From Nesterenkonia sp. LB17 (GTDB lineage: Bacteria > Actinomycetota > Actinomycetes > Actinomycetales > Micrococcaceae), in contig NZ_JAJOYX010000001.1 of the NCBI RefSeq assembly GCF_022565915.1, forward strand, positions 434,001-498,000: 64,000 nucleotides of DNA, given 5' to 3'. Shown piece after piece: positions 1 to 64,000 of this stretch. The notes beneath the pieces were generated by a model. It was not told where the DNA came from. It worked only from the letters and a program-made list of their open reading frames with translations, and made no database searches. Position 1 is the first letter of the stretch, and each line of letters starts with the position of its first letter. Both the position numbers and the translations under genes were made by a program.

Positions 1-98
1 GTCCTGAACGCGCGGATCATCTCCTGGGCGTGCACGCTCGCGCCCTTGGAGCCGAAGAGACCGATGCCGGGGTCAGCGAGCAGGTAGCCGATCCTCAT
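1..98 (-). CDS. Glycosyltransferase-like protein, N-terminal fragment (runs off window)
   Basis: Only the first ~32 codons are inside the window. The visible N-terminus begins MRIGYLLADPGIGLFGSKGA and continues SVHAQEMI. A first beta strand, a small-residue loop and an HxxE-type helix resemble the start of GT-B (family 4) glycosyltransferases, where this loop binds the acceptor. The ATG (96-98) overlaps the TGA of the upstream gene by 4 bases (ATGA), so it is translationally coupled as the last visible gene of a three-gene minus-strand glycosyltransferase operon. The family assignment rests on a short fragment plus context and is tentative. Confidence 0.5.
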   Translation of the reverse strand, partial: MRIGYLLADPGIGLFGSKGASVHAQEMIRAFR

Positions 99-1453
99 AC
101 CGGCTCCTGCACTGCGGCGAGCCGGTTCTGCGCCGCAGGGGACGCGGGATCGCTGACCAGGGCCTGCAGCCGGCGTGACTGAGCGGCGGAGTCGAAGTTC
201 TGCTCGATCAGGGTGCGCCCGGCCTCGAGCATGCGCAGATGCCCCGGGTCGGTCGTGATCGCCTCGGCCACCGCGGCGGTGAGGGCCGTGACATCCCCGG
301 CGGGGACCAGCCACCCGGTCTCACCGGGGCGGACCACCTCGCCCACGGCTGTCACCTCGGCGGCCACGCAGCGGATGCCGCGCGCCATGGCTTCGAGCAG
401 CACGGTGGGCAGGCCGTCGGCGTTCCCATCGGCCCCGATGACGAACGGGGCCACGAAGACGTCATGAGAGCCCAGCAGCTCAGCCACCTCCTGCTGGGTG
501 CAGGGCCCCAGCAGGCGCACCGAGGATCTCAGCCCGGCGTCGTCGATCTGTTGCTGCAGATGATTCGCCAGGGGCCCGTCCCCCGCGATGTCGGCCTGCA
601 CGTCCAGGCCCTCGTCGCGCAGCCTGGCCACCGCCTCGATGAGCAGATGAAACCCCTTCTTCTCGACCAGCCGGCCGATGCCCAGCAGTCGGGCAGGACG
701 CGGTGGGCTCTCGAGGCTGGGGTCTGGGGCAGGCTGAGTTCCGAGATTCGGTGTGAAGGGGAAGCGAGAGAGCTCCAGGCCGTTGCGCACCAGATGCAGC
801 CGCTGGGCCGCCGCAGGGAATCGGGTGCGCAAGTCGTCGAGGTTGTAGCCGGAGATCGTGATCGCGTGATGAGCCTCCGCCAGCTTCGCCTGGAGCTCAT
901 GCTGGTCCACGTCCTCATGGAAGATGTCCTTGGCATGGGCGGTGAACGAATACGGCAGACCACTGATCCGGCCGGCCAGCCGCGCCACCGTCGTGGCGAT
1001 CGAGGCGAAGTGCGCGTGGAGGTGGGTGACTCCCGCCTGGTGGGCGGCATGGGCCAGACCGACGGCCTGCTGTGCGTCGTCGTGTCCGGCCGCCAGCAGC
1101 TCCGGAAGGCTGCGCTGCAGCCCGGGGGCCAAGGCGGGGGACGCAGCGGCCAGGGCCAGCTGGGCCCACAGCTTCGAGGAGGTGGAGCTGCGCGGCACTT
1201 GGATCACCGGAGCCTTGACCCGGGCCAGCTCCGGATGGAAGCGGGCGTCGGTGCTCGGCCGCAGCGAGAAGATCACGATCTGCTCACCGGCGGCTTCCCT
1301 GGCCAGGATCTCCGAGACGATGAAGGTCTCCGAGAAGCGCGGATACATCTTCAGCACATACCCGACCACGTGATCGCGCGGGACCGCGGGCGTGCCGTTG
1401 CACGGGTCATGGGTCGGTGCGGGGGTTGTCTCGACGGTGTGCTCAACGGACAT
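95..1453 (-). CDS. GT4 glycosyltransferase (colanic-acid/exopolysaccharide type)
   Basis: 452 aa GT-B glycosyltransferase that probably transfers a sugar from a nucleotide-sugar donor in exopolysaccharide or glycolipid synthesis. The N-terminal Rossmann half contains YVLKMYPRFSETFIVSEI (about residues 32-49), the hallmark of the WcaL/colanic-acid-type GT4 subgroup, then HLHAHFAS and FTAHAKDIF. The C-terminal donor domain shows GIGRLVEKKGFHLLIEA, an AGDGP loop and the EX7E-like segment DGLPTVLLEAMARG. It starts 11 bases inside the end of the upstream glycosyltransferase gene and ends in an ATGA overlap with the next gene, so the three form one operon. The acceptor is not predictable from sequence. 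Confidence 0.85.
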   Translation of the reverse strand: MSVEHTVETTPAPTHDPCNGTPAVPRDHVVGYVLKMYPRFSETFIVSEILAREAAGEQIVIFSLRPSTDARFHPELARVKAPVIQVPRSSTSSKLWAQLALAAASPALAPGLQRSLPELLAAGHDDAQQAVGLAHAAHQAGVTHLHAHFASIATTVARLAGRISGLPYSFTAHAKDIFHEDVDQHELQAKLAEAHHAITISGYNLDDLRTRFPAAAQRLHLVRNGLELSRFPFTPNLGTQPAPDPSLESPPRPARLLGIGRLVEKKGFHLLIEAVARLRDEGLDVQADIAGDGPLANHLQQQIDDAGLRSSVRLLGPCTQQEVAELLGSHDVFVAPFVIGADGNADGLPTVLLEAMARGIRCVAAEVTAVGEVVRPGETGWLVPAGDVTALTAAVAEAITTDPGHLRMLEAGRTLIEQNFDSAAQSRRLQALVSDPASPAAQNRLAAVQEPV

Positions 1454-2783
1454 GAGAATTGGACCTCGCTTCGGCAGTTTGGGGAGTCAGGGGTGTGGCG
1501 GCGCAGGGCGCCGGGGACGGCGCGTGGGCACGAGCAGCGGCTGCAGCGCTCGCGGGAGAAGTCACGGGTGCGGGCTGCTGGGTGTGATCGGCAGCCGCGC
1601 GTCGCACCGCCGCGGGTCCGAGCGCCAGCTCCGCGACCGCCAGCGCTCCGATCCGGGTCAGCCCGTCAAGGTCCACCGCGCCGCGGTCGCTGCGCCGGGT
1701 CACCGCGTCGCCGAGCCACCGGCTCAGCGCCGCTGCGCTGAGCTCCCCGGCGGCCAGGATGTCGACGGCGCCCACGGCGGCCAGCGCCCGAGCTCGGCGA
1801 GGCTGCTCCGCCCGATGGGTGGCCCGAGGCACCAGCAGCGCTGGGGTGGTGGTGGCCATGATCTCGGCCGTGGAGTTGTACCCCGCCATGGAGACGACGG
1901 CGGCGGCCTCGCGCACCAGCGCAGGGACATGCGGTGCCAGCCGGGTGACCTGGATGTTGGCGGAGTCTGGGGAGGCAGCGACGGCGCGCTCCACGCTGGT
2001 GTGGTCACCCAGGGGCATCTGTGGTCCGGTGAGGATGATGTGTCGATGCCCGGCCGGGACCCGAGCCTGCGCGGCCGCCAGGGCAAGCCGACCGCCGTCG
2101 GAGCCTCCGCCGACCATGGAGAGCACATAGGGCTCACGAGCACGGACGCTGGAGTCGGAGAGCTCGTCGGTGGGGCGCCCGTGGCTGAGGTAGCCGGTGA
2201 ACCGGGTCCGGGTTGCCAGCGGCTGAGGGATCTCACCGCTGGTGATCGGGTTGTAGATCAGGGGATCCCCGTAGACCCAGACCGCGTGATAGAACTTCGC
2301 GGCGGCAGATGCTCCGCCGATCCGGGCCCATTCGGTGCGAGCGGCAGCGGGGGAGTCCAGCACTTCGCGCATGCCGAGCACGCAGCGGGTGCCTTGGGCA
2401 CGCAGCCAGGCCAGCGAGTCCAGCAGCTCCCCGTCGACCCCGAACGGGTGCCGATCTGCGATGAACAGATCGGGGGACAAGGCCTTGATGGCGGCGGCAG
2501 CGGTGGAGCGGCGCAGCGAGGAGAGCCGCTCATTGCTCACATCGAGGTTCCTGGAGGCGTAGCCCTCAGCGGTGCGGGTGAACCCGGGGAGGACCAGCCA
2601 GTCCCAGCCCTGGGGCAGCGAGTCTGCGGTCGCGTCCGGATGCCCTGCGATCAGCAGTCCGCGCACCGGCTGATCGGTCAGCCGCGGGAGGTCTGCGGCG
2701 AGGGCGTGGGCGAGGGCCCGGTTGCGGCGGGCGTGGCCCAGTCCGACTGAGTCGTGTGAATAGAGGACTGCGGTGATGCTCAT
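1443..2783 (-). CDS. MurG-like (GT28-type) predicted glycosyltransferase
   Basis: 446 aa. The N-terminus (VLYSHDSVGLGHARRNRALA) has the GxGHxxR loop typical of MurG/GT28-like GT-B enzymes. A C-terminal half with SMVGGGSDGG and VVSMAGYNSTAEIMATTTPALLVPR matches the donor-binding domain (GYNS-E motif). It is the first gene of the minus-strand operon. The C-terminal ~50 residues are Ala/Pro rich and probably disordered. The start codon at 2783 has no clear Shine-Dalgarno. Substrate unknown; the partnership with two GT4 enzymes suggests surface polysaccharide or glycolipid assembly. Confidence 0.75.
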   Translation of the reverse strand: MSITAVLYSHDSVGLGHARRNRALAHALAADLPRLTDQPVRGLLIAGHPDATADSLPQGWDWLVLPGFTRTAEGYASRNLDVSNERLSSLRRSTAAAAIKALSPDLFIADRHPFGVDGELLDSLAWLRAQGTRCVLGMREVLDSPAAARTEWARIGGASAAAKFYHAVWVYGDPLIYNPITSGEIPQPLATRTRFTGYLSHGRPTDELSDSSVRAREPYVLSMVGGGSDGGRLALAAAQARVPAGHRHIILTGPQMPLGDHTSVERAVAASPDSANIQVTRLAPHVPALVREAAAVVSMAGYNSTAEIMATTTPALLVPRATHRAEQPRRARALAAVGAVDILAAGELSAAALSRWLGDAVTRRSDRGAVDLDGLTRIGALAVAELALGPAAVRRAAADHTQQPAPVTSPASAAAAARAHAPSPAPCAATPLTPQTAEARSNSHVR

Positions 2784-2817
2784 GGAAGACCACTCTGGTC
2801 ACCGCAGGTGAAGCAAC

Positions 2818-2868
2818 GATGAGACCAGGATGAGAGTCTCTTCCGAGTTCTCTCATCCTGATCTCATC
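2818..2868. repeat. 18-bp inverted repeat between DUF1844 gene and glycosyltransferase operon
   Basis: Arms 2818-2835 (gatgagaccaggatgaga) and 2851-2868 are inverted with a single mismatch and a 15-nt loop. No T-tract follows on either strand. It lies downstream of the DUF1844 stop and within the upstream region of the glycosyltransferase operon, so it may be a Rho-independent-like pause or terminator, or an operator for the operon. Confidence 0.5.
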
Positions 2869-2885
2869 TGGTTCTCATGAAAGGG

Positions 2886-3266
2886 TCAGTTGACCGGGCC
2901 GGTCCACTTCTCGCCGGGACCCTTCCCGGGTGCATCCGGGACGGTGGACTCTTCGCGGAAGGCGAGCTGGAGCGAGCGCAGCCCGTCGCGCAGCGGCGCG
3001 GCGTGGGTCGAGCCGACCTCGGGGGCGGCGGCGGTGATCAGACCTGCAAGGGCGGTGATCAGCTTGCGGGCCTCATCGAGGTCCTTGAGCTCCTCCGCCT
3101 TGGGGTCATCGGCGAGGCCGGTCTTGACCGCGGCGGCACTCATCAGGTGCACGGCGACGGTGTTGATCAGCTCCACCGCGGGCACCTCGGAGATGTCGCG
3201 GGACCGCTGGTTGACCGCCTGGGCGAGATCGGGATTCTCGGCGTGGTTATTCTGCTCACTCTGCAT
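2886..3266 (-). CDS. DUF1844 family protein
   Basis: 126 aa cytoplasmic protein of the DUF1844 family, which is conserved in actinobacteria beside infC and elsewhere; its biochemical function is unknown. The core (about residues 25-105) includes [20 protein letters not shown], typical of the family (a conserved 'hhMsaAahhLGL'-like helix), and an acidic [13 protein letters not shown] helix. The C-terminus is charged. It is divergent from infC with about 135 bp between the two starts. No Shine-Dalgarno is evident at the ATG. Confidence 0.8.
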
Positions 3267-3401
3267 GCTGGTAAGCTTGTCACAGTCTCATCGGCCGCGC
3301 TAAACGCACTCAACACGGCGATCACCTCCCAGTTGAGCTCATTGGGCGCACTGGCCGGTGACTCCCCATTCACCGAATTCCTCACAACAGGAGCTAGACA
3401 G

Positions 3402-4112
3402 ATCAGCGAACCACGCATCAACGAACGCATCCGCGTACCAGAAGTCCGCCTTGTCGGCCCCCAGGGGGAGCAGGTGGGCGTCGTGCGCATTGAAGACGCC
3501 CTGCGTCTCGCCACTGAGTCCGATCTGGATCTGGTAGAGGTTGCGCCCCAGGCCAAACCTCCCGTCTGCAAGCTGATGGATTTCGGCAAGTACAAATACG
3601 AGGCAGCGGTCAAGGCTCGTGAATCACGGAAGAACCAGAGCACCACGGTGCTCAAGGAGGTCCGTTTCCGGCTGAAGATCGATGACCACGACTACAACAC
3701 CAAGGTCGGTCACGCCCGTCGCTTCCTCGATGCCGGCGACAAGGTCAAGGCCATGATCCAGTTCCGCGGTCGTGAGCAGCAGCGCCCCGAGATGGGTGTT
3801 CGCCTCCTGCAGCGCTTCTCCCAGGACGTCGCCGACCTCGGCGCCGTGGAATCCTCCCCGCGCCAGGACGGCCGCCACATGGTGATGGTCGTCGGTCCGC
3901 TCAAGACCAAGGCCGAGGCCAAGGCGATGGCGAAGAACCAGGCCAAGAAGGAGGAGCCGACCGAGGCTGACGCCGAGGCCGAGGCTCCCAAGGTGAAGAA
4001 CGAGCGCCGCTCGCGGAAGAACGCGGAGCGCCTGCCCACGGAGAAGAAGGACGCGACCCCGCTCTCGAACTCCATGGCCGATTATCTGCCGGATGAGCTG
4101 AAGAACCTCTAG
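3402..4112 (+). CDS. infC: Translation initiation factor IF-3 (ATC start)
   Basis: IF-3, about 236 aa, binds the 30S subunit and checks start-codon/initiator-tRNA pairing. The recognisable N-domain starts at [18 protein letters not shown] and includes [20 protein letters not shown]; the C-domain has [15 protein letters not shown]. The only well-spaced Shine-Dalgarno (AGGAG, 3389-3393) sits 8 nt before ATC at 3402. No ATG or GTG is placed to start the conserved domain, so ATC is chosen; IF-3 genes commonly use a rare start for autoregulation by IF-3. A Lys/Glu-rich tail of about 55 residues extends the protein, as in other Micrococcaceae. First gene of infC-rpmI-rplT. Confidence 0.93.
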
Positions 4113-4138
4113 AGGCCTTCTCTCCTCACGGTGAACCC

Positions 4139-4170
4139 GCGCACCATTCTCATGACGTAGACTGGTGCGC
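4139..4170 (+). other. Stem-loop in infC-rpmI intergenic leader with TAGACT hexamer
   Basis: GCGCACCA (4139-4146) pairs perfectly with TGGTGCGC (4163-4170) around a 16-nt loop. The hexamer TAGACT (4158-4163), which resembles -10 elements elsewhere in this window, lies in the loop and 3' arm. The element starts 26 nt after the infC stop and could be an internal promoter for rpmI-rplT or an mRNA processing/attenuation structure. No good -35 is visible. Confidence 0.4.
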
Positions 4171-4369
4171 TGGTTTGTGTGACAGCGCTGCAAGGTGCTG
4201 TCGCCACCACCCAAAAGGGGTCTGATGCGTGGATCTCCGTCGCTGCGAGAGCAGCCTCGGCCGCGCGTCGATGACCCACCTCTGCGCCGCCGCGTCAGCA
4301 GATGAGCTTCGGCTCGTCGCTGGAGAGCACAGGCGTTGCAGGTCCGAACGACATAAGGAGAACGGCACC

Positions 4370-4564
4370 ATGCCGAAGATGAAGACCCACAGCGGGGCCA
4401 AGAAGCGGTTCAAGCTGACCGGTTCTGGCAAGCTCAAGCGCCAGCAGGCCAACCGTCGCCACTACCTGGAGCACAAGTCTTCACGCCTGAAGCGCCGCCT
4501 GGCCGGGGACCAACTGGTCACCAAGGCTGACGAGAAGCGCATCAAGCGGATGCTGGGCATCTGA
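4370..4564 (+). CDS. rpmI: 50S ribosomal protein bL35
   Basis: 64 aa, the usual length of bL35. The start is fixed by [20 protein letters not shown], the invariant family N-terminus, with Shine-Dalgarno AAGGAG at 4355-4360. Highly basic throughout, ending KRIKRMLGI. It is a component of the large ribosomal subunit and lies 257 bp after infC and 49 bp before rplT, the standard infC-rpmI-rplT order. An upstream extension of the open frame to 4229 is leader sequence, not protein. Confidence 0.97.
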
Positions 4565-4613
4565 GCCTCAGCACTTTCATCACCGAAGACTTTAAGACTC
4601 AAGGAGATATCAC

Positions 4614-4994
4614 GTGGCACGTGTAAAGAGGGCCGTCAATGGCCATAAGAAGCGCCGCAAGGTCCTAGACAGGGCCTCCGGCTACCGCGGACAGCGCTCA
4701 CGCCTCTACCGCAAGGCAAAAGAGCAGCTGCTGCACTCGTACGTCTACAACTACCAGCACCGCAAGAAGCGCAAGGGTGACTTCCGCCGCCTGTGGATCC
4801 AGCGCATCAATGCCGCTGCCCGCTCGCACGGGATGACCTACAACCGCTTCATCCAGGGCCTGAAGGCCGCTGGAGTCGAGGTTGATCGTCGCATGCTTGC
4901 TGAGCTGGCCGTCTACGACGCCAACTCATTCGGCGTTCTGGTCGAGACCGCCCGCAAGGCGCTCCCGCAGGACGTCAACGCCGCTCGAGTCTGA
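4614..4994 (+). CDS. rplT: 50S ribosomal protein bL20
   Basis: 126 aa bL20, a 23S rRNA-binding protein needed for early 50S assembly. Starts at GTG 4614 ([18 protein letters not shown]) with AAGGAG at 4601-4606, 7 nt upstream. The long basic N-terminal helix ([19 protein letters not shown]) and globular C-domain ([20 protein letters not shown]) are both present and full length. In many bacteria bL20 represses its own operon. Followed by a clear terminator. Confidence 0.97.
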
Positions 4995-5010
4995 CTCGAC
5001 GCAGTGTGAC

Positions 5011-5050
5011 AGAAGGCGCCGTCTCCTCACCGGGGGCGGCGCCTTCTTTG
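5011..5050 (+). terminator. Rho-independent terminator of infC-rpmI-rplT
   Basis: Perfect 11-bp stem AGAAGGCGCCG (5011-5021) / CGGCGCCTTCT (5037-5047), 15-nt loop, followed by a short T-rich stretch, 16 nt after the rplT stop. Confidence 0.85.
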
Positions 5051-5160
5051 TGCCAGCACCGCTGGCGAAGCACCATTCACGCAGCACCTGCTCCACCGTG
5101 CTGAACCTATGAGCACCCCGAGATGCATGAGCAGTCCATTCAGCAGGAGAAGAGAGAATC

Positions 5161-6132
5161 ATGTCCCAGCACACCGACCCCGAGCTCGTCGACAACCCGA
5201 AGTCTGACCGCGTCCGCCGCGTGGCGGCTCTTGCCGGGCGGTCCGCGCGCCACAAGCAGGGACTCTTCCTGGCCGAGGGGCCCCAGCCGGTCCGCGAGGC
5301 GCTGACGATCTGGCTGCGCCAGTGGGAGCAGGAACAGGGCCCGCAGCCCTTCCCCGAACTGGACGCTCTCTTCTTCGATCCCGCAGCCCTGGAGCGCCAC
5401 CCCGATGTGCTCGCGCTGCTGGACCGGATGCGCGGGGTGCTCTTCAACCCCGAGACTCAGCTGCCCTCGAACGCCCGGGTCTTTCTGCGCGAAGCCACTC
5501 CGGAGGCGCTGCGCGCAATGGGCGACGCCGAGACCTCCCAGGGCATGCTTGCGGTCTGCCGCATCCCCGCTGTCTCCACCCGGCGAGAAGCTCTGGACGC
5601 CCAGCTCGAGCAGATCGCCCAGGGTGCCGGGCAGGTCGCGGCCATGCTTCGGCTGCAGGACCCGGGCAACGCCGGCACGATCATCCGCACCGCGGATGCC
5701 GCCGGTGCCGGCGCCGTCGTGCTCTCGGCGGGGACCGTGGATCCGTGGAGCCCCAAGGTCGTCCGCTCCGCCGCGGGCTCACACTTCCACGTGCCGATCT
5801 TCACCGGGGTCGAACCGGCCGACCTGACCGAGGCGGCCCGCGCCAAGGGCTTCCAGGTGCTCGCCGCCGATGGCCGGGGTGAGACCCAGCTCGCCGAGCT
5901 GGCCAACCCCGCGGCCCCCACCCTGTGGCTGTTCGGCCACGAGGCCCACGGACTGACCCACGCTGAGCGCGAGCTCGCCGATCACCGCGTGGCGATCCCG
6001 CTCTTCGGAGCTGCCGAATCATTGAACGTGGCCACCGCGGCCACGGTCTGCATGTACTCCACCGCGATGGCTCAGCACGCGCTCTCGGCCGAGGCCACTT
6101 CCGACGCCGGAGAGAGCGCGCCCACGGCATGA
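5161..6132 (+). CDS. TrmH/SpoU-family RNA 2'-O-methyltransferase
   Basis: 323 aa SPOUT methyltransferase that uses SAM to methylate ribose 2'-OH in rRNA or tRNA. The N-terminal substrate-binding domain (about 1-120) has KSDRVRRVAALAGRSARHK and FLAEGPQPVREAL. The C-terminal knotted domain shows motif 1 (LQDPGNAGTIIRTADAAG), motif 2 (LWLFGHEAHGL; His where family members usually have Asn) and motif 3 (IPLFGAAESLNVATAA). In actinobacteria this gene often sits between rplT and pheS. Its ATG follows a GGAGAAGAGAG Shine-Dalgarno region. The 3' end overlaps the next gene by 4 bases. Confidence 0.9.
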   Translation: MSQHTDPELVDNPKSDRVRRVAALAGRSARHKQGLFLAEGPQPVREALTIWLRQWEQEQGPQPFPELDALFFDPAALERHPDVLALLDRMRGVLFNPETQLPSNARVFLREATPEALRAMGDAETSQGMLAVCRIPAVSTRREALDAQLEQIAQGAGQVAAMLRLQDPGNAGTIIRTADAAGAGAVVLSAGTVDPWSPKVVRSAAGSHFHVPIFTGVEPADLTEAARAKGFQVLAADGRGETQLAELANPAAPTLWLFGHEAHGLTHAERELADHRVAIPLFGAAESLNVATAATVCMYSTAMAQHALSAEATSDAGESAPTA

Positions 6133-6434
6133 GCAGGGAGGCCGAGAACACCGGCTTCGACTGCATCCACTGCGGGCAGCCGATTCCCAGACAGCTCGGC
6201 GGCAGCTACCGGAACCACTGCCCGCGCTGCCTGTACTCCCGGCATGTGGACATCACCCCGGGCGATCGCGCCGCCGACTGTGGGGCGGCGATGGAACCCA
6301 TCGGGGTGGACCACACCGGCAAGAAGGGCTTCCTGCTGCTCCACCGCTGCACCCGGTGCGGACAGGTGGATCGGAACCGGCTCGCACCGGATGATGACAT
6401 GGACCGGGTCATCGAGCTCCAGCGCCCGCATTGA
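6129..6434 (+). CDS. RNHCP domain zinc-binding protein
   Basis: 101 aa. Contains the RNHCP family signature at about residues 27-34 (YRNHCPRC) with CIHCGQ upstream and HRCTRCGQVDRNR downstream, giving several Cys/His pairs expected to bind zinc. Function unknown. The ATG overlaps the methyltransferase stop (ATGA), so the two are translationally coupled; in this context an RNA-related role is a reasonable inference only. Confidence 0.85.
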   Translation: MSREAENTGFDCIHCGQPIPRQLGGSYRNHCPRCLYSRHVDITPGDRAADCGAAMEPIGVDHTGKKGFLLLHRCTRCGQVDRNRLAPDDDMDRVIELQRPH

Positions 6435-6474
6435 CTCAGTGCTGCATCATCCCTCTTGGTCGGCGCCGTCCGGT

Positions 6475-7131
6475 TCAGCCGCGCTGGTTGGTGAAGGCGA
6501 TCCCTGAGGCGCCCCGGCGGTGCGAGCCCACCAGGTGGGTGTCCACCATCCCGATGGCCTCCATCAGGGCGAAAGCGGTGGTGGGACCGACGAACCGGAA
6601 CCCTTCCGCCTTGAGCCGCCTGGCCAGGGCTTCTGACTCCGCTGACCGGGTGGGCACCTGCTCCATCGTCTGCGGCACGGGGGTCTGCTCGGGCTTGTAG
6701 GACCAGATCAGCGCGGACAGGCCACCGCGGTCACGCAGCGCCAGGGTGGCCCGGGCATTGCCGATGGTCGCGGTGATCTTCCCGCGGTGACGGATGATCC
6801 CGGCGTCGTCGAGCAGCCGCAGGATGTCCTCCTCGGCGTAGTCCGCGACCACCTCGGGATCGAACCCGGCGAAGGCGGCACGGAAGTTCTCCCGCTTGAC
6901 CAGGATGGTGGACCAGGAGAGGCCGGCCTGAAACCCCTCCAGGCTCAGCCGTTCGAAGAGGCCGTGCTCGGCACGGATCGGCATCCCCCATTCGGTGTCG
7001 TAGTAGCGCAGCATCATCTCGCTGCCGAGCGCCCAGGGTGTGCGGGGCAGACCGTCGGGGCCGATCGCGGGTCCGGAGGTCATCGCAGAGGTCGTCGCAG
7101 GAGTCGTCTCGGGGGTCGCGTCAGAAGTCAC
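6475..7131 (-). CDS. tag: DNA-3-methyladenine glycosylase I
   Basis: 218 aa if started at GTG 7131. Tag excises 3-methyladenine from alkylated DNA (base excision repair). Family motifs: YYDTEWGMPI near the N-terminus, FERLSLEGFQAGLSWSTIL, RHRGKITATIGNAR, and FRFVGPTTAFALMEAIGMVDTH. Start choice: longer frames run into the divergent peptidase promoter, while GTG 7131 has TACCCT (7138-7143, minus strand) exactly 6 nt upstream, the leaderless arrangement seen at many genes here. ATG 7083 would also retain the whole domain. Convergent with the RNHCP gene, 40 bp gap. Confidence 0.9.
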   Translation of the reverse strand: MTSDATPETTPATTSAMTSGPAIGPDGLPRTPWALGSEMMLRYYDTEWGMPIRAEHGLFERLSLEGFQAGLSWSTILVKRENFRAAFAGFDPEVVADYAEEDILRLLDDAGIIRHRGKITATIGNARATLALRDRGGLSALIWSYKPEQTPVPQTMEQVPTRSAESEALARRLKAEGFRFVGPTTAFALMEAIGMVDTHLVGSHRRGASGIAFTNQRG

Positions 7132-7137
7132 AGCACC

Positions 7138-7143
7138 AGGGTA
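7138..7143 (-). promoter_or_regulatory. Putative -10 (TACCCT) for leaderless tag
   Basis: TACCCT on the minus strand, 6 nt before GTG 7131; no Shine-Dalgarno is present. Part of the TANNNT-6-start pattern in this window. Confidence 0.45.
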
Positions 7144-7168
7144 GCGCTGTCCACCACGCCGGTAGTTG

Positions 7169-7174
7169 TACAAT
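7169..7174 (+). promoter_or_regulatory. Putative -10 (TACAAT) for S9 peptidase gene
   Basis: TACAAT matches the sigma-70-type -10 at 5 of 6 positions and lies 38 bp before ATG 7212. The -35 is weak. Confidence 0.4.
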
Positions 7175-7211
7175 GCAACCATATGCTGGCGGTCGCTGGT
7201 AGAACAGCACC

Positions 7212-9341
7212 ATGACACAGCGCAGCTCGAGCATCTTCTCCGACCTGGACCACTTCGTCACCCATCCTCGCCTCGGCGGTCTCACGCTCAGCCCCGACGG
7301 TTCCCGGCTGGTCACCACCGTCTCCACGGTCAACAGCGCAGGTGATGGCTACACCGGTGCGCTCTGGGAGATCGACCCCAGCGGCGCCCGTCCCGCCCGC
7401 CGGCTCACCCGCAGCCCCAAGGGCGAGGGTGCTCCGGGGTTCTCTGCCACAGGTGATCTCTACTTCACCTCGGACCGCCCGGGGGAGAAGCCCGAGGAGA
7501 AGAGCTCCGCCCTGTACAGGCTCCCCGCGGACGGAGGTGAATCGGTGCTGGTCAGTCGACGCGCCGGTGGCGTGAGTCAGCCGCACTGCGCCCAGCAGGG
7601 GTCCACCATCCTGCTCACCGCGCCGCTGCTCCCCGGGGCCGGCTCCGAGGAGGCTCACGAGCAGCTGCACCGGCAGCGCGAGGAGGCCTCGGTCAAGGCG
7701 ATCCTGCACACCGGATACCCGATCCGCTTCTGGGACCACGATCTCGGCCCGGCCCGCCCGAGCCTGTTCGCCCTGGAGTCCACGGCCGACGCCGCGGCCC
7801 TCCCCACGGATTCCGAGCAGGCCAGCCTTCGCCCCCTCACTGAGGGTCTCGGAGCTCGCTTCGGCGGAGACGTGAAGGTCAGCCCGGATGGCACCGTCGC
7901 GCTGATCAGCGTCGTCGTGCCCGAAGTCCGGGCCGGTCAGCGCACCGCTCTGGCGGTGGTGGACACCGCCACCGGTGAGCGTCGGATCATCGCGGACGAA
8001 CCCGGGTACACCTTCAGCGCCGGGGGGATCAGCCCCGATGGGCTTAGCGCCGCCGTCGTGCGCTCTGCCCAGCCGACGCCGCAGCGAGCCCCGCAGCCGC
8101 AGCTGCACCTTCTGGACCTGCACACCGGCGCGCTGACCCGGCTCGCCGAGGACGCTGACCTGTGGCTCACCCCCGCGGCCTGGCTGCCGGACGGCTCAGG
8201 ACTGCTCGCGCTGGCCGACCAGGGCGGACGCGGTCCGGTCTTCCGCGTGGACGCCACCAGCGGTGCGGTGGAGCAGGTCACCACCGAGGACGCCACCTAC
8301 TCCGCCGTCGTCGTGGCCCCTGACGGTCACACCGCCTACGGGATGCGCTCCAGCTACGCCTTCCCTGAGGAGGTGGTCTCGATCGACCTGAGCACGGGGG
8401 AGGCCGCGCGGCTGCAGAATCCCCATGTGCGTCCGGAGCTGCCCGGCACGCTGACCGAGGTCACCACCACCGGGGCCGACGGTGCGCCGGTGCGGGCCTG
8501 GCTTGCGCTTCCCGCCTCCGCCTCGACGGAGCAGCCGGCACCGCTGCTGCTCTGGATCCACGGCGGGCCGCTGAACTCCTGGAACGCCTGGACCTGGCGG
8601 TGGAACCCCTGGCTGATGGTGGAGCAGGGCTACGCGGTGCTGCTGCCCGACCCGGCGCTGTCCACCGGTTATGGGCAGAACTTCATCCAGCGCGGCTGGA
8701 ACTCCTGGGGAGGACATCCCTTCACCGATCTGATGGCGATCACCGACGCCACCGAGGCGCGGAAGGACATCGACCCGACGCGCACCGCCGCGATGGGCGG
8801 CTCCTTCGGCGGGTACATGGCGAACTGGATCGCCGGGCAGACCGACCGATTCTCCGCGATCGTCACCCATGCCTCGCTGTGGGCGCTGGATCAGTTCGGC
8901 CCCACCACGGACTTGGCCTCGTACTGGCGCAACGAGCTCGATGAGCGGATGGCCGCGGAGCACTCACCGCATCTGCATGTGGAGAAGATCGTGACCCCGA
9001 TGCTGGTCATCCATGGCGACAAGGACTACCGGGTGCCGATCGGGGAGGGGCTGCGGCTCTGGTACGAGCTGCTCGCGAAATCGGGGCTGCCGGCGGATGA
9101 GGACGGACACAGCGCACACCGGTTCCTCTACTTCCCCGACGAGAACCACTGGGTGCTCAGTCCTGCGCACGCGAAGATCTGGTACCAGGTGGTCTCGGGC
9201 TTCCTCGCCGAGCATCTGCTGGGCGAGGCGGCCGCGCTGCCGGAGGAGCTGGGACTCACCGCGCCGGCCGCGGACCAGCAGCCCGTCCGCGGGCATCTGG
9301 GGTCTCCCGCGGGACGCGCAGCCGCATCCGTCGCTTCCTGA
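7212..9341 (+). CDS. S9 family serine peptidase (acylaminoacyl-peptidase/prolyl oligopeptidase type)
   Basis: 709 aa, probably cytoplasmic (no signal peptide), cleaving short peptides or acylated peptides. Residues ~1-410 have beta-propeller-like repeats (LTLSPDGSRL, VKVSPDGTVALIS, VVVAPDGHTAYG). The alpha/beta-hydrolase domain follows, with oxyanion region WIHGGPLNSW, nucleophile GGSFGGY (Ser ~531), Asp in HGDKDYRVP (~605) and His in DENHWVL (~646): a complete catalytic triad. Divergent from tag. Convergent with the acylphosphatase gene, 55 bp apart. Confidence 0.93.
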   Translation: MTQRSSSIFSDLDHFVTHPRLGGLTLSPDGSRLVTTVSTVNSAGDGYTGALWEIDPSGARPARRLTRSPKGEGAPGFSATGDLYFTSDRPGEKPEEKSSALYRLPADGGESVLVSRRAGGVSQPHCAQQGSTILLTAPLLPGAGSEEAHEQLHRQREEASVKAILHTGYPIRFWDHDLGPARPSLFALESTADAAALPTDSEQASLRPLTEGLGARFGGDVKVSPDGTVALISVVVPEVRAGQRTALAVVDTATGERRIIADEPGYTFSAGGISPDGLSAAVVRSAQPTPQRAPQPQLHLLDLHTGALTRLAEDADLWLTPAAWLPDGSGLLALADQGGRGPVFRVDATSGAVEQVTTEDATYSAVVVAPDGHTAYGMRSSYAFPEEVVSIDLSTGEAARLQNPHVRPELPGTLTEVTTTGADGAPVRAWLALPASASTEQPAPLLLWIHGGPLNSWNAWTWRWNPWLMVEQGYAVLLPDPALSTGYGQNFIQRGWNSWGGHPFTDLMAITDATEARKDIDPTRTAAMGGSFGGYMANWIAGQTDRFSAIVTHASLWALDQFGPTTDLASYWRNELDERMAAEHSPHLHVEKIVTPMLVIHGDKDYRVPIGEGLRLWYELLAKSGLPADEDGHSAHRFLYFPDENHWVLSPAHAKIWYQVVSGFLAEHLLGEAAALPEELGLTAPAADQQPVRGHLGSPAGRAAASVAS

Positions 9342-9396
9342 GGGCTGTCGGGGAATCCGTCGCACAGCGATGCGCCTTGGGAGGGAGGTGCTGGTG

Positions 9397-9738
9397 TCAG
9401 CGACGGATCTCGAAGCCTGCCTGCGGCAGCGAGGCGAGATCCGCCTCGGTCGCCTCACGCTGCTGCACCTCGGTCACCTCGGCGGACTCGGGTCCCTTCC
9501 CGGCCCAGCGCAGCAGCGCGTCCACCGCTGGACCGTCGCCGCCGACCAGGAGCTCCACCGCGCCGTCGGCGGTGTTTCTGACCCATCCGATCAGTCCCAG
9601 GTCATCGGCCTCGGCCTTCGTCGATGCGCGAAAGGTCACCCCCTGCACCCGACCGGTGATCTGCGCGTGGGTTCCGGTCGTGCATCCCGAGGGAGCGAGG
9701 GGCTGTTCGGAATCGGGAGGTGAGAGGGGTTCAGTCAT
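9397..9738 (-). CDS. acyP: Acylphosphatase
   Basis: 113 aa. Hydrolyses carboxyl-phosphate bonds such as acyl phosphates. The catalytic pair is visible: Arg in GRVQGVTFR (~37) and Asn in WVRNTADGAV (~55). The fold core ends at GFEIRR. The N-terminal ~22 residues precede the usual start of the domain and are Pro/Ser rich. ATG 9738 is preferred; an upstream TTG at 9750 is possible. Confidence 0.9.
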   Translation of the reverse strand: MTEPLSPPDSEQPLAPSGCTTGTHAQITGRVQGVTFRASTKAEADDLGLIGWVRNTADGAVELLVGGDGPAVDALLRWAGKGPESAEVTEVQQREATEADLASLPQAGFEIRR

Positions 9739-9866
9739 GCGCCCAGTCAAACACCCTCAGGGTCCAGCCACCAGGTCCCGCCCGTCTGCGGGCGCGGTGG
9801 GAGGCGCCCGCAGGTGGCTCGAGACAGGATCGCCGCGGCGCGCCAGGCTCAGGCCGGCGCGGAGGC

Positions 9867-11036
9867 TCAGGCCGAGGCTTCGGCGGGCTCGTGCGAGAAC
9901 ACCAGCGCTCCGTCGATCCAGGTGTGCAGCACCCGGTTCCTGGTGTCCAGCGGATCTCCGGACCAGAGCGCGAGGTCCGCGTCCTTGCCCGGCTCCAAGG
10001 TCCCCACTCGATCTGACACCCCGAGCACCTCGGCCGGGTTGATCGTGATCGCCCGAAGCGCCTCGACCGGGTCCATGCCCTCGCGCACCGCGAGGGCCGC
10101 CTGATGGATCAGGAACTCGATGGGCACCACGGGATGATCGGTGATGATCGAGACCTTCACCCCGGCGCGGGCGAGGATCCCCGGGGCCCTGGGGCTGCGG
10201 TCGCGGACCTCCACCTTGGAGCGCGAGACGATCATCGGCCCGTAGAGCACCGGAATGCCGCGATCGGCGATGACGTCGGCGAGCTTATAGGACTCGGTGC
10301 CGTGATCCAGGACCAGCTCATAGCCGAACTCATCGGCCAGGCGCAGCGCGGTGGCGATGTCATCGGCGCGGTGGCAGTGCTGGCGCCAGGGGATCTTGCG
10401 GTCGAGCACCAGCGCCAGCGCCTCGGAGACGAGATCCCCGGGCCGGTCCGCCGGGTCCTTGGCCTGCCAGTTCCTGGCCTCGGTGAAGGCCTTGCGGATG
10501 GTCATCGCGACCCCGAGCCGGGTGTTCGGGGTCTGCTTGCGCTCCCCATAGATCCGCTTGGGGTTCTCACCCAGGGCTGACTTCAGGCCCGAGGGGGAGC
10601 GCAGCACCATCTCGTCCACGATCCGCCCCTGGGTCTTCAGCGCCACAGCGAGCCCGCCGATCGGATTGGCCGACCCCGGATTCACGTTCACGGTGGTGAT
10701 GCCCGCGGCCCGGGCGTCGGCGAAGCCGATCTCCGCCGGGTTGATCGCATCCAGGGCGCGCACGGCCGCGGTCACCGGATCGGTGGTCTCGTTGACATCG
10801 GCGCCGGCCCAGCCCTCGCCCTCCTCATGGACCCCCAGGTGCACGTGGGCATCGATGAGTCCCGGCAGTACCCAGCCGCCGGCGGCATCGATGACCTCAT
10901 GCTCGGCAGGATGGTCCACAGCGGGCCCCAGGGCCGCGATCCGGCCCTCGGTGACCACCAGGGAGCCGTCGAAGGGCTCACCGCTGATGGGCAGGATGTG
11001 CGCATTGCTGATGACATAGTTTCTCTGAGCAACCAT
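9867..11036 (-). CDS. Metal-dependent amidohydrolase (imidazolonepropionase-like)
   Basis: 389 aa TIM-barrel amidohydrolase. The first metal-binding motif is DAHVHLG (about residues 63-69), followed by WRQHCHRADD, LDHGTE and the catalytic-Asp region IITDHPVVP. The C-terminal GTLEPGKDADLALW is typical of the superfamily's beta-sandwich. No signal peptide, so cytoplasmic. Substrate cannot be read from sequence; family members act on cyclic amides, dipeptides or related C-N bonds. A leaderless start is likely (TAGAGT six nt upstream of the ATG). Confidence 0.85.
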   Translation of the reverse strand: MVAQRNYVISNAHILPISGEPFDGSLVVTEGRIAALGPAVDHPAEHEVIDAAGGWVLPGLIDAHVHLGVHEEGEGWAGADVNETTDPVTAAVRALDAINPAEIGFADARAAGITTVNVNPGSANPIGGLAVALKTQGRIVDEMVLRSPSGLKSALGENPKRIYGERKQTPNTRLGVAMTIRKAFTEARNWQAKDPADRPGDLVSEALALVLDRKIPWRQHCHRADDIATALRLADEFGYELVLDHGTESYKLADVIADRGIPVLYGPMIVSRSKVEVRDRSPRAPGILARAGVKVSIITDHPVVPIEFLIHQAALAVREGMDPVEALRAITINPAEVLGVSDRVGTLEPGKDADLALWSGDPLDTRNRVLHTWIDGALVFSHEPAEASA

Positions 11037-11042
11037 GTGGGG

Positions 11043-11048
11043 ACTCTA
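11043..11048 (-). promoter_or_regulatory. Putative -10 (TAGAGT) for leaderless amidohydrolase gene
   Basis: TAGAGT on the minus strand is separated from ATG 11036 by six bases (ccccac) and there is no Shine-Dalgarno. Confidence 0.55.
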
Positions 11049-11131
11049 GCGCACTCGCCTTGCTGAGAACGCTTCTGCGTCCGGCTCGCAGCTTGGGAGA
11101 TCTCGGCGGAACGCAGGAGAATGGTGCCACG

Positions 11132-12082
11132 ATGCACCACCATGATCACGGCGCCCGCGCCGACGACCCTGCCTCCTCCGAGACTGCCGCACGCACGCGC
11201 TCACACCGCCGTCGGCTGGCGATCGCCTGCGCCATCACCGTGGGTGTCGTCCTGGCGCAGGCCATCGGGGCCTGGGTCACCGGTTCGCTGGCGCTGCTCA
11301 CCGATGCCGTGCATTCACTCACCGACAGCATCGGCCTCGGTGTCGCCCTGGTCGCGGCGGGACTGATGCACCGGGCCGCCACATCCCAGCGCACCTGGGG
11401 CTTCCGGCGCGTGGAGATCCTGGCGGGGCTGCTGCAGGCGACGCTGCTGCTGGGCGTGGGCATCTACGCCGCGGTGGAGGGGATCGGCAGGCTCAGCGCA
11501 CCGCCCGCAATTCTGCACATCGAGCTGCTGATCTTCGGGGCAGTCGGTCTGACCGGCAACGTGATCTCGCTGCTGGTGCTCGCCTCGGGCCGGAAGGCCA
11601 ACTTCAACATGCGTGCCGCGTTCCTCGAGGTCACCGCCGATGCGCTGGGATCGCTGGCGGTGATGGTGGCAGCCGTCGTGATCTGGACCACCGGCTGGCA
11701 GCAGGCCGACGCCGTGGCCGCGCTGGCCATCGCCGCACTGATCATTCCGCGTGCGCTGCTGCTGCTGCGCGAGACCGCGCGGGTGCTGCTGGAGTTCGCC
11801 CCTCGCGGGCTTGACCTGGAGCAGGTCAGGGCGCACATGCTGGCCCAGGACCACGTCCAGGAGGTCCACGACCTGCACGCCTCCACGGTCGCGACCGGGC
11901 TGCCGGTGATCTCCGCCCATGTGGTCCTCGATGACGCCTGCTTCCGCGAAGGCTGCGTGCCGGAGACGCTGAGCCGGCTGAAGACCTGCGTGGCCGAACA
12001 CTTCGACGTGGCGGTGGAACACTCCACCTTCCAGCTCGAGCCGCGCAGCATCGCCGCCGGTGAGACCCACACCCACGCCTGA
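11132..12082 (+). CDS. Cation diffusion facilitator (CzcD-like metal exporter)
   Basis: 316 aa. CDF proteins export Zn2+/Co2+ or related ions in exchange for H+. A His-rich N-terminus (MHHHDHG) is followed by six predicted TM helices. The TM2 motif (LLTDAVHSLTDSIGLG) is canonical; in TM5 the usual His-x3-Asp is Glu-x3-Asp (FLEVTADALGSLAVM), which may alter metal selectivity. A cytoplasmic C-terminal domain (~220-300) has DLHASTVATGLPVISAHVV. AGGAG at 11115-11119 lies 12 nt before the chosen ATG, which is rather far. Divergent from the amidohydrolase. Confidence 0.9.
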   Translation: MHHHDHGARADDPASSETAARTRSHRRRLAIACAITVGVVLAQAIGAWVTGSLALLTDAVHSLTDSIGLGVALVAAGLMHRAATSQRTWGFRRVEILAGLLQATLLLGVGIYAAVEGIGRLSAPPAILHIELLIFGAVGLTGNVISLLVLASGRKANFNMRAAFLEVTADALGSLAVMVAAVVIWTTGWQQADAVAALAIAALIIPRALLLLRETARVLLEFAPRGLDLEQVRAHMLAQDHVQEVHDLHASTVATGLPVISAHVVLDDACFREGCVPETLSRLKTCVAEHFDVAVEHSTFQLEPRSIAAGETHTHA

Positions 12083-12129
12083 GCAGCGCCCTCGACCACC
12101 CCTGTGCACATGCCTGAGCGGGCGCCCGG

Positions 12130-12135
12130 TAGGCT
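12130..12135 (+). promoter_or_regulatory. Putative -10 (TAGGCT) for SodC-like gene
   Basis: TAGGCT lies 8 nt upstream of ATG 12144 with no Shine-Dalgarno between, consistent with a leaderless transcript. Confidence 0.5.
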
Positions 12136-12143
12136 GTGCGGTC

Positions 12144-12968
12144 ATGAGCATTCCACCGCACAGATCCGCCTCCCCCTGGTTCCGCGGCGCTCCGCTGGCC
12201 GGGATCGCGCTGGCAGCGGCGCTGGCCCTGGCGGGCTGCGGCGATGCAGATGCTGAGCAGAGCGATCCCGCGCTCGCCGACGACGACGCGGACGCCGGGG
12301 ACGCTCAGCTCGCCGAGGCCGAGGCCGAGGACGAGGACGGCGAGGCGGGCGGCGCCGGTCCGGACGGCTCCGAGGAGCCATTCGCCTCCGCAGAGATCGC
12401 TGACGTGGCGGGCAACGACATCGGCACGGTGAGCTTCTCCGAGGTCGAGAACGGCGTGCTCGTCGAGGCCGAGGTCCACGACGTCGACGCAGGCTTCCGG
12501 GGCATCACCATCCACGAACGCGGCGTGTGCGAGCCGGTGTCCAGCTCGGAGGACGGCGTGTTCGGAGACTTCGAGTCCTCCGGCGGTCACCTGGTAGGGA
12601 CCATGGAGGAAGACATGGGCATCGTGGAGGGCGAAGAGGCTCCGCAGGAGGAAGCTCCGGAGACCGACCTGAATGACCTCACCGAGGAGGTCCCGCCCGC
12701 AGAGCCCGAAGCAGTGACCCACCCCGGCCATGCCGGAGATCTGCCGAACCTGCTGGTGAACCAGGACCGGACCGGCTGGCTGAGCCTGGTCAGCGATCGA
12801 CTCGCGCCGGAGGACCTGCTCAGCGCAGAAGGCAGCTCCGTGATCATCCACGCCCAGGCGGACAACCATGGCAACGTCCCCGAGCGCAATTTCGGCCCCG
12901 ACGCCGAGACCCTGACCAGTGGAGACTCCGTGAGCCGCGTGGCCTGCGGCGTCGTCGAGGAGCAGTAG
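12144..12968 (+). CDS. SodC-like (Cu/Zn superoxide dismutase family) lipoprotein
   Basis: 274 aa. Signal sequence with lipobox LALAGC (Cys ~32), so membrane-anchored outside. Residues ~36-78 are a very acidic linker. The SodC domain follows: GFRGITIHERGVCEP, SSGGHLVGT, THPGHAGDLPNLLVN, VIIHAQADNHG and SRVACGVV. Compared with the canonical first Cu site (GFHxFHxH) only the last His remains (Arg and Thr replace the others), so catalysis may be altered or lost. The GGH, HPGH..D and IHAQAD ligands are present. A ~30-residue acidic insert lies between GGH and HPGH. Function as a dismutase is probable, not certain. Confidence 0.75.
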   Translation: MSIPPHRSASPWFRGAPLAGIALAAALALAGCGDADAEQSDPALADDDADAGDAQLAEAEAEDEDGEAGGAGPDGSEEPFASAEIADVAGNDIGTVSFSEVENGVLVEAEVHDVDAGFRGITIHERGVCEPVSSSEDGVFGDFESSGGHLVGTMEEDMGIVEGEEAPQEEAPETDLNDLTEEVPPAEPEAVTHPGHAGDLPNLLVNQDRTGWLSLVSDRLAPEDLLSAEGSSVIIHAQADNHGNVPERNFGPDAETLTSGDSVSRVACGVVEEQ

Positions 12969-13031
12969 GACACACTTGCCGTAGCACGGATCACACCGGA
13001 GCATGGTCCGCACTCCATGAGCACGACTCGA

Positions 13032-13061
13032 TTGCTGAGAGATCAGCCCCATAGATATAGT
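13032..13061 (+). promoter_or_regulatory. Promoter of the Mrp operon
   Basis: -35 TTGCTG (13032-13037), 18-nt spacer, -10 TATAGT (13056-13061). Predicted transcript start about 13068, giving a ~125-nt leader before mnhA that contains a small reading frame. Confidence 0.6.
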
Positions 13062-13138
13062 CGAACACTGGTGTGCCGGGAAGACTGGTCGGCGATGAGC
13101 TTCACCGCGCCGTTTCACCCGCACCGACTGGAGGCACC

Positions 13139-13195
13139 ATGCACTCGCGAAGACCTTCCATGCGCTCATGCGCGCCGGCGGTGGTCCGCCGATGA
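13139..13195 (+). CDS. Putative 18-aa leader peptide coupled to mnhA
   Basis: ATG 13139 follows GGAGG (13130-13134) with a 4-nt spacer, the only good Shine-Dalgarno in the leader. The frame encodes 18 residues, Arg/Ser rich (begins MHSRRPSMRS), and its TGA (13193-13195) overlaps the mnhA ATG (13192-13194) as ATGA. The same ATGA coupling joins mnhA-C, C-D, D-E and E-F, so this frame may recruit ribosomes for mnhA, which lacks its own Shine-Dalgarno. It may encode no functional peptide. Confidence 0.5.
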   Translation: MHSRRPSMRSCAPAVVRR

Positions 13196-16176
13196 CGCTC
13201 ATGGTGCTCCTGATGCTGACTCTGGCCCTGGTCCCGATCGCCGCCCTGGTCCACCGCGCCCTCGGTCGCGACACCGGCTTCTTCGCCGCCGTGGCGCTGA
13301 CCGGCATCGGGGTGGCCACGCTGCCGTGGCTGAGCACCTTGCTGGATGGGGGAGTGATCGAGGAGCACCTTCCCTGGATTCCCACGGTCGACGTCGGCCT
13401 CAGCCTGCGCCTGGACGGGCTCGGGATGGTCTTCCTGCTGCTGATCCTCTTCATCGGCGCCCTGGTGATGGCCTATTCGGCCCGCTACTTCTCGGTCAAG
13501 AAGAAGACCTCGGACTATTACCTGTGGATGCTGATGTTCGTCTTCGCGATGAGCGGGATGGTCATCGCCGATGACCTGATCCTGCTCTTCGTGTTCTGGG
13601 AGTTCACCACGCTGTGCTCCTTCTTCCTGATCAACCGCTCCGGAGACAAGGCCCCGGCCCCGGCCCAGCGCACGCTGCTGATCACCGCCGCAGGCGGGCT
13701 GGGCCTGCTCACCGCGGTGCTGCTGATCATCGTGGAGACCGGCACCACGTCCATGTCCGAGGCGCTCACGCACAGCGCCTGGCAGGACAACACCACCTTC
13801 ACCTCGGTGGTCGCGGTGCTCATCGCCTTCGCCGCCTTCACCAAGTCCGCGCAGTTCCCCTTCCACCTGTGGCTTCCCGATGCGATGGTCGCCCCCGCGC
13901 CGGTCTCGGCCTACCTCCACGCCGCGGCCATGGTCAAGGCCGGCATCTACCTGCTGCTGCGCTTCTCTCCGGTCTTCGAAGAGTCCACGCTGTGGCAGGT
14001 GCTCCTGATCAGCTGTGGTCTGACCACCGCACTGATGGGCGCCCTCTTCGCCCTGCAGCGCCACGACATCAAAGAGATCATGGCCTACTCCACGGTCTCG
14101 CAGCTGGGCTTCCTGGTCGCCGTCATCGGCATCGGCACCCCCACCGCGCTGGTGGCCGCCACGATCCACGTGGTCGCCCACGCATTGTTCAAGTCCGCGC
14201 TGTTCATGATGGTGGGCATCATCGAGCACGAGGCGCATTCGCGAGACATCCGACGGCTCAACGGACTGAGCAGGACCATGCGCATCTCGCTGGTCATCAC
14301 CCTGATCTCCTCACTCTCCATGGCCGGGGTCCCGCCGCTGCTGGGCTTCGTCTCCAAGGAGCACCTGCTCGCCGGTTTCCTCTCCGCGGACATGCCCGCC
14401 GCGCTGACCTGGACGCTGACGTGCATGGCGGTTCTCGCCGCCATCGGCACCTTCGCCTACTGCGGCCGGATCGTGCTCGGCGCGTTCACCAGCTACACCG
14501 GCACCGGGTCCAAGGACGAATACCACGAGCCCATCGACCCCACCACGCCCCATGAGGCGCCCGCCAGCTTCTACCTGCCGGCGCTGCTGCCCGCCGCCGC
14601 GGGCCTGGTGCTCGGCTTCACCCCCTTCGTCTTCGACGGGCTGATCACCCGGGCCGGCGAGGATGCTCAGACCGGGACCTATGCGGCGGAGTTCGCGCTC
14701 TGGCACGGCTTCAACACCGAGCTGATGCTCTCCGCGGTGATCGTCGGCGGCGGCCTGCTCGTCGTCGCGATGCGAGCCCGCCTGGACAACCTGATTCCGC
14801 GCAGGATCCTGCCGTTCACCGGCGTCGAACTGGCCGAGTCCATGCGACTGGGGGCCATCAACTTCGGCCGCCGGGTCGGAGACATCACACGCAGCGACGT
14901 GCACGCGGTGCACCTCGCCCCTCCGGGCATCCTGCTTGCCGGCGTGTTCATCGCCGGCCTGGTCGCCGCGCCGGTGGTCGGAGAGTTCGATCCCGGCAAC
15001 ACCCGGATGACCGACTGGGTGCTGATCGGGCTGCTGGTCTTCTTCCTGGCCGGCACGGTCATCGCAGAGAACCGCGCCGCCGCGGTCGTCCTCGCCGGCG
15101 GCGCCGGGTTCGTGGTCGCCGCCTGGTACTTCGCGCTCGGCGCGGTGGATGTGGGCATGACCCAGCTGCTCGTGGAGATCCTCACCGTGGTGGTGCTGGT
15201 CCTGGTGCTGCGCAAGCTGCCCAAGCGCTTCCACAAGGTCACCCGCACCCGGCGCAGCGTCGCCATCGCGGTGGCCCTGTCCTTCGGCGTGATGGCCTTC
15301 GCCGCCACCTTCGCACTCACCGGCCGGCGCGGACAGTCCCCGGTCGCCGAGTGGTACCTGCTCAACACCTACGAGGAGACCGGCGCGCTCAACGCGGTGA
15401 ACTCCATCCTGGTGGACTTCCGCGCGCTGGACACCTTCGGAGAGCTCACCGTGCTCGGCGTTGCAGGCTTCGCGATCCTGGCGCTGCTGAACTCCTCCTT
15501 CGCCACCTCGGACAACGAGCCGCCCGCCTCCCGGCAATGGTCCGGGACCCCGCTGGATCATGCCGGGGACAACACCACCGCCATGCGCAGCGTCTTCAAC
15601 TGGATGGCGCCGTTCATCGTGCTGCTCTCGCTGATCCTGCTGCTGCGCGGCCACTACGAGTCCGGCGGCGGGTTCATCGCCGCGCTGGTCGCCGGCGGCT
15701 TCTTCGCGCTGCGCTACCTGGTCGCCCCCTCCGACACCTCGGTGAAGCTGCGCTTCGACTATGCGCTGGTCATCGTCGGCGGCATCATCACCGGCGCGGC
15801 CATCGGCTTCGCCGGCTTCCTCGAGGGTTCCTATCTGCGCCCGATCGTGATCGTGGAGGGACTCCCGATGCCGTGGGGCTCCGACGCAGGGTTCTCACTC
15901 ACCACGGCGCTGATCTTCGACGTCGGCATCTATCTCGCCGTGATCGGCGCGGTGCTGGTCGCGCTGGACCGGCTCGGTCAGGCGCAGCGCTACCCTGCGG
16001 AGCTGCTCAAGGCACACCGCCGCGCGCGCGGCACCAGCGAATCTGAGCTCTCCACGCTGAAGGTCCCCGCCGGCTATCACGCCGACCCCGGCGACCTTCC
16101 GTTCGAAGTGCAGGCGGATGAGTCCTGGCCCGGGGTTCACCCGGACATCGAACCGAAAGGGGTGAACGACCGATGA
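13192..16176 (+). CDS. mnhA: Mrp Na+/H+ antiporter subunit A fused to subunit B
   Basis: About 994 aa, large multi-TM subunit of the hetero-oligomeric Mrp antiporter (Na+ export/pH homeostasis in the cytoplasmic membrane). The N-terminal ~500 residues are NuoL-like (FWEFTTLCSFFLI, AQFPFHLWLPDAMVAPAPVS, IMAYSTVSQLGFLVAV, VVAHALFKSALFM, GVPPLLGFVSKE). The middle holds the MrpA C-terminal/DUF4040 segment (GAVDVGMTQLLVEI). The last ~200 residues match MrpB (ILLLRGHYESGGGFIAALV). No separate mnhB exists. Start is uncertain: ATG 13192 is coupled to the leader frame; 13168 and 13201 are alternatives. Confidence 0.93.
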   Translation: MTLMVLLMLTLALVPIAALVHRALGRDTGFFAAVALTGIGVATLPWLSTLLDGGVIEEHLPWIPTVDVGLSLRLDGLGMVFLLLILFIGALVMAYSARYFSVKKKTSDYYLWMLMFVFAMSGMVIADDLILLFVFWEFTTLCSFFLINRSGDKAPAPAQRTLLITAAGGLGLLTAVLLIIVETGTTSMSEALTHSAWQDNTTFTSVVAVLIAFAAFTKSAQFPFHLWLPDAMVAPAPVSAYLHAAAMVKAGIYLLLRFSPVFEESTLWQVLLISCGLTTALMGALFALQRHDIKEIMAYSTVSQLGFLVAVIGIGTPTALVAATIHVVAHALFKSALFMMVGIIEHEAHSRDIRRLNGLSRTMRISLVITLISSLSMAGVPPLLGFVSKEHLLAGFLSADMPAALTWTLTCMAVLAAIGTFAYCGRIVLGAFTSYTGTGSKDEYHEPIDPTTPHEAPASFYLPALLPAAAGLVLGFTPFVFDGLITRAGEDAQTGTYAAEFALWHGFNTELMLSAVIVGGGLLVVAMRARLDNLIPRRILPFTGVELAESMRLGAINFGRRVGDITRSDVHAVHLAPPGILLAGVFIAGLVAAPVVGEFDPGNTRMTDWVLIGLLVFFLAGTVIAENRAAAVVLAGGAGFVVAAWYFALGAVDVGMTQLLVEILTVVVLVLVLRKLPKRFHKVTRTRRSVAIAVALSFGVMAFAATFALTGRRGQSPVAEWYLLNTYEETGALNAVNSILVDFRALDTFGELTVLGVAGFAILALLNSSFATSDNEPPASRQWSGTPLDHAGDNTTAMRSVFNWMAPFIVLLSLILLLRGHYESGGGFIAALVAGGFFALRYLVAPSDTSVKLRFDYALVIVGGIITGAAIGFAGFLEGSYLRPIVIVEGLPMPWGSDAGFSLTTALIFDVGIYLAVIGAVLVALDRLGQAQRYPAELLKAHRRARGTSESELSTLKVPAGYHADPGDLPFEVQADESWPGVHPDIEPKGVNDR

Positions 16177-16706
16177 GCATCGCCATCGCCGTCGGGCTGC
16201 TCACCGCCGCGGCCGTCTATCTGTTCATGCAGCGCGGAATGGTGCGGATCGTGCTGGGCTTCGTCCTGGCCAGCCACGCCGCGAACCTGATGTTCTTCGC
16301 GGCAGGCAACACCGCCTACCGCGGCGTGCCCTATATCGGCTCCGGCGAGCTCGGCGAACAGGCCGACCCGCTGCCGCAGGCCTTCGTGCTGACCGCCATC
16401 GTGATCGCATTCTCCATCACCATGTTCATGGTGACCCTGGCGATCACCACCACCACCGACGACGACACCGAGGACGTCGAGGTCTCGCCGGCCCTGCTGC
16501 TCGCCGCTGACCGCGGCGACACCAACGACGCCGGCTTCTTCGGTCTGACCACGGAGTCCGGCGACATCGTGGTGGAGCGCGGAGAGGACGAGACCGGAGA
16601 CCCCTGGCCGGAGAAGACGCCGGGGACTGCCTCCTCCGCCGAGCCCGGGGCGACAGCGCCTCAGGCGACGGCGCCCACCGAGACCCAGGAGGGAGACGCC
16701 CGATGA
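16173..16706 (+). CDS. mnhC: Mrp antiporter subunit C
   Basis: 177 aa, NuoK-like three-TM subunit: VGLLTAAAVYLFMQRGMVRI, VLGFVLASHAANLMFFAAG and ADPLPQAFVLTAIVIAFSIT, the last being the conserved NuoK/MrpC segment. The C-terminal ~70 residues are acidic and Ala/Thr/Pro rich, longer than in the ~113-aa Bacillus MrpC and probably a disordered cytoplasmic tail. ATGA overlaps on both sides. Confidence 0.93.
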   Translation: MSIAIAVGLLTAAAVYLFMQRGMVRIVLGFVLASHAANLMFFAAGNTAYRGVPYIGSGELGEQADPLPQAFVLTAIVIAFSITMFMVTLAITTTTDDDTEDVEVSPALLLAADRGDTNDAGFFGLTTESGDIVVERGEDETGDPWPEKTPGTASSAEPGATAPQATAPTETQEGDAR

Positions 16707-18307
16707 CCGAGATACTTCCTCCGCTGCTTCCGCTGGCGGTCGGCATACCGCTGCTGCTCGCCGCCGTCGGCGTCATGCTGCGCAAGAAGCGTCTGGCCCG
16801 CCACATGATCAGCCTGGGCACCCTGGCCGCGCTCTTCATCTTCGCGGTGCTGCTGGTGATCGCCACCGGCGACGGGACCGTGCTGGTCCACCAGGTCGGG
16901 CTCTGGGACTACGGGGTCTCGATCCCGTTCGTGGTCGACGCACTCTCCGCGCTGGTGCTGATGATCATGTCGGTGCTGGCCTTCGCCAGCGTGCTCTTCG
17001 CCATGGCCACCCACGAGGCCCGGGCTCGGTTCTTCCACCCCTTCGTGCTGGTGCTCATGGCCGGCGTCTCCGGCGCGCTGATGACCGGAGACATCTTCAA
17101 CCTCTTCGTGTTCATCGAGGTCATGCTGCTTCCGTCCTATGGCCTGCTGGCCATGATGGGCGCCAAGCTCGGCGCCCACGGGGCGCGGATCTATGTCTCG
17201 GTGAACCTGCTGGCCTCCACGCTGCTTCTGGTGGGCATCGCCCTGGTCTACGCGACCGCGGGCACCGTGAACCTGGCGGAGCTGCATGGGGCGGGCAAGG
17301 ATGACCCCGCCGTCGCCCTCGCCGGTGGCGTGGTGCTGACCGCCGTCGCGATCAAGGCCGCGGTCGTGCCGGTCCACGGCTGGCTGACCCGCACCTATGC
17401 GATGACCTCCCCGGCCGTCACCGCGCTGTTCTCCGGGATCCATACCAAGGTCGCGATCTACGTGATCTACCGGATCTACTCGCTGCTCTTCGACGGCGAC
17501 GAGCGCTTCCTCTGGGTGGCTCTGGTGATCACCTCAGCCACCATGCTCATCGGCGTCCTCGGCGCGGTGGGGGAGAAGACCACCCGGTCCATCCTGGTCT
17601 TCCACATGATCAGCCAGATCGGCTACATCTTGATCGGCGTCGGACTGTTCACCCTGCTGGGGCTCACCGCCGCGATCTTCTATCTGCTCCACCACATGAT
17701 CGTGAAGGCCTCGCTCTTCCTCTCCACCGGCGCGATCGAAGAGACCTATGGCACCGGAGAGATCGACAAGCTCGGCGGCATGCTCAAACGTGAGCCGCTG
17801 ATCGCGGTGACCTTCATGGTGGCCGCGCTCTCGCTGGCCGGGCTGCCGCCCTTCTCCGGGTTCGTCGCGAAGTTCGCGATCATCCAGGCCACCTTGGCCG
17901 AATCCCACTACTGGGTGGCCGCCGTGGCGGTGGTGGTCTCGATCTTCACGCTGCTCTCGATGCTGAAGATCTGGACCGGCGTGTTCATGGGGTCAGAGCC
18001 CGACGACCTGCAGGAGCGCGCGCTGACCTATCAGCAGCGCATGCACGGCAAGCGCTACCTGCGGGTGCAGGCGCAGGCCGAGACCCCCACGCTGACCATC
18101 GGACCGCCGACGGCGACCACCACCGCGGTGCTCGCCGGCAAGCAGGCCGTCAAGGTCCCCTTCAAGCTGATCTTCCCGGCGATCCTGCTGGCCGCGATCA
18201 CCCTGTTCTTCGGACTCGGGGCAGAGCTGCTGATGGGCTGGTCGGAGACCGCGGCAGAGAACCTGCTCAACCCATTGGACTATGTGAGGGCGGTGAGCGG
18301 CGCATGA
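16703..18307 (+). CDS. mnhD: Mrp antiporter subunit D
   Basis: 534 aa NuoN/M-like proton-translocating subunit. It shows DIFNLFVFIEVMLLPSYGLL, the conserved Lys region VVLTAVAIKAAVVPVHGWLT, HMISQIGYILIGVG, LHHMIVKASLFLSTGAIEE and SLAGLPPFSGFVAK. A ~60-residue hydrophilic insertion (QERALTYQQRMHGKRY onward) precedes the last TM helices. Starts within the mnhC stop and ends within the mnhE start (ATGA each side). Confidence 0.95.
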   Translation: MTEILPPLLPLAVGIPLLLAAVGVMLRKKRLARHMISLGTLAALFIFAVLLVIATGDGTVLVHQVGLWDYGVSIPFVVDALSALVLMIMSVLAFASVLFAMATHEARARFFHPFVLVLMAGVSGALMTGDIFNLFVFIEVMLLPSYGLLAMMGAKLGAHGARIYVSVNLLASTLLLVGIALVYATAGTVNLAELHGAGKDDPAVALAGGVVLTAVAIKAAVVPVHGWLTRTYAMTSPAVTALFSGIHTKVAIYVIYRIYSLLFDGDERFLWVALVITSATMLIGVLGAVGEKTTRSILVFHMISQIGYILIGVGLFTLLGLTAAIFYLLHHMIVKASLFLSTGAIEETYGTGEIDKLGGMLKREPLIAVTFMVAALSLAGLPPFSGFVAKFAIIQATLAESHYWVAAVAVVVSIFTLLSMLKIWTGVFMGSEPDDLQERALTYQQRMHGKRYLRVQAQAETPTLTIGPPTATTTAVLAGKQAVKVPFKLIFPAILLAAITLFFGLGAELLMGWSETAAENLLNPLDYVRAVSGA

Positions 18308-18711
18308 TGAGCTGGTCATTTCGGATCATCGGATTCCTCTTCTGGTACGCCAAGGAGTTCATCATCTCGAACTACACGGTGACCGCCGAGGTGCTGCGTC
18401 TGCGCGGACGTTCCAAGATGCGGCCCGCGATCATCGCGGTGCCGGCCGCCTCGCGCAGCGACAGCGAGTGGACGATGATCTCCTCGCTGATCACGCTGAC
18501 CCCGGGTACGCTGACCATCACCATCTCCAAGGAGCACGGCATCCTCTACGTGCACGGGATGTTCGTGGAGAGCCGCGAGCAGCTGGTGGCCGAGATCCAG
18601 GAGATGGAGGACCGGCTGCTGCGCGCGATGCGGCGGGTCCCCGGGGACCTGAGCCGTCCGACCCAGCTTCCGGTGGTCCGTCCGCTGGATGAGGCAGGTG
18701 AGAGCCGATGA
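18304..18711 (+). CDS. mnhE: Mrp antiporter subunit E
   Basis: 135 aa. MrpE has N-terminal TM segment(s) and a cytoplasmic domain; here FRIIGFLFWYAKEFIISNYT is membrane-associated, followed by LRLRGRSKMRPAIIAVP and the family core SLITLTPGTLTITISKE and LYVHGMFV. Typical MrpE proteins are ~160 aa with two TM helices; this one is shorter at the N-terminus. ATGA overlaps at both ends. Confidence 0.93.
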   Translation: MMSWSFRIIGFLFWYAKEFIISNYTVTAEVLRLRGRSKMRPAIIAVPAASRSDSEWTMISSLITLTPGTLTITISKEHGILYVHGMFVESREQLVAEIQEMEDRLLRAMRRVPGDLSRPTQLPVVRPLDEAGESR

Positions 18712-18974
18712 TCTCCGAATGGACTCTCGAGGTCGCGCTGATCCTGCTGGCCATCGGCATGGTCATCGCCGCCGTGCGCGGGCTGATCGGCCCACGCACC
18801 ATGGACCGGGCTGTGGCCGCAGACCTGATCTTCTTCGCGACCATCGGCTTCGTCGCCCTGATCGGACTGCGCACCAATATCGAGGCGCTCTTCGACATCA
18901 TCCTCATCGCCACGCTGCTGGGCTTCATGGCGGCGCTGTCGATGGCACGACTCGGATCAGGAGGTCGCCGCTGA
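18708..18974 (+). CDS. mnhF: Mrp antiporter subunit F
   Basis: 88 aa, three predicted TM helices: LEVALILLAIGMVIAAVRGL, VAADLIFFATIGFVALIGL and LFDIILIATLLGFMAALSMA. The GPRTMDRAVAADLI loop carries the family GPxxxDRxxAxD motif with its conserved Asp. Translationally coupled to mnhE (ATGA) and mnhG (TGATG). Confidence 0.94.
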   Translation: MISEWTLEVALILLAIGMVIAAVRGLIGPRTMDRAVAADLIFFATIGFVALIGLRTNIEALFDIILIATLLGFMAALSMARLGSGGRR

Positions 18975-19333
18975 TGGAACCGGATCACATCGCCGACATC
19001 TTCGGCCTGGTGTTCATCTTCGTGGGCATCGCCACGATCGTCATCTCCGCGATCGGGCTGTTCAAGCTGCCCGATCTCTACCTGCGCGCCTCGGCGGTGG
19101 GCACCTCCGCGGGACTGGGGGTGGCGTCCATCGTCTTCGGCGCGCTGCTGATGGATTTCAGCGGACTGAACCTGGTCAAAGCGATCATCGCGATCGTCGC
19201 GCAGCTGCTCACCTCGGCAGTGGGATCCATGGCCATCGCCAGGGCTGGATACCTCAACAACGCCCTGCCCGCTCCGATCACACATATCGACGAGCTGGCT
19301 ATGACCAGACGTGAGGTGTCAGGGGGTCGTTGA
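18974..19333 (+). CDS. mnhG: Mrp antiporter subunit G
   Basis: 119 aa, last gene of the operon. Three TM helices; the family signature GLFKLPDLYLRASAVGTSAG and the LTSAVGSMAIARAGYLNN segment are present. ATG 18974 shares a base with the mnhF stop. A short charged C-terminus (MTRREVSGGR) follows. With mnhA(B)-C-D-E-F all essential Mrp subunits are encoded. Confidence 0.93.
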   Translation: MEPDHIADIFGLVFIFVGIATIVISAIGLFKLPDLYLRASAVGTSAGLGVASIVFGALLMDFSGLNLVKAIIAIVAQLLTSAVGSMAIARAGYLNNALPAPITHIDELAMTRREVSGGR

Positions 19334-19337
19334 ACAG

Positions 19338-19366
19338 TTGGTCCTGAGGTCACATGCCGATAGTTT
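19338..19366 (+). promoter_or_regulatory. Leaderless promoter of brkB-family gene
   Basis: -35 TTGGTC (19338-19343), 17-nt spacer, -10 TAGTTT (19361-19366), then six bases before ATG 19373. No Shine-Dalgarno. The best complete example of the leaderless pattern. Confidence 0.65.
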
Positions 19367-19372
19367 GAGTCC

Positions 19373-20644
19373 ATGAGCGCTCATTCCGACCCGCAGGGTC
19401 ACCCCAAGAATTCCAACCCGGCAGGCCGCGCGGCTGGTGCCCTGAAGGCCCATCGTGCACCCCGGCACCAGATCGAGGACGGGGGCCGCTCCGGTGCCAC
19501 CGTGCACCAGGGTGACCAGCTGCGCGTCGGCACCCTCTCCGCGGCGGCGGACCAGCCGTTCATGGTCAAGAACCGCCAGCGTGAGGACTTCGAGGAGTCC
19601 ATCTCCGGGGACAGCGAGGACCACAAGACGTCCTCCCCGGTGAAGCTGACCGGCACCACCTGGAAGTACAGCGCCAAGCGGACCCTCACGGAGTTCGGTC
19701 GCGACAGCTGCACGGATCTTGCCGCAGGGCTGACCTACTACACGGTGCTCTCGGTCTTTCCGGCGCTGATCGCGCTGGTCTCGCTGATGTCATTCGTCGG
19801 CGAGGGCGAACGGACCCAGGAATTCCTGCTCTCCACCGCCGCGCAGATGCTCGAGTCCGACACCATGGAGCAGATCAGACCGGCCATCGAAGCCATCACG
19901 AGCGTGGAGGGTGCAGGTATCGGGCTGGCGCTCGGCCTGCTCACCGCGCTGTGGACCGCCTCGAACTACGTCAACGCCTTCTCCCGGTCGATGAACCGGG
20001 TCTACGAGGTGGAAGAGGGCCGCTCGCTGCTGAAGCTGCGTCCGATCTTCTACCTGGTCACCGCGGGGCTTCTCGTGCTGGTGGCCACCGCGGTCTTCCT
20101 GCTCCTGATCTCGGGGCCCATCGCCCGGGCGGTGGGGGACACCGTGGGGCTCGGCGAGACCGCCGTGACGATCTTCAACTGGGCCACCTATCCCGCGCTG
20201 CTGATCGTGGCTGTGATCTGCATCGCGATGCTCTATCACGTCACGCCGAATCTGCGTCAGCCCGGGGTCCGCTGGATCTCCGCCGGCGCCGTGCTGGCCA
20301 TCTTGGTCATGGTGCTCGCGACTGCTGCGGTGTTCTTCTATGTGTCGAACTTCGGGAACTACGAGGCCACCTACGGCGCGCTGGCAGGCGTCATCATCTT
20401 CCTGATCTGGGTCTACATCATGAACCTGGTGCTGCTGCTGGGCGCCGAGTTCGACTCCGAACTGGAACGCGGACGCCAGCTGCAGAGCGGCATCGAGGCC
20501 GAGCGCACCATCATGCTTCCACCCCGGGACATGGGCACCGCAGAGAAGAAGTCCAAGAAGTATGAGGACCTCGTGGCGCAGGGCCAGGCGCTGCGCATGA
20601 CTCAGGGTGAGACCTCCGATCCCGAGGCCTCCTGGCGGCGCTGA
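19373..20644 (+). CDS. YihY/BrkB-family membrane protein
   Basis: 423 aa. An unusually long charged N-terminal extension (~100 residues) precedes the six-TM YihY/BrkB core: DLAAGLTYYTVLSVFPALIA (signature), LLTALWTASNYVNAFSRSMN, VYEVEEGRSLLKLRP, YHVTPNLRQPGVRWISAGA, NYEATYGALAGVIIFLIWVY and LVLLLGAEFDSEL. The family was once called ribonuclease BN but is an inner-membrane protein of unknown (possibly transport) function. The C-terminal ~50 residues are charged. Monocistronic. Confidence 0.9.
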   Translation: MSAHSDPQGHPKNSNPAGRAAGALKAHRAPRHQIEDGGRSGATVHQGDQLRVGTLSAAADQPFMVKNRQREDFEESISGDSEDHKTSSPVKLTGTTWKYSAKRTLTEFGRDSCTDLAAGLTYYTVLSVFPALIALVSLMSFVGEGERTQEFLLSTAAQMLESDTMEQIRPAIEAITSVEGAGIGLALGLLTALWTASNYVNAFSRSMNRVYEVEEGRSLLKLRPIFYLVTAGLLVLVATAVFLLLISGPIARAVGDTVGLGETAVTIFNWATYPALLIVAVICIAMLYHVTPNLRQPGVRWISAGAVLAILVMVLATAAVFFYVSNFGNYEATYGALAGVIIFLIWVYIMNLVLLLGAEFDSELERGRQLQSGIEAERTIMLPPRDMGTAEKKSKKYEDLVAQGQALRMTQGETSDPEASWRR

Positions 20645-21103
20645 GCACCACACCCGGCACAGCGACGTAACACTCTGACTTATTCGCAGGTCAGCCCCCG
20701 TTACCAATGAGTAGCAGAAGTCTGATCCGAATGTTGCTTACGTGTTTCAAGCGGCAAAGTGGCGCTCCTCACATAACGTGCGGACATGTGACCGCCTGGT
20801 AACTCCCGTGCGATTCCCTGGGCGGAATCGCACGGGAGTTTCTCTGTCTCCAGGTGGCCGTTGCATGTTTCACACATGTTTTCGCGGATTGATCGGACGC
20901 AGAATCGAGCCGTGATCTGGGTCATATCTCAGTCGGTTGAGTCGGGTAACGATTCCATCACACGCATTGAAATGGCCAACCGGCCGGTCGTGCCGACCGT
21001 AGTCTGGTTCGCACATTGAACCGGTGTTAGATGGGTCACCTTCTCGAGGGATGAGGGGAAGAAATCGCGCCGGTCACATCGCATTGAAGGATGAGGAGCA
21101 ACT
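20645..21103. other. 459-bp intergenic region between brkB-family gene and ABC cluster
   Basis: No convincing coding frame. It holds a perfect 17-bp hairpin (20801-20840) in its centre and the leader of the first solute-binding protein (GAGGAG before GTG 21104). Less GC-rich than its surroundings. No recognised riboswitch. Confidence 0.6.
20801..20842 (+). terminator. Perfect 17-bp hairpin, probable terminator
   Basis: Arms 20801-20817 and 20824-20840 are perfectly complementary (aactcccgtgcgattcc), with loop ctgggc, followed by TCTCTGTCTC. It lies 156 nt after the brkB stop and ~260 nt before the next gene. The T-tract is imperfect; it could terminate readthrough from the left or end a small RNA. 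Confidence 0.65.
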
Positions 21104-22942
21104 GTGAAACTGAGGAAACTCTCTGCGGCGACGGCCATTCTGGCCACCGGCGCACTCGTGCTCTCCGGCTGCACCCCCGGAGGCGACAACGACGACGCCG
21201 AGGCTGAAGAAACGTCCAACGGCGAAAATGGCGGCAACACCGACGCGATCACCGCGGAGGGGCAGCAGTTCACCACCGAGCCGGAGGACACCGGCAAGGC
21301 AGACACCAGTGACCTGGAGACCATGGATGACGAGATCTCGGTCTCCATCGGTGAGACCGAGTTCATCAGCTACCAGGGGTTCACCCCGGAGACCTACAGC
21401 ACGTACAACTCCGTCGTGGTCAACCGACTCTTCGACGGCTTCGGCTACTGGGGCACCGACAACGTCTGGTACCCCAATGAGGACTTCGGCTCCTACGAGG
21501 TCACCAGCGAGGATCCCTTCACCGTGGAATACACCATCGGAGAGGATGTCAGCTGGTCAGACGGCACACCGGTGACCGTCGCGGACTACGTGCTCGACTG
21601 GGCGTATCAGAACGCCGAGCTCACCAACTCCGATGATGAGCCGCTCTTCAACGGCATCTCCCAGACCTACGGCGAACGCGTGCTCGAAGGCCCCCAGGGT
21701 GACCCCGAGGGCAAGACCTTCACCATCGAGTACACCGAGCCCTTTGCCGACTGGGAGATCCTGGTGGGCTCGGCGCTGCCGGCTCACGTCGTCGCAGAGC
21801 AGAGTGACATGGAGCTCGATGAGCTGGTCACCGCGGTGCGCGAGGCTGACACCGAGGCGCTGGAACCGGCAGCTGAGTTCTGGAACGACGGCTGGTTTAC
21901 CGACCCAGGTGAGTTCCCCGATGAGGAGCTCATTCCCGTGACGGGCCCCTACAAGCTGGACAACTGGCAGGCCGGGGAGTCACTGACCATCACTGCGAAC
22001 GAGGAGTACTGGGGCAGCGCGCCGGGCACCGAGCGCATCGTCTACCGCTTCGTCAACGACGGCCAGCACGTCCAGGCCCTGGAGAACGGCGACCTCAACA
22101 TCGCCCGTCCGCAGGCCACCGTCGACACCCGCGGCCAGCTCGAGCGTCTCGAAGATGACTTCGTGCTGCACGAGGGTGAGGCCGCCACCTGGGAGCACCT
22201 TGACTTCAACTTCAACGACGGTGCCTTCAGCGACAGCCTCGAACTGCGGGAGGCCTTCGCGATGTGCGTGCCCCGCCAGCAGATCGTCAGCAACCTGATC
22301 GAGCCGGTCAACCCCGAGGCCTCGGTGCTCAACGCCCGCGAGTCGCTGAGCTTCGAGGAGAACTACGAGGAGATCGTCTCCGAGAGCTATGAGGGCACCT
22401 ACGACGAGGTCGATGTCGAAGGCGCCCGCGAGATCCTCGAGGCTGAGGACGCCGTCGGCACCGAGGTGCGCATCGGCTACGCCGGACCGAACCCGCGTCG
22501 CACGGACACCGTCGCCGAGATCCAGGCCTCCTGTGATGAAGCAGGCTTCGAGATCGTCGACGAGGGAAGCGAGGACTTCTTCGCTCCGGGCGGTGCCCTG
22601 GAGACCGGTGACTACGAGGTTGCGCTCTTCGCCTGGGCCGGTTCGGGCCAGGTCGTCTCGGGGCAGAACATCTACTCCACCGATCGCCCGCAGAACTACG
22701 GCGGCTACTCCAACGAGACCGTGGACGACCTGTTCAACCAGCTCGCGACGACTGAGGATGCCGACGAGCAGCAGGAGATCATCATCGGAATCGAGCAGGA
22801 GCTCTGGGGCGACCTGTTCGGGATCCCGCTCTACGTGCACCCGCAGCTCTCCGGCTCGGACATCACGATCAGCAACGTCCGCGACACCGCGTCGCAGGAC
22901 CAGATCATGTGGAACGCCGAGCAGTGGCAGCGCGCCGAGTGA
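21104..22942 (+). CDS. ABC transporter family-5 solute-binding lipoprotein (peptide/opine type)
   Basis: 612 aa. Signal sequence with lipobox VLSGC (Cys 23), then an acidic Asn/Glu-rich linker and the SBP_bac_5 domain: YNSVVVNRLFDGFGYWG, WSDGTPVTVADYVLDW, PVTGPYKLDNWQAGESLTI, DGQHVQALENGDLNI, LREAFAMCVPRQQIV. It captures oligopeptides or similar ligands for the permeases that follow. Starts at GTG 21104 with GAGGAG five nt upstream. Separated from the permease genes by a strong hairpin, as expected if the binding protein is made in excess. Confidence 0.9.
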   Translation: MKLRKLSAATAILATGALVLSGCTPGGDNDDAEAEETSNGENGGNTDAITAEGQQFTTEPEDTGKADTSDLETMDDEISVSIGETEFISYQGFTPETYSTYNSVVVNRLFDGFGYWGTDNVWYPNEDFGSYEVTSEDPFTVEYTIGEDVSWSDGTPVTVADYVLDWAYQNAELTNSDDEPLFNGISQTYGERVLEGPQGDPEGKTFTIEYTEPFADWEILVGSALPAHVVAEQSDMELDELVTAVREADTEALEPAAEFWNDGWFTDPGEFPDEELIPVTGPYKLDNWQAGESLTITANEEYWGSAPGTERIVYRFVNDGQHVQALENGDLNIARPQATVDTRGQLERLEDDFVLHEGEAATWEHLDFNFNDGAFSDSLELREAFAMCVPRQQIVSNLIEPVNPEASVLNARESLSFEENYEEIVSESYEGTYDEVDVEGAREILEAEDAVGTEVRIGYAGPNPRRTDTVAEIQASCDEAGFEIVDEGSEDFFAPGGALETGDYEVALFAWAGSGQVVSGQNIYSTDRPQNYGGYSNETVDDLFNQLATTEDADEQQEIIIGIEQELWGDLFGIPLYVHPQLSGSDITISNVRDTASQDQIMWNAEQWQRAE

Positions 22943-22999
22943 TCTCAGCAGTCCGCAGGTCCCTCTCCGCTGAGCACCTCAGCTGATCAGGACCATCGA

Positions 23000-23053
23000 C
23001 ATCAGTGGGGTTCGATCCGGAAGAACTCCGGATCGAACCCCACTGATGCTTCC
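23000..23053 (+). terminator. 22-bp perfect stem-loop between binding protein and permease genes
   Basis: Arm 23000-23021 and arm 23027-23048 are perfectly complementary with a 5-nt loop (agaac), ending 36 nt before the permease start. The trailing sequence is CTTCCCCC, not a T-tract. Likely a 3'-end stabiliser or partial terminator that lowers expression of the downstream genes relative to the binding protein. Confidence 0.7.
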
Positions 23054-23083
23054 CCCACAGCTCGTGGAAGGTACAACCACCCC

Positions 23084-24607
23084 GTGTACAGCTATGTTCT
23101 GAAACGACTCCTCAGCGCCATCGCGGTGCTCTTCGGCGCCTCCCTGCTCGTCTTCGTCCTGGTGATCAACTCCGGTGATCCGCTCCTGGAGCTGCGCGAG
23201 TCCAATGCCGACAACGTCGAATTCCTGATCCAGCAGCGCATCGACTTCATGAACCTGGATCAGCCCTGGTACTCCAGGTACTGGATCTGGCTCTCCGGGA
23301 TCGCCGGCTGCGCCGTCGGCGCCTGCGACTTCGGCACCAATATGAGCGGACAGGATGTCGGCGCCATGGTGGCGAACTCGGCGTCCTCCACGCTGCGCCT
23401 GGTCTTCCTGGCCACCATCCTCTCGATCATCATCGGCATCCTCACCGGCATCGTCACCGCGATCCGGCAGTACTCCTCCCTGGACTACGCGGTCTCGTTC
23501 TTCGTCTTCCTCTTCTTCTCGCTCCCGGTATTCTGGGCCGCGGTGCTGGCCAAGGACTGGATGGGCATCACCTACAACAACTGGCTGCGTGAACCACACT
23601 TCAGCTGGACGCAGATCTTCATGGTCGCGGCGGTCGCCGCGATCCTGGTGCCGCTGATCATCGGCGGCTCCGCCCGGCGGCGGCTGCTCACCGGTGCGGT
23701 GATGTTCGGCTTCGTGATGATCGCCATGCCGCTGCTGGACTCGTTGAACTACGCCCGAGAGCCCCGGCTCGGCCCCGCGCTGATCACGCTTCTGGGCATC
23801 GGACTCGCCTTCGGTCTGACCGCCCTGCTCTCCGGACTGAGGAACCGCAGCGTGCTGTACTCGGCGCTCACCGTGGTCGGGCTCGGCCTGGTCTCCTACT
23901 ACGCCACCTTCTGGCTGCTGATCGACCCTCCGGGCGGCTGGCTGAGCATCGTCGGCCTCTTCGTGGTCACCATCGCCGTCGCCGTGCTCGTGGGTCGAAC
24001 CATGGGCGGCCACGCGAAGGGGCAGGCTGTGGCGGTCAGCGTGATCACCGCCTCGCTCTTCGCAGTCATGGTGCTGCTGGACCACTTCATGCGGGCCTGG
24101 CCCGAATTCCTGGGCATGAAGCCCCGTCCGATCGCCACGATCGGCTCATCCTCGCCGAACTTCAGCGGGGACTTCTGGCAGGTCTCCCTGGACCAGGGCA
24201 CTCAGCTGATCCTGCCCACCACGATCCTGATGCTGGTCTCGGTGGCCACCTACACCCGGTACACCCGCAGCTCCATGCTGGAGGCCGTCAACCAGGACTA
24301 CATCCGCACCGCACGCGCCAAGGGCGTCAACGAGCGCACCGTCGTCTTCAAACACGCCTTCCGCAACTCGATGATCCCGCTGACCACGATCGTGGCCTTC
24401 GACTTCGCCGGGCTGATCGGCGGCGCCGTCGTCGTCGAGCAGGTCTTCGGCTGGTCCGGCATGGGAAACATGTTCGTGACCGGCCTGAGCAACGCCGACC
24501 CCGCGCCCGTCATGGCGTTCACCCTCATCACCGGCGCCGCAGCGGTGCTGTTCAACCTGATTGCGGACCTCACGTATGCGGTCCTGGATCCGAGGATTAG
24601 AGTATGA
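23084..24607 (+). CDS. DppB-type ABC transporter permease, enlarged
   Basis: 507 aa, versus about 310-340 for typical DppB/OppB. N-terminal MYSYVLKRLLSAIAVLFGAS, periplasmic region and TM2-3 are typical; the C-terminal part with the EAA loop (EAVNQDYIRTARAKGVNE) and PLTTIVAFDFAGLIGGAVVVEQVFG is also typical. Between them (~175-345) lies an extra hydrophobic block of several predicted TM helices. GTG start; GGAAGG ~12 nt upstream. Overlaps the next permease by 4 bases. Confidence 0.9.
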   Translation: MYSYVLKRLLSAIAVLFGASLLVFVLVINSGDPLLELRESNADNVEFLIQQRIDFMNLDQPWYSRYWIWLSGIAGCAVGACDFGTNMSGQDVGAMVANSASSTLRLVFLATILSIIIGILTGIVTAIRQYSSLDYAVSFFVFLFFSLPVFWAAVLAKDWMGITYNNWLREPHFSWTQIFMVAAVAAILVPLIIGGSARRRLLTGAVMFGFVMIAMPLLDSLNYAREPRLGPALITLLGIGLAFGLTALLSGLRNRSVLYSALTVVGLGLVSYYATFWLLIDPPGGWLSIVGLFVVTIAVAVLVGRTMGGHAKGQAVAVSVITASLFAVMVLLDHFMRAWPEFLGMKPRPIATIGSSSPNFSGDFWQVSLDQGTQLILPTTILMLVSVATYTRYTRSSMLEAVNQDYIRTARAKGVNERTVVFKHAFRNSMIPLTTIVAFDFAGLIGGAVVVEQVFGWSGMGNMFVTGLSNADPAPVMAFTLITGAAAVLFNLIADLTYAVLDPRIRV

Positions 24608-25770
24608 GCTCACAGACACCCCCCATCCCGCCCGAGGACGTGCTCAGCGCCGCCGAGGCCGAAGATGCGAAACTTGCCAGCGCGCATCGCTCCTACTCAC
24701 AGGGCCAGCTGGTCCGGCGGAGATTCTTCGCGCACAAGCCTGCCGTGGTCTCCATGGCCGTGCTGGTCTTCATCATCATCATCTCGGTGACCTCCATCGG
24801 TTTCTCCGGCCAGGGGACCGGCTGGTGGTCGAAGAGCTTCCTGGCCACCGGCATCACGGTCGACGGCGGCCGCCCCACCATGTTCAACGACGGCTTCCTC
24901 GGAGACCACCCCTTCGGCCAGGACAGCATCGGCCGGGACTACTTCGCCATGGTCATGCGCGGGATCCAGCAGTCGCTCGTGGTCGCGATCGGCGTGGCCT
25001 TCGCCTCCACCTTCCTCGGAGTGCTGGTCGGTGCTCTTGCCGGGTACTTCCGCGGGTGGATCGAGGCGGTGCTGATGCGCGTCACCGATGTGGTGATCGT
25101 GGTCCCGCTGCTCGCCCTCGCCGCGGTGTTCGGCGCCTATGCGCAGAACCTGCCCGGGGGGACGCTGACGCTGGCGCTGTTCATCGGACTGGCCACCTGG
25201 ACCGGCACCGCCCGACTCGTCCGCGCTGAGATCCTCTCCCTGCGCGAGAAGGACTATGTCTCGGCGGCGGTCGCGATGGGCGCCCACCCGGCTCGAATCA
25301 TCCTCAAGCACATGTTGCCCAACAGCATCGGGGTGATCGTGGTCAACGCGACCTTCGCCATCGCCGCGGCCATCCTGCTGGAGACCACGCTGTCCTACCT
25401 CGGATTCGGCGTGCAGCCCCCAGAGACCTCGTTGGGCTCGCTGATCCAGAACAATCAGAACGCCTTCACCACCCGACCCTGGCTCTTCTGGTTCCCCGGA
25501 CTCTTCATCATCGCCATCGCGCTGAGCGTGAACTTCATCGGCGATGGACTCCGCGATGCCATCGACCCGCGGCAGAAGCGCACCGGTTCGAGCCGTCCCG
25601 GCTGGCGGACCGCCTTCGGCCTGCTGGGCCGGGCCACCGCAGAGGAGCGGGCCGGCACGCAGGTCAAGGAGCTCTCCGGAGGTCCCTCCCAGCTGCAGAT
25701 GCCCGCAGGAATGAGCGATCACGGTCCAGACTTCGGCCACGATCCGACCGACGAGAAGAGGGACTCCTGA
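24604..25770 (+). CDS. DppC-type ABC transporter permease
   Basis: 388 aa. A ~40-residue cytoplasmic N-terminus, TM1 (VVSMAVLVFIIIISVTSIGF), a periplasmic segment with HPFGQDSIGRDYFAMVMRG (the DppC 'GTDxxGRD' motif), then the BPD_transp_1 domain with EAA loop REKDYVSAAVAMGAHPARII and TTLSYLGFGVQPPETSLG. The C-terminal ~70 residues are hydrophilic and longer than usual. Coupled to neighbours by ATGA (5') and TGATG (3'). Confidence 0.93.
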   Translation: MSSQTPPIPPEDVLSAAEAEDAKLASAHRSYSQGQLVRRRFFAHKPAVVSMAVLVFIIIISVTSIGFSGQGTGWWSKSFLATGITVDGGRPTMFNDGFLGDHPFGQDSIGRDYFAMVMRGIQQSLVVAIGVAFASTFLGVLVGALAGYFRGWIEAVLMRVTDVVIVVPLLALAAVFGAYAQNLPGGTLTLALFIGLATWTGTARLVRAEILSLREKDYVSAAVAMGAHPARIILKHMLPNSIGVIVVNATFAIAAAILLETTLSYLGFGVQPPETSLGSLIQNNQNAFTTRPWLFWFPGLFIIAIALSVNFIGDGLRDAIDPRQKRTGSSRPGWRTAFGLLGRATAEERAGTQVKELSGGPSQLQMPAGMSDHGPDFGHDPTDEKRDS

Positions 25771-27515
25771 TGCGCGAGCCAGTACTGAGCTACAAGGACA
25801 TCCGGGTCAGCTTCGCCACCGAGTTCGGCGATGTGGATGCGGTCAAGGGCGTCTCCTTCGACGTCATGCCCGGCGAAGTCGTCGCCGTCGTCGGCGAATC
25901 AGGCTCCGGGAAGTCCGTGACCTCCTCCACTGCCATGGGGCTGCTGCCCGAGAACGCGACTGTCCACGGTGAGGTCCTGCTTGAAGGTCGCAGCGTGCTC
26001 AACATGTCCACCGCCGAGCGGCGCCGGCTGCGGGGTGCGGACATCAGCATGGTGTTCCAGGAGCCGATGACGGCGCTGAACCCGGTGCTGCGCGTCTCCG
26101 ATCAGCTGATCGAGGCCCTGCAGGTCCACGACGTCGCCTTCGGCGCAGAGGCGCTGGAGAGGTCCATCGAGCTGCTCGAGCGAGTGGGCATCCCCGACGC
26201 GCGAACCCGGATCCGGCAGTATCCACATCAGTTCTCCGGTGGGCAGCGGCAGCGCATCGTGATCGCCATGGCCATCGCCTGCGGGCCCAAGGTCATCATC
26301 GCCGATGAGCCGACCACCGCACTGGACGTCACGGTCCAGGCCGAGATCCTGGACCTGCTGCGCGAACTCAAGGAGGAGCTCAACACCGGCATCCTGCTGA
26401 TCACCCACAACATGGGTGTGGTCGCAGATATGGCGGACCGCGTGGTGGTCATGCTCAACGGGGAGGTGGTGGAGACCGGCCCGGTCACCAAGATCCTCAG
26501 CCACCCCGAGCACCCTTACACCAGGCGTCTGCTCGCGGCGATGCCGCTGCTGCGCGCGGCGGGAGACCCATCCTTGGAGCCGGAGCGCGTGAGCGTCACC
26601 GAGCGTGCCGATGCCTCAGCTGACGGCCTCGCGCCCAACGGCACGACCAACGGCTTCTCCGGCGATGGAGCCGCCGGCGCCGCCAGCGTCGCGCCGCCGG
26701 CGCTTCAGGCCAAGGACGTCGCGCTGGAGTACAAGTTCCGCCGCAGGGCGACCCGGGTGGTGCATGACCTCAACTTCACCGTCCAGCCCGGGGAGATCAT
26801 GGGTCTGGTGGGGGAGTCCGGTTCCGGCAAGTCCACCGTTGCGAAGGCGGTGCTGGGTCTGCTCGACGTCGCCGAAGGTGAGCTGCGCGTGCGCGGAATG
26901 AACATGCCGGCGCTGCCGTCGAAGGAGAGGAAGACGCTCAAGCGAGAGATCGGCGTGGTCTTCCAGGACCCGGCCGCGTCGCTTGATCCCCGATTCCCGA
27001 TCGGCGACATCATCACCGAGCCCATGGTCGTGCACAAGGAGGGAGACAAGAACTCACGGATGGCGCGGGCCAGGGAGCTGCTCGACGCCGTCAGGCTCCC
27101 CTCCAGCGTGCTCAACCGGTACCCGCACGAGCTCTCCGGAGGCCAGCGGCAGCGCATCAGCATCGCCCGCGCACTCACCCTGAACCCGACGCTGCTGATC
27201 GCCGATGAACCCACCTCCGCGCTGGACGTCTCCGTGCAGGCGGCGGTGCTGGACCTGTTCTCCGAGCTGCAGCAGCACTACGGCTTCGCCTGCCTCTTCG
27301 TCAGCCACGACCTCGCCGTGGTCGATGCTCTGGCACACAAGGTGATGGTCATGCAGAACGGGCGCACGGTGGAACAGGGGACCACCGACCAGGTGCTGCG
27401 CCACGCGAAGGAGTCCTACACCCAGCAGCTGCTGGCAGCCGCCCCGGTTCCCGACCCTGAGGTCCAAGCTCGACGACGCACCGAACGGCAGCGTCTGCTC
27501 GCCGCGCTCGCCTGA
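25770..27515 (+). CDS. Fused double ATPase of peptide-type ABC importer (DppD-DppF)
   Basis: 581 aa with two nucleotide-binding domains. The first: Walker A GESGSGKS (42-49), [19 protein letters not shown] (155-162), Walker B VIIADE (175-180), H-loop LLITHNMG. A Gly/Ala/Ser-rich linker (~275-315) leads to the second: Walker [10 protein letters not shown] (~349), [51 protein letters not shown]. It also carries the oligopeptide C-terminal signature HPYTRRLL. Supplies both ATPases for the 23084-25770 permeases. Shares one base with the upstream gene. Confidence 0.94.
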
Positions 27516-27693
27516 GGAGATCCTGCAGGACGCTCTGCGCGCCTGCGCGTGAAACACGGTCACATGTACGGAACCTGTAACGCAGCTGAAAAACTGCCCT
27601 GCTAAACTCGCTCCCACAGGTGACCCACGCAACACTCGCGCGTAGATCACCGTATGCCCATAAAGCTCGCATCTTCTCGAGGAGTAATCGAAT

Positions 27694-29328
27694 ATGCACG
27701 TCAACAAGACATCCCGTCGCCATGGCGCGACGGGTGCCGTCGCGGTGACCGCAGCCGCAGCCCTGGTGCTGTCGGCCTGCGGCGGCGGTGGCGACAACGG
27801 CGGAGACAACGGCGAAACCGCCGAAGGCGTCGACGGCGGCGGCACCGTCTCGGCCTACAACTGCGAACCGCAGTTCCTGGTCCCCGCGAACTCCACCGAG
27901 GTCTGCGGCTCGTGGGTCCTCGGCTCCCTGTTCACCGGCCTGACCCAGACCGACTTCGACACCTACGAGCCCACCGCGGGCGTGGCCGAGTCCTGGGACA
28001 CCGAGGACAACGTCACCTGGACCTTCACCCTGGGTGAGGACTGGACCTTCCACGACGGCGAAGAGATCACCGCACAGACCTTCGTGGAGACCTATAACTG
28101 GGCCGTCGACCCTGACAACGCCCAGCAGAGCGCCAACTTCTTCGACAACTTCCTGGGCTACCAGGAGGTCGTCGACGGTGACGCCGAGGAGCTGGAGGGC
28201 GTCCGCGCAGTCGATGAGTACACCCTCGAGATCGAGCTCACCGAGCCCTTCTCCCCGCTGCCCGACATGCTGACCTACACGGCGTTCTACCCGATGCCCT
28301 CGGTCGCCTTCGACGACATCGACGCCTTCGAGGAGGCGCCGGTCGGCAACGGTCGCTACCAGATGGACGGCGAGTGGCAGCACGACGAGCAGATCGCCGT
28401 GAACCGCTACGAGGACTGGGCCGGCGAGAACCCCGGCCTTCCCGAGCGGATCGAATGGCGCATCTACTCCGAGGTCGACACCGCCTACCTGGACGTCCAG
28501 GCCGGCAACCTCGACATCCTCGATGCCGCCCCGCCGAACCGCCGCACCACGGTGGAGGCCGACTTCGGCGAGAACTACCAGGACTTCGACACCTCTGCCT
28601 TCACCTACCTGGGCTTCCCGCTGTACCAGGAGGAATTCCAGGACGTCGATGTGCGCCACGCGCTCTCCATGGCGATCGATCGTGAACTGATCATCGACAA
28701 CATCTACGACGGCGCGCAGACCCCGGCCGAGAACATCATCCCGCCGGACCTGATCGAGTCCAACGAGAACACCTGTGAGTTCTGCCAGTTCGATCCCGAG
28801 GCTGCCGCAGACCTCTATGAAGAGGCCGGCGGACCTGAAGAGCTGACCGTCTACTTCAACTCCGGTGCAGGTCACGAAGACTGGGTCGAGGCCGTCTCCA
28901 ACCAGTGGCGCGAGCACCTGGGCATCGAAGACATCACCTTCGAGTCCCTCGAGTTCGCCCAGTACCTCGGTCTCCACGACGAGCAGGCGATCAGCGGACC
29001 GTACCGTCTGGGCTGGACCCTGTCCTACCCCAGCGCGCAGTACGCGATGGAGCCCATCTACTCCACCGGCGCCTCCTCGAACTACGCCGACTACTCTTCC
29101 GACGAGTTCGACCAGCTGATCGGCGAAGCCAATGCCGAGACCGATCCCGACGCGGCGGCCGAGCTCTACACCGACGCCGAGGCCGTCCTCCTCGAGGACA
29201 TGCCGGTCATCCCGATGTGGTTCACCAACTACCTCACGGTGCACAGCGACCGGATCGATGGAGAGTCCCTCTTCATGGATCAGGCCACCTTCACCCGCCT
29301 CGAGCAGGTCGTGGTGACCGAGGAGTAA
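27694..29328 (+). CDS. ABC transporter family-5 solute-binding lipoprotein (second system)
   Basis: 544 aa. Lipobox LVLSAC (Cys 29), Gly/Asn-rich linker, then SBP_bac_5 features: VCGSWVLGSLFTGLTQTDFD, FHDGEEITAQTFVETYNWAV, VGNGRYQMDGEWQHDEQIAV, DVRHALSMAIDRELII and FCQFDPEAAADLYEEAGG. Close in type to dipeptide/oligopeptide binding proteins. CGAGGAG lies ~10 nt before ATG 27694. Separate from the first ABC system by 178 bp containing TAAACT (27603-27608) as a possible -10. Confidence 0.9.
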   Translation: MHVNKTSRRHGATGAVAVTAAAALVLSACGGGGDNGGDNGETAEGVDGGGTVSAYNCEPQFLVPANSTEVCGSWVLGSLFTGLTQTDFDTYEPTAGVAESWDTEDNVTWTFTLGEDWTFHDGEEITAQTFVETYNWAVDPDNAQQSANFFDNFLGYQEVVDGDAEELEGVRAVDEYTLEIELTEPFSPLPDMLTYTAFYPMPSVAFDDIDAFEEAPVGNGRYQMDGEWQHDEQIAVNRYEDWAGENPGLPERIEWRIYSEVDTAYLDVQAGNLDILDAAPPNRRTTVEADFGENYQDFDTSAFTYLGFPLYQEEFQDVDVRHALSMAIDRELIIDNIYDGAQTPAENIIPPDLIESNENTCEFCQFDPEAAADLYEEAGGPEELTVYFNSGAGHEDWVEAVSNQWREHLGIEDITFESLEFAQYLGLHDEQAISGPYRLGWTLSYPSAQYAMEPIYSTGASSNYADYSSDEFDQLIGEANAETDPDAAAELYTDAEAVLLEDMPVIPMWFTNYLTVHSDRIDGESLFMDQATFTRLEQVVVTEE

Positions 29329-29340
29329 TCCTCAACGCTT

Positions 29341-29494
<154 letters not shown>

Positions 29495-29638
29495 GCATGT
29501 CGACGCGCAAGGATTCCGGAAAACCGGGTCCAAGTCCCTATCATTGATCGCGGCGTCGCCCTCGACACAGAGAAGACCTCTCTGACGAGACAGATGCTCG
29601 GCGCACCCGCGCCACCACCCGCACCCACAAGGACAGCA

Positions 29639-30565
29639 ATGACCCGCTATATCATTCGGCGTCTGCTCCAGTTCATCCCGGTCATCCTGATCTCCACGCT
29701 GATCGTCTATGCACTGGTCTTCGCCATTCCCGGTGACCCCATCCGAGCCCTCGCCGGGGACCGGCCGATGAGCGACGCCGTCAGGGAGACCCTGCGCGAG
29801 CAGTACAACCTGGATGACCCGTTCCTGGTCCAGTACTTCAAATACATCTGGGGCATCGTCACCGCCCTGGACTTCGGTTCGACCTTCAACGGCCGCCCGG
29901 TCACCGACATCATCGAACAGCGCCTGCCGGTCACCGCGACGCTGGCCCTGGTGACCCTCGTGATCCAGACCATCATGGGCGTCATCGCCGGCATCCTCGC
30001 CGCCCTGTACCGCGACCGCTTCTTCGACCGCTTCGTCCAGGTCTCCACCGTGGCCATGGTGGCGCTGCCCACCCTGGTGATCGGCTTCCTGCTCCAGCTG
30101 GTCTTCGGACTCAACCTGGGCTGGTTCCCCATCGCCGGCATCAACAACGGCATCACCAGCTACATCCTTCCCGCCCTGACCATGGCCGCGGTCTCCACCG
30201 GCATCCTGGCCCGGCTGGTGCGCAGCGAGCTGCTGGACTCGCTGAAGTCCGACTATGTCCGCACCGCCACCGCCAAGGGGATGAAGCGCACCCGGGTGAT
30301 CACCCGCCACGGGCTGCGCAACTCGCTGATCCCCGCCGTCACCTTCATCGGCGCCGACCTCGCGAGCATGCTCGGCGGCTCCATCATCGTGGAGACGATC
30401 TTCAACCTCCCCGGACTGGGCCAGCAGGTCTTCAACTCCATCCAGGGGCAGGAGGGCACCGTCGTCGTCGGCATCGTGACCCTCTTCGTGCTCTTCTTCG
30501 TGGTGATCAACCTGATCGTTGATCTCCTCTATGGCCTTCTCGACCCAAGGATCCGTTATGAGTGA
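29639..30565 (+). CDS. DppB-type ABC transporter permease (second system)
   Basis: 308 aa, normal length. MTRYIIRRLLQFIPVILIST is the classic DppB N-terminus; FAIPGDPIRALAGDRPMSD and EQYNLDDPFLVQYFKYI follow in the periplasmic region. The EAA loop is LDSLKSDYVRTATAKGMKRT and the terminus is LLYGLLDPRIRYE. The ATG is after ACAAGGACAGCA (weak Shine-Dalgarno AAGGA). The open frame extends upstream through the homopolymer block, but conservation starts here. Overlaps the next gene by 8 bases. Confidence 0.93.
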   Translation: MTRYIIRRLLQFIPVILISTLIVYALVFAIPGDPIRALAGDRPMSDAVRETLREQYNLDDPFLVQYFKYIWGIVTALDFGSTFNGRPVTDIIEQRLPVTATLALVTLVIQTIMGVIAGILAALYRDRFFDRFVQVSTVAMVALPTLVIGFLLQLVFGLNLGWFPIAGINNGITSYILPALTMAAVSTGILARLVRSELLDSLKSDYVRTATAKGMKRTRVITRHGLRNSLIPAVTFIGADLASMLGGSIIVETIFNLPGLGQQVFNSIQGQEGTVVVGIVTLFVLFFVVINLIVDLLYGLLDPRIRYE

Positions 30566-31490
30566 GACACACCGCCCCGAAGCGCGCGGGGAGCCGATCG
30601 ACTCGACCATCACACCCGCCGGAGAATCGACCAAGAAGGTCGAGGAGGCCAGCCTGCTCGCCGATGCCTGGCGCTCGCTGCGGAAGAACCCCTGGTTCAT
30701 CATCTCCGCGGTCCTGCTGGTGCTCTTCCTGGGCATGGCGATCTTCCCGCAGCTGTTCACCAACACCGATCCGCGCGAGTGCCTGCTCGGACGCAGCCGG
30801 CAGTCGCCCTCGGCCGAGCACTGGTTCGGCACCGATGTGCAGGGCTGCGACTACTACAGCCGAGTCATCCACGGCGCCCGGAACTCCATCGCCGTCGGAT
30901 TCATCGTCGCCATCGGCACCTTCATCATCGCGGTGGTCCTCGGCCTGGTCGCCGGATACTTCGGCTCCTGGGTCGACGCCGTGATCTCACGCATCACCGA
31001 CATGGTCTTCGCCGTGCCCTACATCCTGGGTGCGCTGGTGTTCCTCAACGTGCTGGAGTCCCGCGGGGTGCGCGAAGTGGCCTTCGTGCTGATCATCTTC
31101 ATGTGGCCGACCATGACGCGTCTGATGCGCGGCTCGGTGATCTCGGTGGTGAACTCCGAGTTCGTGCTGGCCGCCCGCGCCCTGGGCGCCGGACCGATCA
31201 CCATCATGCGCCGGCACATCCTGCCCAACTCGCTGGGACCGGTGATCGGCTACGCCACGGTGTTCACCGGCATCATCATCGGTGCCGAGGCGACGCTGAC
31301 CTTCCTCGGCGTGGGCCTGCAGCTGCCAGCCATCTCCTGGGGGCTCCAGCTCTCGGATGCGCAGCCGTTCCTGCAGACCGTCCCGCACCTGCTGCTGTTC
31401 CCGGTGATCTTCGTGGGACTCACGGTGTTCGCATTCATGACCATGGGCGACGCCATCCGCGACGCCCTTGATCCCAAATCCAAGAAGTGA
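30558..31490 (+). CDS. DppC-type ABC transporter permease (second system)
   Basis: 310 aa. N-terminal hydrophilic stretch, WRSLRKNPWFIISAVLLVL (TM1), HWFGTDVQGCDYYSRVIHGA (DppC 'GTDxxGRD'-like motif, here with Cys), EAA-type loop VNSEFVLAARALGAGPITIM and TLTFLGVGLQLPAISWGLQ. Starts inside the upstream permease (8-base overlap). Second membrane subunit of the importer encoded at 27694-33659. Confidence 0.93.
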   Translation: MSETHRPEARGEPIDSTITPAGESTKKVEEASLLADAWRSLRKNPWFIISAVLLVLFLGMAIFPQLFTNTDPRECLLGRSRQSPSAEHWFGTDVQGCDYYSRVIHGARNSIAVGFIVAIGTFIIAVVLGLVAGYFGSWVDAVISRITDMVFAVPYILGALVFLNVLESRGVREVAFVLIIFMWPTMTRLMRGSVISVVNSEFVLAARALGAGPITIMRRHILPNSLGPVIGYATVFTGIIIGAEATLTFLGVGLQLPAISWGLQLSDAQPFLQTVPHLLLFPVIFVGLTVFAFMTMGDAIRDALDPKSKK

Positions 31491-31503
31491 AGGGCTGGAT
31501 CTC

Positions 31504-32607
31504 ATGACTGAATCCCAGACCTCGACCGGGTTCACCCCCGGCACCAGTCCCGGCGACGCCCCGCTGCTGGAGGTCAAGGACCTCCAGGTGGAGTTCCGCA
31601 CCAAGGCCGGCGTCGCCAGGGCTATCAACGGGCTGAACTTCACCCTGCACGCGGGGGAGACCCTCGCGATCCTGGGCGAGTCCGGCTCGGGCAAGTCCGT
31701 GACCGCGCAGACCATCATGGGCATCCTGGACATGCCCCCGGGGCGGATCGCCGGCGGCGAGATCCGCTACCGCGGCGATGACCTGCTCACCATGAACGAG
31801 GAGTCGCGCCGGAAGCTGCGCGGCGGGAAGATCGCGATGATCTTCCAGGACGCACTGTCCTCGCTGAACCCGGTGCTGCCGGTCGGCTGGCAGATCGCCG
31901 AGATGTTCCGCGTCCACCGCGGGATGAAGCGCAAAGAGGCCAGGGCAAAGGCCGTGGAGATGATGCAGCGCGTCGGGATCCCCGGCGCCGAAGAGCGGGC
32001 GGGCGACTTCCCGCACCAGTTCTCCGGCGGCATGCGCCAGCGGATCATGATCGCCATGGCCATCGCCCTGGACCCCGACGTGCTGATCGCCGATGAGCCC
32101 ACCACCGCGCTGGACGTGACCGTCCAGGCCCAGGTGATGCGGCTGCTAAAGGACCTGCAGACCGAGTTCAACATGGGGCTGATCCTGATCACCCACGATC
32201 TCGGCGTGGTCGCCGACGTCGCGGACAAGATCGCGGTGATGTACTCGGGACGCGTCATGGAGGCCGCCGACGTCTACGAGACCTACGCCAAGCCCGGTCA
32301 CCCCTACACCCAGGGCCTGCTGGCCTCGATCCCGCGGATCGACGACGAGGGCGGACGCCTGCGCGCGATATCGGGGCTGCCGCCCTCGCTGACCGACATG
32401 CCGCCGGGCTGCCCGTTCAACCCGCGCTGCGAGTTCGCCACCGACCGCTGCCGGACCGAACGTCCGGAACTGCGGCTGGTGGCCGAGGGACACCTCTCGG
32501 CGTGCCACTACGCCGAGGACGTCTACGCCGGCACCGCCACCCGCACACGGCGCCCGTCACCCACCGGCGCCGGCATGATCGACGTCTCTGAGGAGGCACC
32601 AGAATGA
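31504..32607 (+). CDS. DppD-type ABC transporter ATPase (second system)
   Basis: 367 aa. Walker A GESGSGKS (~residues 60-67), [33 protein letters not shown], Walker [21 protein letters not shown], and the oligopeptide-family C-terminal region ([20 protein letters not shown]; Cys-rich [17 protein letters not shown]). In DppD homologues those cysteines bind an Fe-S cluster. ATG 31504 lies 14 bp after the permease stop. Ends in a 4-base overlap with the DppF gene. Confidence 0.94.
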
Positions 32608-33659
32608 GCCTGTCTGTTCCCGCCGCGGCCGCGGACCCCTTCGCCGACAAGCCCTCGGTCCTTGAGGTCGACGGCCTGGTCAAGCACTTCCCGATCACCC
32701 AGGGCATCGTCTTCCAGCGCAAGGTCGGCGCCGTCAAGGCCGTGGACGGGGTGAGCTTCAACCTGCGCGAGGGCGAGACCCTGGGCATCGTGGGAGAGTC
32801 CGGCTGCGGCAAGTCCACCCTGGCGAAGCTGCTGATGCGCCTGGAGGAGCCCGACGCCGGCACCGTGAAGTTTCGCGGCAAGGACTTCCTCTCGGTCAAG
32901 GGCGATGAGCTGCGCCGGCTGCGGCGCAAGATCCAGATCATCTTCCAAGACCCCTACACCTCGCTGAACCCGCGCATGTCCGTGGGCGACATCATCGCCG
33001 AGCCGTTCAAGCTGCACCCGGAGGAGAAGCCGAAGCAGGGGATCCGCAATCGGGTCAAGGAGCTGCTGGACCTGGTCGGGCTGAACCCCGAGCACATCAA
33101 CCGGTACCCGCACCAGTTCTCCGGCGGTCAGCGCCAGCGGATCGGCATCGCCCGCGGGCTGGCGCTGAACCCCGATGTCATCATCTGCGACGAGCCCGTC
33201 TCGGCGCTGGACGTCTCGGTCCAGGCGCAGGTGATGAACCTGCTCGACGACCTGCAGAAGGAGTTCGGGCTCAGCTACATCTTCATCGCCCACGACCTCT
33301 CGGTCGTCCGGCACATCTCGGACCGGGTCGGTGTCATGTACCTGGGCAAGCTCGCCGAGCTGGGCACCCAGGACGAGATCTACACCGGTCCGGCACACCC
33401 CTACACCCAGGCGCTGCTCTCCGCGGTGCCGCTGCCGGACCCCACCCTGCGCGGGGCGCGCGAGCAGATCGTGCTCCAGGGCGACCCGCCGAACCCGGCG
33501 AACCCGCCCTCGGGCTGCCGCTTCCGCACCCGCTGCTGGAAGGCCACCGAGATCTGCGCCACGCAGGAGCCGGAGCTGATCTCGCGCGGTCAGATCACCC
33601 AGCTGACCGCCTGCCACCACGCCCAGCAGAACGAGAAGGTCATCCCCTCCCACGGCTAG
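32604..33659 (+). CDS. DppF-type ABC transporter ATPase (second system)
   Basis: 351 aa. Walker [46 protein letters not shown], Walker [15 protein letters not shown] and [16 protein letters not shown]. The C-terminal segment [16 protein letters not shown] and Cys motif [16 protein letters not shown] are characteristic of DppF/OppF. Completes an importer with separate ATPases, unlike the fused one of the preceding cluster. Last gene of the operon. Confidence 0.94.
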
Positions 33660-33672
33660 CCGGCGCCTGGGT

Positions 33673-33694
33673 CGCAGGCGTGGTGACGCCTGCG
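33673..33694. repeat. 8-bp stem-loop after the second ABC operon
   Basis: CGCAGGCG (33673-33680) and CGCCTGCG (33687-33694) form a perfect hairpin with loop tggtga, 14 nt after the stop. No T-tract. Possible terminator element. Confidence 0.45.
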
Positions 33695-33753
33695 GCACAG
33701 GCCTCGCGAAGCCGGCCTCCCAGGCTCAGCTCAAGCGCCGGTGACCACAATCA

Positions 33754-33784
33754 TTGCCGGTCTCGCCGTTCGAGGCCGTACACT
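33754..33784 (+). promoter_or_regulatory. Putative promoter upstream of typA
   Basis: -35 TTGCCG (33754-33759), 19-nt spacer, -10 TACACT (33779-33784). Six bases later is a GTG (33791) opening a 61-aa frame that overlaps the start of typA. Confidence 0.5.
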
Positions 33785-33917
33785 GGAAAGGTGTGGTCGC
33801 GACACGGCCGTGTCGCTGTGCGCTCTGACCCACCCGAATCCACACTGTTGAACCACGAAGTGACATGGACGAGTCGAGGCATGACATCGACTGACCAGAC
33901 ACGTCACACTCTCCTCT

Positions 33918-35885
33918 ATGGAAGGCGTTGCCCCTCTTATGACCACTGCTGCCGCTCGTACACTTGCAGGCACTGACGAGCGCCAGGATCTGCGCAACGT
34001 CGCCATCGTCGCTCACGTCGACCACGGCAAGACCACTCTGGTCGATGCCATGCTCACCCAGACCAAGTCTGTCGGTGGCCACGGCGATCTCGAGGACCGG
34101 GTCATGGACTCCGGTGAGCTCGAGAAGGAGAAGGGCATCACGATCCTGGCCAAGAACACCACCGTGTTCTATTCCGGCCCGGCCGCCACCAAGCACGCCG
34201 GCATGGACAAGGTCACCATCAACGTGATCGACACCCCCGGTCACGCCGACTTCGGCGGTGAGGTCGAGCGCGGCCTCTCCATGGTCGACGGCGTGGTGCT
34301 CCTGGTGGACGCCTCTGAGGGCCCGCTGCCCCAGACCCGCTTCGTGCTGCGCAAGGCACTGAACGCCCAGCTTCCGGTGATCCTGGTCGTCAACAAGACC
34401 GACCGCCCCGATGCGCGCATCGACGGCGTCGTCTCCGACACCATGGACCTGCTGCTCGGCCTGGCCTCCGACGTCGCCGAGGAGAACCCCGACCTGGACC
34501 TGGACTCCGTGCTGGACGTCCCTGTGGTCTTCGCCTCCGGCAAGGCCGGCCGCGCCTCGAAGAACCAGCCCGAAGACGGCGGACTGCCCGACGCCGAAGA
34601 TCTCGAAGCGCTGTTCGACACCATCCTCGAGCACGTCCCGGCCCCGAAGTACGACGCCGAAGAGGTCCTTCAGGCCCACGTCACCAACCTCGACGCCTCA
34701 CCCTTCCTCGGCCGCCTCGCCCTGCTGCGCATCTTCAACGGCACGCTGAAGAAGAACCAGCAGGTCGCCTGGGCCCGCAAGGACGGCACCATGAAGACGG
34801 TGAAGATCACCGAGCTTCTCGCCACCAAGGGTCTGGAGCGCGTCTCCGCCGAGTCCGCCGGACCGGGTGAGATCGTCGCCGTCGCCGGCATCTCCGACAT
34901 CATGATCGGTGAGACCCTCACCGACCTGGAGAACCCCAAGCCGCTGCCGACCATCACCGTGGACGACCCCGCGATCTCCATGACCATCGGCATCAACACC
35001 TCGCCGATGGCCGGCCGGGTCAAGGGCGCGAAGGTCACCGCCCGCCAGGTCAAGGACCGCCTGGACAAGGAGCTCATCGGCAACGTCTCGCTCAAGGTGT
35101 TCCCCACCGAGCGCCCCGACACCTGGGAGGTCCAGGGCCGCGGCGAGCTCGCGCTGGCCATCCTGGTCGAGCAGATGCGCCGTGAAGGCTTCGAGCTGAC
35201 CGTGGGCAAGCCCCAGGTCGTCACCCGCGAGATCGACGGCAAGCTCCACGAGCCCATGGAGAACATGATCGTGGACTCTCCCGAGGAGTTCATGGGTGCG
35301 ATCACCCAGCTCATGGCGTCCCGCAAGGGCACCATGACCACGATGACCAACAACGGCACCGGCTGGATCCGCATGGAGTTCATGGTGCCCGCCCGCGGCC
35401 TCATCGGCTTCCGCACCAAGTTCCTCACCGACACCCGCGGCGCCGGCATCGCCTCCTCCTACGCCGCAGGCTACGAGCCGTGGAAGGGCCTGATCGAGTA
35501 CCGCACCTCCGGTTCGCTGATCTCCGACCGCACCGGCACGGCGACCCCGTTCGCCATGATCAACCTGCAGGAGCGCGGCACCTTCTTCGTGGACCCGCAG
35601 GAAGAGGTCTACGAGGGCATGGTCGTCGGCGAGAACGCCCGCCACGACGACATGGAGGTCAACATCACGAAGGAGAAGAAGCTCACCAACATGCGTGCAG
35701 CGGCTGCCGACTCCTTCGAGGGCCTGACCCCGCCGACCAAGCTGACCCTCGAGGAGTCCCTCGAGTTCGCCAATGAGGACGAGTGCGTGGAGGTCACCCC
35801 GCATTCGATCCGCATCCGCAAGGTCATCTTGAACTCCTCCGAGCGCATGCGTGACACACGCAAGAAGAAGAGCGCTTCACAGTAA
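33918..35885 (+). CDS. typA: Translational GTPase TypA/BipA
   Basis: 655 aa ribosome-binding GTPase involved in stress adaptation and 50S assembly. G1 AHVDHGKT (32-39), G3 DTPGH (105-109), G4 NKTD (159-162), then domain II, EF-G-like domains III/V and the TypA-specific C-terminal domain ([39 protein letters not shown]). Start is either ATG 33918 or ATG 33939; neither has a well-spaced Shine-Dalgarno. Its TAA shares a base with the ATG of the following membrane-protein gene. Confidence 0.95.
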
Positions 35886-36349
35886 TGACCGCACCGCAGG
35901 ACACCGCGACACCCTCGCGGAGAAGCTCGCTGCGACCAGCGCTGCTGGGCGTCTGCTTCTCCGCAGGGGTGGTCCTCGGGATCCTGGGCACCGTGCTCCA
36001 CGGCAACATCCTGATGCTCGGGCCCACCGAGACCGGGACCGTGCTGCCCTGGGGCGCGGCGCTGGCCCTGCTGATGTGCCTGCTGGCGCAGCTGTGGGCC
36101 GGGCTGAAGAGCGGCTCGCTGCTGGAGCCGATGCTGATGGGCGTGACCACCTTCACCGTGGCCTCGATCGCCTATCTCTGGCCCGGACCCGACCAGCTCG
36201 TGGTGCCCTACAGCCCCGAGGCCATGGCGCTGCTTCCCGGACCCACGCTGGCCTCGGTGATCTGGTGGCTGGGCACCGCGGCGGTGACCCTTATCAGCAT
36301 GGTCCTCGTCAAGTGGATCATTGTGCGGGACCGCGCCGCATCTCGGTAG
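35885..36349 (+). CDS. Small integral membrane protein, unknown function
   Basis: 154 aa with about four predicted TM helices (LLGVCFSAGVVLGILGTVLH; LPWGAALALLMCLLAQLWAG; LMGVTTFTVASIAYLWPG; LASVIWWLGTAAVTLISMVLV) and short hydrophilic termini. I do not recognise a characterised family, although proteins of this kind are commonly found between typA and fdxA in actinobacteria. The ATG overlaps the typA stop by one base. The stop codon overlaps a TAGACT hexamer that may be the fdxA -10. Confidence 0.8.
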   Translation: MTAPQDTATPSRRSSLRPALLGVCFSAGVVLGILGTVLHGNILMLGPTETGTVLPWGAALALLMCLLAQLWAGLKSGSLLEPMLMGVTTFTVASIAYLWPGPDQLVVPYSPEAMALLPGPTLASVIWWLGTAAVTLISMVLVKWIIVRDRAASR

Positions 36350-36352
36350 ACT
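36347..36352 (+). promoter_or_regulatory. Putative -10 (TAGACT) for fdxA
   Basis: TAGACT 34 bp before the fdxA ATG, overlapping the upstream stop codon. A TTGTGC 20 nt upstream is a poor -35. Confidence 0.4.
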
Positions 36353-36386
36353 CTACTTACGCACTCGTAGAAAGACAGAGGAGTCC

Positions 36387-36707
36387 ATGACGTACATCAT
36401 TGCCCTTCCTTGCGTGGATCTGAAGGACAAGGCCTGCATCGATGAATGTCCGGTGGACTGCATCTATGAGGGGGACCGGATGCTCTACATCCACCCCGAC
36501 GAATGCGTGGACTGCGGCGCCTGCGAGCCGGTCTGCCCGGTGGAGGCCATCTATTACGAGGACGACACCCCGTCGCAGTGGTCGGAGTACTACCGCGCCA
36601 ATGTGGAGTTCTTCGACGAGGTCGGTTCCCCCGGCGGCGCGGCGAAGGTCGGGCTGATCCCCAAAGACCACGAGATCGTCGCGGCCCTGCCCCCGCAGCA
36701 GCAGTGA
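36387..36707 (+). CDS. fdxA: 7Fe ferredoxin
   Basis: 106 aa, cytoplasmic electron carrier with one [3Fe-4S] and one [4Fe-4S] cluster. Cysteines at ~9, 17, 21, 25, 40, 43, 46 and 50 follow the FdxA pattern (CVDLKDKACIDECPVDCI; DECVDCGACEPVCPVEAI). The C-terminal ~45 residues match the actinobacterial FdxA extension. AGGAG (36379-36383) lies three nt before the ATG, an unusually short spacing. Followed 38 bp later by dapC, a common actinobacterial arrangement. Confidence 0.95.
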   Translation: MTYIIALPCVDLKDKACIDECPVDCIYEGDRMLYIHPDECVDCGACEPVCPVEAIYYEDDTPSQWSEYYRANVEFFDEVGSPGGAAKVGLIPKDHEIVAALPPQQQ

Positions 36708-36745
36708 CCCAGCAGCCCTGACCACTCACCCCAGCGGAGGCCTCC

Positions 36746-37915
36746 ATGCTCACCCTTCCTGAGTACCCCTGGGATGCGATGGCTCCCTACCTGGAACAGG
36801 CTCGGCAGCACCCCGAGGGAGTCGTCAACCTCTCCATCGGCACCCCCGTGGATCCCACCCCTGCGGTGATCCAGGCGGCGCTCACCGCGGCCGCCGACGC
36901 CCCCGGGTACCCCACGACCCATGGCACGCTCGCGCTGCGCGAGGCGATCTCCGGCTGGTTCGCGCGCCGCCGGGGGGTCACCGGGCTGGACCCGGAGAAC
37001 ATCCTTCCCACGGTGGGCTCCAAGGAGCTCGTGGCCTGGCTGCCCACCCTGCTGGGACTCGGTGCCCGCGCGGGAGCCGGAGTCGCCGACGTCGTGCTCC
37101 GCCCGCTGGTGGCCTATCCGACCTATGACATCGGCGCGCAGATCGCCGGAGCCACCCCGCTGGCCACCGATGATCCGCTCAGCCTCGACGAGGAGACCCT
37201 GCAGCGGGTAAAGCTGATCTGGATCAACTCACCCTCGAACCCCACCGGAGCGGTCGCCGGAGTCGACTGGATGCGCGAGGTGGTCCTGCTCGCCCGCCGC
37301 ATCGGTGCAGTGGTCGCCTCTGACGAGTGCTACGCCGAACTCCCCTGGGAGGTCGAGGACGACGACGTCCCCTCGGTCCTGGACCCGCGGGTCTGCGGGA
37401 CCGATCCGGAGACCGGCAGGGCCGACCACCGGGGACTGCTCGCGGTCTACTCGGCGTCGAAGCAGTCCAACCTCGCCGGCTACCGCGCCGCCTTCGCCGC
37501 GGGCTGCCCGGAGCTGATCAGTGGGCTGATCAACACTCGCAAGCACGCTGGAATGATCGTGCCCGCCCCGATCCAGGCCGCACTTGCCGTGGCGCTGAAC
37601 GACGACGCCCACGTGCAGGCCCAGCGCGAGCTCTACCGCCGGCGTCGTGCGCTGATGGTGCCGGCGCTGCAGGCCTCCGGCCTGCAGATCGAAGAATCCG
37701 TCGCCGGTCTGTACCTGTGGTGCCGCGCGGCGGAGTCAGACCCCTCCGCCGCCACGGCGGAGCACACCTGGGCGCTGGTGGATCAGATGGCGCAGCGCGG
37801 GATCGTCGTCGGCCCCGGTGTGTTCTACGGCGAACAGGGCAACGGGTACATCCGGGTGGCGCTGACAGCCACGGATGAGCGCATCGCCGCCGCGGCGAAC
37901 CGGCTCACGGGCTGA
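36746..37915 (+). CDS. dapC: Succinyldiaminopimelate transaminase
   Basis: 389 aa fold-type I PLP aminotransferase. It converts N-succinyl-2-amino-6-ketopimelate to N-succinyl-LL-DAP in lysine/peptidoglycan precursor synthesis. Visible features: NLSIGTPVDPTP near the N-terminus, YPTTHGTLALREAI, NSPSNPTGAV, SDECYAELPW and the PLP-lysine region VYSASKQSNLAGYRA. The presence of dapD and dapE nearby supports DapC rather than a generic aminotransferase. GGAGG precedes the ATG. Confidence 0.92.
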   Translation: MLTLPEYPWDAMAPYLEQARQHPEGVVNLSIGTPVDPTPAVIQAALTAAADAPGYPTTHGTLALREAISGWFARRRGVTGLDPENILPTVGSKELVAWLPTLLGLGARAGAGVADVVLRPLVAYPTYDIGAQIAGATPLATDDPLSLDEETLQRVKLIWINSPSNPTGAVAGVDWMREVVLLARRIGAVVASDECYAELPWEVEDDDVPSVLDPRVCGTDPETGRADHRGLLAVYSASKQSNLAGYRAAFAAGCPELISGLINTRKHAGMIVPAPIQAALAVALNDDAHVQAQRELYRRRRALMVPALQASGLQIEESVAGLYLWCRAAESDPSAATAEHTWALVDQMAQRGIVVGPGVFYGEQGNGYIRVALTATDERIAAAANRLTG

Positions 37916-38045
37916 GCCGGGCTCTCGGGCCCGGGCCCGCGAAAGGCACACCCCGAGGCGTGAACCATGACACAACTGGCAACCGACCGTGACCAAGCGG
38001 TAGGTTTGTCATGATGTCCCCCTAGTGTGTCTGATAAGGAGACCC

Positions 38046-39329
38046 ATGACTGAGCAGTCTTCTGCCCGCCTGAATTATCAGGGGGGAGATCTGGAACTAC
38101 CCGTGCATTCGTCCGTGGAGGGCAATGTCGGTCTCGGTATCGCACCGCTGCTGAAGACCACCGGCGCTGTCACCTATGACCCCGGCTTCATGAACACTGC
38201 GAACGCGCAGTCTGCGATCACCTACATCGATGGCGATGAAGGGATCCTGCGCTACCGCGGCTACCCCATCGAGCAGCTGGCCGAGAAGTCCAGCTTCCTC
38301 GAGGTCTCCTACCTGCTGATCTACGGCGAGCTGCCCACCCAGCAGCAGCTCACCGATTTCGACACCGTCACCCGTCGGCACACCCTGCTGCACGAGGAGC
38401 TGCGCGACTTCTTCGGCGGCTTCCCCCGTGACGCGCATCCGATGCCGGTGCTCTCCTCCGCGGTCTCGGCGCTGTCCACCTATTACCCGGACTCGCTGGA
38501 TCCCTTCAACAAGGATCACGTGGAGCGCTCCACCTACCGGATGCTCGCGAAGGTCCCCACCATCGCGGCCTACGCCTACAAGAAGTCCATCGGCCAGCCG
38601 ATGCTCTACCCGGACAACAACCTGACCCTGGTCGAGAACCTGCTTCGCGGCTGCTTCGGCGTGCCTGCCGAGCAGTTCGAGCTGGACCCCACCATCGTCA
38701 AGGCCCTGGACACGCTGTTGATCCTGCACGCGGACCACGAGCAGAACTGCTCCACCTCCACCGTGCGCCTGGTCGGCTCCTCGCAGGCGAACCTCTTCGC
38801 CTCGGTCTCCGCCGGCATCAACGCCCTCTACGGCCCCGCCCACGGCGGCGCCAACGAGGCCGTGCTGGGCATGCTGCGCCAGATCCAGTCCGGCGACGTC
38901 AGCCCCGAGGCCTTCATGGAGAAGGTCAAGAACAAGGAAGACGGCGTCCGGCTCATGGGCTTCGGCCACCGGGTCTACAAGAACTACGACCCGCGCGCCC
39001 GCGTGGTCAAGGGCATCGCCGATGATCTGCTGGCCAAGCTCGGCGGCGACGACGAGCTCTTCGACATCGCCCAGCGCCTGGAGCAGAAGGCGCTGGAGGA
39101 TGACTACTTCATCGAGCGCAAGCTCTACCCGAACGTGGACTTCTACACCGGCCTGATCTACAAGGCGATGGGCTTCCCGGAGAAGATGTTCACCGTGCTC
39201 TTCGCGCTGGGCCGGCTTCCCGGCTGGATCGCCCAGTGGCGCGAGATGATCGAGGATCCGTCCACCAAGATCGGACGGCCCCGCCAGATCTACATCGGCG
39301 AGCCCGAGCGCCACTACCCCGGAGTCTGA
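38046..39329 (+). CDS. gltA: Citrate synthase
   Basis: 427 aa type II citrate synthase (oxaloacetate + acetyl-CoA to citrate), entry point of the TCA cycle. Markers: YDPGFMNTANAQSAITYIDG, ILRYRGYPIEQLAEKS, LILHADHEQNCSTSTVRLVG (active-site His), GPAHGGANEAVLGMLR and MGFGHRVYKNYDPRA. ATG 38046 is preceded by AAGGAG (38037-38042... spacing about 3-4 nt). Monocistronic between dapC and a palindromic repeat at its 3' end. Confidence 0.96.
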   Translation: MTEQSSARLNYQGGDLELPVHSSVEGNVGLGIAPLLKTTGAVTYDPGFMNTANAQSAITYIDGDEGILRYRGYPIEQLAEKSSFLEVSYLLIYGELPTQQQLTDFDTVTRRHTLLHEELRDFFGGFPRDAHPMPVLSSAVSALSTYYPDSLDPFNKDHVERSTYRMLAKVPTIAAYAYKKSIGQPMLYPDNNLTLVENLLRGCFGVPAEQFELDPTIVKALDTLLILHADHEQNCSTSTVRLVGSSQANLFASVSAGINALYGPAHGGANEAVLGMLRQIQSGDVSPEAFMEKVKNKEDGVRLMGFGHRVYKNYDPRARVVKGIADDLLAKLGGDDELFDIAQRLEQKALEDDYFIERKLYPNVDFYTGLIYKAMGFPEKMFTVLFALGRLPGWIAQWREMIEDPSTKIGRPRQIYIGEPERHYPGV

Positions 39330-39346
39330 CCCTCCCTCCCGTCGTC

Positions 39347-39412
39347 GAGCGGCGGATTCTCCGACCATCTGAGCGCCTTTTCGGCCTCAACCGGTCGGAG
39401 AATCCGCCGCTC
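39347..39412. repeat. Dispersed palindrome copy 1 (GGCGGATTCT family)
   Basis: Perfect 20-bp arms 39347-39366 and 39393-39412 (5' arm gagcggcggattctccgacc), 26-nt loop. It sits 17 bp after gltA and 15 bp before the end of a convergent gene, so it may be a bidirectional terminator. Shares its arm sequence with the copies at 45756 and 62946. Confidence 0.85.
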
Positions 39413-39427
39413 AACGCGGTTAAGGGG

Positions 39428-40501
39428 TCAGCGGCGGGAGAAGCCGATGACCACGGCGTCCTCGCTGACCGTCTCCGCGCGCTCCCAGCGGCCCGAATCG
39501 CGGTGCCACTCGTAGGCGCCGGCGTGCACCGACTGGACCCCGTAGGTCTCCGCGGAGGCCACGGCCCACTGCGCCACCAGCCATTCCGGCTCGCTGTGCT
39601 CGGTCGCTGGGTCCTCGGCAGCGTCGTCTGCATCATCTTCGGTGGCCCCGGCCTCGTCTTGGACAGCGCTGACCGAGATCCGCACCACGGCTGATTCGCC
39701 GGAGCCTTCCACGGCCGCCGCCTCGGCGCCGAGCATCCCGGACAGCGAGCCCTGGAGCTCACCGCGCAGCCCCTCGGCGTCCGGACCGGGGACTTCGAGC
39801 TGGCTCAGCTGACACGTCATCACCATGGGCTGCAGGCCGGTCAGCGGTCGGGCGAAGGCCCGGGCCAGCTCCTCGTGCTGCGGGTAGAACGTCGGGTTCT
39901 GCGGTCGGCCCAGCGCCTCGGCGACCTCCTCGAGTCCCAGGTCGGGCGACCATGCACCCTCACCCTCGCCCTCGCCGTCGCGGCTGTCGATCAGCCGGGC
40001 GTAGAAGTCTTCGGAGGTGATCGGGGTGGAGCTGGTGGCTTTCACCGCGTCCCACTGCGGTCCGCCGTCGGCGAAGAGCACCGGCGACGGCGGAGCCTGC
40101 CCCTGCTCGGAATCAGCAGCCTCCGCCTCGTCGCCGTTCTCCGTCTCCTCGGCGTCTTCCTCCCCAGGTTCTGCCCGGTTGTCCAGGTTCGTCTCCTGCA
40201 GCGAGATCGCGATCGCGTCGGTGGCGGCCTGAACCGGCAGCTCCAGCTCCGCGGCCGCGGCGGCGAGCTGCGCAGCCGAGTAGGTCTGCGCCGGGGTGAG
40301 CCGGTGCTCCATCTCGCCGACCGTGACGGAGCAACGTTCATCGAGGAGATACTCGTTCTCCTCGATCAGCTGCCAGGCCCCGTAGCCGGTCGCGCCGACG
40401 GCGGCCGCGACCACGGTGATGGCCGCGACGGCCTTGACCCGACGACGGCGTCGGTGCACGGTGCGGGTGACGGTGATGGGGCGATCAGCGCGGGGACTCA
40501 T
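39428..40501 (-). CDS. Conserved hypothetical single-TM exported protein
   Basis: 357 aa. A basic N-terminus (VHRRRRRVKA) precedes one TM helix (~22-42, AAITVVAAAVGATGYGAW), so it is anchored with a large extracytoplasmic domain. The domain has two conserved-looking parts (AELELPVQAATDAIAISLQETNL and FYPQHEELARAFARPLTGLQ) separated by an acidic low-complexity stretch (~110-150). The segment ISLQETNL is reminiscent of lysozyme-like or resuscitation-factor-type domains, but I cannot assign a family. Downstream of dapD with a 47-bp gap, probably co-transcribed. Confidence 0.75.
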   Translation of the reverse strand: MSPRADRPITVTRTVHRRRRRVKAVAAITVVAAAVGATGYGAWQLIEENEYLLDERCSVTVGEMEHRLTPAQTYSAAQLAAAAAELELPVQAATDAIAISLQETNLDNRAEPGEEDAEETENGDEAEAADSEQGQAPPSPVLFADGGPQWDAVKATSSTPITSEDFYARLIDSRDGEGEGEGAWSPDLGLEEVAEALGRPQNPTFYPQHEELARAFARPLTGLQPMVMTCQLSQLEVPGPDAEGLRGELQGSLSGMLGAEAAAVEGSGESAVVRISVSAVQDEAGATEDDADDAAEDPATEHSEPEWLVAQWAVASAETYGVQSVHAGAYEWHRDSGRWERAETVSEDAVVIGFSRR

Positions 40502-40548
40502 CCAGACCTTTCAGCTCTGGGTCGACTCGGCGTCGACCCGGTGTCGGC

Positions 40549-41502
40549 TCAGTTGCGGTGCAGGGCAGCGTTGAGCTCGACCTTCTGGCCCTTGCGAGGC
40601 ACTGCCTGGACCGCGCCGGTGACGGAGTCGCGGCGGAAGAGCAGGTTCGGCACGCCGGAGAGTGCCGAGGCCTTCACCGTGTCCATGACGGTGCGGTCAT
40701 CGGCGAGCACCGAGATCTTGGTGCCGGCGGTGACGTAGAGCCCGGCCTCGATGACGCAGTCATCGCCGACCGAGATGCCCACACCGGAGTTCGCGCCCAG
40801 CAGCACGCGCTCACCCAGGGTGATCTTCTCCCTGCCGCCCCCGGAGAGGGTGCCCATGATGGACGCGCCGCCGCCGATGTCGGTGCCGTCGCCGACCACG
40901 ACCCCGGCGGAGATGCGGCCCTCCACCATGGAGGTGCCCAGCGTGCCGGCGTTGAAGTTCACGAAGCCCTCGTGCATCACGGTGGTGCCCTCGGCCAGGT
41001 GCGCGCCCAGGCGCACCCGGTCCGCGTCGCCGATGCGCACACCGGAGGGGGTCACGTAGTCCACCAGGCGGGGGAACTTGTCGATCGAGTGCACGCTGAC
41101 GTGTCCGCGGGAGCGCAGCTTCAGCCGGGTGGTCTCGAAGTCGGCGACCGCGCAGGGCCCGAAGTTGGTCCAGACCACGTTGCTCAGGTGACCGAAGATG
41201 CCGTCGAGGTTGATGGTGCGCGGTTTGACCAGCCGGTGGGAGAGCAGGTGCAGGCGCAGCCACACGTCGGAGGCGGAGCTCGCCTCGGAGTCGAGGGCGG
41301 ACTCCACGGAGACCACCTGGGTGGTGACCCCGCGGTCAGGATCCTCGCCGGTCGCGGCCTGCAGGGCGGCGATCAGCTCGGCGTCGTCGTTCTCGGACAG
41401 GGGGGCCATCACAGGGCGCGGGAACCAGGTGTCCAGGACGGTGCCGTCGGTGGTCACCGTGGCGAGGCCATGGCCGGATGCGGTTCGAATGTCAGTGCTC
41501 AT
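40549..41502 (-). CDS. dapD: Tetrahydrodipicolinate N-succinyltransferase
   Basis: 317 aa. Transfers succinyl from succinyl-CoA to tetrahydrodipicolinate in DAP/lysine synthesis. The C-terminal half is a left-handed beta-helix with hexapeptide repeats ([57 protein letters not shown]). Length and the [14 protein letters not shown] segment match the actinobacterial DapD type. A TAGGAT hexamer lies six nt before the ATG, implying a leaderless mRNA. Divergent from dapE. Confidence 0.95.
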
Positions 41503-41508
41503 GGCACC

Positions 41509-41514
41509 ATCCTA
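41509..41514 (-). promoter_or_regulatory. Putative -10 (TAGGAT) for leaderless dapD
   Basis: Minus-strand TAGGAT, six nt before ATG 41502. No Shine-Dalgarno. Confidence 0.6.
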
Positions 41515-41577
41515 CTTTTTCCGGCGCTGGAGCCCAGGAGCGTCCTGTTGCGGGTCCCATGCGCGGGGGCGTTCGCC

Positions 41578-41583
41578 TAGGCT
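41578..41583 (+). promoter_or_regulatory. Putative -10 (TAGGCT) for leaderless dapE
   Basis: TAGGCT, six nt before ATG 41590. No Shine-Dalgarno. It faces away from the dapD -10, 63 bp apart. Confidence 0.6.
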
Positions 41584-41589
41584 GGGCGG

Positions 41590-42723
41590 ATGGATATCCG
41601 TGGACTGCTCTCCGGCGACGTCGCCGCGCTCACCGAGGCGATCATCGGCTGCGAATCCGTCTCCGGCGACGAGACGGCCCTGACCGACGCCGTAGAGGCC
41701 GCGCTTCAAGACCTGCCGGGCTTGCGCGTGCATCGCGACGGCGACACGATCATCGCGCGCACCGAGACCGGAGCGGCGCAGCGGATCATCCTCGCCGGGC
41801 ACCTGGACACCGTGCCGCTGCCGACCACTCCGGGCTCCCGCGGCACCGTCCCGCCGCGCTGGGAGCAGACCGAGGGTGTAGACGTGCTCTACGGCCGCGG
41901 CGCCACAGACATGAAGGGCGGTGTGGCGGTGCAGCTGAAGCTCGCCGACGACGTCGCGGCGCGCCTGGCCGCGGGAGGCTCCCTGGACCGCGACATCACC
42001 TGGGTCTTCTACGACCACGAAGAGGTCGAGGCCAGCAAGTCCGGTCTCGGACGGGTGCTGAACCGCGTGCCGGAGCTGCTGGACGGCGATTTCGCGGTGC
42101 TGCTGGAACCCACCCACGGCGTGGTCGAGGGCGGCTGCAACGGCACCTGCCGCTTCGAGGTGACCATCCCCGGGGTCGCCGCGCACTCCGGGCGGGCCTG
42201 GATGGGGGAGAACGCGATCCACGGCACCGCCGGGCTGCTCCGGGTCTTGAGCGAGTACGCGCCACAGACCATCACGGTGGAGGGCCTGGACTACCGAGAG
42301 GGGCTCAACGCGGTGCGGATCCGCGGCGGGGTGGCCGGAAACGTCATCCCGGACTCCACCGTGGTGGAGATCAACTACCGGTTCGCCCCGGACAAGACCG
42401 AGGAGCAGGCCCACACCCATGTCCGTGAGGTCCTCGCCGAGGCCGGAATAGGCGCGGCTCAGCAGAAGGTGACCGACAGCTCCGCGGCCGCGCGGCCAGG
42501 GCTGGACCATCCCGCGGCCAAGGCGTTCATCGACGCCGTGGGCGGAGAGCCGATGCCCAAGTACGGCTGGACCGATGTGGCACGGTTCTCGGCCAGGGGC
42601 GTCCCGGCGGTGAACTTCGGCCCCGGAGACCCGCTGCTGGCACATTCCGACGATGAACACGTCACCGCGCAGGCGCTGCGCGACTGCCACACCGCGCTGC
42701 ACCGCTGGCTGCTGGACGGCTGA
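41590..42723 (+). CDS. dapE: Succinyl-diaminopimelate desuccinylase
   Basis: 377 aa M20-family dinuclear metallohydrolase that removes succinate from N-succinyl-LL-DAP. Metal/catalytic motifs: LAGHLDTVP, GRGATDMKGGVA, FYDHEEVEA (catalytic Glu) and LLAHSDDEHV near the C-terminus. The dimerisation domain contains GVAAHSGRAWMGENAIH. Leaderless start supported by TAGGCT six nt upstream. Together with dapC and dapD it completes the succinylase branch steps encoded in this window. Confidence 0.94.
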   Translation: MDIRGLLSGDVAALTEAIIGCESVSGDETALTDAVEAALQDLPGLRVHRDGDTIIARTETGAAQRIILAGHLDTVPLPTTPGSRGTVPPRWEQTEGVDVLYGRGATDMKGGVAVQLKLADDVAARLAAGGSLDRDITWVFYDHEEVEASKSGLGRVLNRVPELLDGDFAVLLEPTHGVVEGGCNGTCRFEVTIPGVAAHSGRAWMGENAIHGTAGLLRVLSEYAPQTITVEGLDYREGLNAVRIRGGVAGNVIPDSTVVEINYRFAPDKTEEQAHTHVREVLAEAGIGAAQQKVTDSSAAARPGLDHPAAKAFIDAVGGEPMPKYGWTDVARFSARGVPAVNFGPGDPLLAHSDDEHVTAQALRDCHTALHRWLLDG

Positions 42724-42785
42724 GCTGCGTGGGTCTGGACGGCTGAGCTGCTGCGCCGCCACGGCAGCCCTCGGAGCGGATCCTC

Positions 42786-42791
42786 TAAGCT
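42786..42791 (+). promoter_or_regulatory. Putative -10 (TAAGCT) for leaderless SDR gene
   Basis: TAAGCT then six bases (gatttc) then ATG 42798. No Shine-Dalgarno. Confidence 0.5.
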
Positions 42792-42797
42792 GATTTC

Positions 42798-43511
42798 ATG
42801 ACCCAACAGCAGACCGCCAGCACTCGTCCAGTCGCCCTGATCACCGGGGCTTCCCGCGGGATCGGCAAGGCCATCGCCGCCGAGCTCGGCCGGGACCACC
42901 ACATCCTGGTCGGCGGGACGAACCCCGAGACCGTGGACGCCGTGGTGCAGACCCTGCCCAGCGCCGAACCGTTCCTGCTGGACCTGACCGACCTCGACGC
43001 GATCGCCCCCGCGCTGCAGGCCGCCGGGCTCGCCCGACTCGACGTGCTCGTCCACTCGGCCGGACTCGCCTGGATGAACCCGGTCGCGGAGACCTCTCCG
43101 ACGCAGTTCCAGGAGATGTTCACCGTCAACGTCTTCGCCGTCGCGGAGCTGACCCGCGCCGCGCTGCCGCTGCTGCGCGAATCCACCGGACAGGTGCTGA
43201 GCATCAACTCCGGGGCAGGATTCACCGCCGGACCCGGAAGCTCGCTCTACTCCGGGACCAAGTTCGCGCTGCGTGCGCTCACCGACGCGCTGCGCGAGGA
43301 GGAGCGGGGCCGGGTCAGGGTCACCTCGATCCACCCAGGCCGGGTGGACACCGACATGCAGGTCGCCCTGCAGGAGTCCATGGGCAACGAGGACTACGAC
43401 GGGGGCATCTACATCTCCCCGCAGGCGATCGCCGAGGCGGCGCGCACCGTGGTGGACATGGAGGACGCCTCCATGGTGGAGAGCATCTCCATCCGCCCGG
43501 TGCAGAGATAG
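42798..43511 (+). CDS. Short-chain dehydrogenase/reductase (SDR)
   Basis: 237 aa classical SDR. NAD(P)-binding TGASRGIG (16-23), NVF at the NNAG-helix region, catalytic Ser ~138 (SINSGAG), Tyr 151 and Lys 155 (YSGTK). The HPGRVDTDMQ segment after the active site is typical. Arg in the TGASRGIG loop suggests NADPH preference. Substrate unknown. TAAGCT (42786-42791) is six nt before the ATG, so the transcript may be leaderless. Followed by a GNAT gene 10 bp downstream. Confidence 0.9.
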   Translation: MTQQQTASTRPVALITGASRGIGKAIAAELGRDHHILVGGTNPETVDAVVQTLPSAEPFLLDLTDLDAIAPALQAAGLARLDVLVHSAGLAWMNPVAETSPTQFQEMFTVNVFAVAELTRAALPLLRESTGQVLSINSGAGFTAGPGSSLYSGTKFALRALTDALREEERGRVRVTSIHPGRVDTDMQVALQESMGNEDYDGGIYISPQAIAEAARTVVDMEDASMVESISIRPVQR

Positions 43512-43521
43512 CAGGGAAGAC

Positions 43522-43956
43522 GTGACCGACCTGCGCGTCACCGAGCTCCCCGAAGAACTGCTCGATGCCGCCGTCGGGCTCTGGCAGCAGGCCGGGCTCA
43601 CCCGGCCCTGGAACGACCCGCTTGAGGACTGCCGGCGGGCCCTCACCGGAGAAGAGTCCACGGTGCTCGCAGCGCTCGACGCCGCGGGGGAGCTGGCCGG
43701 CACGGTGATGGTCGGCCAGGACGGTCACCGCGGCTGGATCTACTATCTCGCCGTCGACCAAAGGCATCAGGACCAGGGGCTCGGCAAGGCGCTCCTGGCC
43801 GGGGCCGAGGACTGGCTGCGCGGGCGCGGGGTGCCCAAGCTGATGCTCATGGTCCGGCAGGAGAACGCAGGCGTCCAGGACTTCTACCGGGCGCTGGGCT
43901 ACACCGACCAGGACACCGTGGTGCTGGGCCGCTGGCTGGACACCGAGCTGGATTGA
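43522..43956 (+). CDS. GNAT family N-acetyltransferase
   Basis: 144 aa acetyl-CoA-dependent acetyltransferase. Motif A is clear: YYLAVDQRHQDQGLGKALLA (Q/R-x-x-G-x-G/A pyrophosphate loop). The C-terminal ENAGVQDFYRALGYTDQD is the usual motif B region, as in YpeA-like GNATs. GTG 43522 has AGGGAAG nearby as Shine-Dalgarno and is 10 bp after the SDR stop, so the two are likely co-transcribed. Acceptor unknown. Convergent with the LOG gene, 25 bp gap. Confidence 0.88.
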   Translation: MTDLRVTELPEELLDAAVGLWQQAGLTRPWNDPLEDCRRALTGEESTVLAALDAAGELAGTVMVGQDGHRGWIYYLAVDQRHQDQGLGKALLAGAEDWLRGRGVPKLMLMVRQENAGVQDFYRALGYTDQDTVVLGRWLDTELD

Positions 43957-43981
43957 CGCCCGGCTGCCCGACGGCTGAGCC

Positions 43982-44587
43982 TCAGCGTCCGGCGGGAGGC
44001 GTCCAGGCTCGCAGCTTCGCGATCAGGTCCTGCGGATCGGTGCTGATCACCAGTGCCGCGCGGCGCCAGGCGGACATGAAGCCCTCATCGACCATATGGT
44101 CCACCATGGCCAACAGCGGATCCCAGAATCCCTTGACGTTGTAGAGCCCCACCGGCTTGGCGTGCAGACCCAGGTACTGCCAGGTCCACACCTCGAAGAA
44201 CTCCTCCAGCGTTCCCATGCCGCCGGGCAGCGCGATGAAGCCATCACCGAGGTCCACCATCCGGGACTTCCGGGTATGCATGTCGGGCACGATCTCCAAC
44301 GAGGTCAGCCCATGATGTCCCACCTCGCGTCCGATCAGCACCTCGGGGATGATCCCGTGGACCTCGCCGCCGGCCTCCAGGGCCGCATCGGCGATCTGCC
44401 CCATCAGGCCGACCTTCCCGCCGCCGTAGACCACGCCGATGCCGGCCCCGGCCAGCGCGGTGCCGAGCCGGCGGACCTCTTCGGTGTAGTCGAGATCAGC
44501 TCCGGAGGCGGAACCGGTGAAGACCGTGAGAGCATTGAACCGCGGGGCAGGGGCAGTCGCTGGGGTGTCGAGAGATACAGGCGTCAC
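43982..44587 (-). CDS. LOG-family (TIGR00730) Rossmann protein
   Basis: About 201 aa. LOG proteins hydrolyse nucleoside 5'-monophosphates (cytokinin riboside phosphoribohydrolase type). Motifs: VFTGSASG near the N-terminus, GIGVVYGGGKVGLMG, and the catalytic signature R..PGGMGTLEEFFE. GTG 44587 is chosen because an alternative GTG at 44614 would overlap the -35 of the tRNA-Asn promoter; neither start has a good Shine-Dalgarno. Convergent with the GNAT gene. Confidence 0.88.
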   Translation of the reverse strand: MTPVSLDTPATAPAPRFNALTVFTGSASGADLDYTEEVRRLGTALAGAGIGVVYGGGKVGLMGQIADAALEAGGEVHGIIPEVLIGREVGHHGLTSLEIVPDMHTRKSRMVDLGDGFIALPGGMGTLEEFFEVWTWQYLGLHAKPVGLYNVKGFWDPLLAMVDHMVDEGFMSAWRRAALVISTDPQDLIAKLRAWTPPAGR

Positions 44588-44609
44588 GGATCTATGATTC
44601 CACAGCGAT

Positions 44610-44639
44610 TTCACAGCGACCAGGAACCCCTGTTAGACT
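44610..44639 (+). promoter_or_regulatory. Promoter of tRNA-Asn
   Basis: -35 TTCACA (44610-44615), 18-nt spacer, -10 TAGACT (44634-44639), 13 nt before the mature tRNA 5' end. Confidence 0.65.
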
Positions 44640-44652
44640 TTCGTAGTCGCAA

Positions 44653-44724
44653 TCCTCCATAGCTCAACGGCAGAGCACTCGACTGTTAATCGAGCGGTTG
44701 TTGGTTCGAATCCAACTGGGGGAG
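44653..44724 (+). tRNA. tRNA-Asn (GTT)
   Basis: 72 nt cloverleaf: acceptor TCCTCCA/TGGGGGA, D-arm GCTC..GAGC, anticodon stem CTCGA/TCGAG with loop CTGTTAA (anticodon GTT), T-arm GTTGG-TTCGAAT-CCAAC, discriminator G. CCA is not fully encoded (GCA follows). Confidence 0.96.
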
Positions 44725-44736
44725 CAGATTCGCCCT

Positions 44737-44761
44737 CGCCCTCACGGGTGGGGGCGTTTTT
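44737..44761 (+). terminator. Terminator of tRNA-Asn
   Basis: 8-bp GC-rich hairpin (44737-44756, loop cggg) followed directly by TTTTT (44757-44761), 12 nt after the tRNA. Confidence 0.88.
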
Positions 44762-44864
44762 CATGTCATAGTGTGCTTCGTGCGACGCTGTCCGTGACGG
44801 GGCCGCTTCGATGATGCAAGGCTGTCCCGCCGCCCTGACCTGGTGAACCTGATTCGGAGACTTG

Positions 44865-45740
44865 ATGAGCGCCCCTGAGACGAAGACCCACGACATCGCC
44901 CGGCTGATCATCTCCTGCCCGGACCAGCCAGGGATCGTGGCGGCGGTCTCGGAGCTGATCGCCGAGGTCGGCGGCAACATCATCAGCCTGGACCAGTACT
45001 CCACCGGCGTGGAGGACGGCCGATTCTTCCAACGCACCGTGTTCCACCTGCCCGGACTCGCCGCAGCGAAGCCCGCGGTGGAGCAGGCCATCCAGACGAA
45101 GCTTGCTGATCGCTTCTCCATGGACTACTCGCTGGCAGCGGCAGATCAGCCCAAGCGGGTGGCGATCTTCGCGTCCAAGACCGACCACTGCCTGCTGGAT
45201 CTGCTCTGGCGGCACCGCCGCGGTGAGATCCCGATGGACATCGTCATGGTCATCTCCAACCACGCCGACCTCGCCGAAGATGTGCGGCCCTTCGGGATCC
45301 CGTATTTCCACGTGCCGGTGATCAACGGGGACAAGGCTGCGGCCGAGGCCCGGCACCTGGAGCTGCTGAAGGGCAACGTCGACATGATCGTGCTCGCCCG
45401 GTACATGCAGATCATCTCCGAGGACTTCCTCGAACATGTCGGGGCTCCGGTGATCAACATCCACCACAGCTTCCTGCCCGCCTTCATCGGCGCCGGCCCG
45501 TACCAGAAGGCCGCTGACCGCGGAGTGAAGCTCATCGGCGCCACTGCCCATTACGTGACCAAGGACCTCGACGAGGGTCCGATCATCGAGCAGGACGTCA
45601 TCCGGGTCTCGCACAGCGACGACGTGGCCCAGCTCACCCGCTTCGGCGCCGACGTCGAACGCGCCGTGCTCTCCCGCGCGGTGAAGTGGCACTGCGAAGA
45701 CCGGGTCATCCGCAACGGCAGCACCACGATCGTCTTCTAG
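44865..45740 (+). CDS. purU: Formyltetrahydrofolate deformylase
   Basis: 291 aa. Hydrolyses 10-formyl-THF to formate and THF, balancing one-carbon pools. N-terminal ACT domain (~10-85: IISCPDQPGIVAAVSELIAE) and a formyltransferase-like domain with NIHHSFLPAFIGAGPYQ (catalytic His and Asn) and the Asp region DLDEGPIIEQDVIRV. ATG 44865 has CGGAGA upstream; a TTG three bases earlier is also possible. Ends at a palindromic repeat shared with hsp20's 3' end. Confidence 0.94.
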   Translation: MSAPETKTHDIARLIISCPDQPGIVAAVSELIAEVGGNIISLDQYSTGVEDGRFFQRTVFHLPGLAAAKPAVEQAIQTKLADRFSMDYSLAAADQPKRVAIFASKTDHCLLDLLWRHRRGEIPMDIVMVISNHADLAEDVRPFGIPYFHVPVINGDKAAAEARHLELLKGNVDMIVLARYMQIISEDFLEHVGAPVINIHHSFLPAFIGAGPYQKAADRGVKLIGATAHYVTKDLDEGPIIEQDVIRVSHSDDVAQLTRFGADVERAVLSRAVKWHCEDRVIRNGSTTIVF

Positions 45741-45832
45741 CTCTTCTCCTCCGTCGAGGGGCGGATTCTCCGGGTGCCTGACGGGCCGGGAAGCCCAGAC
45801 TGGCCGGAGGATCCGCCTCTCAGCGAGAAGAG
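45741..45832. repeat. Dispersed palindrome copy 2 (GGCGGATTCT family)
   Basis: Inner arms 45756-45773 (gaggggcggattctccgg) and 45804-45821 pair with two G-U type differences. An outer stem CTCTTCTC (45741-45748)/GAGAAGAG (45825-45832) extends it. It fills the gap between convergent purU and hsp20, so likely a bidirectional terminator. Confidence 0.8.
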
Positions 45833-45839
45833 GGAGGGA

Positions 45840-46286
45840 TCAGGATTCGAGGTTCTTCTCGCGCTCGGTGGAGGTGACCTGGATCTTGCGCGGCTCCTCG
45901 GTGGCGTAGACCCCGGTCACGCGGACCGTGAGCACGCCTGACTCGTAGGTCGCGGAGATCGCGTCACTGGAGACCTCGCCCGGCAGGGTGATGGTGCGGG
46001 AGAAGGACCCGTAGCGCACCTCGCGCAGACCCTCGGCCTCGGTCTCGCTGCGACGCTCCCCGGACACGGTCAGCGTGCGTCCGGTCAGTTCGACCGCGAC
46101 GTCCTTGTCCGGGTCGATGCCGGGGAGGTCGGCGCGCAGGACCAGGTCCTCACCCTCGCGATGGGCATCCACGGCGGGCACGAAGCCGGCCTGGCGCTGG
46201 GCCGCATCCATCGAGGGAGTCCGCATGCTGCGGAAGACATCGTCGATCAGGGCGAAGGGGTCCAGACGGGTCAGAGAGTTGTTCAT
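45840..46286 (-). CDS. Small heat-shock protein (Hsp20/alpha-crystallin)
   Basis: 148 aa ATP-independent chaperone. The N-terminus MNNSLTRLDPFALIDDVFRS leads to the alpha-crystallin domain (~40-130): LRADLPGIDPDKDVAVEL, LTVSGERRSETEAEG, YGSFSRTITLPGEVSSDAI, YESGVLTVRV. The usual C-terminal I-x-I is IQV here. Shine-Dalgarno AAGGAG is present. A HAIR-like inverted repeat and TATACT -10 upstream suggest HspR-type repression. Confidence 0.93.
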   Translation of the reverse strand: MNNSLTRLDPFALIDDVFRSMRTPSMDAAQRQAGFVPAVDAHREGEDLVLRADLPGIDPDKDVAVELTGRTLTVSGERRSETEAEGLREVRYGSFSRTITLPGEVSSDAISATYESGVLTVRVTGVYATEEPRKIQVTSTEREKNLES

Positions 46287-46369
46287 AACGGCAATCAGCT
46301 CCTTATGCTCATCGCTCTATAGGACTGGGTCAGTGCCTTGCGGCGTCGGTTCCTGTGGAACCCACACCC

Positions 46370-46405
46370 AGTATATTCCCAAGTTGAGCATGATGCACTC
46401 AACTT
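46370..46405 (-). promoter_or_regulatory. hsp20 promoter with HAIR-like (HspR) operator
   Basis: AAGTTGAG (46381-46388) and CTCAACTT (46398-46405) form a perfect inverted repeat with 9-nt spacing, close to the HAIR consensus CTTGAGT-N7-ACTCAAG. Minus-strand -10 TATACT is at 46370-46375, so the operator covers the -35 region. hspR itself is not in this window. Confidence 0.7.
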
Positions 46406-46500
46406 TTTCGACGGATTGGACAACGATTCGAGCACGGGCTTCTGTCGCAATACAGGCCCCCGCAGCTGAGGCTCACCTCCGCCGGGTCACCCGGTTCGAT

Positions 46501-46506
46501 TAGAGT
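46501..46506 (+). promoter_or_regulatory. Putative -10 (TAGAGT) for leaderless siderophore-interacting protein gene
   Basis: TAGAGT, six nt before GTG 46513. No Shine-Dalgarno. Confidence 0.55.
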
Positions 46507-46512
46507 GCCGGG

Positions 46513-47382
46513 GTGTCCAAGTCAAAGAAAACGCGCATCCAGCACGTCCTGGCCGTCGAGGCCAAGAAGCAGCTCAGTCCGCACATGATCCGGCTGGTCC
46601 TGGGCGGACCCGGGTTCGAGGCGATCGAGTTCAAGTCCGTGGGGGAGTCGCCTGCCACGGACCAGTACATCAAGCTGCTCTTCCTTCCGCAGAGCGCCGC
46701 GGAGGCCGCGCAGCTGCCCGAGGGTCTGGACCTCAGCCGCCCCTATGACATGGACGCGCTGCGCGAACAGCTGCGCACCGAACAGATGCCGGCGACCCGG
46801 ACCTACACCATCCGCCACGTCGACCATGAGAACTCGCAGATCTGGGTGGATTTCGTGGTCCACGGCGAGGAGGGCCGCGCCGGAGTCTGGGCGAAGAACG
46901 CGCAGATCGGGGAGCAGATCAGCTTCTTCGGGCCCGGGAGCGGCTACGCTCCGCGCGGGGAGGCTGAATGGCACCTGCTGGCCGGTGACGAGGCCGCGCT
47001 GCCCGCGATCGCCTCGGCGCTTGAATCGATGGCTGAGGACGCGCGCGGGGTCGCCGTCGTCGAGGTCCGTGACGCGGCCGAGCGCCAGCCGCTGGATGTC
47101 CCCGCAGGGATGGACCTGGTCTGGCTGCACCGCGAGGCCGACTTCAGCCCGGAGACCACGATGCTCGCGGAGTACCTGGAGGAGCTGGCCATCCCGGAAG
47201 GTGATGTGCAGGTCTTCGTGCACGGCGAGCGGGCCCAGATGAAGCGGATCCGCCGCATGCTGGTGGATCAGAAGGGGCTGGAGCGCAAGGCGATGTCACT
47301 CTCCGCATACTGGGCGAACGGCCGGATCGAGGACCAGTTCCAGGCCGAGAAGCGCACCCCGGTGGGGCGGATCGAGGACTGA
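46513..47382 (+). CDS. Siderophore-interacting protein (FAD-dependent ferric-siderophore reductase family)
   Basis: 289 aa SIP-type flavoprotein, expected to reduce ferric siderophores and release iron in the cytoplasm. The N-terminal FAD domain has ATRTYTIRHVD (RxYTxR FAD motif) and VHGEEGRAGVWAKNAQIG. The C-terminal NAD(P)H-like domain has WHLLAGDEAALPAIASALE and VFVHGERAQMKRIRRML, ending SLSAYWANGRIED, a SIP signature. GTG start supported by TAGAGT six nt upstream. No siderophore biosynthesis or uptake genes are adjacent. Confidence 0.92.
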   Translation: MSKSKKTRIQHVLAVEAKKQLSPHMIRLVLGGPGFEAIEFKSVGESPATDQYIKLLFLPQSAAEAAQLPEGLDLSRPYDMDALREQLRTEQMPATRTYTIRHVDHENSQIWVDFVVHGEEGRAGVWAKNAQIGEQISFFGPGSGYAPRGEAEWHLLAGDEAALPAIASALESMAEDARGVAVVEVRDAAERQPLDVPAGMDLVWLHREADFSPETTMLAEYLEELAIPEGDVQVFVHGERAQMKRIRRMLVDQKGLERKAMSLSAYWANGRIEDQFQAEKRTPVGRIED

Positions 47383-47452
47383 GCGGGGTCCGCAGAGCGG
47401 AGCAGCGAGCCAGGGAGACCAGGAACGACGACTCCGCCCATCCCGCGTCGGC

Positions 47453-47899
47453 TCAGCCCGCCACCCCTGAACTGGTGCCGACCACCAGGGCGAAGACCAG
47501 GCCGACCGCCAGCAGCAGCATCGTGATCGCCGAGCACACGCCAGCCCGCTCGCGGTGCCCGGCCAGTCGCAGGTCCGCACGGTCACGCATGGACCCGGCG
47601 AGCAGCATGATCAGGTCGATCAGCGTCCAGGTGAAGATGATCGTGATGCAGAGCAGCCCGAGATTCGCGAATCCTGAGACCATCAGCGCGACGGCGGCGA
47701 TGCTCACCAGCACCATCAGCGACGCCGTCACCGGGCGGTTCAGATACCACCGATGCGCCCCTGCGGGCCCCATGAGAAGTGTCAGGAGCCAGGCGATCAC
47801 AAAACGTTTCTCCGAGGTGGGCTGGCTCTCGTACGCCCGCTGGTCAGCCTCGGTGTAGGTGTTGGCATAGAGCTCTTCGAAATCGTACTGGTCAGCCAT
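47453..47899 (-). CDS. TM2-domain membrane protein
   Basis: 148 aa. Acidic N-terminus (MADQYDFEELYANTYTEADQ), then the TM2 domain with VIAWLLTLLMGPAGAHRWYL and further TM helices (VTASLMVLVSIAAVALMVSG; LGLLCITIIFTWTLIDLIML), and a last TM near the C-terminus. Function of the family is unknown. ATG 47899 is preferred over longer frames because the TM2 protein begins here and TACGAT (47907-47912, minus) lies seven nt upstream, a probable leaderless -10. Confidence 0.85.
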   Translation of the reverse strand: MADQYDFEELYANTYTEADQRAYESQPTSEKRFVIAWLLTLLMGPAGAHRWYLNRPVTASLMVLVSIAAVALMVSGFANLGLLCITIIFTWTLIDLIMLLAGSMRDRADLRLAGHRERAGVCSAITMLLLAVGLVFALVVGTSSGVAG

Positions 47900-47906
47900 G
47901 TTCTCA

Positions 47907-47912
47907 ATCGTA
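47907..47912 (-). promoter_or_regulatory. Putative -10 (TACGAT) for TM2 gene
   Basis: Minus-strand TACGAT, seven nt before ATG 47899. No Shine-Dalgarno. Confidence 0.5.
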
Positions 47913-47979
47913 TAGGTGGTAGTTTGTAGTGAACTGAACACCCACCCTCGAGCACCATCTCTCTTATGGAGGCGCAGTC

Positions 47980-48951
47980 TTGTCTCAGCCCGGAACCGGC
48001 CGCACAAAGGGCACGGCGCCCCGTACGTCGCTGCTCGATGTGATCAAGGTCGTACTGCGACTCGGCCCCAAGCAGATCAACGACGAGATCCAGCTGGCCA
48101 TCGGCCAGATGAAGACCAAAGGTGTGGCCGCGGGCATCGCCGTGGCCCTCATGGTCGTCGGCGTCGTCTTTCTCACCTTCCTCGTGGTGGCGCTCATCGT
48201 CGCCGCCGTGGCCGCGTTCGCGCTGATCTTTGAACTCTGGGCCGCCGCGCTCATCGTGGCCGGCATCTTCTTGCTGATCGCGCTGATCTTCGCGCTCATC
48301 GGGCTGCTCAAGTTCCGCAAGACGCTGCCGCTGCTGCCCGAAGACGCCATCCGCGGCTTCCGCCTCGATCTCGGAGTGGCCCGCGAAGGCACCCGCTTCG
48401 ATCCGCAGAGCCTGGATCAGGCGGATTCCGAGAAGCGTCGGCAGAAGGAAGAGTCCAAGCGTCAGGCGGCCGAACAGGCGAAGAAGGACGCGAAGACTCC
48501 CGGCGCCGGTTCCCCGACACCTCCCACCTACAGCGAGCTGCTTCGCCGCACCGGCCTGCGCCGCGATCACCTGGCCTCGCTTCAGGACCAGATCACCTCC
48601 AGCACCCGAACCATCGCCGAGAGCGTCAAGGACCGGGCTGAGAACGTCAAGGACAAGGCCGAGAGCATCGGCTCCAAGGCCCGCGGCGGTTCCAAACCGA
48701 AGCCCAAGGCCGACCGCGGCTCCTCCGACCGGGTCGGACCCAAGCCGAAGACCCTCGGTGCCGCCGGTGAGCCGGTACGCGTCCCACCCGCCGCCGAGCC
48801 CAAGATCGAGGGCGTCCCCGCCGCCGCAGGCCAGGAGTCGGGCGCACACGCTGCCGGAGAGTTCGTGGCTGCGCGGTGGAAGCCGCTCGCCGTCGTCGCC
48901 GGTTCTGCTGCTGCAGGTGCAGTCTTCCTCCGCGAGCTTGTGAAGAAATAA
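47980..48951 (+). CDS. Phage-holin-superfamily-like membrane protein with long charged tail
   Basis: 323 aa. TTG start at 47980 with GGAGG (47968-47972) seven nt upstream. Residues ~15-115 contain two long TM helices (AAGIAVALMVVGVVFLTFLV; ALIVAGIFLLIALIFALIGL) in the arrangement of the actinobacterial Phage_holin_3_6/DUF1469 family. The rest is Lys/Ala/Glu-rich and probably coiled or disordered, with a final hydrophobic helix (LAVVAGSAAAGAVFLREL). Function unknown; housekeeping rather than phage context. Confidence 0.75.
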   Translation: MSQPGTGRTKGTAPRTSLLDVIKVVLRLGPKQINDEIQLAIGQMKTKGVAAGIAVALMVVGVVFLTFLVVALIVAAVAAFALIFELWAAALIVAGIFLLIALIFALIGLLKFRKTLPLLPEDAIRGFRLDLGVAREGTRFDPQSLDQADSEKRRQKEESKRQAAEQAKKDAKTPGAGSPTPPTYSELLRRTGLRRDHLASLQDQITSSTRTIAESVKDRAENVKDKAESIGSKARGGSKPKPKADRGSSDRVGPKPKTLGAAGEPVRVPPAAEPKIEGVPAAAGQESGAHAAGEFVAARWKPLAVVAGSAAAGAVFLRELVKK

Positions 48952-48954
48952 ACT
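48949..48954 (+). promoter_or_regulatory. Putative -10 (TAAACT) for leaderless CDP-alcohol phosphatidyltransferase gene
   Basis: TAAACT overlaps the TAA stop of the upstream gene and lies six nt before GTG 48961. No Shine-Dalgarno. Confidence 0.5.
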
Positions 48955-48960
48955 GCCCCG

Positions 48961-49602
48961 GTGAGACTGATCGGTGCCGGAACCCAGGATGGTTTCGAGT
49001 ACACCATGCGCGAGACGTTCTGGACCGCGCCTAACATCGTGACCGTGCTGCGGGCCCTGCTGATCCCCGTGTTCGTCTGGCTCGTGGCGCAGGACCAGTA
49101 CATGGCTGCGTTCTGGGTGCTGGTCGTCCTCTCCAGCACTGACTGGATCGACGGGTACATCGCCCGACGCTTCGATCAGATGTCCACGGTGGGCCAGTGG
49201 CTGGATCCGTTGGCGGACCGGCTCGCACTGATCACCGTCAGCGCCACCCTGGCCACCTTCGGCATCGTGCCGATCTGGGTCGTGCTCGCCGTGGTCATCC
49301 CCGACCTGATCCTCTCGGTCAACACCTATCTGCTCTTCAAGGGACCGCCTCCGCTGAAGGTCACGCTGCTGGGCAAGCTGCGCACCGCGTGCCTGCTGAT
49401 CGGGCTGCCGCTGGCCCTGCTGGGTTCCACCGGGATGCTGCGCGAGGGCCTCATTCCTGACATCGCCTTCGTGCTGCTGGCGCTCGGCGCGGCGATGCAT
49501 ATCATTGCTTCAATCGACTACTTCATCAAGGCCCGCCGCGAGGCGGCGCGGCTGCGCGGCGCACAGGCCCGCCCGGACACCGAGGAGGATTCGACCGCCT
49601 GA
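48961..49602 (+). CDS. CDP-alcohol phosphatidyltransferase
   Basis: 213 aa integral membrane enzyme that transfers a phosphatidyl group from CDP-diacylglycerol to an alcohol. The CDP-OH-P signature is complete: D61, D64-G65, A68-R69, G78, D82 and D86 (DWIDGYIARR...GQWLDPLAD). About five to six TM helices. Products may be phosphatidylglycerophosphate, cardiolipin or phosphatidylinositol phosphate; sequence alone does not decide. Start at GTG 48961 rather than ATG 49006 is supported by a TAAACT six nt upstream. One-base overlap with the following glycosyltransferase gene. Confidence 0.9.
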   Translation: MRLIGAGTQDGFEYTMRETFWTAPNIVTVLRALLIPVFVWLVAQDQYMAAFWVLVVLSSTDWIDGYIARRFDQMSTVGQWLDPLADRLALITVSATLATFGIVPIWVVLAVVIPDLILSVNTYLLFKGPPPLKVTLLGKLRTACLLIGLPLALLGSTGMLREGLIPDIAFVLLALGAAMHIIASIDYFIKARREAARLRGAQARPDTEEDSTA

Positions 49603-50900
49603 TGATGAACCACGTGCCCGCCGATGCTCGCCGTGATGAGCCGGGGGAGAAGTCTGCCGGGGAGCCCGCAGAGAAGCCCGCAGAGATGCCTGAGGTGAAC
49701 CCCGATGAGCACCCCGGTGGGAAGCTCAGGATCCTGATCGCCGCCGACACGTACCCGCCCGACGTCAACGGCGCGGCGGTCTTCAGCCACCGGCTGGCGA
49801 AGAACATGGCGGCCCGCGGTCATGAGGTCCACATCGCTGCCGCGAGGACCAGCCGCGGCCCTGACATGGTCGAACACACCGACGAGGCCACCGTGCACCG
49901 GTTCCGGTCATTCAAGGCCCCGACCCACGAGTACATCCGGCTCTGCCTGCCCTGGCTGGTGGAGCCCGCCATGGGGCGGCTGATGGACGAGCTGCAGCCC
50001 GACGTCGTCCATGTCCAGTGCCACTACATGATCGGCAAGGCTGCGATCGATGCCGCCGCCGAACGCGGTCTGCGCACCATCGCGACCAATCACTTCATGC
50101 CCGAGAACCTGGACCCGTTCCTGCCCTTCCCTGCCTGGTTCCGCCGGATCGTGGCGAAGAACTCCTGGCGGGACATGGGCAAGCTGATGGGCAAGGCCGC
50201 CGTGGTGACCACCCCGACCCCGCTGGCGGCGCGGACCATGATGGAGCGGGCAGGATTCAAGAAGGTGCTCCCGCTCTCCAACGGGATCGACGTCGAGAAC
50301 TACCGGCTGCGTCGCGGTGAGGTGCTGACCCCGCCCGAGAGGCCCACGGTGCTCTTCGTGGGCCGTCTGGCCGTGGAGAAGAACGTGGATGTGCTCATCG
50401 ACGCGATCGGCAAGACCGATCCGGGGCTGGGGATCGGACTGGACATCGTCGGCGACGGCGAGCAGCGCGATCGTCTCGCCGCACAGATCCAGGAGCTGGG
50501 CCTGGACGATCGAGTGCGGATGCGCGGCCATGTCGACGAGGACGCGCTGCGCCGCGCCTACCTCGAAGCCGATGTCTTCTGCCAGCCCGGGACCGCTGAG
50601 CTGCAGTCGCTGGTCTCCCTGGAAGCCATGTCAGCCGGGCTTCCCGTGGTGCTCGCCGACGCTCTGGCGCTGCCGCACCTGGTGGAGGAGGGGGTCAACG
50701 GCTACCTCTTCGAGCCCGGGAACTCCGCACATCTGGCGGCACGGTTGGAGCAGCTGTTCACGATGAGCCCGGAACAGCGCACCGCGATGGGGGAGCGCAG
50801 TCGGGAGCGGGCGGGCCGGCACAGCCTCAACACCACGATGAACGCCTTCGAGAAGCTCTACCGCGGCGCGGACTGGATCGAGAGCAAGCACCCGCAGTAG
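49602..50900 (+). CDS. GT4 glycosyltransferase (membrane glycolipid type)
   Basis: 432 aa. A ~40-residue Glu/Pro-rich N-terminus precedes the GT-B fold: LIAADTYPPDVNGAAVFSHR (typical of MgtA/PimB/diacylglycerol glucosyltransferases), VVHVQCHYMIGKAAI, TNHFMPENLDPF, LPLSNGID, VLFVGRLAVEKNVDVLIDA, and the EX7E motif in AELQSLVSLEAMSAGLPVV. Starts in the stop of the phosphatidyltransferase gene, which suggests a role in glycosylating a lipid product. Acceptor and sugar unresolved. Confidence 0.88.
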   Translation: MMNHVPADARRDEPGEKSAGEPAEKPAEMPEVNPDEHPGGKLRILIAADTYPPDVNGAAVFSHRLAKNMAARGHEVHIAAARTSRGPDMVEHTDEATVHRFRSFKAPTHEYIRLCLPWLVEPAMGRLMDELQPDVVHVQCHYMIGKAAIDAAAERGLRTIATNHFMPENLDPFLPFPAWFRRIVAKNSWRDMGKLMGKAAVVTTPTPLAARTMMERAGFKKVLPLSNGIDVENYRLRRGEVLTPPERPTVLFVGRLAVEKNVDVLIDAIGKTDPGLGIGLDIVGDGEQRDRLAAQIQELGLDDRVRMRGHVDEDALRRAYLEADVFCQPGTAELQSLVSLEAMSAGLPVVLADALALPHLVEEGVNGYLFEPGNSAHLAARLEQLFTMSPEQRTAMGERSRERAGRHSLNTTMNAFEKLYRGADWIESKHPQ

Positions 50901-50967
50901 CGGAGGCCTGCGTCTCTGCCGTCGCGTCTCTGCCGTCGCGTCCGCTGGCGAGGTCACTGTGCCGAGG

Positions 50968-52242
50968 TCACTCCGCCGGGGTCAGGCGCAGCAGTTCGGC
51001 GCCGTCGCCGTCTTCGATGATCCAGATGCTCCCGTCGGGGGCCTGCTCCACGTCGCGGATCCTGGCCCCCATGTCCCAGATCTCTTCCTCCCCGGCCTGA
51101 TCGCCGTCGAGCTCCACGCGGACCAGGGCTTCACCCGAGAGCGCCCCCATGAAGGCGCTGCCGGTCCAGTCCTGGAACATCTCACCCTGGTAGATCATCA
51201 GGCTGCCGGGGGAGATGGAGGGGGTCCACCAGGCGGCGGGGGCCGCGAAGCCGTCCCCCTCGGTGTGGTCCGGGATCTCTGCGCCGCCGTACTGGGAGCC
51301 GTTGGAAGCCTCGGGCCACCCGTAGTTCTCGCCCGCCTCTAGCAGGTTCAGCTCGTCGCCGCCCTCGGGGCCCATCTCGGAGATCCAGAGCTCCCCGTCG
51401 GCGTCGAAGTCGATGCCCAGCGGATTGCGGTGACCATAGGTCCAGATCTCCTCGGTGACGTCCCCGTCCTCGGTGAAGGGGTTCTCCGGAGCCGGTTCGC
51501 CCTCGGGGGTCAGACGCATCACCTTGCCCAGGCCGCTGGAGAGATCCTGCGCCGGGTCGAGCTGCTGACGGTCCCCGGAGGTGACGAAGAGGTGCTCTCC
51601 GTCCGGGCTGAACGCGAGGCGGTGCGAGAAATGCCCTGCGCCGGAGGTCTTGGGGTCCTGCTCCCAGATCACCGTGAGGTCCTCAAGCGTCGCAGTGTCC
51701 CCGGAGTCCACCAGCTGCGCGTGTCCGACGACGGCACCGGTGCCCGCCTCCGAGGCGTTGATCCAGCTCAGGTAGACGCGCTGACTGTCGTCGAAGTCTG
51801 GGGCGGCGACGACGTCGCCCAGGCCGCCCTGACCCTCGACGACGATGTCCTCGGGCAGGCCGCTCACGCTGATGTCATCGGCGTCCGCAGAGTCCTCCGG
51901 CGCGGCAGAGCCGTCCGCGCTGCGCAGGAACAGCTCGCCGTATCTGCTGGTGATGAGCATCTGCTCGGTCCCGGGCAGGAACTCCAGCGCCCAGGGGGCG
52001 TCATAGCTGCCCTGCTCTTCGATGCTGAACGGCGCAGCGTCAGAGTCGGGGCTCGGGTCCGCGTCGGGTGCTTCAGAGTTCGGTGATTCGGCGTCTGGTG
52101 ATTCAGGGTCTGTGGATTGAGAGTCTGCCGCGTCGGTGCCGGTCTCAGCACCGTCGCCGGCTTGCTCCGTGGAGGGTTCGGCGCAGCTGACGAGCAGCAG
52201 AGAGGTGAGGATTCCGGCAGATATCGCAGGTAGACGTCCCAT
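50968..52242 (-). CDS. PQQ-dependent sugar dehydrogenase-like lipoprotein
   Basis: 424 aa. Signal with lipobox LLVSC (Cys 20), a ~45-residue Ser/Asp/Pro linker, then a six-bladed propeller of the soluble glucose dehydrogenase/YliI (GSDH) family: APWALEFLPGTEQMLIT, GLGDVVAAPDFDDSQRVYLS, HFSHRLAFSPDGEHLFVTSGD, TYGHRNPLGIDFDADGELWI, GPEGGDELNLLEAGENYGWP. Probably a membrane-tethered extracytoplasmic aldose dehydrogenase; PQQ supply is unknown. Leaderless start: TAGGGT six nt before the ATG. Confidence 0.9.
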   Translation of the reverse strand: MGRLPAISAGILTSLLLVSCAEPSTEQAGDGAETGTDAADSQSTDPESPDAESPNSEAPDADPSPDSDAAPFSIEEQGSYDAPWALEFLPGTEQMLITSRYGELFLRSADGSAAPEDSADADDISVSGLPEDIVVEGQGGLGDVVAAPDFDDSQRVYLSWINASEAGTGAVVGHAQLVDSGDTATLEDLTVIWEQDPKTSGAGHFSHRLAFSPDGEHLFVTSGDRQQLDPAQDLSSGLGKVMRLTPEGEPAPENPFTEDGDVTEEIWTYGHRNPLGIDFDADGELWISEMGPEGGDELNLLEAGENYGWPEASNGSQYGGAEIPDHTEGDGFAAPAAWWTPSISPGSLMIYQGEMFQDWTGSAFMGALSGEALVRVELDGDQAGEEEIWDMGARIRDVEQAPDGSIWIIEDGDGAELLRLTPAE

Positions 52243-52248
52243 GACCCG

Positions 52249-52254
52249 ACCCTA
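52249..52254 (-). promoter_or_regulatory. Putative -10 (TAGGGT) for leaderless sugar dehydrogenase gene
   Basis: Minus-strand TAGGGT separated from ATG 52242 by cgggtc (6 nt). No Shine-Dalgarno. Confidence 0.55.
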
Positions 52255-52342
52255 GTTCAAGCGTGTGCCCGGCCGGAACGTGTGACAGAGGTCACGGTGG
52301 CTCGTCAGCAGACGCAGCCCGCCTGAACCTGACTTTCGACGG

Positions 52343-52416
52343 TAGGGCGTCTGGGACTTGAACCCAGGACAAAAGGATTATGAGTCCTCTGCTCTAACCA
52401 ACTGAGCTAACGCCCC
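52343..52416 (-). tRNA. tRNA-Met (CAT), elongator type
   Basis: 74 nt cloverleaf on the minus strand: acceptor GGGGCGT/ACGCCCT, D-arm GCTC-AGTTGGTTA-GAGC, anticodon stem GAGGA/TCCTT with loop CTCATAA (anticodon CAT), T-arm CTGGG-TTCAAGT-CCCAG, discriminator A. The G1-U72 wobble rather than a C1-A72 mismatch and lack of three G-C pairs in the anticodon stem argue for elongator, not initiator. A CAT anticodon could in principle be tRNA-Ile2. No encoded CCA. Confidence 0.92.
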
Positions 52417-52464
52417 TCGGGTCCGCGCGCACGATGAAGAGTCGAGTCGCGAGGACACTCCGAC

Positions 52465-52470
52465 ATACTA
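52465..52470 (-). promoter_or_regulatory. Putative -10 (TAGTAT) for tRNA-Met
   Basis: Minus-strand TAGTAT about 49 nt upstream of the mature tRNA 5' end, next to the 3' end of the pterin-synthase-like gene. -35 not evident. Confidence 0.35.
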
Positions 52471-52484
52471 CCGAGCCTGCCCGC

Positions 52485-52871
52485 TCAGAGCTGAACCCTG
52501 ACCGACGCGCGGGCCCGGGGGTGCTCCTCGGCCTGCACCTCCAGCGCCGTGAGCCCATGGTCGGCGGGGAGTCCCGCGACCAGCTTCTCGGCGATGTGCT
52601 CGATGATCACCTCGGTGGTGGTGAACTTCTCGGCGAGCTCGGTCACCTCGTCGAGGTTCTTATAGCGCAGCGGCTCCAGCGTGGCGGCGAGCAGCTCGGT
52701 GGCGGCCCCGATGTCCAGGACCACGCCGTACTCGTTGAGGCTCTCGCGGAAGAAGCTGGCCTCGATGCTCAGCGTGGCGCCATGGAGGTTCTGCGCCGGT
52801 CCGAAGAACGGGTCCTTCAGGCTGTGCGCGATCATGATGTGGTCATCGACGGTCAGGCGGAATCGGCTCAT
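52485..52871 (-). CDS. 6-pyruvoyl-tetrahydropterin synthase/QueD-like protein with altered active site
   Basis: 128 aa, the length of PTPS/QueD tunnelling-fold enzymes. The N-terminal IAHSL keeps one Zn-ligand His. The next motif is NLHGATLSIEA where canonical enzymes have (C)xxLHGHNY: one metal His is Ala and the catalytic Cys region (GPAQN) lacks Cys. The FTTTEVIIEHIAEKL segment matches the conserved PTxE helix. Canonical activity is therefore doubtful. Lies 48 bp after the BchC-like dehydrogenase gene on the same strand, likely an operon. Confidence 0.8.
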   Translation of the reverse strand: MSRFRLTVDDHIMIAHSLKDPFFGPAQNLHGATLSIEASFFRESLNEYGVVLDIGAATELLAATLEPLRYKNLDEVTELAEKFTTTEVIIEHIAEKLVAGLPADHGLTALEVQAEEHPRARASVRVQL

Positions 52872-52919
52872 GGCTCTCCTAGGTGGTGGTGGTGGATGGG
52901 AATCGTCGCTGCGCGAGCC

Positions 52920-53987
52920 TCACCCGAAGGCGTAGTGCGCGGCGAGCGGGTGATCGATCACGTGCAGGATCTGCTCCCGGGTCCAGGGCGCACCGGTGGC
53001 GACGTCCTGCATCACGGCAGGCAGCTCGGCCAGCGGCGAGTGCCCGCTGATCAGCATGTCGAAGCGGGAGTCGAGCAGGCCTAAGGCCGTGGCGAGACGC
53101 TGGCCGCGGGTGCGGCGCATCCGCCGTGGGCCGGACACCTGACCGACCTGGGTCGCGACGATGCGAAGCCGGCGGGCATGGAAGTCGGCACCCAGCGGGA
53201 TCTGCTGATCTCCGGTGCCGTACCAGGACTGCTCCACGACCACGGCGTCGTCACCGGCCAGACGCAGTGCGGTGGCGAGCCCTGAGGAGCTGGCCGAGCT
53301 GTGCAGGACCACATCGTTGTCGAGTCCAGCCTCCTCGGGGGTGACGGCGTCCAGGCCCAGGGATTCGATGAAGGCTCGCCGCTCGGCGTCGATCTCCACG
53401 ACCTGCAGACGCTGCAGCGCCGTCTTCGAGGCCAGCAGCGCCGTGGTCAGCCCGATCAGACCGCCGCCGACGACGGCGACCCGGTCGCCGACCATCACGG
53501 GCCCCTCCCAGAGGCCGTTGAGTCCCACCTCGCCGATCCCGGCGAGCAGCGCCCGCTGCGGGGGGCAGTCTTCGGGGAGCACGTGGGCGGCGGACTCGGG
53601 GACGACGACATGTTCGCGGTGCCCGGCCAGGGTGAAGACCGTCCGCCCGATCAGCGCTTCGCTGCCCTGCCGGACCACCCCGACGTTGAGATAGCCGTGC
53701 GAGACCGGGAAGGGCAGCTCGCCGAGCTGGAAGGGGGCCTGCATGACTTCGGTGATGTTCGCGGGCACCTCGCCGCGGTGGACCAGCGACTCGGTGCCGC
53801 GGGAGATGCCGCTGTGCAGGGTCTCGATCAGCAGCTCGCCGGGGCGGGGCGACGGGAGTGGGACATCGCGCAGCGCCCCTGTGTCGGCGGACTCCGTCCA
53901 ATATTGGCGAGAGGTTTCGGGAGTCTGGCCGTGGCCCTGGACATCCGCGCTGACACCGGTGAAACGCAACTCGCTCATGACACTCAT
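52920..53987 (-). CDS. BchC-like medium-chain dehydrogenase (zinc-binding family, Zn ligands absent)
   Basis: About 355 aa MDR protein. The N-terminal domain has LHSGISRGTESLVHRGEVP; the GIS(R/T)GTE motif resembles BchC-type dehydrogenases and lacks the Cys of classic CGxCGTD zinc alcohol dehydrogenases. The nucleotide-binding motif is VAVVGGGLIGLTTALLASK, followed by VVEIDAERRAFIESLG. No four-Cys structural lobe. Start is ATG 53987 or 53978 (no Shine-Dalgarno at either). Upstream of the pterin-synthase-like gene and divergent from a GT4 gene. Confidence 0.8.
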   Translation of the reverse strand: MSVMSELRFTGVSADVQGHGQTPETSRQYWTESADTGALRDVPLPSPRPGELLIETLHSGISRGTESLVHRGEVPANITEVMQAPFQLGELPFPVSHGYLNVGVVRQGSEALIGRTVFTLAGHREHVVVPESAAHVLPEDCPPQRALLAGIGEVGLNGLWEGPVMVGDRVAVVGGGLIGLTTALLASKTALQRLQVVEIDAERRAFIESLGLDAVTPEEAGLDNDVVLHSSASSSGLATALRLAGDDAVVVEQSWYGTGDQQIPLGADFHARRLRIVATQVGQVSGPRRMRRTRGQRLATALGLLDSRFDMLISGHSPLAELPAVMQDVATGAPWTREQILHVIDHPLAAHYAFG

Positions 53988-54042
53988 CATGCCAGAGCCG
54001 TCCACTCCGTCGCCCCGTCGACGGCTGTGCCAGAATCGGCAT

Positions 54043-55146
54043 GTGCTGAAGCTCTTCTTCGACTGCCGGTACACCCGGACCCAGGTCCACGACGGCATCT
54101 CCAGGTTCACCGCCTCCCTGGTGGAGGCGGCCGCCGAACAGGCCGATGTCACCATGCTGATCAGCGATCCGCAGCAGCTGAACCTGCTCCCAGCCCTTCC
54201 TCATCTGCAGATCTCCTCGCCGACCTCGGCTCGGGAGCCCTGGGTCGCCCGGCAGATCAATCCGCACCGCCCAGACGTGGTGTTCTCCCCGATGCAGACC
54301 ATGGGGGGACGGGGCCGGAACTACCCGCTGATCCTCACCCTGCACGACCTGATCTATTACGCACACCGCACCCCGCCGCGGGATCTGCCCGCACTGGTGC
54401 GCCTCGGCTGGCGGGCCTACCACCTCTCCTATCTGCCTCAGCGGCTGGTGCTGAACCAGGCCGACGCCGTTGCGACCGTCTCCGAGACCACCCGCGGGCT
54501 GATCCGCCGGCACCGGCTCACCCGCAGGCCGGTGGAGCTGATCTCCAATGCTCCGCCCGCGGTCGAGTGCCCCCGCGAACCGGGCGCGGCGCCGACGAAG
54601 GAGCTCATCTATATGGGGTCCTTCATGGGGTACAAGAACGTCGAATCCGTCATCGCGGGCCTGAACCGGCTGCCCGGATACACCCTGCACCTGTGCAGCC
54701 CGATCCAGGCCGCCCGCGAGGCGCAGCTCCGCACCCTTGCGGCCGACCCTGAACAGCTGGTCTTCCACCACGGGATCTCCGACGCCGACTATCGCACCCT
54801 GCTGCGGCGGGCCAGCGCATTGGTGACGCTCTCCCAGGCGGAGGGCTACGGTCTGCCCGTGGTGGAGGCGATGGCCCATGGCACGCCCTGCGTGGTCTCC
54901 GACCTGCCGATCTTCCGCGAGATCGGGGGAGCGGCGATGGCGGAGGCCGGCACCCAGGTGGTCCCCGGGCAGGATGCTGAAGCCCTAGCCCAGGCGGTGC
55001 GCCGACTTCAGGACCCTGCCACCTTCGCCCGCGCCTCGATCGCGGCCCGGGCGCGAAGCCAGGAGTTCTCCTGGGCGGACTCGGCTTCAGCGCTGGTCGC
55101 GCTGGGGGAGCGCCTCGCCGGGCACGGGCGGGCGGCCCGGCGCTGA
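54043..55146 (+). CDS. GT4 glycosyltransferase
   Basis: 367 aa. Begins at GTG 54043 (LKLFFDCRYTRTQVHDGISR), the N-terminal pattern of RfaB/mannosyltransferase-like GT4 proteins where 'HDGISR' forms the acceptor loop. Then VFSPMQTMGGRG, LTLHDLIYYAHRTPPRD, VATVSETTRGLIRR, ELIYMGSFMGYKNVESVIA and the EX7E motif in SQAEGYGLPVVEAMAHGTP. Divergent from the BchC-like/PTPS-like pair with about 55 bp between starts; CAGAAT six nt before GTG resembles the leaderless -10 pattern. Substrate unknown. Confidence 0.87.
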   Translation: MLKLFFDCRYTRTQVHDGISRFTASLVEAAAEQADVTMLISDPQQLNLLPALPHLQISSPTSAREPWVARQINPHRPDVVFSPMQTMGGRGRNYPLILTLHDLIYYAHRTPPRDLPALVRLGWRAYHLSYLPQRLVLNQADAVATVSETTRGLIRRHRLTRRPVELISNAPPAVECPREPGAAPTKELIYMGSFMGYKNVESVIAGLNRLPGYTLHLCSPIQAAREAQLRTLAADPEQLVFHHGISDADYRTLLRRASALVTLSQAEGYGLPVVEAMAHGTPCVVSDLPIFREIGGAAMAEAGTQVVPGQDAEALAQAVRRLQDPATFARASIAARARSQEFSWADSASALVALGERLAGHGRAARR

Positions 55147-55193
55147 CCCAGGTGGACTGTCTCGTGCTGACCCCGGAGGGTGTCTCGCGCGGA

Positions 55194-56393
55194 TCAGTGC
55201 GAGACGGTCGGGTTCTCGGATGTCGCTTCACGCGCCTGGCGCGCCGAGGCGACGTCGTCGACGACGACGACGATGTGGCGCACGCTGGAGATCAGGGAGC
55301 CGTAGAGCGGCCAGGAGTCTCCGGGCAGTCCCTCGCCCTCTGACATCTCGGTGGAGAGGGAGCTGAGGTTGTCGTGCATGGATGCGACCTCGGCATCGGG
55401 ATCTGCGATCGCCCGGCCCGCGTCTCCGACGATCTGTGCCCACTGTTCGCGGAAGCGATGGTCCCATTCCCCGTCGGTGTAGGTCGCCTCTCGCAGGGTG
55501 CGAGCCAGGTGCCGCAGATGGGAGATCCCCTCGTCGACGCGTTCGAGGATCTCCTCGTAGCTTGCCTGCTCGGAGTTCCAGCTGCTGACCTCGAAGCTCT
55601 GAATGCCCTGCCGCGCGCGGGGGTTGGCCCGGCGAGATTCACGGGCGAAGCGCACCACGGTCCAGGCCGAGTTCAGCTCCTCGGTCATCGATTCGGTCTC
55701 CCGGAACCATGCTTCAGCCTGATCGGTGTCCCATGAATCGGAGAACTCCTGGGAGATGCTGACCAGCACGCTGCCCATGCGCTCATTGATGCTGTCCACG
55801 TAGCGGCTGGCCTGCTTGTCTCGCAGCGGCGGCACGATCAGCAGGTTGACCAGCAGGCCGGCGGCCACACCGACGGCGACTTCGAGGATCCGGTCATCGA
55901 GGAGCCCCGCTTGATCATCGAAGCCGCTGCCGAGCACGAAGATCGCGGTGGTGGCGATCGCGATCCCCTCATCGCGGATCCAGGAGATCCGAGCCGCGAC
56001 CACCCCGACCAGCAGGGCCAGGGCGAAGGTCCACAGGCTGACGCCGAGGAAGTAGCCGATCAGGAAGGAGAGACCGACGCCGAGGCTCGATGCGATGGTG
56101 GTCTGGATGCCGCGGGAGAGCGAACGATGGACCGTGGCGTGGACGGTGAGAAGCGCGGTCCACGGCGCGAGGAACGCCAGCTCGGATTCCAGCACCGAGG
56201 TGGAGACCCACCAGGCACCGGTGCCTGCGATCACGGTCTTGAGGATCTGCAGCAGATCGGTGAGGAACTCCGGCCGCTGCACCAGGTGTCGGATCTTCCT
56301 GGCATCCCCTTCAGATGCCGGGCTGCGCCCAGGGGTGTTCTTCGCGTCCTGGTGGCTGCGGTTCGTCGTCTCCTCCTGGGAACGTCGGGCCAC
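55194..56393 (-). CDS. FUSC-family membrane protein (aromatic acid exporter-like)
   Basis: 399 aa. GTG start 56393 with GAGGAG five nt upstream. Residues ~35-215 hold about six TM helices of the FUSC/ArAE type (FLAPWTALLTVHATVHRSLS; GVGLSFLIGYFLGVSLWTFA; LEVAVGVAAGLLVNLLIVPP with the conserved LVNxLIxPP). The C-terminal ~180 residues are helical and cytoplasmic with possible coiled coil. Likely exports aromatic acids or other small molecules. TAGGCT at 56434-56439 (minus) may be the -10. Confidence 0.85.
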   Translation of the reverse strand: MARRSQEETTNRSHQDAKNTPGRSPASEGDARKIRHLVQRPEFLTDLLQILKTVIAGTGAWWVSTSVLESELAFLAPWTALLTVHATVHRSLSRGIQTTIASSLGVGLSFLIGYFLGVSLWTFALALLVGVVAARISWIRDEGIAIATTAIFVLGSGFDDQAGLLDDRILEVAVGVAAGLLVNLLIVPPLRDKQASRYVDSINERMGSVLVSISQEFSDSWDTDQAEAWFRETESMTEELNSAWTVVRFARESRRANPRARQGIQSFEVSSWNSEQASYEEILERVDEGISHLRHLARTLREATYTDGEWDHRFREQWAQIVGDAGRAIADPDAEVASMHDNLSSLSTEMSEGEGLPGDSWPLYGSLISSVRHIVVVVDDVASARQAREATSENPTVSH

Positions 56394-56433
56394 GCGTGCT
56401 CCTCGGGGTCTTGGTCGGCGATCGGGGGACAAG

Positions 56434-56439
56434 AGCCTA
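56434..56439 (-). promoter_or_regulatory. Putative -10 (TAGGCT) for FUSC gene
   Basis: Minus-strand TAGGCT 40 nt upstream of GTG 56393; the intervening leader carries the Shine-Dalgarno. Confidence 0.4.
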
Positions 56440-56472
56440 CTAGATCTGGTTCGATGCCCTCCACCGGCACCA

Positions 56473-57039
56473 TCACTCGTCGCCCAGCGGCAGCAGCACC
56501 GAAGCTTCGACGTCGCCGGTGAGCAGCAGCGGGTTGATGTACTCCCCATAGAGCCGCACGCCCCAGTGCAGGCAGGGTGCATCGCAATGGCCTGAGCTGG
56601 CAGCGAGCGTCCCCGCCGGATCCCCGGCGCTGACCCGATCGCCGACCTCCAGAGTGGTCTCCACCGGCTCGAAGGAGCTGAGGTACCCCTTCCCGTGTCG
56701 GATGGAGAGCACCGGACGATCCACCACCACGCCCGTGAAGCTGACCTCACCGTCCGTCGGAGCCCTGATGGTCGCCCCGACGCTCAACGGCCCCAGGTCA
56801 ACCCCGCGGTGCCCTGGACCCCAGGGGGAGGGGGGCCTGGCGAAGGGCCGCAGCTCATCCGCGGCCACGGGCAGCCGCCAGGGCGCCTGTGCCATCGTTG
56901 GCGAAGAGCGCCCCGCCGAGAAGGGCTCCACCGCCGATGACCCCGCCGAGGCCGGCGTCAGCCCACCCAGAACAATCAGCAGCGCGACACTCAGCGCAGC
57001 GACCTTCGCCTCCGTGAATCCTCGCCCCCGCCTGCCCAT
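56473..57039 (-). CDS. M23-family (LytM-like) exported protein
   Basis: 188 aa. N-terminal signal/TM helix (VAALSVALLIVLGGLTPASA) with possible cleavage after ASA. The M23 domain has the first zinc motif GHRGVDLG (HxxxD), the Gly-rich strand GATIRAPTDGEVSFTG and VSAGDPAGTLAASSGHC. The second motif, usually H-x-H, is C-L-H in CDAPCLHWGVR: the zinc His is kept but the catalytic His is Cys. This variant is seen in other actinobacterial M23 proteins and may lack hydrolase activity. Divergent from rpsB, as is common. Confidence 0.87.
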   Translation of the reverse strand: MGRRGRGFTEAKVAALSVALLIVLGGLTPASAGSSAVEPFSAGRSSPTMAQAPWRLPVAADELRPFARPPSPWGPGHRGVDLGPLSVGATIRAPTDGEVSFTGVVVDRPVLSIRHGKGYLSSFEPVETTLEVGDRVSAGDPAGTLAASSGHCDAPCLHWGVRLYGEYINPLLLTGDVEASVLLPLGDE

Positions 57040-57424
57040 GCACCCAGCCTCGACCACCCCGAACTCCGATCCCCGCGAGTCCGCGGATGTGTGGAGCATC
57101 CAGGGCGCTGGCGGATCCCTGTGGCGGTTGGGGAAAACGGCGTCGAGCCGCTAAGCTGAACCCCAGCAGTTGACTTCTTCGTGCCTCGGCATGCCTGAAT
57201 CAGCTGACTACGCGCAGAGGTTGCCCGAGCGATCGGGGCGTTTCTCATCGGTCCGCATGACAGCTGTTCTCTACTCTGGGACAGCCGTGCGGAGAGAACG
57301 CGAGTCCCCTCCCTCTTCTGCCAGGAGCCCGAGAGAACCGGGCCACTGTCCAACCGAGAAACCCAGCCGGAGCTGCATGAGGCATGTCCTCCATGTTCCA
57401 AGCCCGGCATTGAAAGGAAATACC
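57040..57424. other. Intergenic region between M23 gene and rpsB
   Basis: 385 bp with no convincing gene. It contains the rpsB promoter (57128-57157), a second TACTCT hexamer (57272-57277), a short GC hairpin ending in GTTT around 57222-57244 and a long rpsB leader (over 240 nt) that may hold autoregulatory structure. GAAAGGA precedes the rpsB ATG. Confidence 0.5.
57128..57157 (+). promoter_or_regulatory. Promoter of rpsB-tsf
   Basis: -35 TTGGGG (57128-57133), 18-nt spacer, -10 TAAGCT (57152-57157). Confidence 0.5.
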
Positions 57425-58366
57425 ATGCCTGTCGTCACCATGCGCCAGCTGCTCGACTCCGGTGTCCACTTCGGTCACCAGACTCGCCGCTGGAACCCGA
57501 AGATGAAGCGCTTCATCTTCACCGAGCGCAACGGTATCTACATCGTTGACCTCCAGCAGTCCCTCTCCTACATCGACACTGCCTACGAGTTCGTCAAGCA
57601 GACCGTCGCCCACGGCGGCTCCGTCCTCTTCGTCGGCACCAAGAAGCAGGGCCAGGAAGCCATCGCCGAGCAGGCCACCCGCGTCGGTCAGCCCTACGTC
57701 AACCACCGTTGGCTCGGCGGCATGCTGACCAACTTCGCCACGGTCTCCAAGCGCGTCCAGCGCATGAAGGAGCTCGAGGAGATCGACTTCGACGACGTCG
57801 CAGGCTCCGGTCACACCAAGAAGGAACTGCTGCTGATGCGCCGCGAGCTCACCAAGCTGCAGTCCAACCTCGGTGGTATCCGCAACCTCACCAAGACCCC
57901 CTCCGCGGTCTGGATCGTCGACACCAACAAAGAGCACCTGGCCGTCGATGAGGCCAAGAAGCTCGGCATCCCCGTGATCGCCATCCTCGACACCAACTGC
58001 GATCCCGATGACGTCCACTACCCGATCCCGGGCAACGACGACGCCATCCGGTCCGTGGACCTGCTGACCCGCGTGATCGCCGACGCCGTGGCCGATGGCC
58101 TCATGGCTCGCGAATCCAAGCGCGGCGGCGGCTCCGGCACGGCTGCAGAGCCGATGGCCGAGTGGGAGCGCGAGCTGCTCGAGCAGCACGCCACTGAGAA
58201 GTCCGCCGAGACTGAGAAGTCCGGCAAGACCGAAGAGCCAGCCAAGACCGAGCAGTCAGACGAGGCCGCCGAGCCCGCCAAGGCTGAGCAGTCCGAGCCG
58301 GCCGCAGAGGCGCCCGCTGCCGAGTCCACCGAGTCCACCGAAGCTCCGGCTGAAGAAGCCAAGTAA
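57425..58366 (+). CDS. rpsB: 30S ribosomal protein uS2
   Basis: 313 aa. Starts [20 protein letters not shown] with AAAGGA upstream. Core motifs: [80 protein letters not shown]. Beyond residue ~245 is a ~65-residue Glu/Ala/Lys/Ser/Thr-rich repetitive tail ([12 protein letters not shown] units), much longer than in E. coli S2 and typical of some Micrococcales. First gene of rpsB-tsf. Confidence 0.97.
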
Positions 58367-58385
58367 AGAGAGGAACTGCTTTTCT

Positions 58386-59225
58386 ATGGCGAACTACACC
58401 GCTGCAGACATCAAGGCCCTGCGTGAGCGCACCGGCGCCGGCATGATGGACGTGAAGAAGGCTCTCGACGAGACCGACGGCGATACCGAGAAGGCCCTCG
58501 AGGCCATCCGTATCCGCGGACTCAAGGGTGCCGCCAAGCGCGAAGGCCGTTCCGCCGCTGAGGGCCTGGTCACCGCCAAGGTCGTCAACGGCACCAAGGG
58601 CTTCCTGGTCGAGATCAACGCCGAGACCGACTTCGTGGCCAAGTCCGCGAAGTTCGTCGCGCTGGCCGACAAGGTCCTCGAGACCGCTGTCGCCCACGAC
58701 GTGACCACCGTGGAGGCACTCCTGGAGGCCGACGTCGAGGGCAAGAAGCTCGTCGACTTCGTCACCGAAGAGGGTGCGATCCTCGGCGAGAAGGTCGTCG
58801 TGCGTCGTCTTGCCACGGTAGAGGGTGCCTTCGTGGACGCCTACCTGCACAAGACCTCCAAGGACCTTCCGGCTCAGGTCGGCGTGCTCTTCGCCGTCGA
58901 CGCCGACTCGGATCAGGCCAAAGAGGCTGCTCACGACATCGCGGTGCACGCCGCCGCGCTGTCCCCGCAGTTCCTGACCCGCGACGAGGTCCCCGCAGCG
59001 ACCGTGGCAGACGAGCGCCGCATCGCCGAGGAGACCGCCCGGGCCGAGAACAAGCCCGAGCAGGCGATGACCAAGATCATCGAAGGTCGCACCAACGCGT
59101 ACTTCAAGGACAACGTGCTGGTCGACCAGCCGTTCGCCAAGGACCCGAAGAAGACCGTCACCCAGGTCCTCGAGTCCGCCGGCACGTCTGCCAAGGGTCT
59201 GGCTCGCTTCCGCGTCGGAGCCTGA
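58386..59225 (+). CDS. tsf: Elongation factor Ts
   Basis: 279 aa nucleotide-exchange factor for EF-Tu. N-terminal UBA-like domain MANYTAADIKALRERTGAGM, then MDVKKALDETDGD, the EF-Tu-contacting AETDFVAK segment, and the C-terminal dimerisation/core domains ending LARFRVGA. The ATG is 19 bp after rpsB; GAGGAA lies ~10 nt upstream. Followed by a strong terminator before pyrH. Confidence 0.97.
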   Translation: MANYTAADIKALRERTGAGMMDVKKALDETDGDTEKALEAIRIRGLKGAAKREGRSAAEGLVTAKVVNGTKGFLVEINAETDFVAKSAKFVALADKVLETAVAHDVTTVEALLEADVEGKKLVDFVTEEGAILGEKVVVRRLATVEGAFVDAYLHKTSKDLPAQVGVLFAVDADSDQAKEAAHDIAVHAAALSPQFLTRDEVPAATVADERRIAEETARAENKPEQAMTKIIEGRTNAYFKDNVLVDQPFAKDPKKTVTQVLESAGTSAKGLARFRVGA

Positions 59226-59237
59226 TACTCAACGCAG

Positions 59238-59267
59238 CTGAAGTGGAGGGCGGCTGACCACTAGACT
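59238..59267 (+). promoter_or_regulatory. Putative promoter between tsf and the downstream hairpin
   Basis: -10 TAGACT (59262-59267) with CTGAAG (59238-59243) 18 nt upstream. It lies 26 nt before a strong terminator hairpin, so a transcript started here would be attenuated before pyrH or form a ~60-nt RNA. Confidence 0.35.
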
Positions 59268-59293
59268 GGTCGCAGCTCAACAGTTCAGACGTC

Positions 59294-59335
59294 AAGGGGG
59301 TGACCACTTCACACGAGGTGGTCACCCCCTTTTCT
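59294..59335 (+). terminator. Strong terminator after tsf, in the pyrH leader
   Basis: Perfect 14-bp stem aagggggtgaccac (59294-59307) / gtggtcaccccctt (59318-59331), 10-nt loop, followed by TTCT; the downstream arm itself ends in T residues (CTTTT). Confidence 0.88.
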
Positions 59336-59415
59336 GTGCCCACACCGGCCTCACCGGGTCCCAGCAGCCCGGAAGACCGCACCACCGACGCCCCACGATC
59401 CCCTGGAGGACACCC

Positions 59416-60138
59416 ATGACCGCAGAGACACCGACACACCGCCGCCGAGTGCTCCTGAAGCTCTCCGGAGAGGTCTTCGGCGGAGGCGCAGTGGGAGTCG
59501 ATCCGGCCACGGTCCGCGGGATCGCTGAGCAGATCGCCGCGGTCAAGGGCAAGGTGGAGGTCTCCGTCGTCGTCGGCGGCGGCAACTTCTTCCGCGGCGC
59601 CGAGCTTTCCCGGGCCGGCATGGACCGGGCCCGCGCCGACTACATCGGCATGCTGGGCACCGTGATGAACGCGCTGGCGCTGCAGGACTTCCTGGAGCAG
59701 GCCGGCCAGCCCACCCGCGTGCAGACCGCCATCACCATGGGCCAGGTCGCCGAGTCCTACATCCCGCTGCGCGCCGTGCGCCACATGGAGAAGGACCGGG
59801 TGGTCGTCTTCGGCGCCGGCGCGGGCATGCCCTACTTCTCCACCGACACCGTCTGCGCCCAGCGCGCCCTGGAGACCCACTCCGACATGGTGCTCATGGC
59901 CAAGTCCGGGGTCGACGGGGTCTACACCGCGGACCCGAAGACCACCCCCGACGCGCAGAAGCTGGATCACCTGACCTACACCGATGCGCTGCGCAAGAAC
60001 ATCCGGGTCATGGACCAGACCGCGATGACCATGTGCAATGACAACGACCTCAACATGCGCGTGTTCGGCATGGAGGGGGAGGGCAACGTGACCCGTGCCC
60101 TGCTCGGCGAGGAGATCGGCACGCTGGTCACCCCCTGA
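59416..60138 (+). CDS. pyrH: UMP kinase
   Basis: 240 aa amino-acid-kinase-fold enzyme phosphorylating UMP to [17 protein letters not shown] (KLSGE motif ~15-19), [62 protein letters not shown] and [19 protein letters not shown] are all canonical. Shine-Dalgarno GGAGG precedes the ATG. Follows the tsf terminator; likely read with frr and cdsA. Confidence 0.97.
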
Positions 60139-60153
60139 CCTGGTGGCCCCGAC

Positions 60154-60159
60154 TAGACT
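60154..60159 (+). promoter_or_regulatory. Putative internal -10 (TAGACT) for frr
   Basis: TAGACT 45 nt before the frr start. No good -35 at normal spacing. Confidence 0.3.
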
Positions 60160-60203
60160 GAACCTCAATTCCATCCTCAACGTCATCCCCTAAGGAGACC
60201 CCC

Positions 60204-60761
60204 GTGATTGATGAGACCCTGGCAGATGCCAAGGAGCAGTTCGAACGAGCCATCGAGGCCACCTCGGTCGACTTCAGCACCGTGCGCACCGGCCGAGCCA
60301 ATCCGGCGATCTACTCCCGCGTGCTGGTGGACTACTACGGCTCCGCCACACCGCTGCAGCAGCTGGCTTCCTTCGCCACCCCGGATGCCAAGACCATCCT
60401 GATCACCCCCTTCGACGTCTCCGCGATGCGCGACATCGAGCGGGCGCTCTCCGATTCCGAGGTCGGCGCCAACCCCTCGAACGACGGCAAACAGATCCGG
60501 ATCACGATCCCGGACCTCACCGAGGAGCGCCGCAAGGAGTACGTGAAGCTGATCAAGTCCAAGGGCGAGGACCACAAGGTCTCGGTGCGCAACACCCGGC
60601 GCAAGTCCAAGGAGATCATCGAGAAGGCCATCAAGGACGGCGAGGTCGGCAAGGACGACGGCGAGCGGGGCACCAAGGAGCTCGAGAGCCTCACCAAGAC
60701 CTACGTCGAGAAGATCGACGAGATGAGCAAGCGCAAAGAAGCTGAGCTGCTCGAGGTCTGA
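60204..60761 (+). CDS. frr: Ribosome recycling factor
   Basis: 185 aa, standard length. With EF-G it splits post-termination ribosomes. Domain I helices and domain II are intact: VDFSTVRTGRANPAIYSRV, YYGSATPLQQLASFATPDAK, IRITIPDLTEERRKEYVK, VRNTRRKSKEIIEKA, and MSKRKEAELLEV at the end. GTG 60204 with AAGGAG upstream. Its TGA shares one base with the cdsA ATG. Confidence 0.97.
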   Translation: MIDETLADAKEQFERAIEATSVDFSTVRTGRANPAIYSRVLVDYYGSATPLQQLASFATPDAKTILITPFDVSAMRDIERALSDSEVGANPSNDGKQIRITIPDLTEERRKEYVKLIKSKGEDHKVSVRNTRRKSKEIIEKAIKDGEVGKDDGERGTKELESLTKTYVEKIDEMSKRKEAELLEV

Positions 60762-61615
60762 TGTCGGGCAAAGCTGGGAGGAATCTGCCCGCAGCCATCA
60801 TCACCGGCGTCGTCCTGCTGGTGCCCGCACTGCTCGGGATCTTCTTCTTCGAGCTGATGCTGATCTTGGTCTGGACGATCCTGCTCTCGATGGGTGTCTG
60901 GGAGGTGGCCCGCGCGCTCGAGACGCGCGTGACCCCCAACGGACACCAGCTTCGGCTCCCCAAGATTCCGCTGTTCCTCGGTGCCGTCGCGATGCCCACC
61001 GCCGCCTACTTCGGCGGGGTGGAGGCGCTGACGCTGGCGCTGATCGCCACCGGACTGGCCATCGTCGTCGCGGCAGCCCTCTGGAAGGTCCGGGATCCGG
61101 GGCGCTCCATCCTGTCCTCGATCTTCGTGGCCAGCTGGGTGCCGTTCATGATGTCCTTCGCCGTGCTGCTGCTCAACCTCGACCAGGGTGACTGGCGCCT
61201 CGTCGTCGTCGTGCTGCTGGTGGTCTCGAACGACACCTTCGGCTACATCTTCGGGGTGTTCCTCGGCAAGCACCCGATGGCGCCGAAGATCAGTCCGAAG
61301 AAGTCCTGGGAGGGCTTCGGCGGCTCGCTGCTCGGTGCCACCGGCGTCGGGGTGCTGGCCTCCTGGCTGATCTTCGACGAGCCGGTCTACATCGGCGCGG
61401 TGCTCGCTGTCGCCGTGGTCATCGCCTCCACCGCGGGCGACTTCTCCGAGTCGATGGTCAAACGCGAGCTCGGCATCAAGGACATGTCTCGACTCCTCCC
61501 AGGTCACGGCGGAGTGATGGATCGGCTGGACTCGCTGGTCTTCGCGATGCCCACCGCGTTCTTCGTGATCGTGGCGCTTAACGCGGATGCCGGCGGAGTG
61601 CCACTAGGATTATGA
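60761..61615 (+). CDS. cdsA: Phosphatidate cytidylyltransferase
   Basis: 284 aa integral membrane enzyme making CDP-diacylglycerol from phosphatidate and CTP, the precursor for phospholipids. About seven to eight TM helices. The family signature near the C-terminus (S-x-x-K-R-x-x-x-K-D...G-H-G-G-x-x-D-R-x-D) appears as SMVKRELGIKDMSRLLPGHG followed by GVMDRLDS. SPKKSWEGFGGSL is also conserved. Overlaps frr by one base. Confidence 0.95.
   Translation: MSGKAGRNLPAAIITGVVLLVPALLGIFFFELMLILVWTILLSMGVWEVARALETRVTPNGHQLRLPKIPLFLGAVAMPTAAYFGGVEALTLALIATGLAIVVAAALWKVRDPGRSILSSIFVASWVPFMMSFAVLLLNLDQGDWRLVVVVLLVVSNDTFGYIFGVFLGKHPMAPKISPKKSWEGFGGSLLGATGVGVLASWLIFDEPVYIGAVLAVAVVIASTAGDFSESMVKRELGIKDMSRLLPGHGGVMDRLDSLVFAMPTAFFVIVALNADAGGVPLGL
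61605..61610 (+). promoter_or_regulatory. Putative -10 (TAGGAT) inside cdsA for the DivIVA-repeat gene
   Basis: TAGGAT lies seven nt before ATG 61618, matching the leaderless pattern. Confidence 0.45.
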
Positions 61616-61617
61616 CC

Positions 61618-62175
61618 ATGGCGAACGAGATTGCACTGTTCACGCTTCTGAGCGACCAGGAGCAGGGGTACAACCGCGACGAGGTTGACGAATTCATGGC
61701 TCGGGCCCGCGTGGCCTATGACTCCGGCGAGGGCATGGCCCTGTCCGAGATCCGTGACGTCAGCTTCTCCATGACCGGCGGCGGCTATGACCCTGCTGAG
61801 GTGGACGGCGCGCTGGACCGGCTTGAGGACGCCTTCGCCAGCGCCGAGCGGGACAAATACATCGATGCCCACGGCGAGGACGCCTGGTACGAGATGCTCG
61901 CCGAGCGCGCTGAGCCGCTGCGCGGACGGCTCTCCCGCCCGGACGGCAGACGCTTCCGCGAGCCCGCGCACTCGGCCTCCAACGGTTACCGCAAGGAGCA
62001 GGTCGACGAGCTCTGCCGCCAGCTTGAGCAGTACCTCGACGGTGAGAACCCGATGAGCGTCGACGAGGTCCGCACCATCACCTTCAGCGGCGCCCACGGC
62101 CACAACGGCTACGACGAGGCCCAGGTGGACGCCTTCCTGGACAAGATGACCGAGATCATGGCCTCCGTCGGCTGA
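61618..62175 (+). CDS. DivIVA-motif repeat protein
   Basis: About 185 aa (ATG 61618; ATG 61612, overlapping the cdsA stop as ATGA, is an alternative). Four copies of a short GY-x-x-x-[EQ]VD motif are visible: GYNRDEVDEFM, GYDPAEVDGALD, GYRKEQVDELC and GYDEAQVDAFLD, each preceded by an F-[ST]-like strand. These match the DivIVA N-terminal-like (TIGR03544-type) domain found in actinobacteria. No long coiled coil follows, so it is not a full DivIVA. Function unknown; possibly cell-envelope or division related. Confidence 0.82.
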   Translation: MANEIALFTLLSDQEQGYNRDEVDEFMARARVAYDSGEGMALSEIRDVSFSMTGGGYDPAEVDGALDRLEDAFASAERDKYIDAHGEDAWYEMLAERAEPLRGRLSRPDGRRFREPAHSASNGYRKEQVDELCRQLEQYLDGENPMSVDEVRTITFSGAHGHNGYDEAQVDAFLDKMTEIMASVG

Positions 62176-62199
62176 CCCTTTCCTTTCTCTCTCTTCTCG

Positions 62200-62950
62200 A
62201 TGAGGGTCCTGGGACCCGGCTCCGCGGAGTTTTCCCCAGGACCGGATCAGCTGCTCCGGCTCCACAGCCGAGGCCTCGGCCGCCCCTGGCGCGTTGCCCG
62301 GGTGTGCACTGAATACCGTGGAGTCACTGGACCTGCCCCGGGATGGTCGCCGCCGACGCGCGCTGTTCGTGCCGGCGACAGGACGACGACGGGCGCGTCT
62401 CCTGGCCTCCGGCATGCCGCGCCGCCGTTCCATATCAGCAGCCCCGCAGGAGGTTCCCGCGTGCAGCGGCCTGACTTGGTTGTGGGGCACCGGATCACGG
62501 TGCCTGAGCGGTTCATCGTCGACCTCGCAGGCTTCAGGGTCACCTCGCCCGCCTATCTGGGGCGTGCGGGAGGCGCTGGAGCTCATCTGCGAAGGCGTCG
62601 ATTCGCCGCAGGAGTCCCGACTGCGCTTCTTCATGCATCTCGCCGGCTTGCCTGAACCGCGGGTGAATCCGGTGATCCGGCATCCCAGCGGGCACCCGTG
62701 GTTCGAGCCTGACCTGGCGATCCCGGAGTTCCGCGTCTCGATCCAGTAGGAGGGGGAGGAGCTCCACTCCACACCGGGCAGCGTCCGTAAAGATGTGCGC
62801 CGCAGCGAGATCACCGAGCAGCTGGGCTGGCTCGAGGTCAGGATCACCGCGGACCACATGGGGGATCAGGGGCGCCGCGGGATCCAACGCATCCAGTGTG
62901 TCCTGGTCCAGCAAGGCTGGCGTCCCGAAAATCCCACCACACACAGTTGA
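62200..62950 (+). pseudogene. Degraded DUF559/AbiEi-like endonuclease-domain gene
   Basis: Two plus-strand frames carry successive parts of one family. Frame A (62200 to ~62565) has RPDLVVGHRITVPERFIVDL and FRVTSPA. After a frameshift near 62560-62570, frame B gives REALELICEGVDSP, ESRLRFFMHLAGLPEPRVNP and PDLAIPEFRVSIQ. A TAG (62747-62749) then replaces the expected Tyr of the Q-Y-[DE]-G motif, and the same frame continues with EGEELHSTPG, VRKDVRRSEITEQLGWLEV and RIQCVLVQQGWRP to TGA 62948-62950. The middle of the family's N-terminal half also seems deleted. Intact relatives resemble Vsr-fold DUF559 proteins often annotated with AbiEi antitoxin domains. Confidence 0.78.
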
Positions 62951-63017
62951 GGGGCGGATTCTCCGAGCAGCCTCTGCCGTTTCCGGCATGAAGTACTCGT
63001 AGAATCCGCCCCTCAAC
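62946..63017. repeat. Dispersed palindrome copy 3 (GGCGGATTCT family)
   Basis: Perfect 17-bp arms 62946-62962 (gttgaggggcggattct) and 63001-63017, 38-nt loop. It begins at the stop of the pseudogene and ends 19 bp before the stop of the convergent symporter gene. Confidence 0.85.
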
Positions 63018-63036
63018 GAATGGGGGTGAAGAAGGC

Positions 63037-64000
63037 CTAGTGGTCGGCGGCCTTCTCGGCGCCGACACCGGTCAGCGAGCGGATCTCCATCTCGGCCTGC
63101 TTGGCCGGATCCTCCGCCACCTTCGAGGTCAGCGAACCGATCCAACCCAGCAGGAAGGCCAGCGGGATCGAGATCAGACCCGGGTTGGTCAGCGGGTACA
63201 GCGCCAGGTCGATCTCCGGGAAGAACGAGGTGTCGCGGCCCCAGACCACGGGCGAGAAGGCGATCAGCAGCAGCGCCGAGCCGAGTCCGCCGTACATGGA
63301 CCACAGCGCGCCACGGGTGGTGAAGCGCTTCCAGAACAGCGAGAACAGGATCGTCGGCAGGTTCGCCGAGGCGGCGACCGCGAAGGCCAGCGCCACCAGG
63401 AAGGCGACGTTCTGCCCCTGTGCACCGATGCCGCCGAGGATCGCGAGGATGCCGACCACGATCACGGTCATCTTGGCAGCCTTGACCTCGCCGGCGGAGT
63501 CGATCTTGCCCTTCTTGATGACCTGGGCGTAGACGTCGTGGGCGAAGGAGGCCGAGGCCGTGATCGTCAGACCCGCGACCACCGCGAGGATGGTGGCGAA
63601 GGCGACGGCGGCGATGAAGCCCAGCAGGAACGTCCCGCCGAGCTCGTAGGCCAGCAGCGGTGCCGCGGAGTTCTGCCCGCCGGGTGCTGCCAGGATCGTC
63701 TCGGTGTCCAGCAGTGCCGCTGCGCCGTAGCCCAGCACCAGGGTGAACAGGTAGAACGCGCCGATCAGGGCGATGGCCACCACGACGGACTTGCGTGCGT
63801 CCTTGGCGGTGGGAACCGTGTAGAAGCGGATCAACACGTGCGGCAGGGCGGCGGTGCCCAGAACCAGTGCGATGCCCAGGGACATGAAGTCCAGCTTGGT
63901 GAAGAGATCCGCGCCGTACTGCAGGCCGGGCTCGAGGAGAGCCTCTTCACCGGTGTTGTCCACCGCTGCGCCGAGCAGCTCGGAGAAGTTGAAGCCGTAG
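63037..64000 (-). CDS. actP: Sodium:solute symporter, cation/acetate symporter type (C-terminal part, runs off window)
   Basis: At least 321 residues; the 5' end is beyond position 64000 and the frame is open to the edge. SSS-family transporter: LGIALVLGTAALPHVLIRFY (the ActP-type 'GTaaLPHil(m)RFy' motif), DARKSVVVAIALIGAFYLF, AFATILAVVAGLTITASASF and FAVAASANLPTILFSLFWKR. About eight or more TM helices visible. Imports acetate and other short monocarboxylates with Na+ or H+. The C-terminal tail ends EKAADH. ActP is the best guess; other SSS monocarboxylate symporters are possible. Confidence 0.9.
   Translation of the reverse strand, partial: YGFNFSELLGAAVDNTGEEALLEPGLQYGADLFTKLDFMSLGIALVLGTAALPHVLIRFYTVPTAKDARKSVVVAIALIGAFYLFTLVLGYGAAALLDTETILAAPGGQNSAAPLLAYELGGTFLLGFIAAVAFATILAVVAGLTITASASFAHDVYAQVIKKGKIDSAGEVKAAKMTVIVVGILAILGGIGAQGQNVAFLVALAFAVAASANLPTILFSLFWKRFTTRGALWSMYGGLGSALLLIAFSPVVWGRDTSFFPEIDLALYPLTNPGLISIPLAFLLGWIGSLTSKVAEDPAKQAEMEIRSLTGVGAEKAADH

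Follow-up and report, generated by a model that had tools for sequence, protein, structure and literature searches.

A PTPS-like protein and an MDR dehydrogenase of Nesterenkonia sp. LB17 belong to a split gene set that probably makes a glycosylated compound from GTP

The window analysed here, 64,000 nucleotides of the Nesterenkonia sp. LB17 genome, contains adjacent genes for a PTPS-like protein and an MDR dehydrogenase. As judged from sequence and gene order, this pair is the constant core, and a conserved linked module, of a predicted and as yet uncharacterised pathway. The gene set it belongs to is widespread in bacteria and probably converts GTP into a small molecule that carries sugar. 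On the best reading, this biosynthetic set is split and the window contains one part of it; starting from GTP, the set would yield a pterin or diaminopyrimidine bearing a sugar, perhaps methylated and lipid-linked. We put at roughly 0.6 the probability that the two proteins act, within one pathway, on a pyrimidine or pterin derived from GTP, to which the canonical GT4 enzyme of the set adds sugar. Three genes of the window are considered:

52485..52871, minus strand: PTPS-like gene; 128 aa, SCO6650-type PTPS/QueD-fold protein
52920..53978, minus strand: MDR dehydrogenase gene; 352 aa, BchC-like, without the catalytic zinc Cys
54043..55146, plus strand: GT4 glycosyltransferase gene P0003; GTG start, 367 aa, EX7E motif

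All three open reading frames, including the divergently oriented GT4 gene, were found where the initial annotation had placed them, and the first two lie on the same strand with a gap of 48 bp. For all three, comparison with the three closest relatives gave dN/dS values of 0.10–0.16 (own NG86 script), so the frames are not chance ones. The genome encodes a single PF01242 protein.

This protein matches Pfam PF01242 at 71.6 bits (cut-off 22.4) and falls below the cut-offs of both NCBIfam models, QueD TIGR03367 (26.7 bits against 89.25) and TIGR00039 (17.9 bits against 125.5). Its AlphaFold model (pLDDT 95.3) superposes on 3d7j, the structure of SCO6650 of Streptomyces coelicolor, with Z 19.9, rmsd 1.4 over 128 residues and 44% identity (phmmer 8.8e-24). 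The two proteins are members of one family and have FGPAQ and LHGAT in common; the Streptomyces-like genomes mapped, however, have GT4 and methyltransferase genes beside the pair, whereas the window's clade has them at a second locus. The window protein shows the family signature AHS...FGPAQxLHGAT...YxNLD...TTE...E, with H16, H30, A26, Q27 and E116 in place. It shares the T-fold with QueD and eukaryotic PTPS (4ntk and 3i2b, Z 15.1 and 15.8), as well as two of three zinc His residues and the anchoring Glu, but its third His, Cys and Asp-His pair are replaced. In the alignment, FGPA26 stands at FGKC of the worm enzyme 2g64, H30-G-A32 at H-G-H of canonical PTPS, and R69-Y70 at D-H; in PTPS, these sites are occupied by the catalytic Cys, by zinc His and by Asp-His, and H16 corresponds to the first zinc His. 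The Glu matching E116 anchors the pterin or guanine base.

Across 100 loci, H16, H30, A26 and E116 are each found in 100 and Q27 in 99; the two His, Gln27, Asp53, Glu87 and Glu116 are thus kept in 99–100. Position 32 is Ala in 98 loci, Val and Leu in the other two and never His. Position 69 varies (Asn 48, Arg 18, Thr 11, Ala 8, Asp 5, others fewer) and position 70 is Tyr in 86 and His in 6. The initial annotation had described a partial zinc site and a missing Cys while allowing that these residues might be shifted; the alignment and the residue counts indicate that the third zinc His and the Cys (here Ala32 and Ala26) are absent, not shifted. We therefore rejected both a QueD and a biopterin PTPS identity: the TIGR03367 score is too low for QueD, the third zinc His of both is missing, the Cys position is Ala in 100 of 100 loci and Arg69-Tyr70 takes the place of Asp-His. 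In the plasmid annotations examined, SCO6650 relatives bear the QueD name '6-carboxytetrahydropterin synthase'. The 2008 structure paper on SCO6650 reportedly found neither zinc in the active site nor a catalytic triad, and measured no PTPS activity.

The MDR dehydrogenase has a visible nucleotide-binding motif, GGGLIG, and its model (pLDDT 91.1) has the MDR fold across most of the chain, matching 4oh1 (Z 32.1, rmsd 2.4 over 295) and 4ej6 (Z 31.8, rmsd 2.2 over 292). Ser59 of its GISRGTE motif aligns to the Cys of GICGTD in 4ej6; it is invariant in 28 aligned sequences and Ser in 98 of 99 loci. The likeness to BchC (bacteriochlorophyllide hydroxyethyl dehydrogenase) that had been suggested from this motif holds in so far as TIGR01202 is the top NCBIfam match, but at 41.4 bits against a cut-off of 291.25 BchC membership was rejected. 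Replacement of the catalytic zinc Cys by Ser59 speaks against a zinc alcohol or polyol dehydrogenase, and polyol oxidation is not assured because the usual zinc ligand is missing.

The 100 loci come from four phyla and were selected by the PTPS-like protein alone. Close relatives are among them, and genome G416 contributes two loci; L210–L212 were scanned outside this sample, and 8 of 57 Actinomycetes places, 2 of 22 Pseudomonadota places and 12 of 20 plasmid matches were left out of the map. An MDR gene lies directly upstream of the PTPS gene (a match starting 800–1600 bp before the PTPS match) on the same strand in 97 loci; it lies further upstream at L144 and L158, was not found at L187 and is split in L007/L226. 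The orphan SCO6650-type PTPS gene of an S. anthocyanicus plasmid (L211) has no MDR gene beside it. A canonical GT4 gene is directly downstream of PTPS in 88 loci, the 12 without it there being the window, L002–L006, L024, L026, L027, L173, L178 and L179. For GT4 we use only this adjacency count, because the figure of 96 of 100 within 11 kb takes in a GT4 (84–89 bits) that lies downstream in the window clade but is not related. Within 11 kb and above 80 bits, a methyltransferase is found in 71 loci, a CDP-alcohol transferase in 62 (60 of these with the CDP-alcohol catalytic motif), LPG_TM in 55, GTP cyclohydrolase II (GCH2) in 54, RibD_C in 49 and creatininase in 27. A cytochrome b561 gene stands beside the set in several proteobacteria, and an F420-dependent oxidoreductase is encoded near L059. 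The gene set is not described in the passages of the literature consulted, among them one from PMC3610822.

Tyr105 (E. coli numbering) is kept in 29 of the 54 cluster GCH2 proteins and lost in 25, where it is replaced by Met (14), Leu (6), His (4) or Gln (1). A creatininase accompanies 24 of the 25 Tyr105-less enzymes, L162 being the exception, and no strong creatininase match was found at the 29 loci with Tyr105; L184 and L185, with a Tyr-bearing enzyme, have weak matches (104 and 99 bits). This pairing, however, requires no more than one or two events on the GCH2 tree, in which E. coli is the only outside row and separate recruitment of GCH2 by the clusters would not be visible. SCO6655 is reportedly (Spoonamore, 2006) of the same Tyr105-less type as these 25 enzymes and keeps the formyl group. 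The one cluster creatininase compared matches the mycofactocin MftE model better than the ArfB deformylase model (141 vs 37 bits, below both cut-offs). A cluster RibD_C protein, also below both cut-offs, matches the RibD C-terminal model at 115 bits and the archaeal diamino-ribosylamino-pyrimidinone phosphate reductase model at 101 bits. Unlike genomes with an SCO6655-type enzyme, the window's genome has no dedicated GCH2; its sole GCH2 lies in the riboflavin region, and neither a cluster-type RibD_C nor a creatininase was found in the genome, so that the link to GTP is indirect in this organism. In PMC2853524, expression of SCO6655 runs against predicted riboflavin flux (-0.61), but so does that of SCO2687 (-0.52), and we base no conclusion on it.

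Beside the window pair there is no canonical GT4, methyltransferase or strong CDP-alcohol transferase match. We identified open frames for a canonical GT4 (321 bits), a methyltransferase, a CDP-alcohol phosphatidyltransferase and an LPG-synthase/flippase-like membrane protein on another contig (G000:C7, about 130.2–133.8 kb). By sequence comparison, the GT4 of this second locus is the canonical glycosyltransferase partner of the pair in the window's genome, and the window trio, initially proposed as the pathway set, is incomplete. The pair is present in 29 Nesterenkonia genomes; in 13 of them the canonical GT4 lies beside it and in 16 at a second locus, never at both or neither, the absence of a second locus in the 13 being judged from a methyltransferase search that a GT4 lying elsewhere without a methyltransferase would escape. 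Well supported branches of the tree force four changes of site. Such repeated exchange between two places ties the canonical GT4 to the pair. The only broken gene copies seen among close relatives are the second-locus GT4 of G1378 (62% complete) and the split MDR of L007/L226. No methyltransferase was found anywhere in 8 of the 29 genomes (E 1e-8), and neither a CDP-alcohol transferase nor a flippase-like gene is seen at the second loci L191 and L202; the constant members are therefore MDR, PTPS and GT4 alone.

It is very unlikely that P0003, the GT4 of the window, serves as the glycosyltransferase of the pathway. P0003 accompanies the pair in 29 of 30 Nesterenkonia genomes, adjoining it or with one CDP-alcohol transferase gene between (the 30th, 82% complete, has neither), and it is under purifying selection; both observations would suit a pathway formed by the three window genes. 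However, the homologues in 16 genomes of the same order outside Nesterenkonia (class sample; 49–58% identity) are never beside the pair: 12 of these genomes show no SCO6650-type PTPS, three have it on another contig and one at 287 kb. P0003 is present whether the canonical GT4 adjoins the pair or sits at the second locus, so it is no replacement for that enzyme, and the two lineages form separate clades in the GT4 tree (built on 92 of 108 rows, after thinning by 14 and the loss of L194 and L204 in trimming). We therefore rejected P0003 for this role and regard a three-gene pathway as most improbable; P0003 is probably a bystander, a neighbour of the pair in Nesterenkonia only and unlinked elsewhere. 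The distinct pathway proposed by the initial annotation thus stands for the MDR–PTPS module, strongly linked across the 100 loci, and for the use of a glycosyltransferase, but not for the window GT4 as that enzyme.

The neighbouring genes and one Glu point to a pterin or pyrimidine substrate. In the proposed pathway, GTP cyclohydrolase II would open GTP to 2,5-diamino-6-ribosylamino-4(3H)-pyrimidinone 5'-phosphate (APy), directly in Tyr105 enzymes, or in Tyr-less ones through a formyl compound that the creatininase-family protein would deformylate. In Nesterenkonia, the riboflavin enzymes would supply APy, since no dedicated GCH2 was found in the genomes searched. In many species, the RibD_C reductase would then give the ribityl form. 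A hydroxyl of the side chain may be the target of the zinc-less MDR. The PTPS-like T-fold protein, with the Glu for a 2-amino-4-oxo pyrimidine but without the PTPS catalytic residues, may bind the base and promote the next step. Most simply, this would be closure to a dihydropterin once the MDR has made a 2'-ketone, but ring closure by this protein is, taken as a single step, rather doubtful. GT4 and, where present, the methyltransferase would decorate the product, which the CDP-alcohol transferase may join to a phospholipid. Cyanopterin and limipterin, pterin glycosides of cyanobacteria and green sulfur bacteria, offer a functional likeness, as a PTPS-family enzyme, a reductase and a glycosyltransferase act on a pterin; those pathways begin with GTP cyclohydrolase I and a canonical PTPS, whereas the present set has GCH2 and, often, the methyltransferase, CDP-alcohol transferase and flippase-like protein.

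Could the full set produce a membrane lipid whose head group is a pterin or diaminopyrimidine? GCH2, the RibD_C reductase, MDR and a PTPS fold in a new role would build the base without GTP cyclohydrolase I. The CDP-alcohol transferase would attach it to a phospholipid, it would also be glycosylated and methylated, and the flippase-like protein would move it; the cytochrome b561 adjoining the set in several proteobacteria even makes a membrane-bound redox carrier conceivable. We consider this distinctly unlikely, as it is weakened by the Nesterenkonia genomes without a methyltransferase and by the two second loci without a CDP-alcohol transferase. A modified flavin, lumazine or deazaflavin, with PTPS-like protein and MDR acting on the ribityl chain, is an unlikely product: GCH2 and RibD_C are riboflavin-type enzymes, frequent at the loci, and a cluster RibD_C protein matches the two models named above, below their cut-offs, but characterised PTPS-fold enzymes act on pterins, and the annotated plasmid-locus neighbours (an incomplete gene table) include no lumazine synthase, riboflavin synthase or F420-synthesis genes.

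That the PTPS-like protein is a non-enzymatic ligand-binding or scaffold subunit of the MDR would agree with the adjacency of their genes and with the changes that the window protein shows at one zinc His and at each of the three catalytic positions of PTPS; the near-invariant residues would seem more than base-holding alone needs, and we find this very unlikely. The missing neighbours of the window pair might suggest that this clade has lost the pathway and that the pair is decaying; this is hardly credible given the open second-locus frames in the same genome and the low dN/dS, and was rejected.

The SCO6650 structure has been in the PDB since 2008, and we know of no reaction for this protein. 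For a GTP-derived glycosylated product, the gene set points to a likely source of the substrate (GTP via APy), to tailoring enzymes and to a testable logic in the Tyr-less cyclohydrolase and creatininase, and Nesterenkonia offers a natural experiment on glycosyltransferase placement. Among the genomes sampled, the PTPS marker was found in 56 of 394 from Actinomycetes, 22 of 349 from Pseudomonadota and 2 of 247 from Bacteroidota, so the product, if found, would be a common bacterial metabolite.

The three open reading frames flagged by the initial annotation lie in the window exactly where it placed them:

52485-52871, minus strand: PTPS-like protein
52920-53978, minus strand: MDR protein
54043-55146, plus strand: divergent GT4 glycosyltransferase (P0003)

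The first two, here called the pair, are separated by 48 bp; P0003 begins 64 bp past the MDR start, and a tRNA-Met adjoins the far side of the PTPS-like gene. The window corresponds to G000:C1:434001-498000; by the PTPS-like protein, the nearest named relatives of this 2.8-Mb genome are Nesterenkonia species (91% identity). The plus strand at 48961-50900 carries a further CDP-alcohol-transferase-like ORF (213 aa) and a GT4-like ORF (432 aa), which have counterparts in several Nesterenkonia loci and resemble the families of the pathway only weakly, at 29 and 76 bits.

The PTPS-like protein is a member of Pfam PTPS (71.6 bits) and scores far under the cut-offs of both the NCBIfam QueD and PTPS models. 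The nearest relative with a solved structure is SCO6650 from Streptomyces coelicolor (3d7j; 8.8e-24), and the protein's AlphaFold model (pLDDT 95.3) matches 3d7j with Z 19.9 and rmsd 1.4 over 128 residues, as against Z of about 14 to 16 for canonical PTPS and QueD. Across 100 loci, two zinc His and the Glu are invariant, no protein has His at the third zinc position, and Ala fills the Cys position throughout; at the Asp-His positions, Asp occurs in 5 and His in 6. The partial zinc site and missing catalytic Cys were read correctly, and the altered residues are a trait of the family. The 2008 SCO6650 paper reportedly described the same residue losses and no PTPS activity. The family is set apart by a score gap: members score 146-203 bits, a contig-edge fragment 94, and all others in one search 85 downward. 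In the COG0720 review (PMC5041015), a legend gives PTPS groups I to III, and the name SCO6650 is absent from the main text. A Streptomyces anthocyanicus plasmid (L211, 7998-8423) encodes an SCO6650-type PTPS (FGSAQ) with no MDR match around it in that stretch; its neighbours are a MEKHLA-domain gene and a 14-kb gene with no Pfam match in its first 1041 codons.

The MDR model has the MDR fold (pLDDT 91.1), with 4oh1 and 4ej6 as best structural matches (Z about 32). The Cys of GICGTD in 4ej6 aligns with Ser in the window protein, and Ser occupies this position in 98 of 99 loci. The proposed likeness to BchC survives as a loose resemblance, not as membership (41.4 bits against an NCBIfam cut-off of 291.25).

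Loci were gathered with the PTPS-like protein as sole query, and twelve families were mapped round its gene using profiles made from annotated plasmid loci and names taken from Pfam/NCBIfam scans of representatives and plasmid annotation. MDR is directly upstream on the same strand in 97/100 loci and the canonical GT4, as distinct from P0003, directly downstream in 88/100. Also found, at over 80 bits and no more than 11 kb away, are a methyltransferase (71/100), CDP-alcohol transferase (62), LPG-synthase/flippase-like protein (55), GTP cyclohydrolase II (GCH2; 54), RibD_C (49), creatininase (27) and cytochrome b561 (15, all proteobacterial: L016, L017, L019-L023, L060, L061, L168-L172, L180). 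The loci come from Actinomycetota, Pseudomonadota, Bacteroidota and one Akkermansiaceae MAG (Verrucomicrobiota). A Saprospiraceae MAG (L026) carries GCH2, RibD_C, MDR, PTPS and CDP-alcohol transferase on a single strand; the next ORF has a homologue in L027 that is a Pfam glycosyltransferase. Plasmid-borne sets at L058 and L061 lie close to transposase or recombinase genes, which fits with horizontal transfer. A Palleronia plasmid (L212) has the variant set GCH2-MDR-PTPS-MT-RibD_C, surrounded by genes for a GT4, an FkbM methyltransferase, an inositol-monophosphatase-family protein and a PfkB kinase.

When the methyltransferase of a Nesterenkonia cluster that carries one served as query, a copy was found on another contig of the window's genome, in a second locus next to a ROK-family gene:

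L188 8212-11846 (G000:C7 about 130211-133845), one run of genes: CDP-alcohol transferase, canonical GT4 (321 bits), methyltransferase, flippase-like protein

In 16 of the 29 pair-bearing Nesterenkonia genomes there is a second locus, and the pair lacks an adjacent canonical GT4; in the other 13 the canonical GT4 adjoins the pair, and the methyltransferase search found no second locus. None of the 29 showed both arrangements or neither. Among the 16, the second-locus genes are broken in G1378 (62% complete), and L191 and L202 show GT4 and methyltransferase with no further set members; in 8 of the 13, the methyltransferase was not found anywhere in the genome. The GT4s of the two sites form separate clades, that of the second locus being closer to GT4s of a Microbacterium plasmid and Kocuria, and GT4 position changes state four times on the MDR+PTPS tree, changes forced by well supported branches. 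This repeated exchange between sites is the strongest sign that the pair requires a canonical GT4.

P0003 is alongside the pair in 29/30 Nesterenkonia genomes, at times separated from it by a single gene; neither occurs in the 30th. As the pathway glycosyltransferase it was rejected: it scores 47 bits against the canonical GT4 profile, gives nothing longer than short matches to the canonical GT4 of its own genome, and is unlinked to the pair outside Nesterenkonia. Homologues occur in 18 of 394 genomes of the class sample (the P0003 and PTPS searches are treated as one sample, both covering 394 genomes with handles agreeing where shown). Sixteen of these are outside Nesterenkonia, and in none is P0003 beside the pair. 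An SCO6650-type PTPS was not found at E 1e-30 in 12 of the 16; in the other four it is on a different contig (three) or 287 kb off (one). We read P0003 as a probable fixed chromosomal neighbour of the pair.

All 54 cluster GCH2s (for example L059, L065-L071, L136, L137, L141-L144) match E. coli GCH2 at its three zinc Cys and its Arg. Tyr105 is present in 29; the other 25 have Met, Leu, His or Gln instead. A creatininase gene is near 24 of these 25, and near the 29 there is no strong creatininase match, with weak ones at two. Since the GCH2 tree permits one or two origins of the loss, the 25 are not independent cases. The Met-type SCO6655 reportedly keeps the formyl group on its product, and ArfB, an archaeal creatininase-family enzyme, takes it off. 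One cluster creatininase scores 37 bits (weak) with the ArfB model and 141 with the MftE model, under both cut-offs. The Tyr105/creatininase pattern suggests that the pathway may need a deformylated pyrimidine. The single GCH2 gene of the window's genome lies in the riboflavin region, and neither a cluster-type RibD_C nor a creatininase was found in this genome, which would therefore draw on riboflavin synthesis.

Alongside the observed gene linkage, residue conservation, fold, selection and exchange pattern, we infer a chemistry in which the PTPS-like protein would grip a 2-amino-4-oxo pyrimidine via its Glu, MDR would work on the side chain, and the final steps would fall to GT4 together with the methyltransferase and CDP-alcohol transferase where these occur; in Nesterenkonia sp. 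LB17 the input would be taken from riboflavin synthesis. A small hint comes from outside: SCO6652, presumably the methyltransferase if genes are counted from SCO6650 to SCO6655, has log2 values of 4.3 (48 h) and 4.1 (72 h) for second versus first mycelium in PMC3610822.

A structure is already known for the PTPS-like family. One cyclohydrolase of the gene set has reportedly been assayed, and the literature searched held no account of the pathway. What the window adds is a split form of the gene set, with an exchanged second locus.
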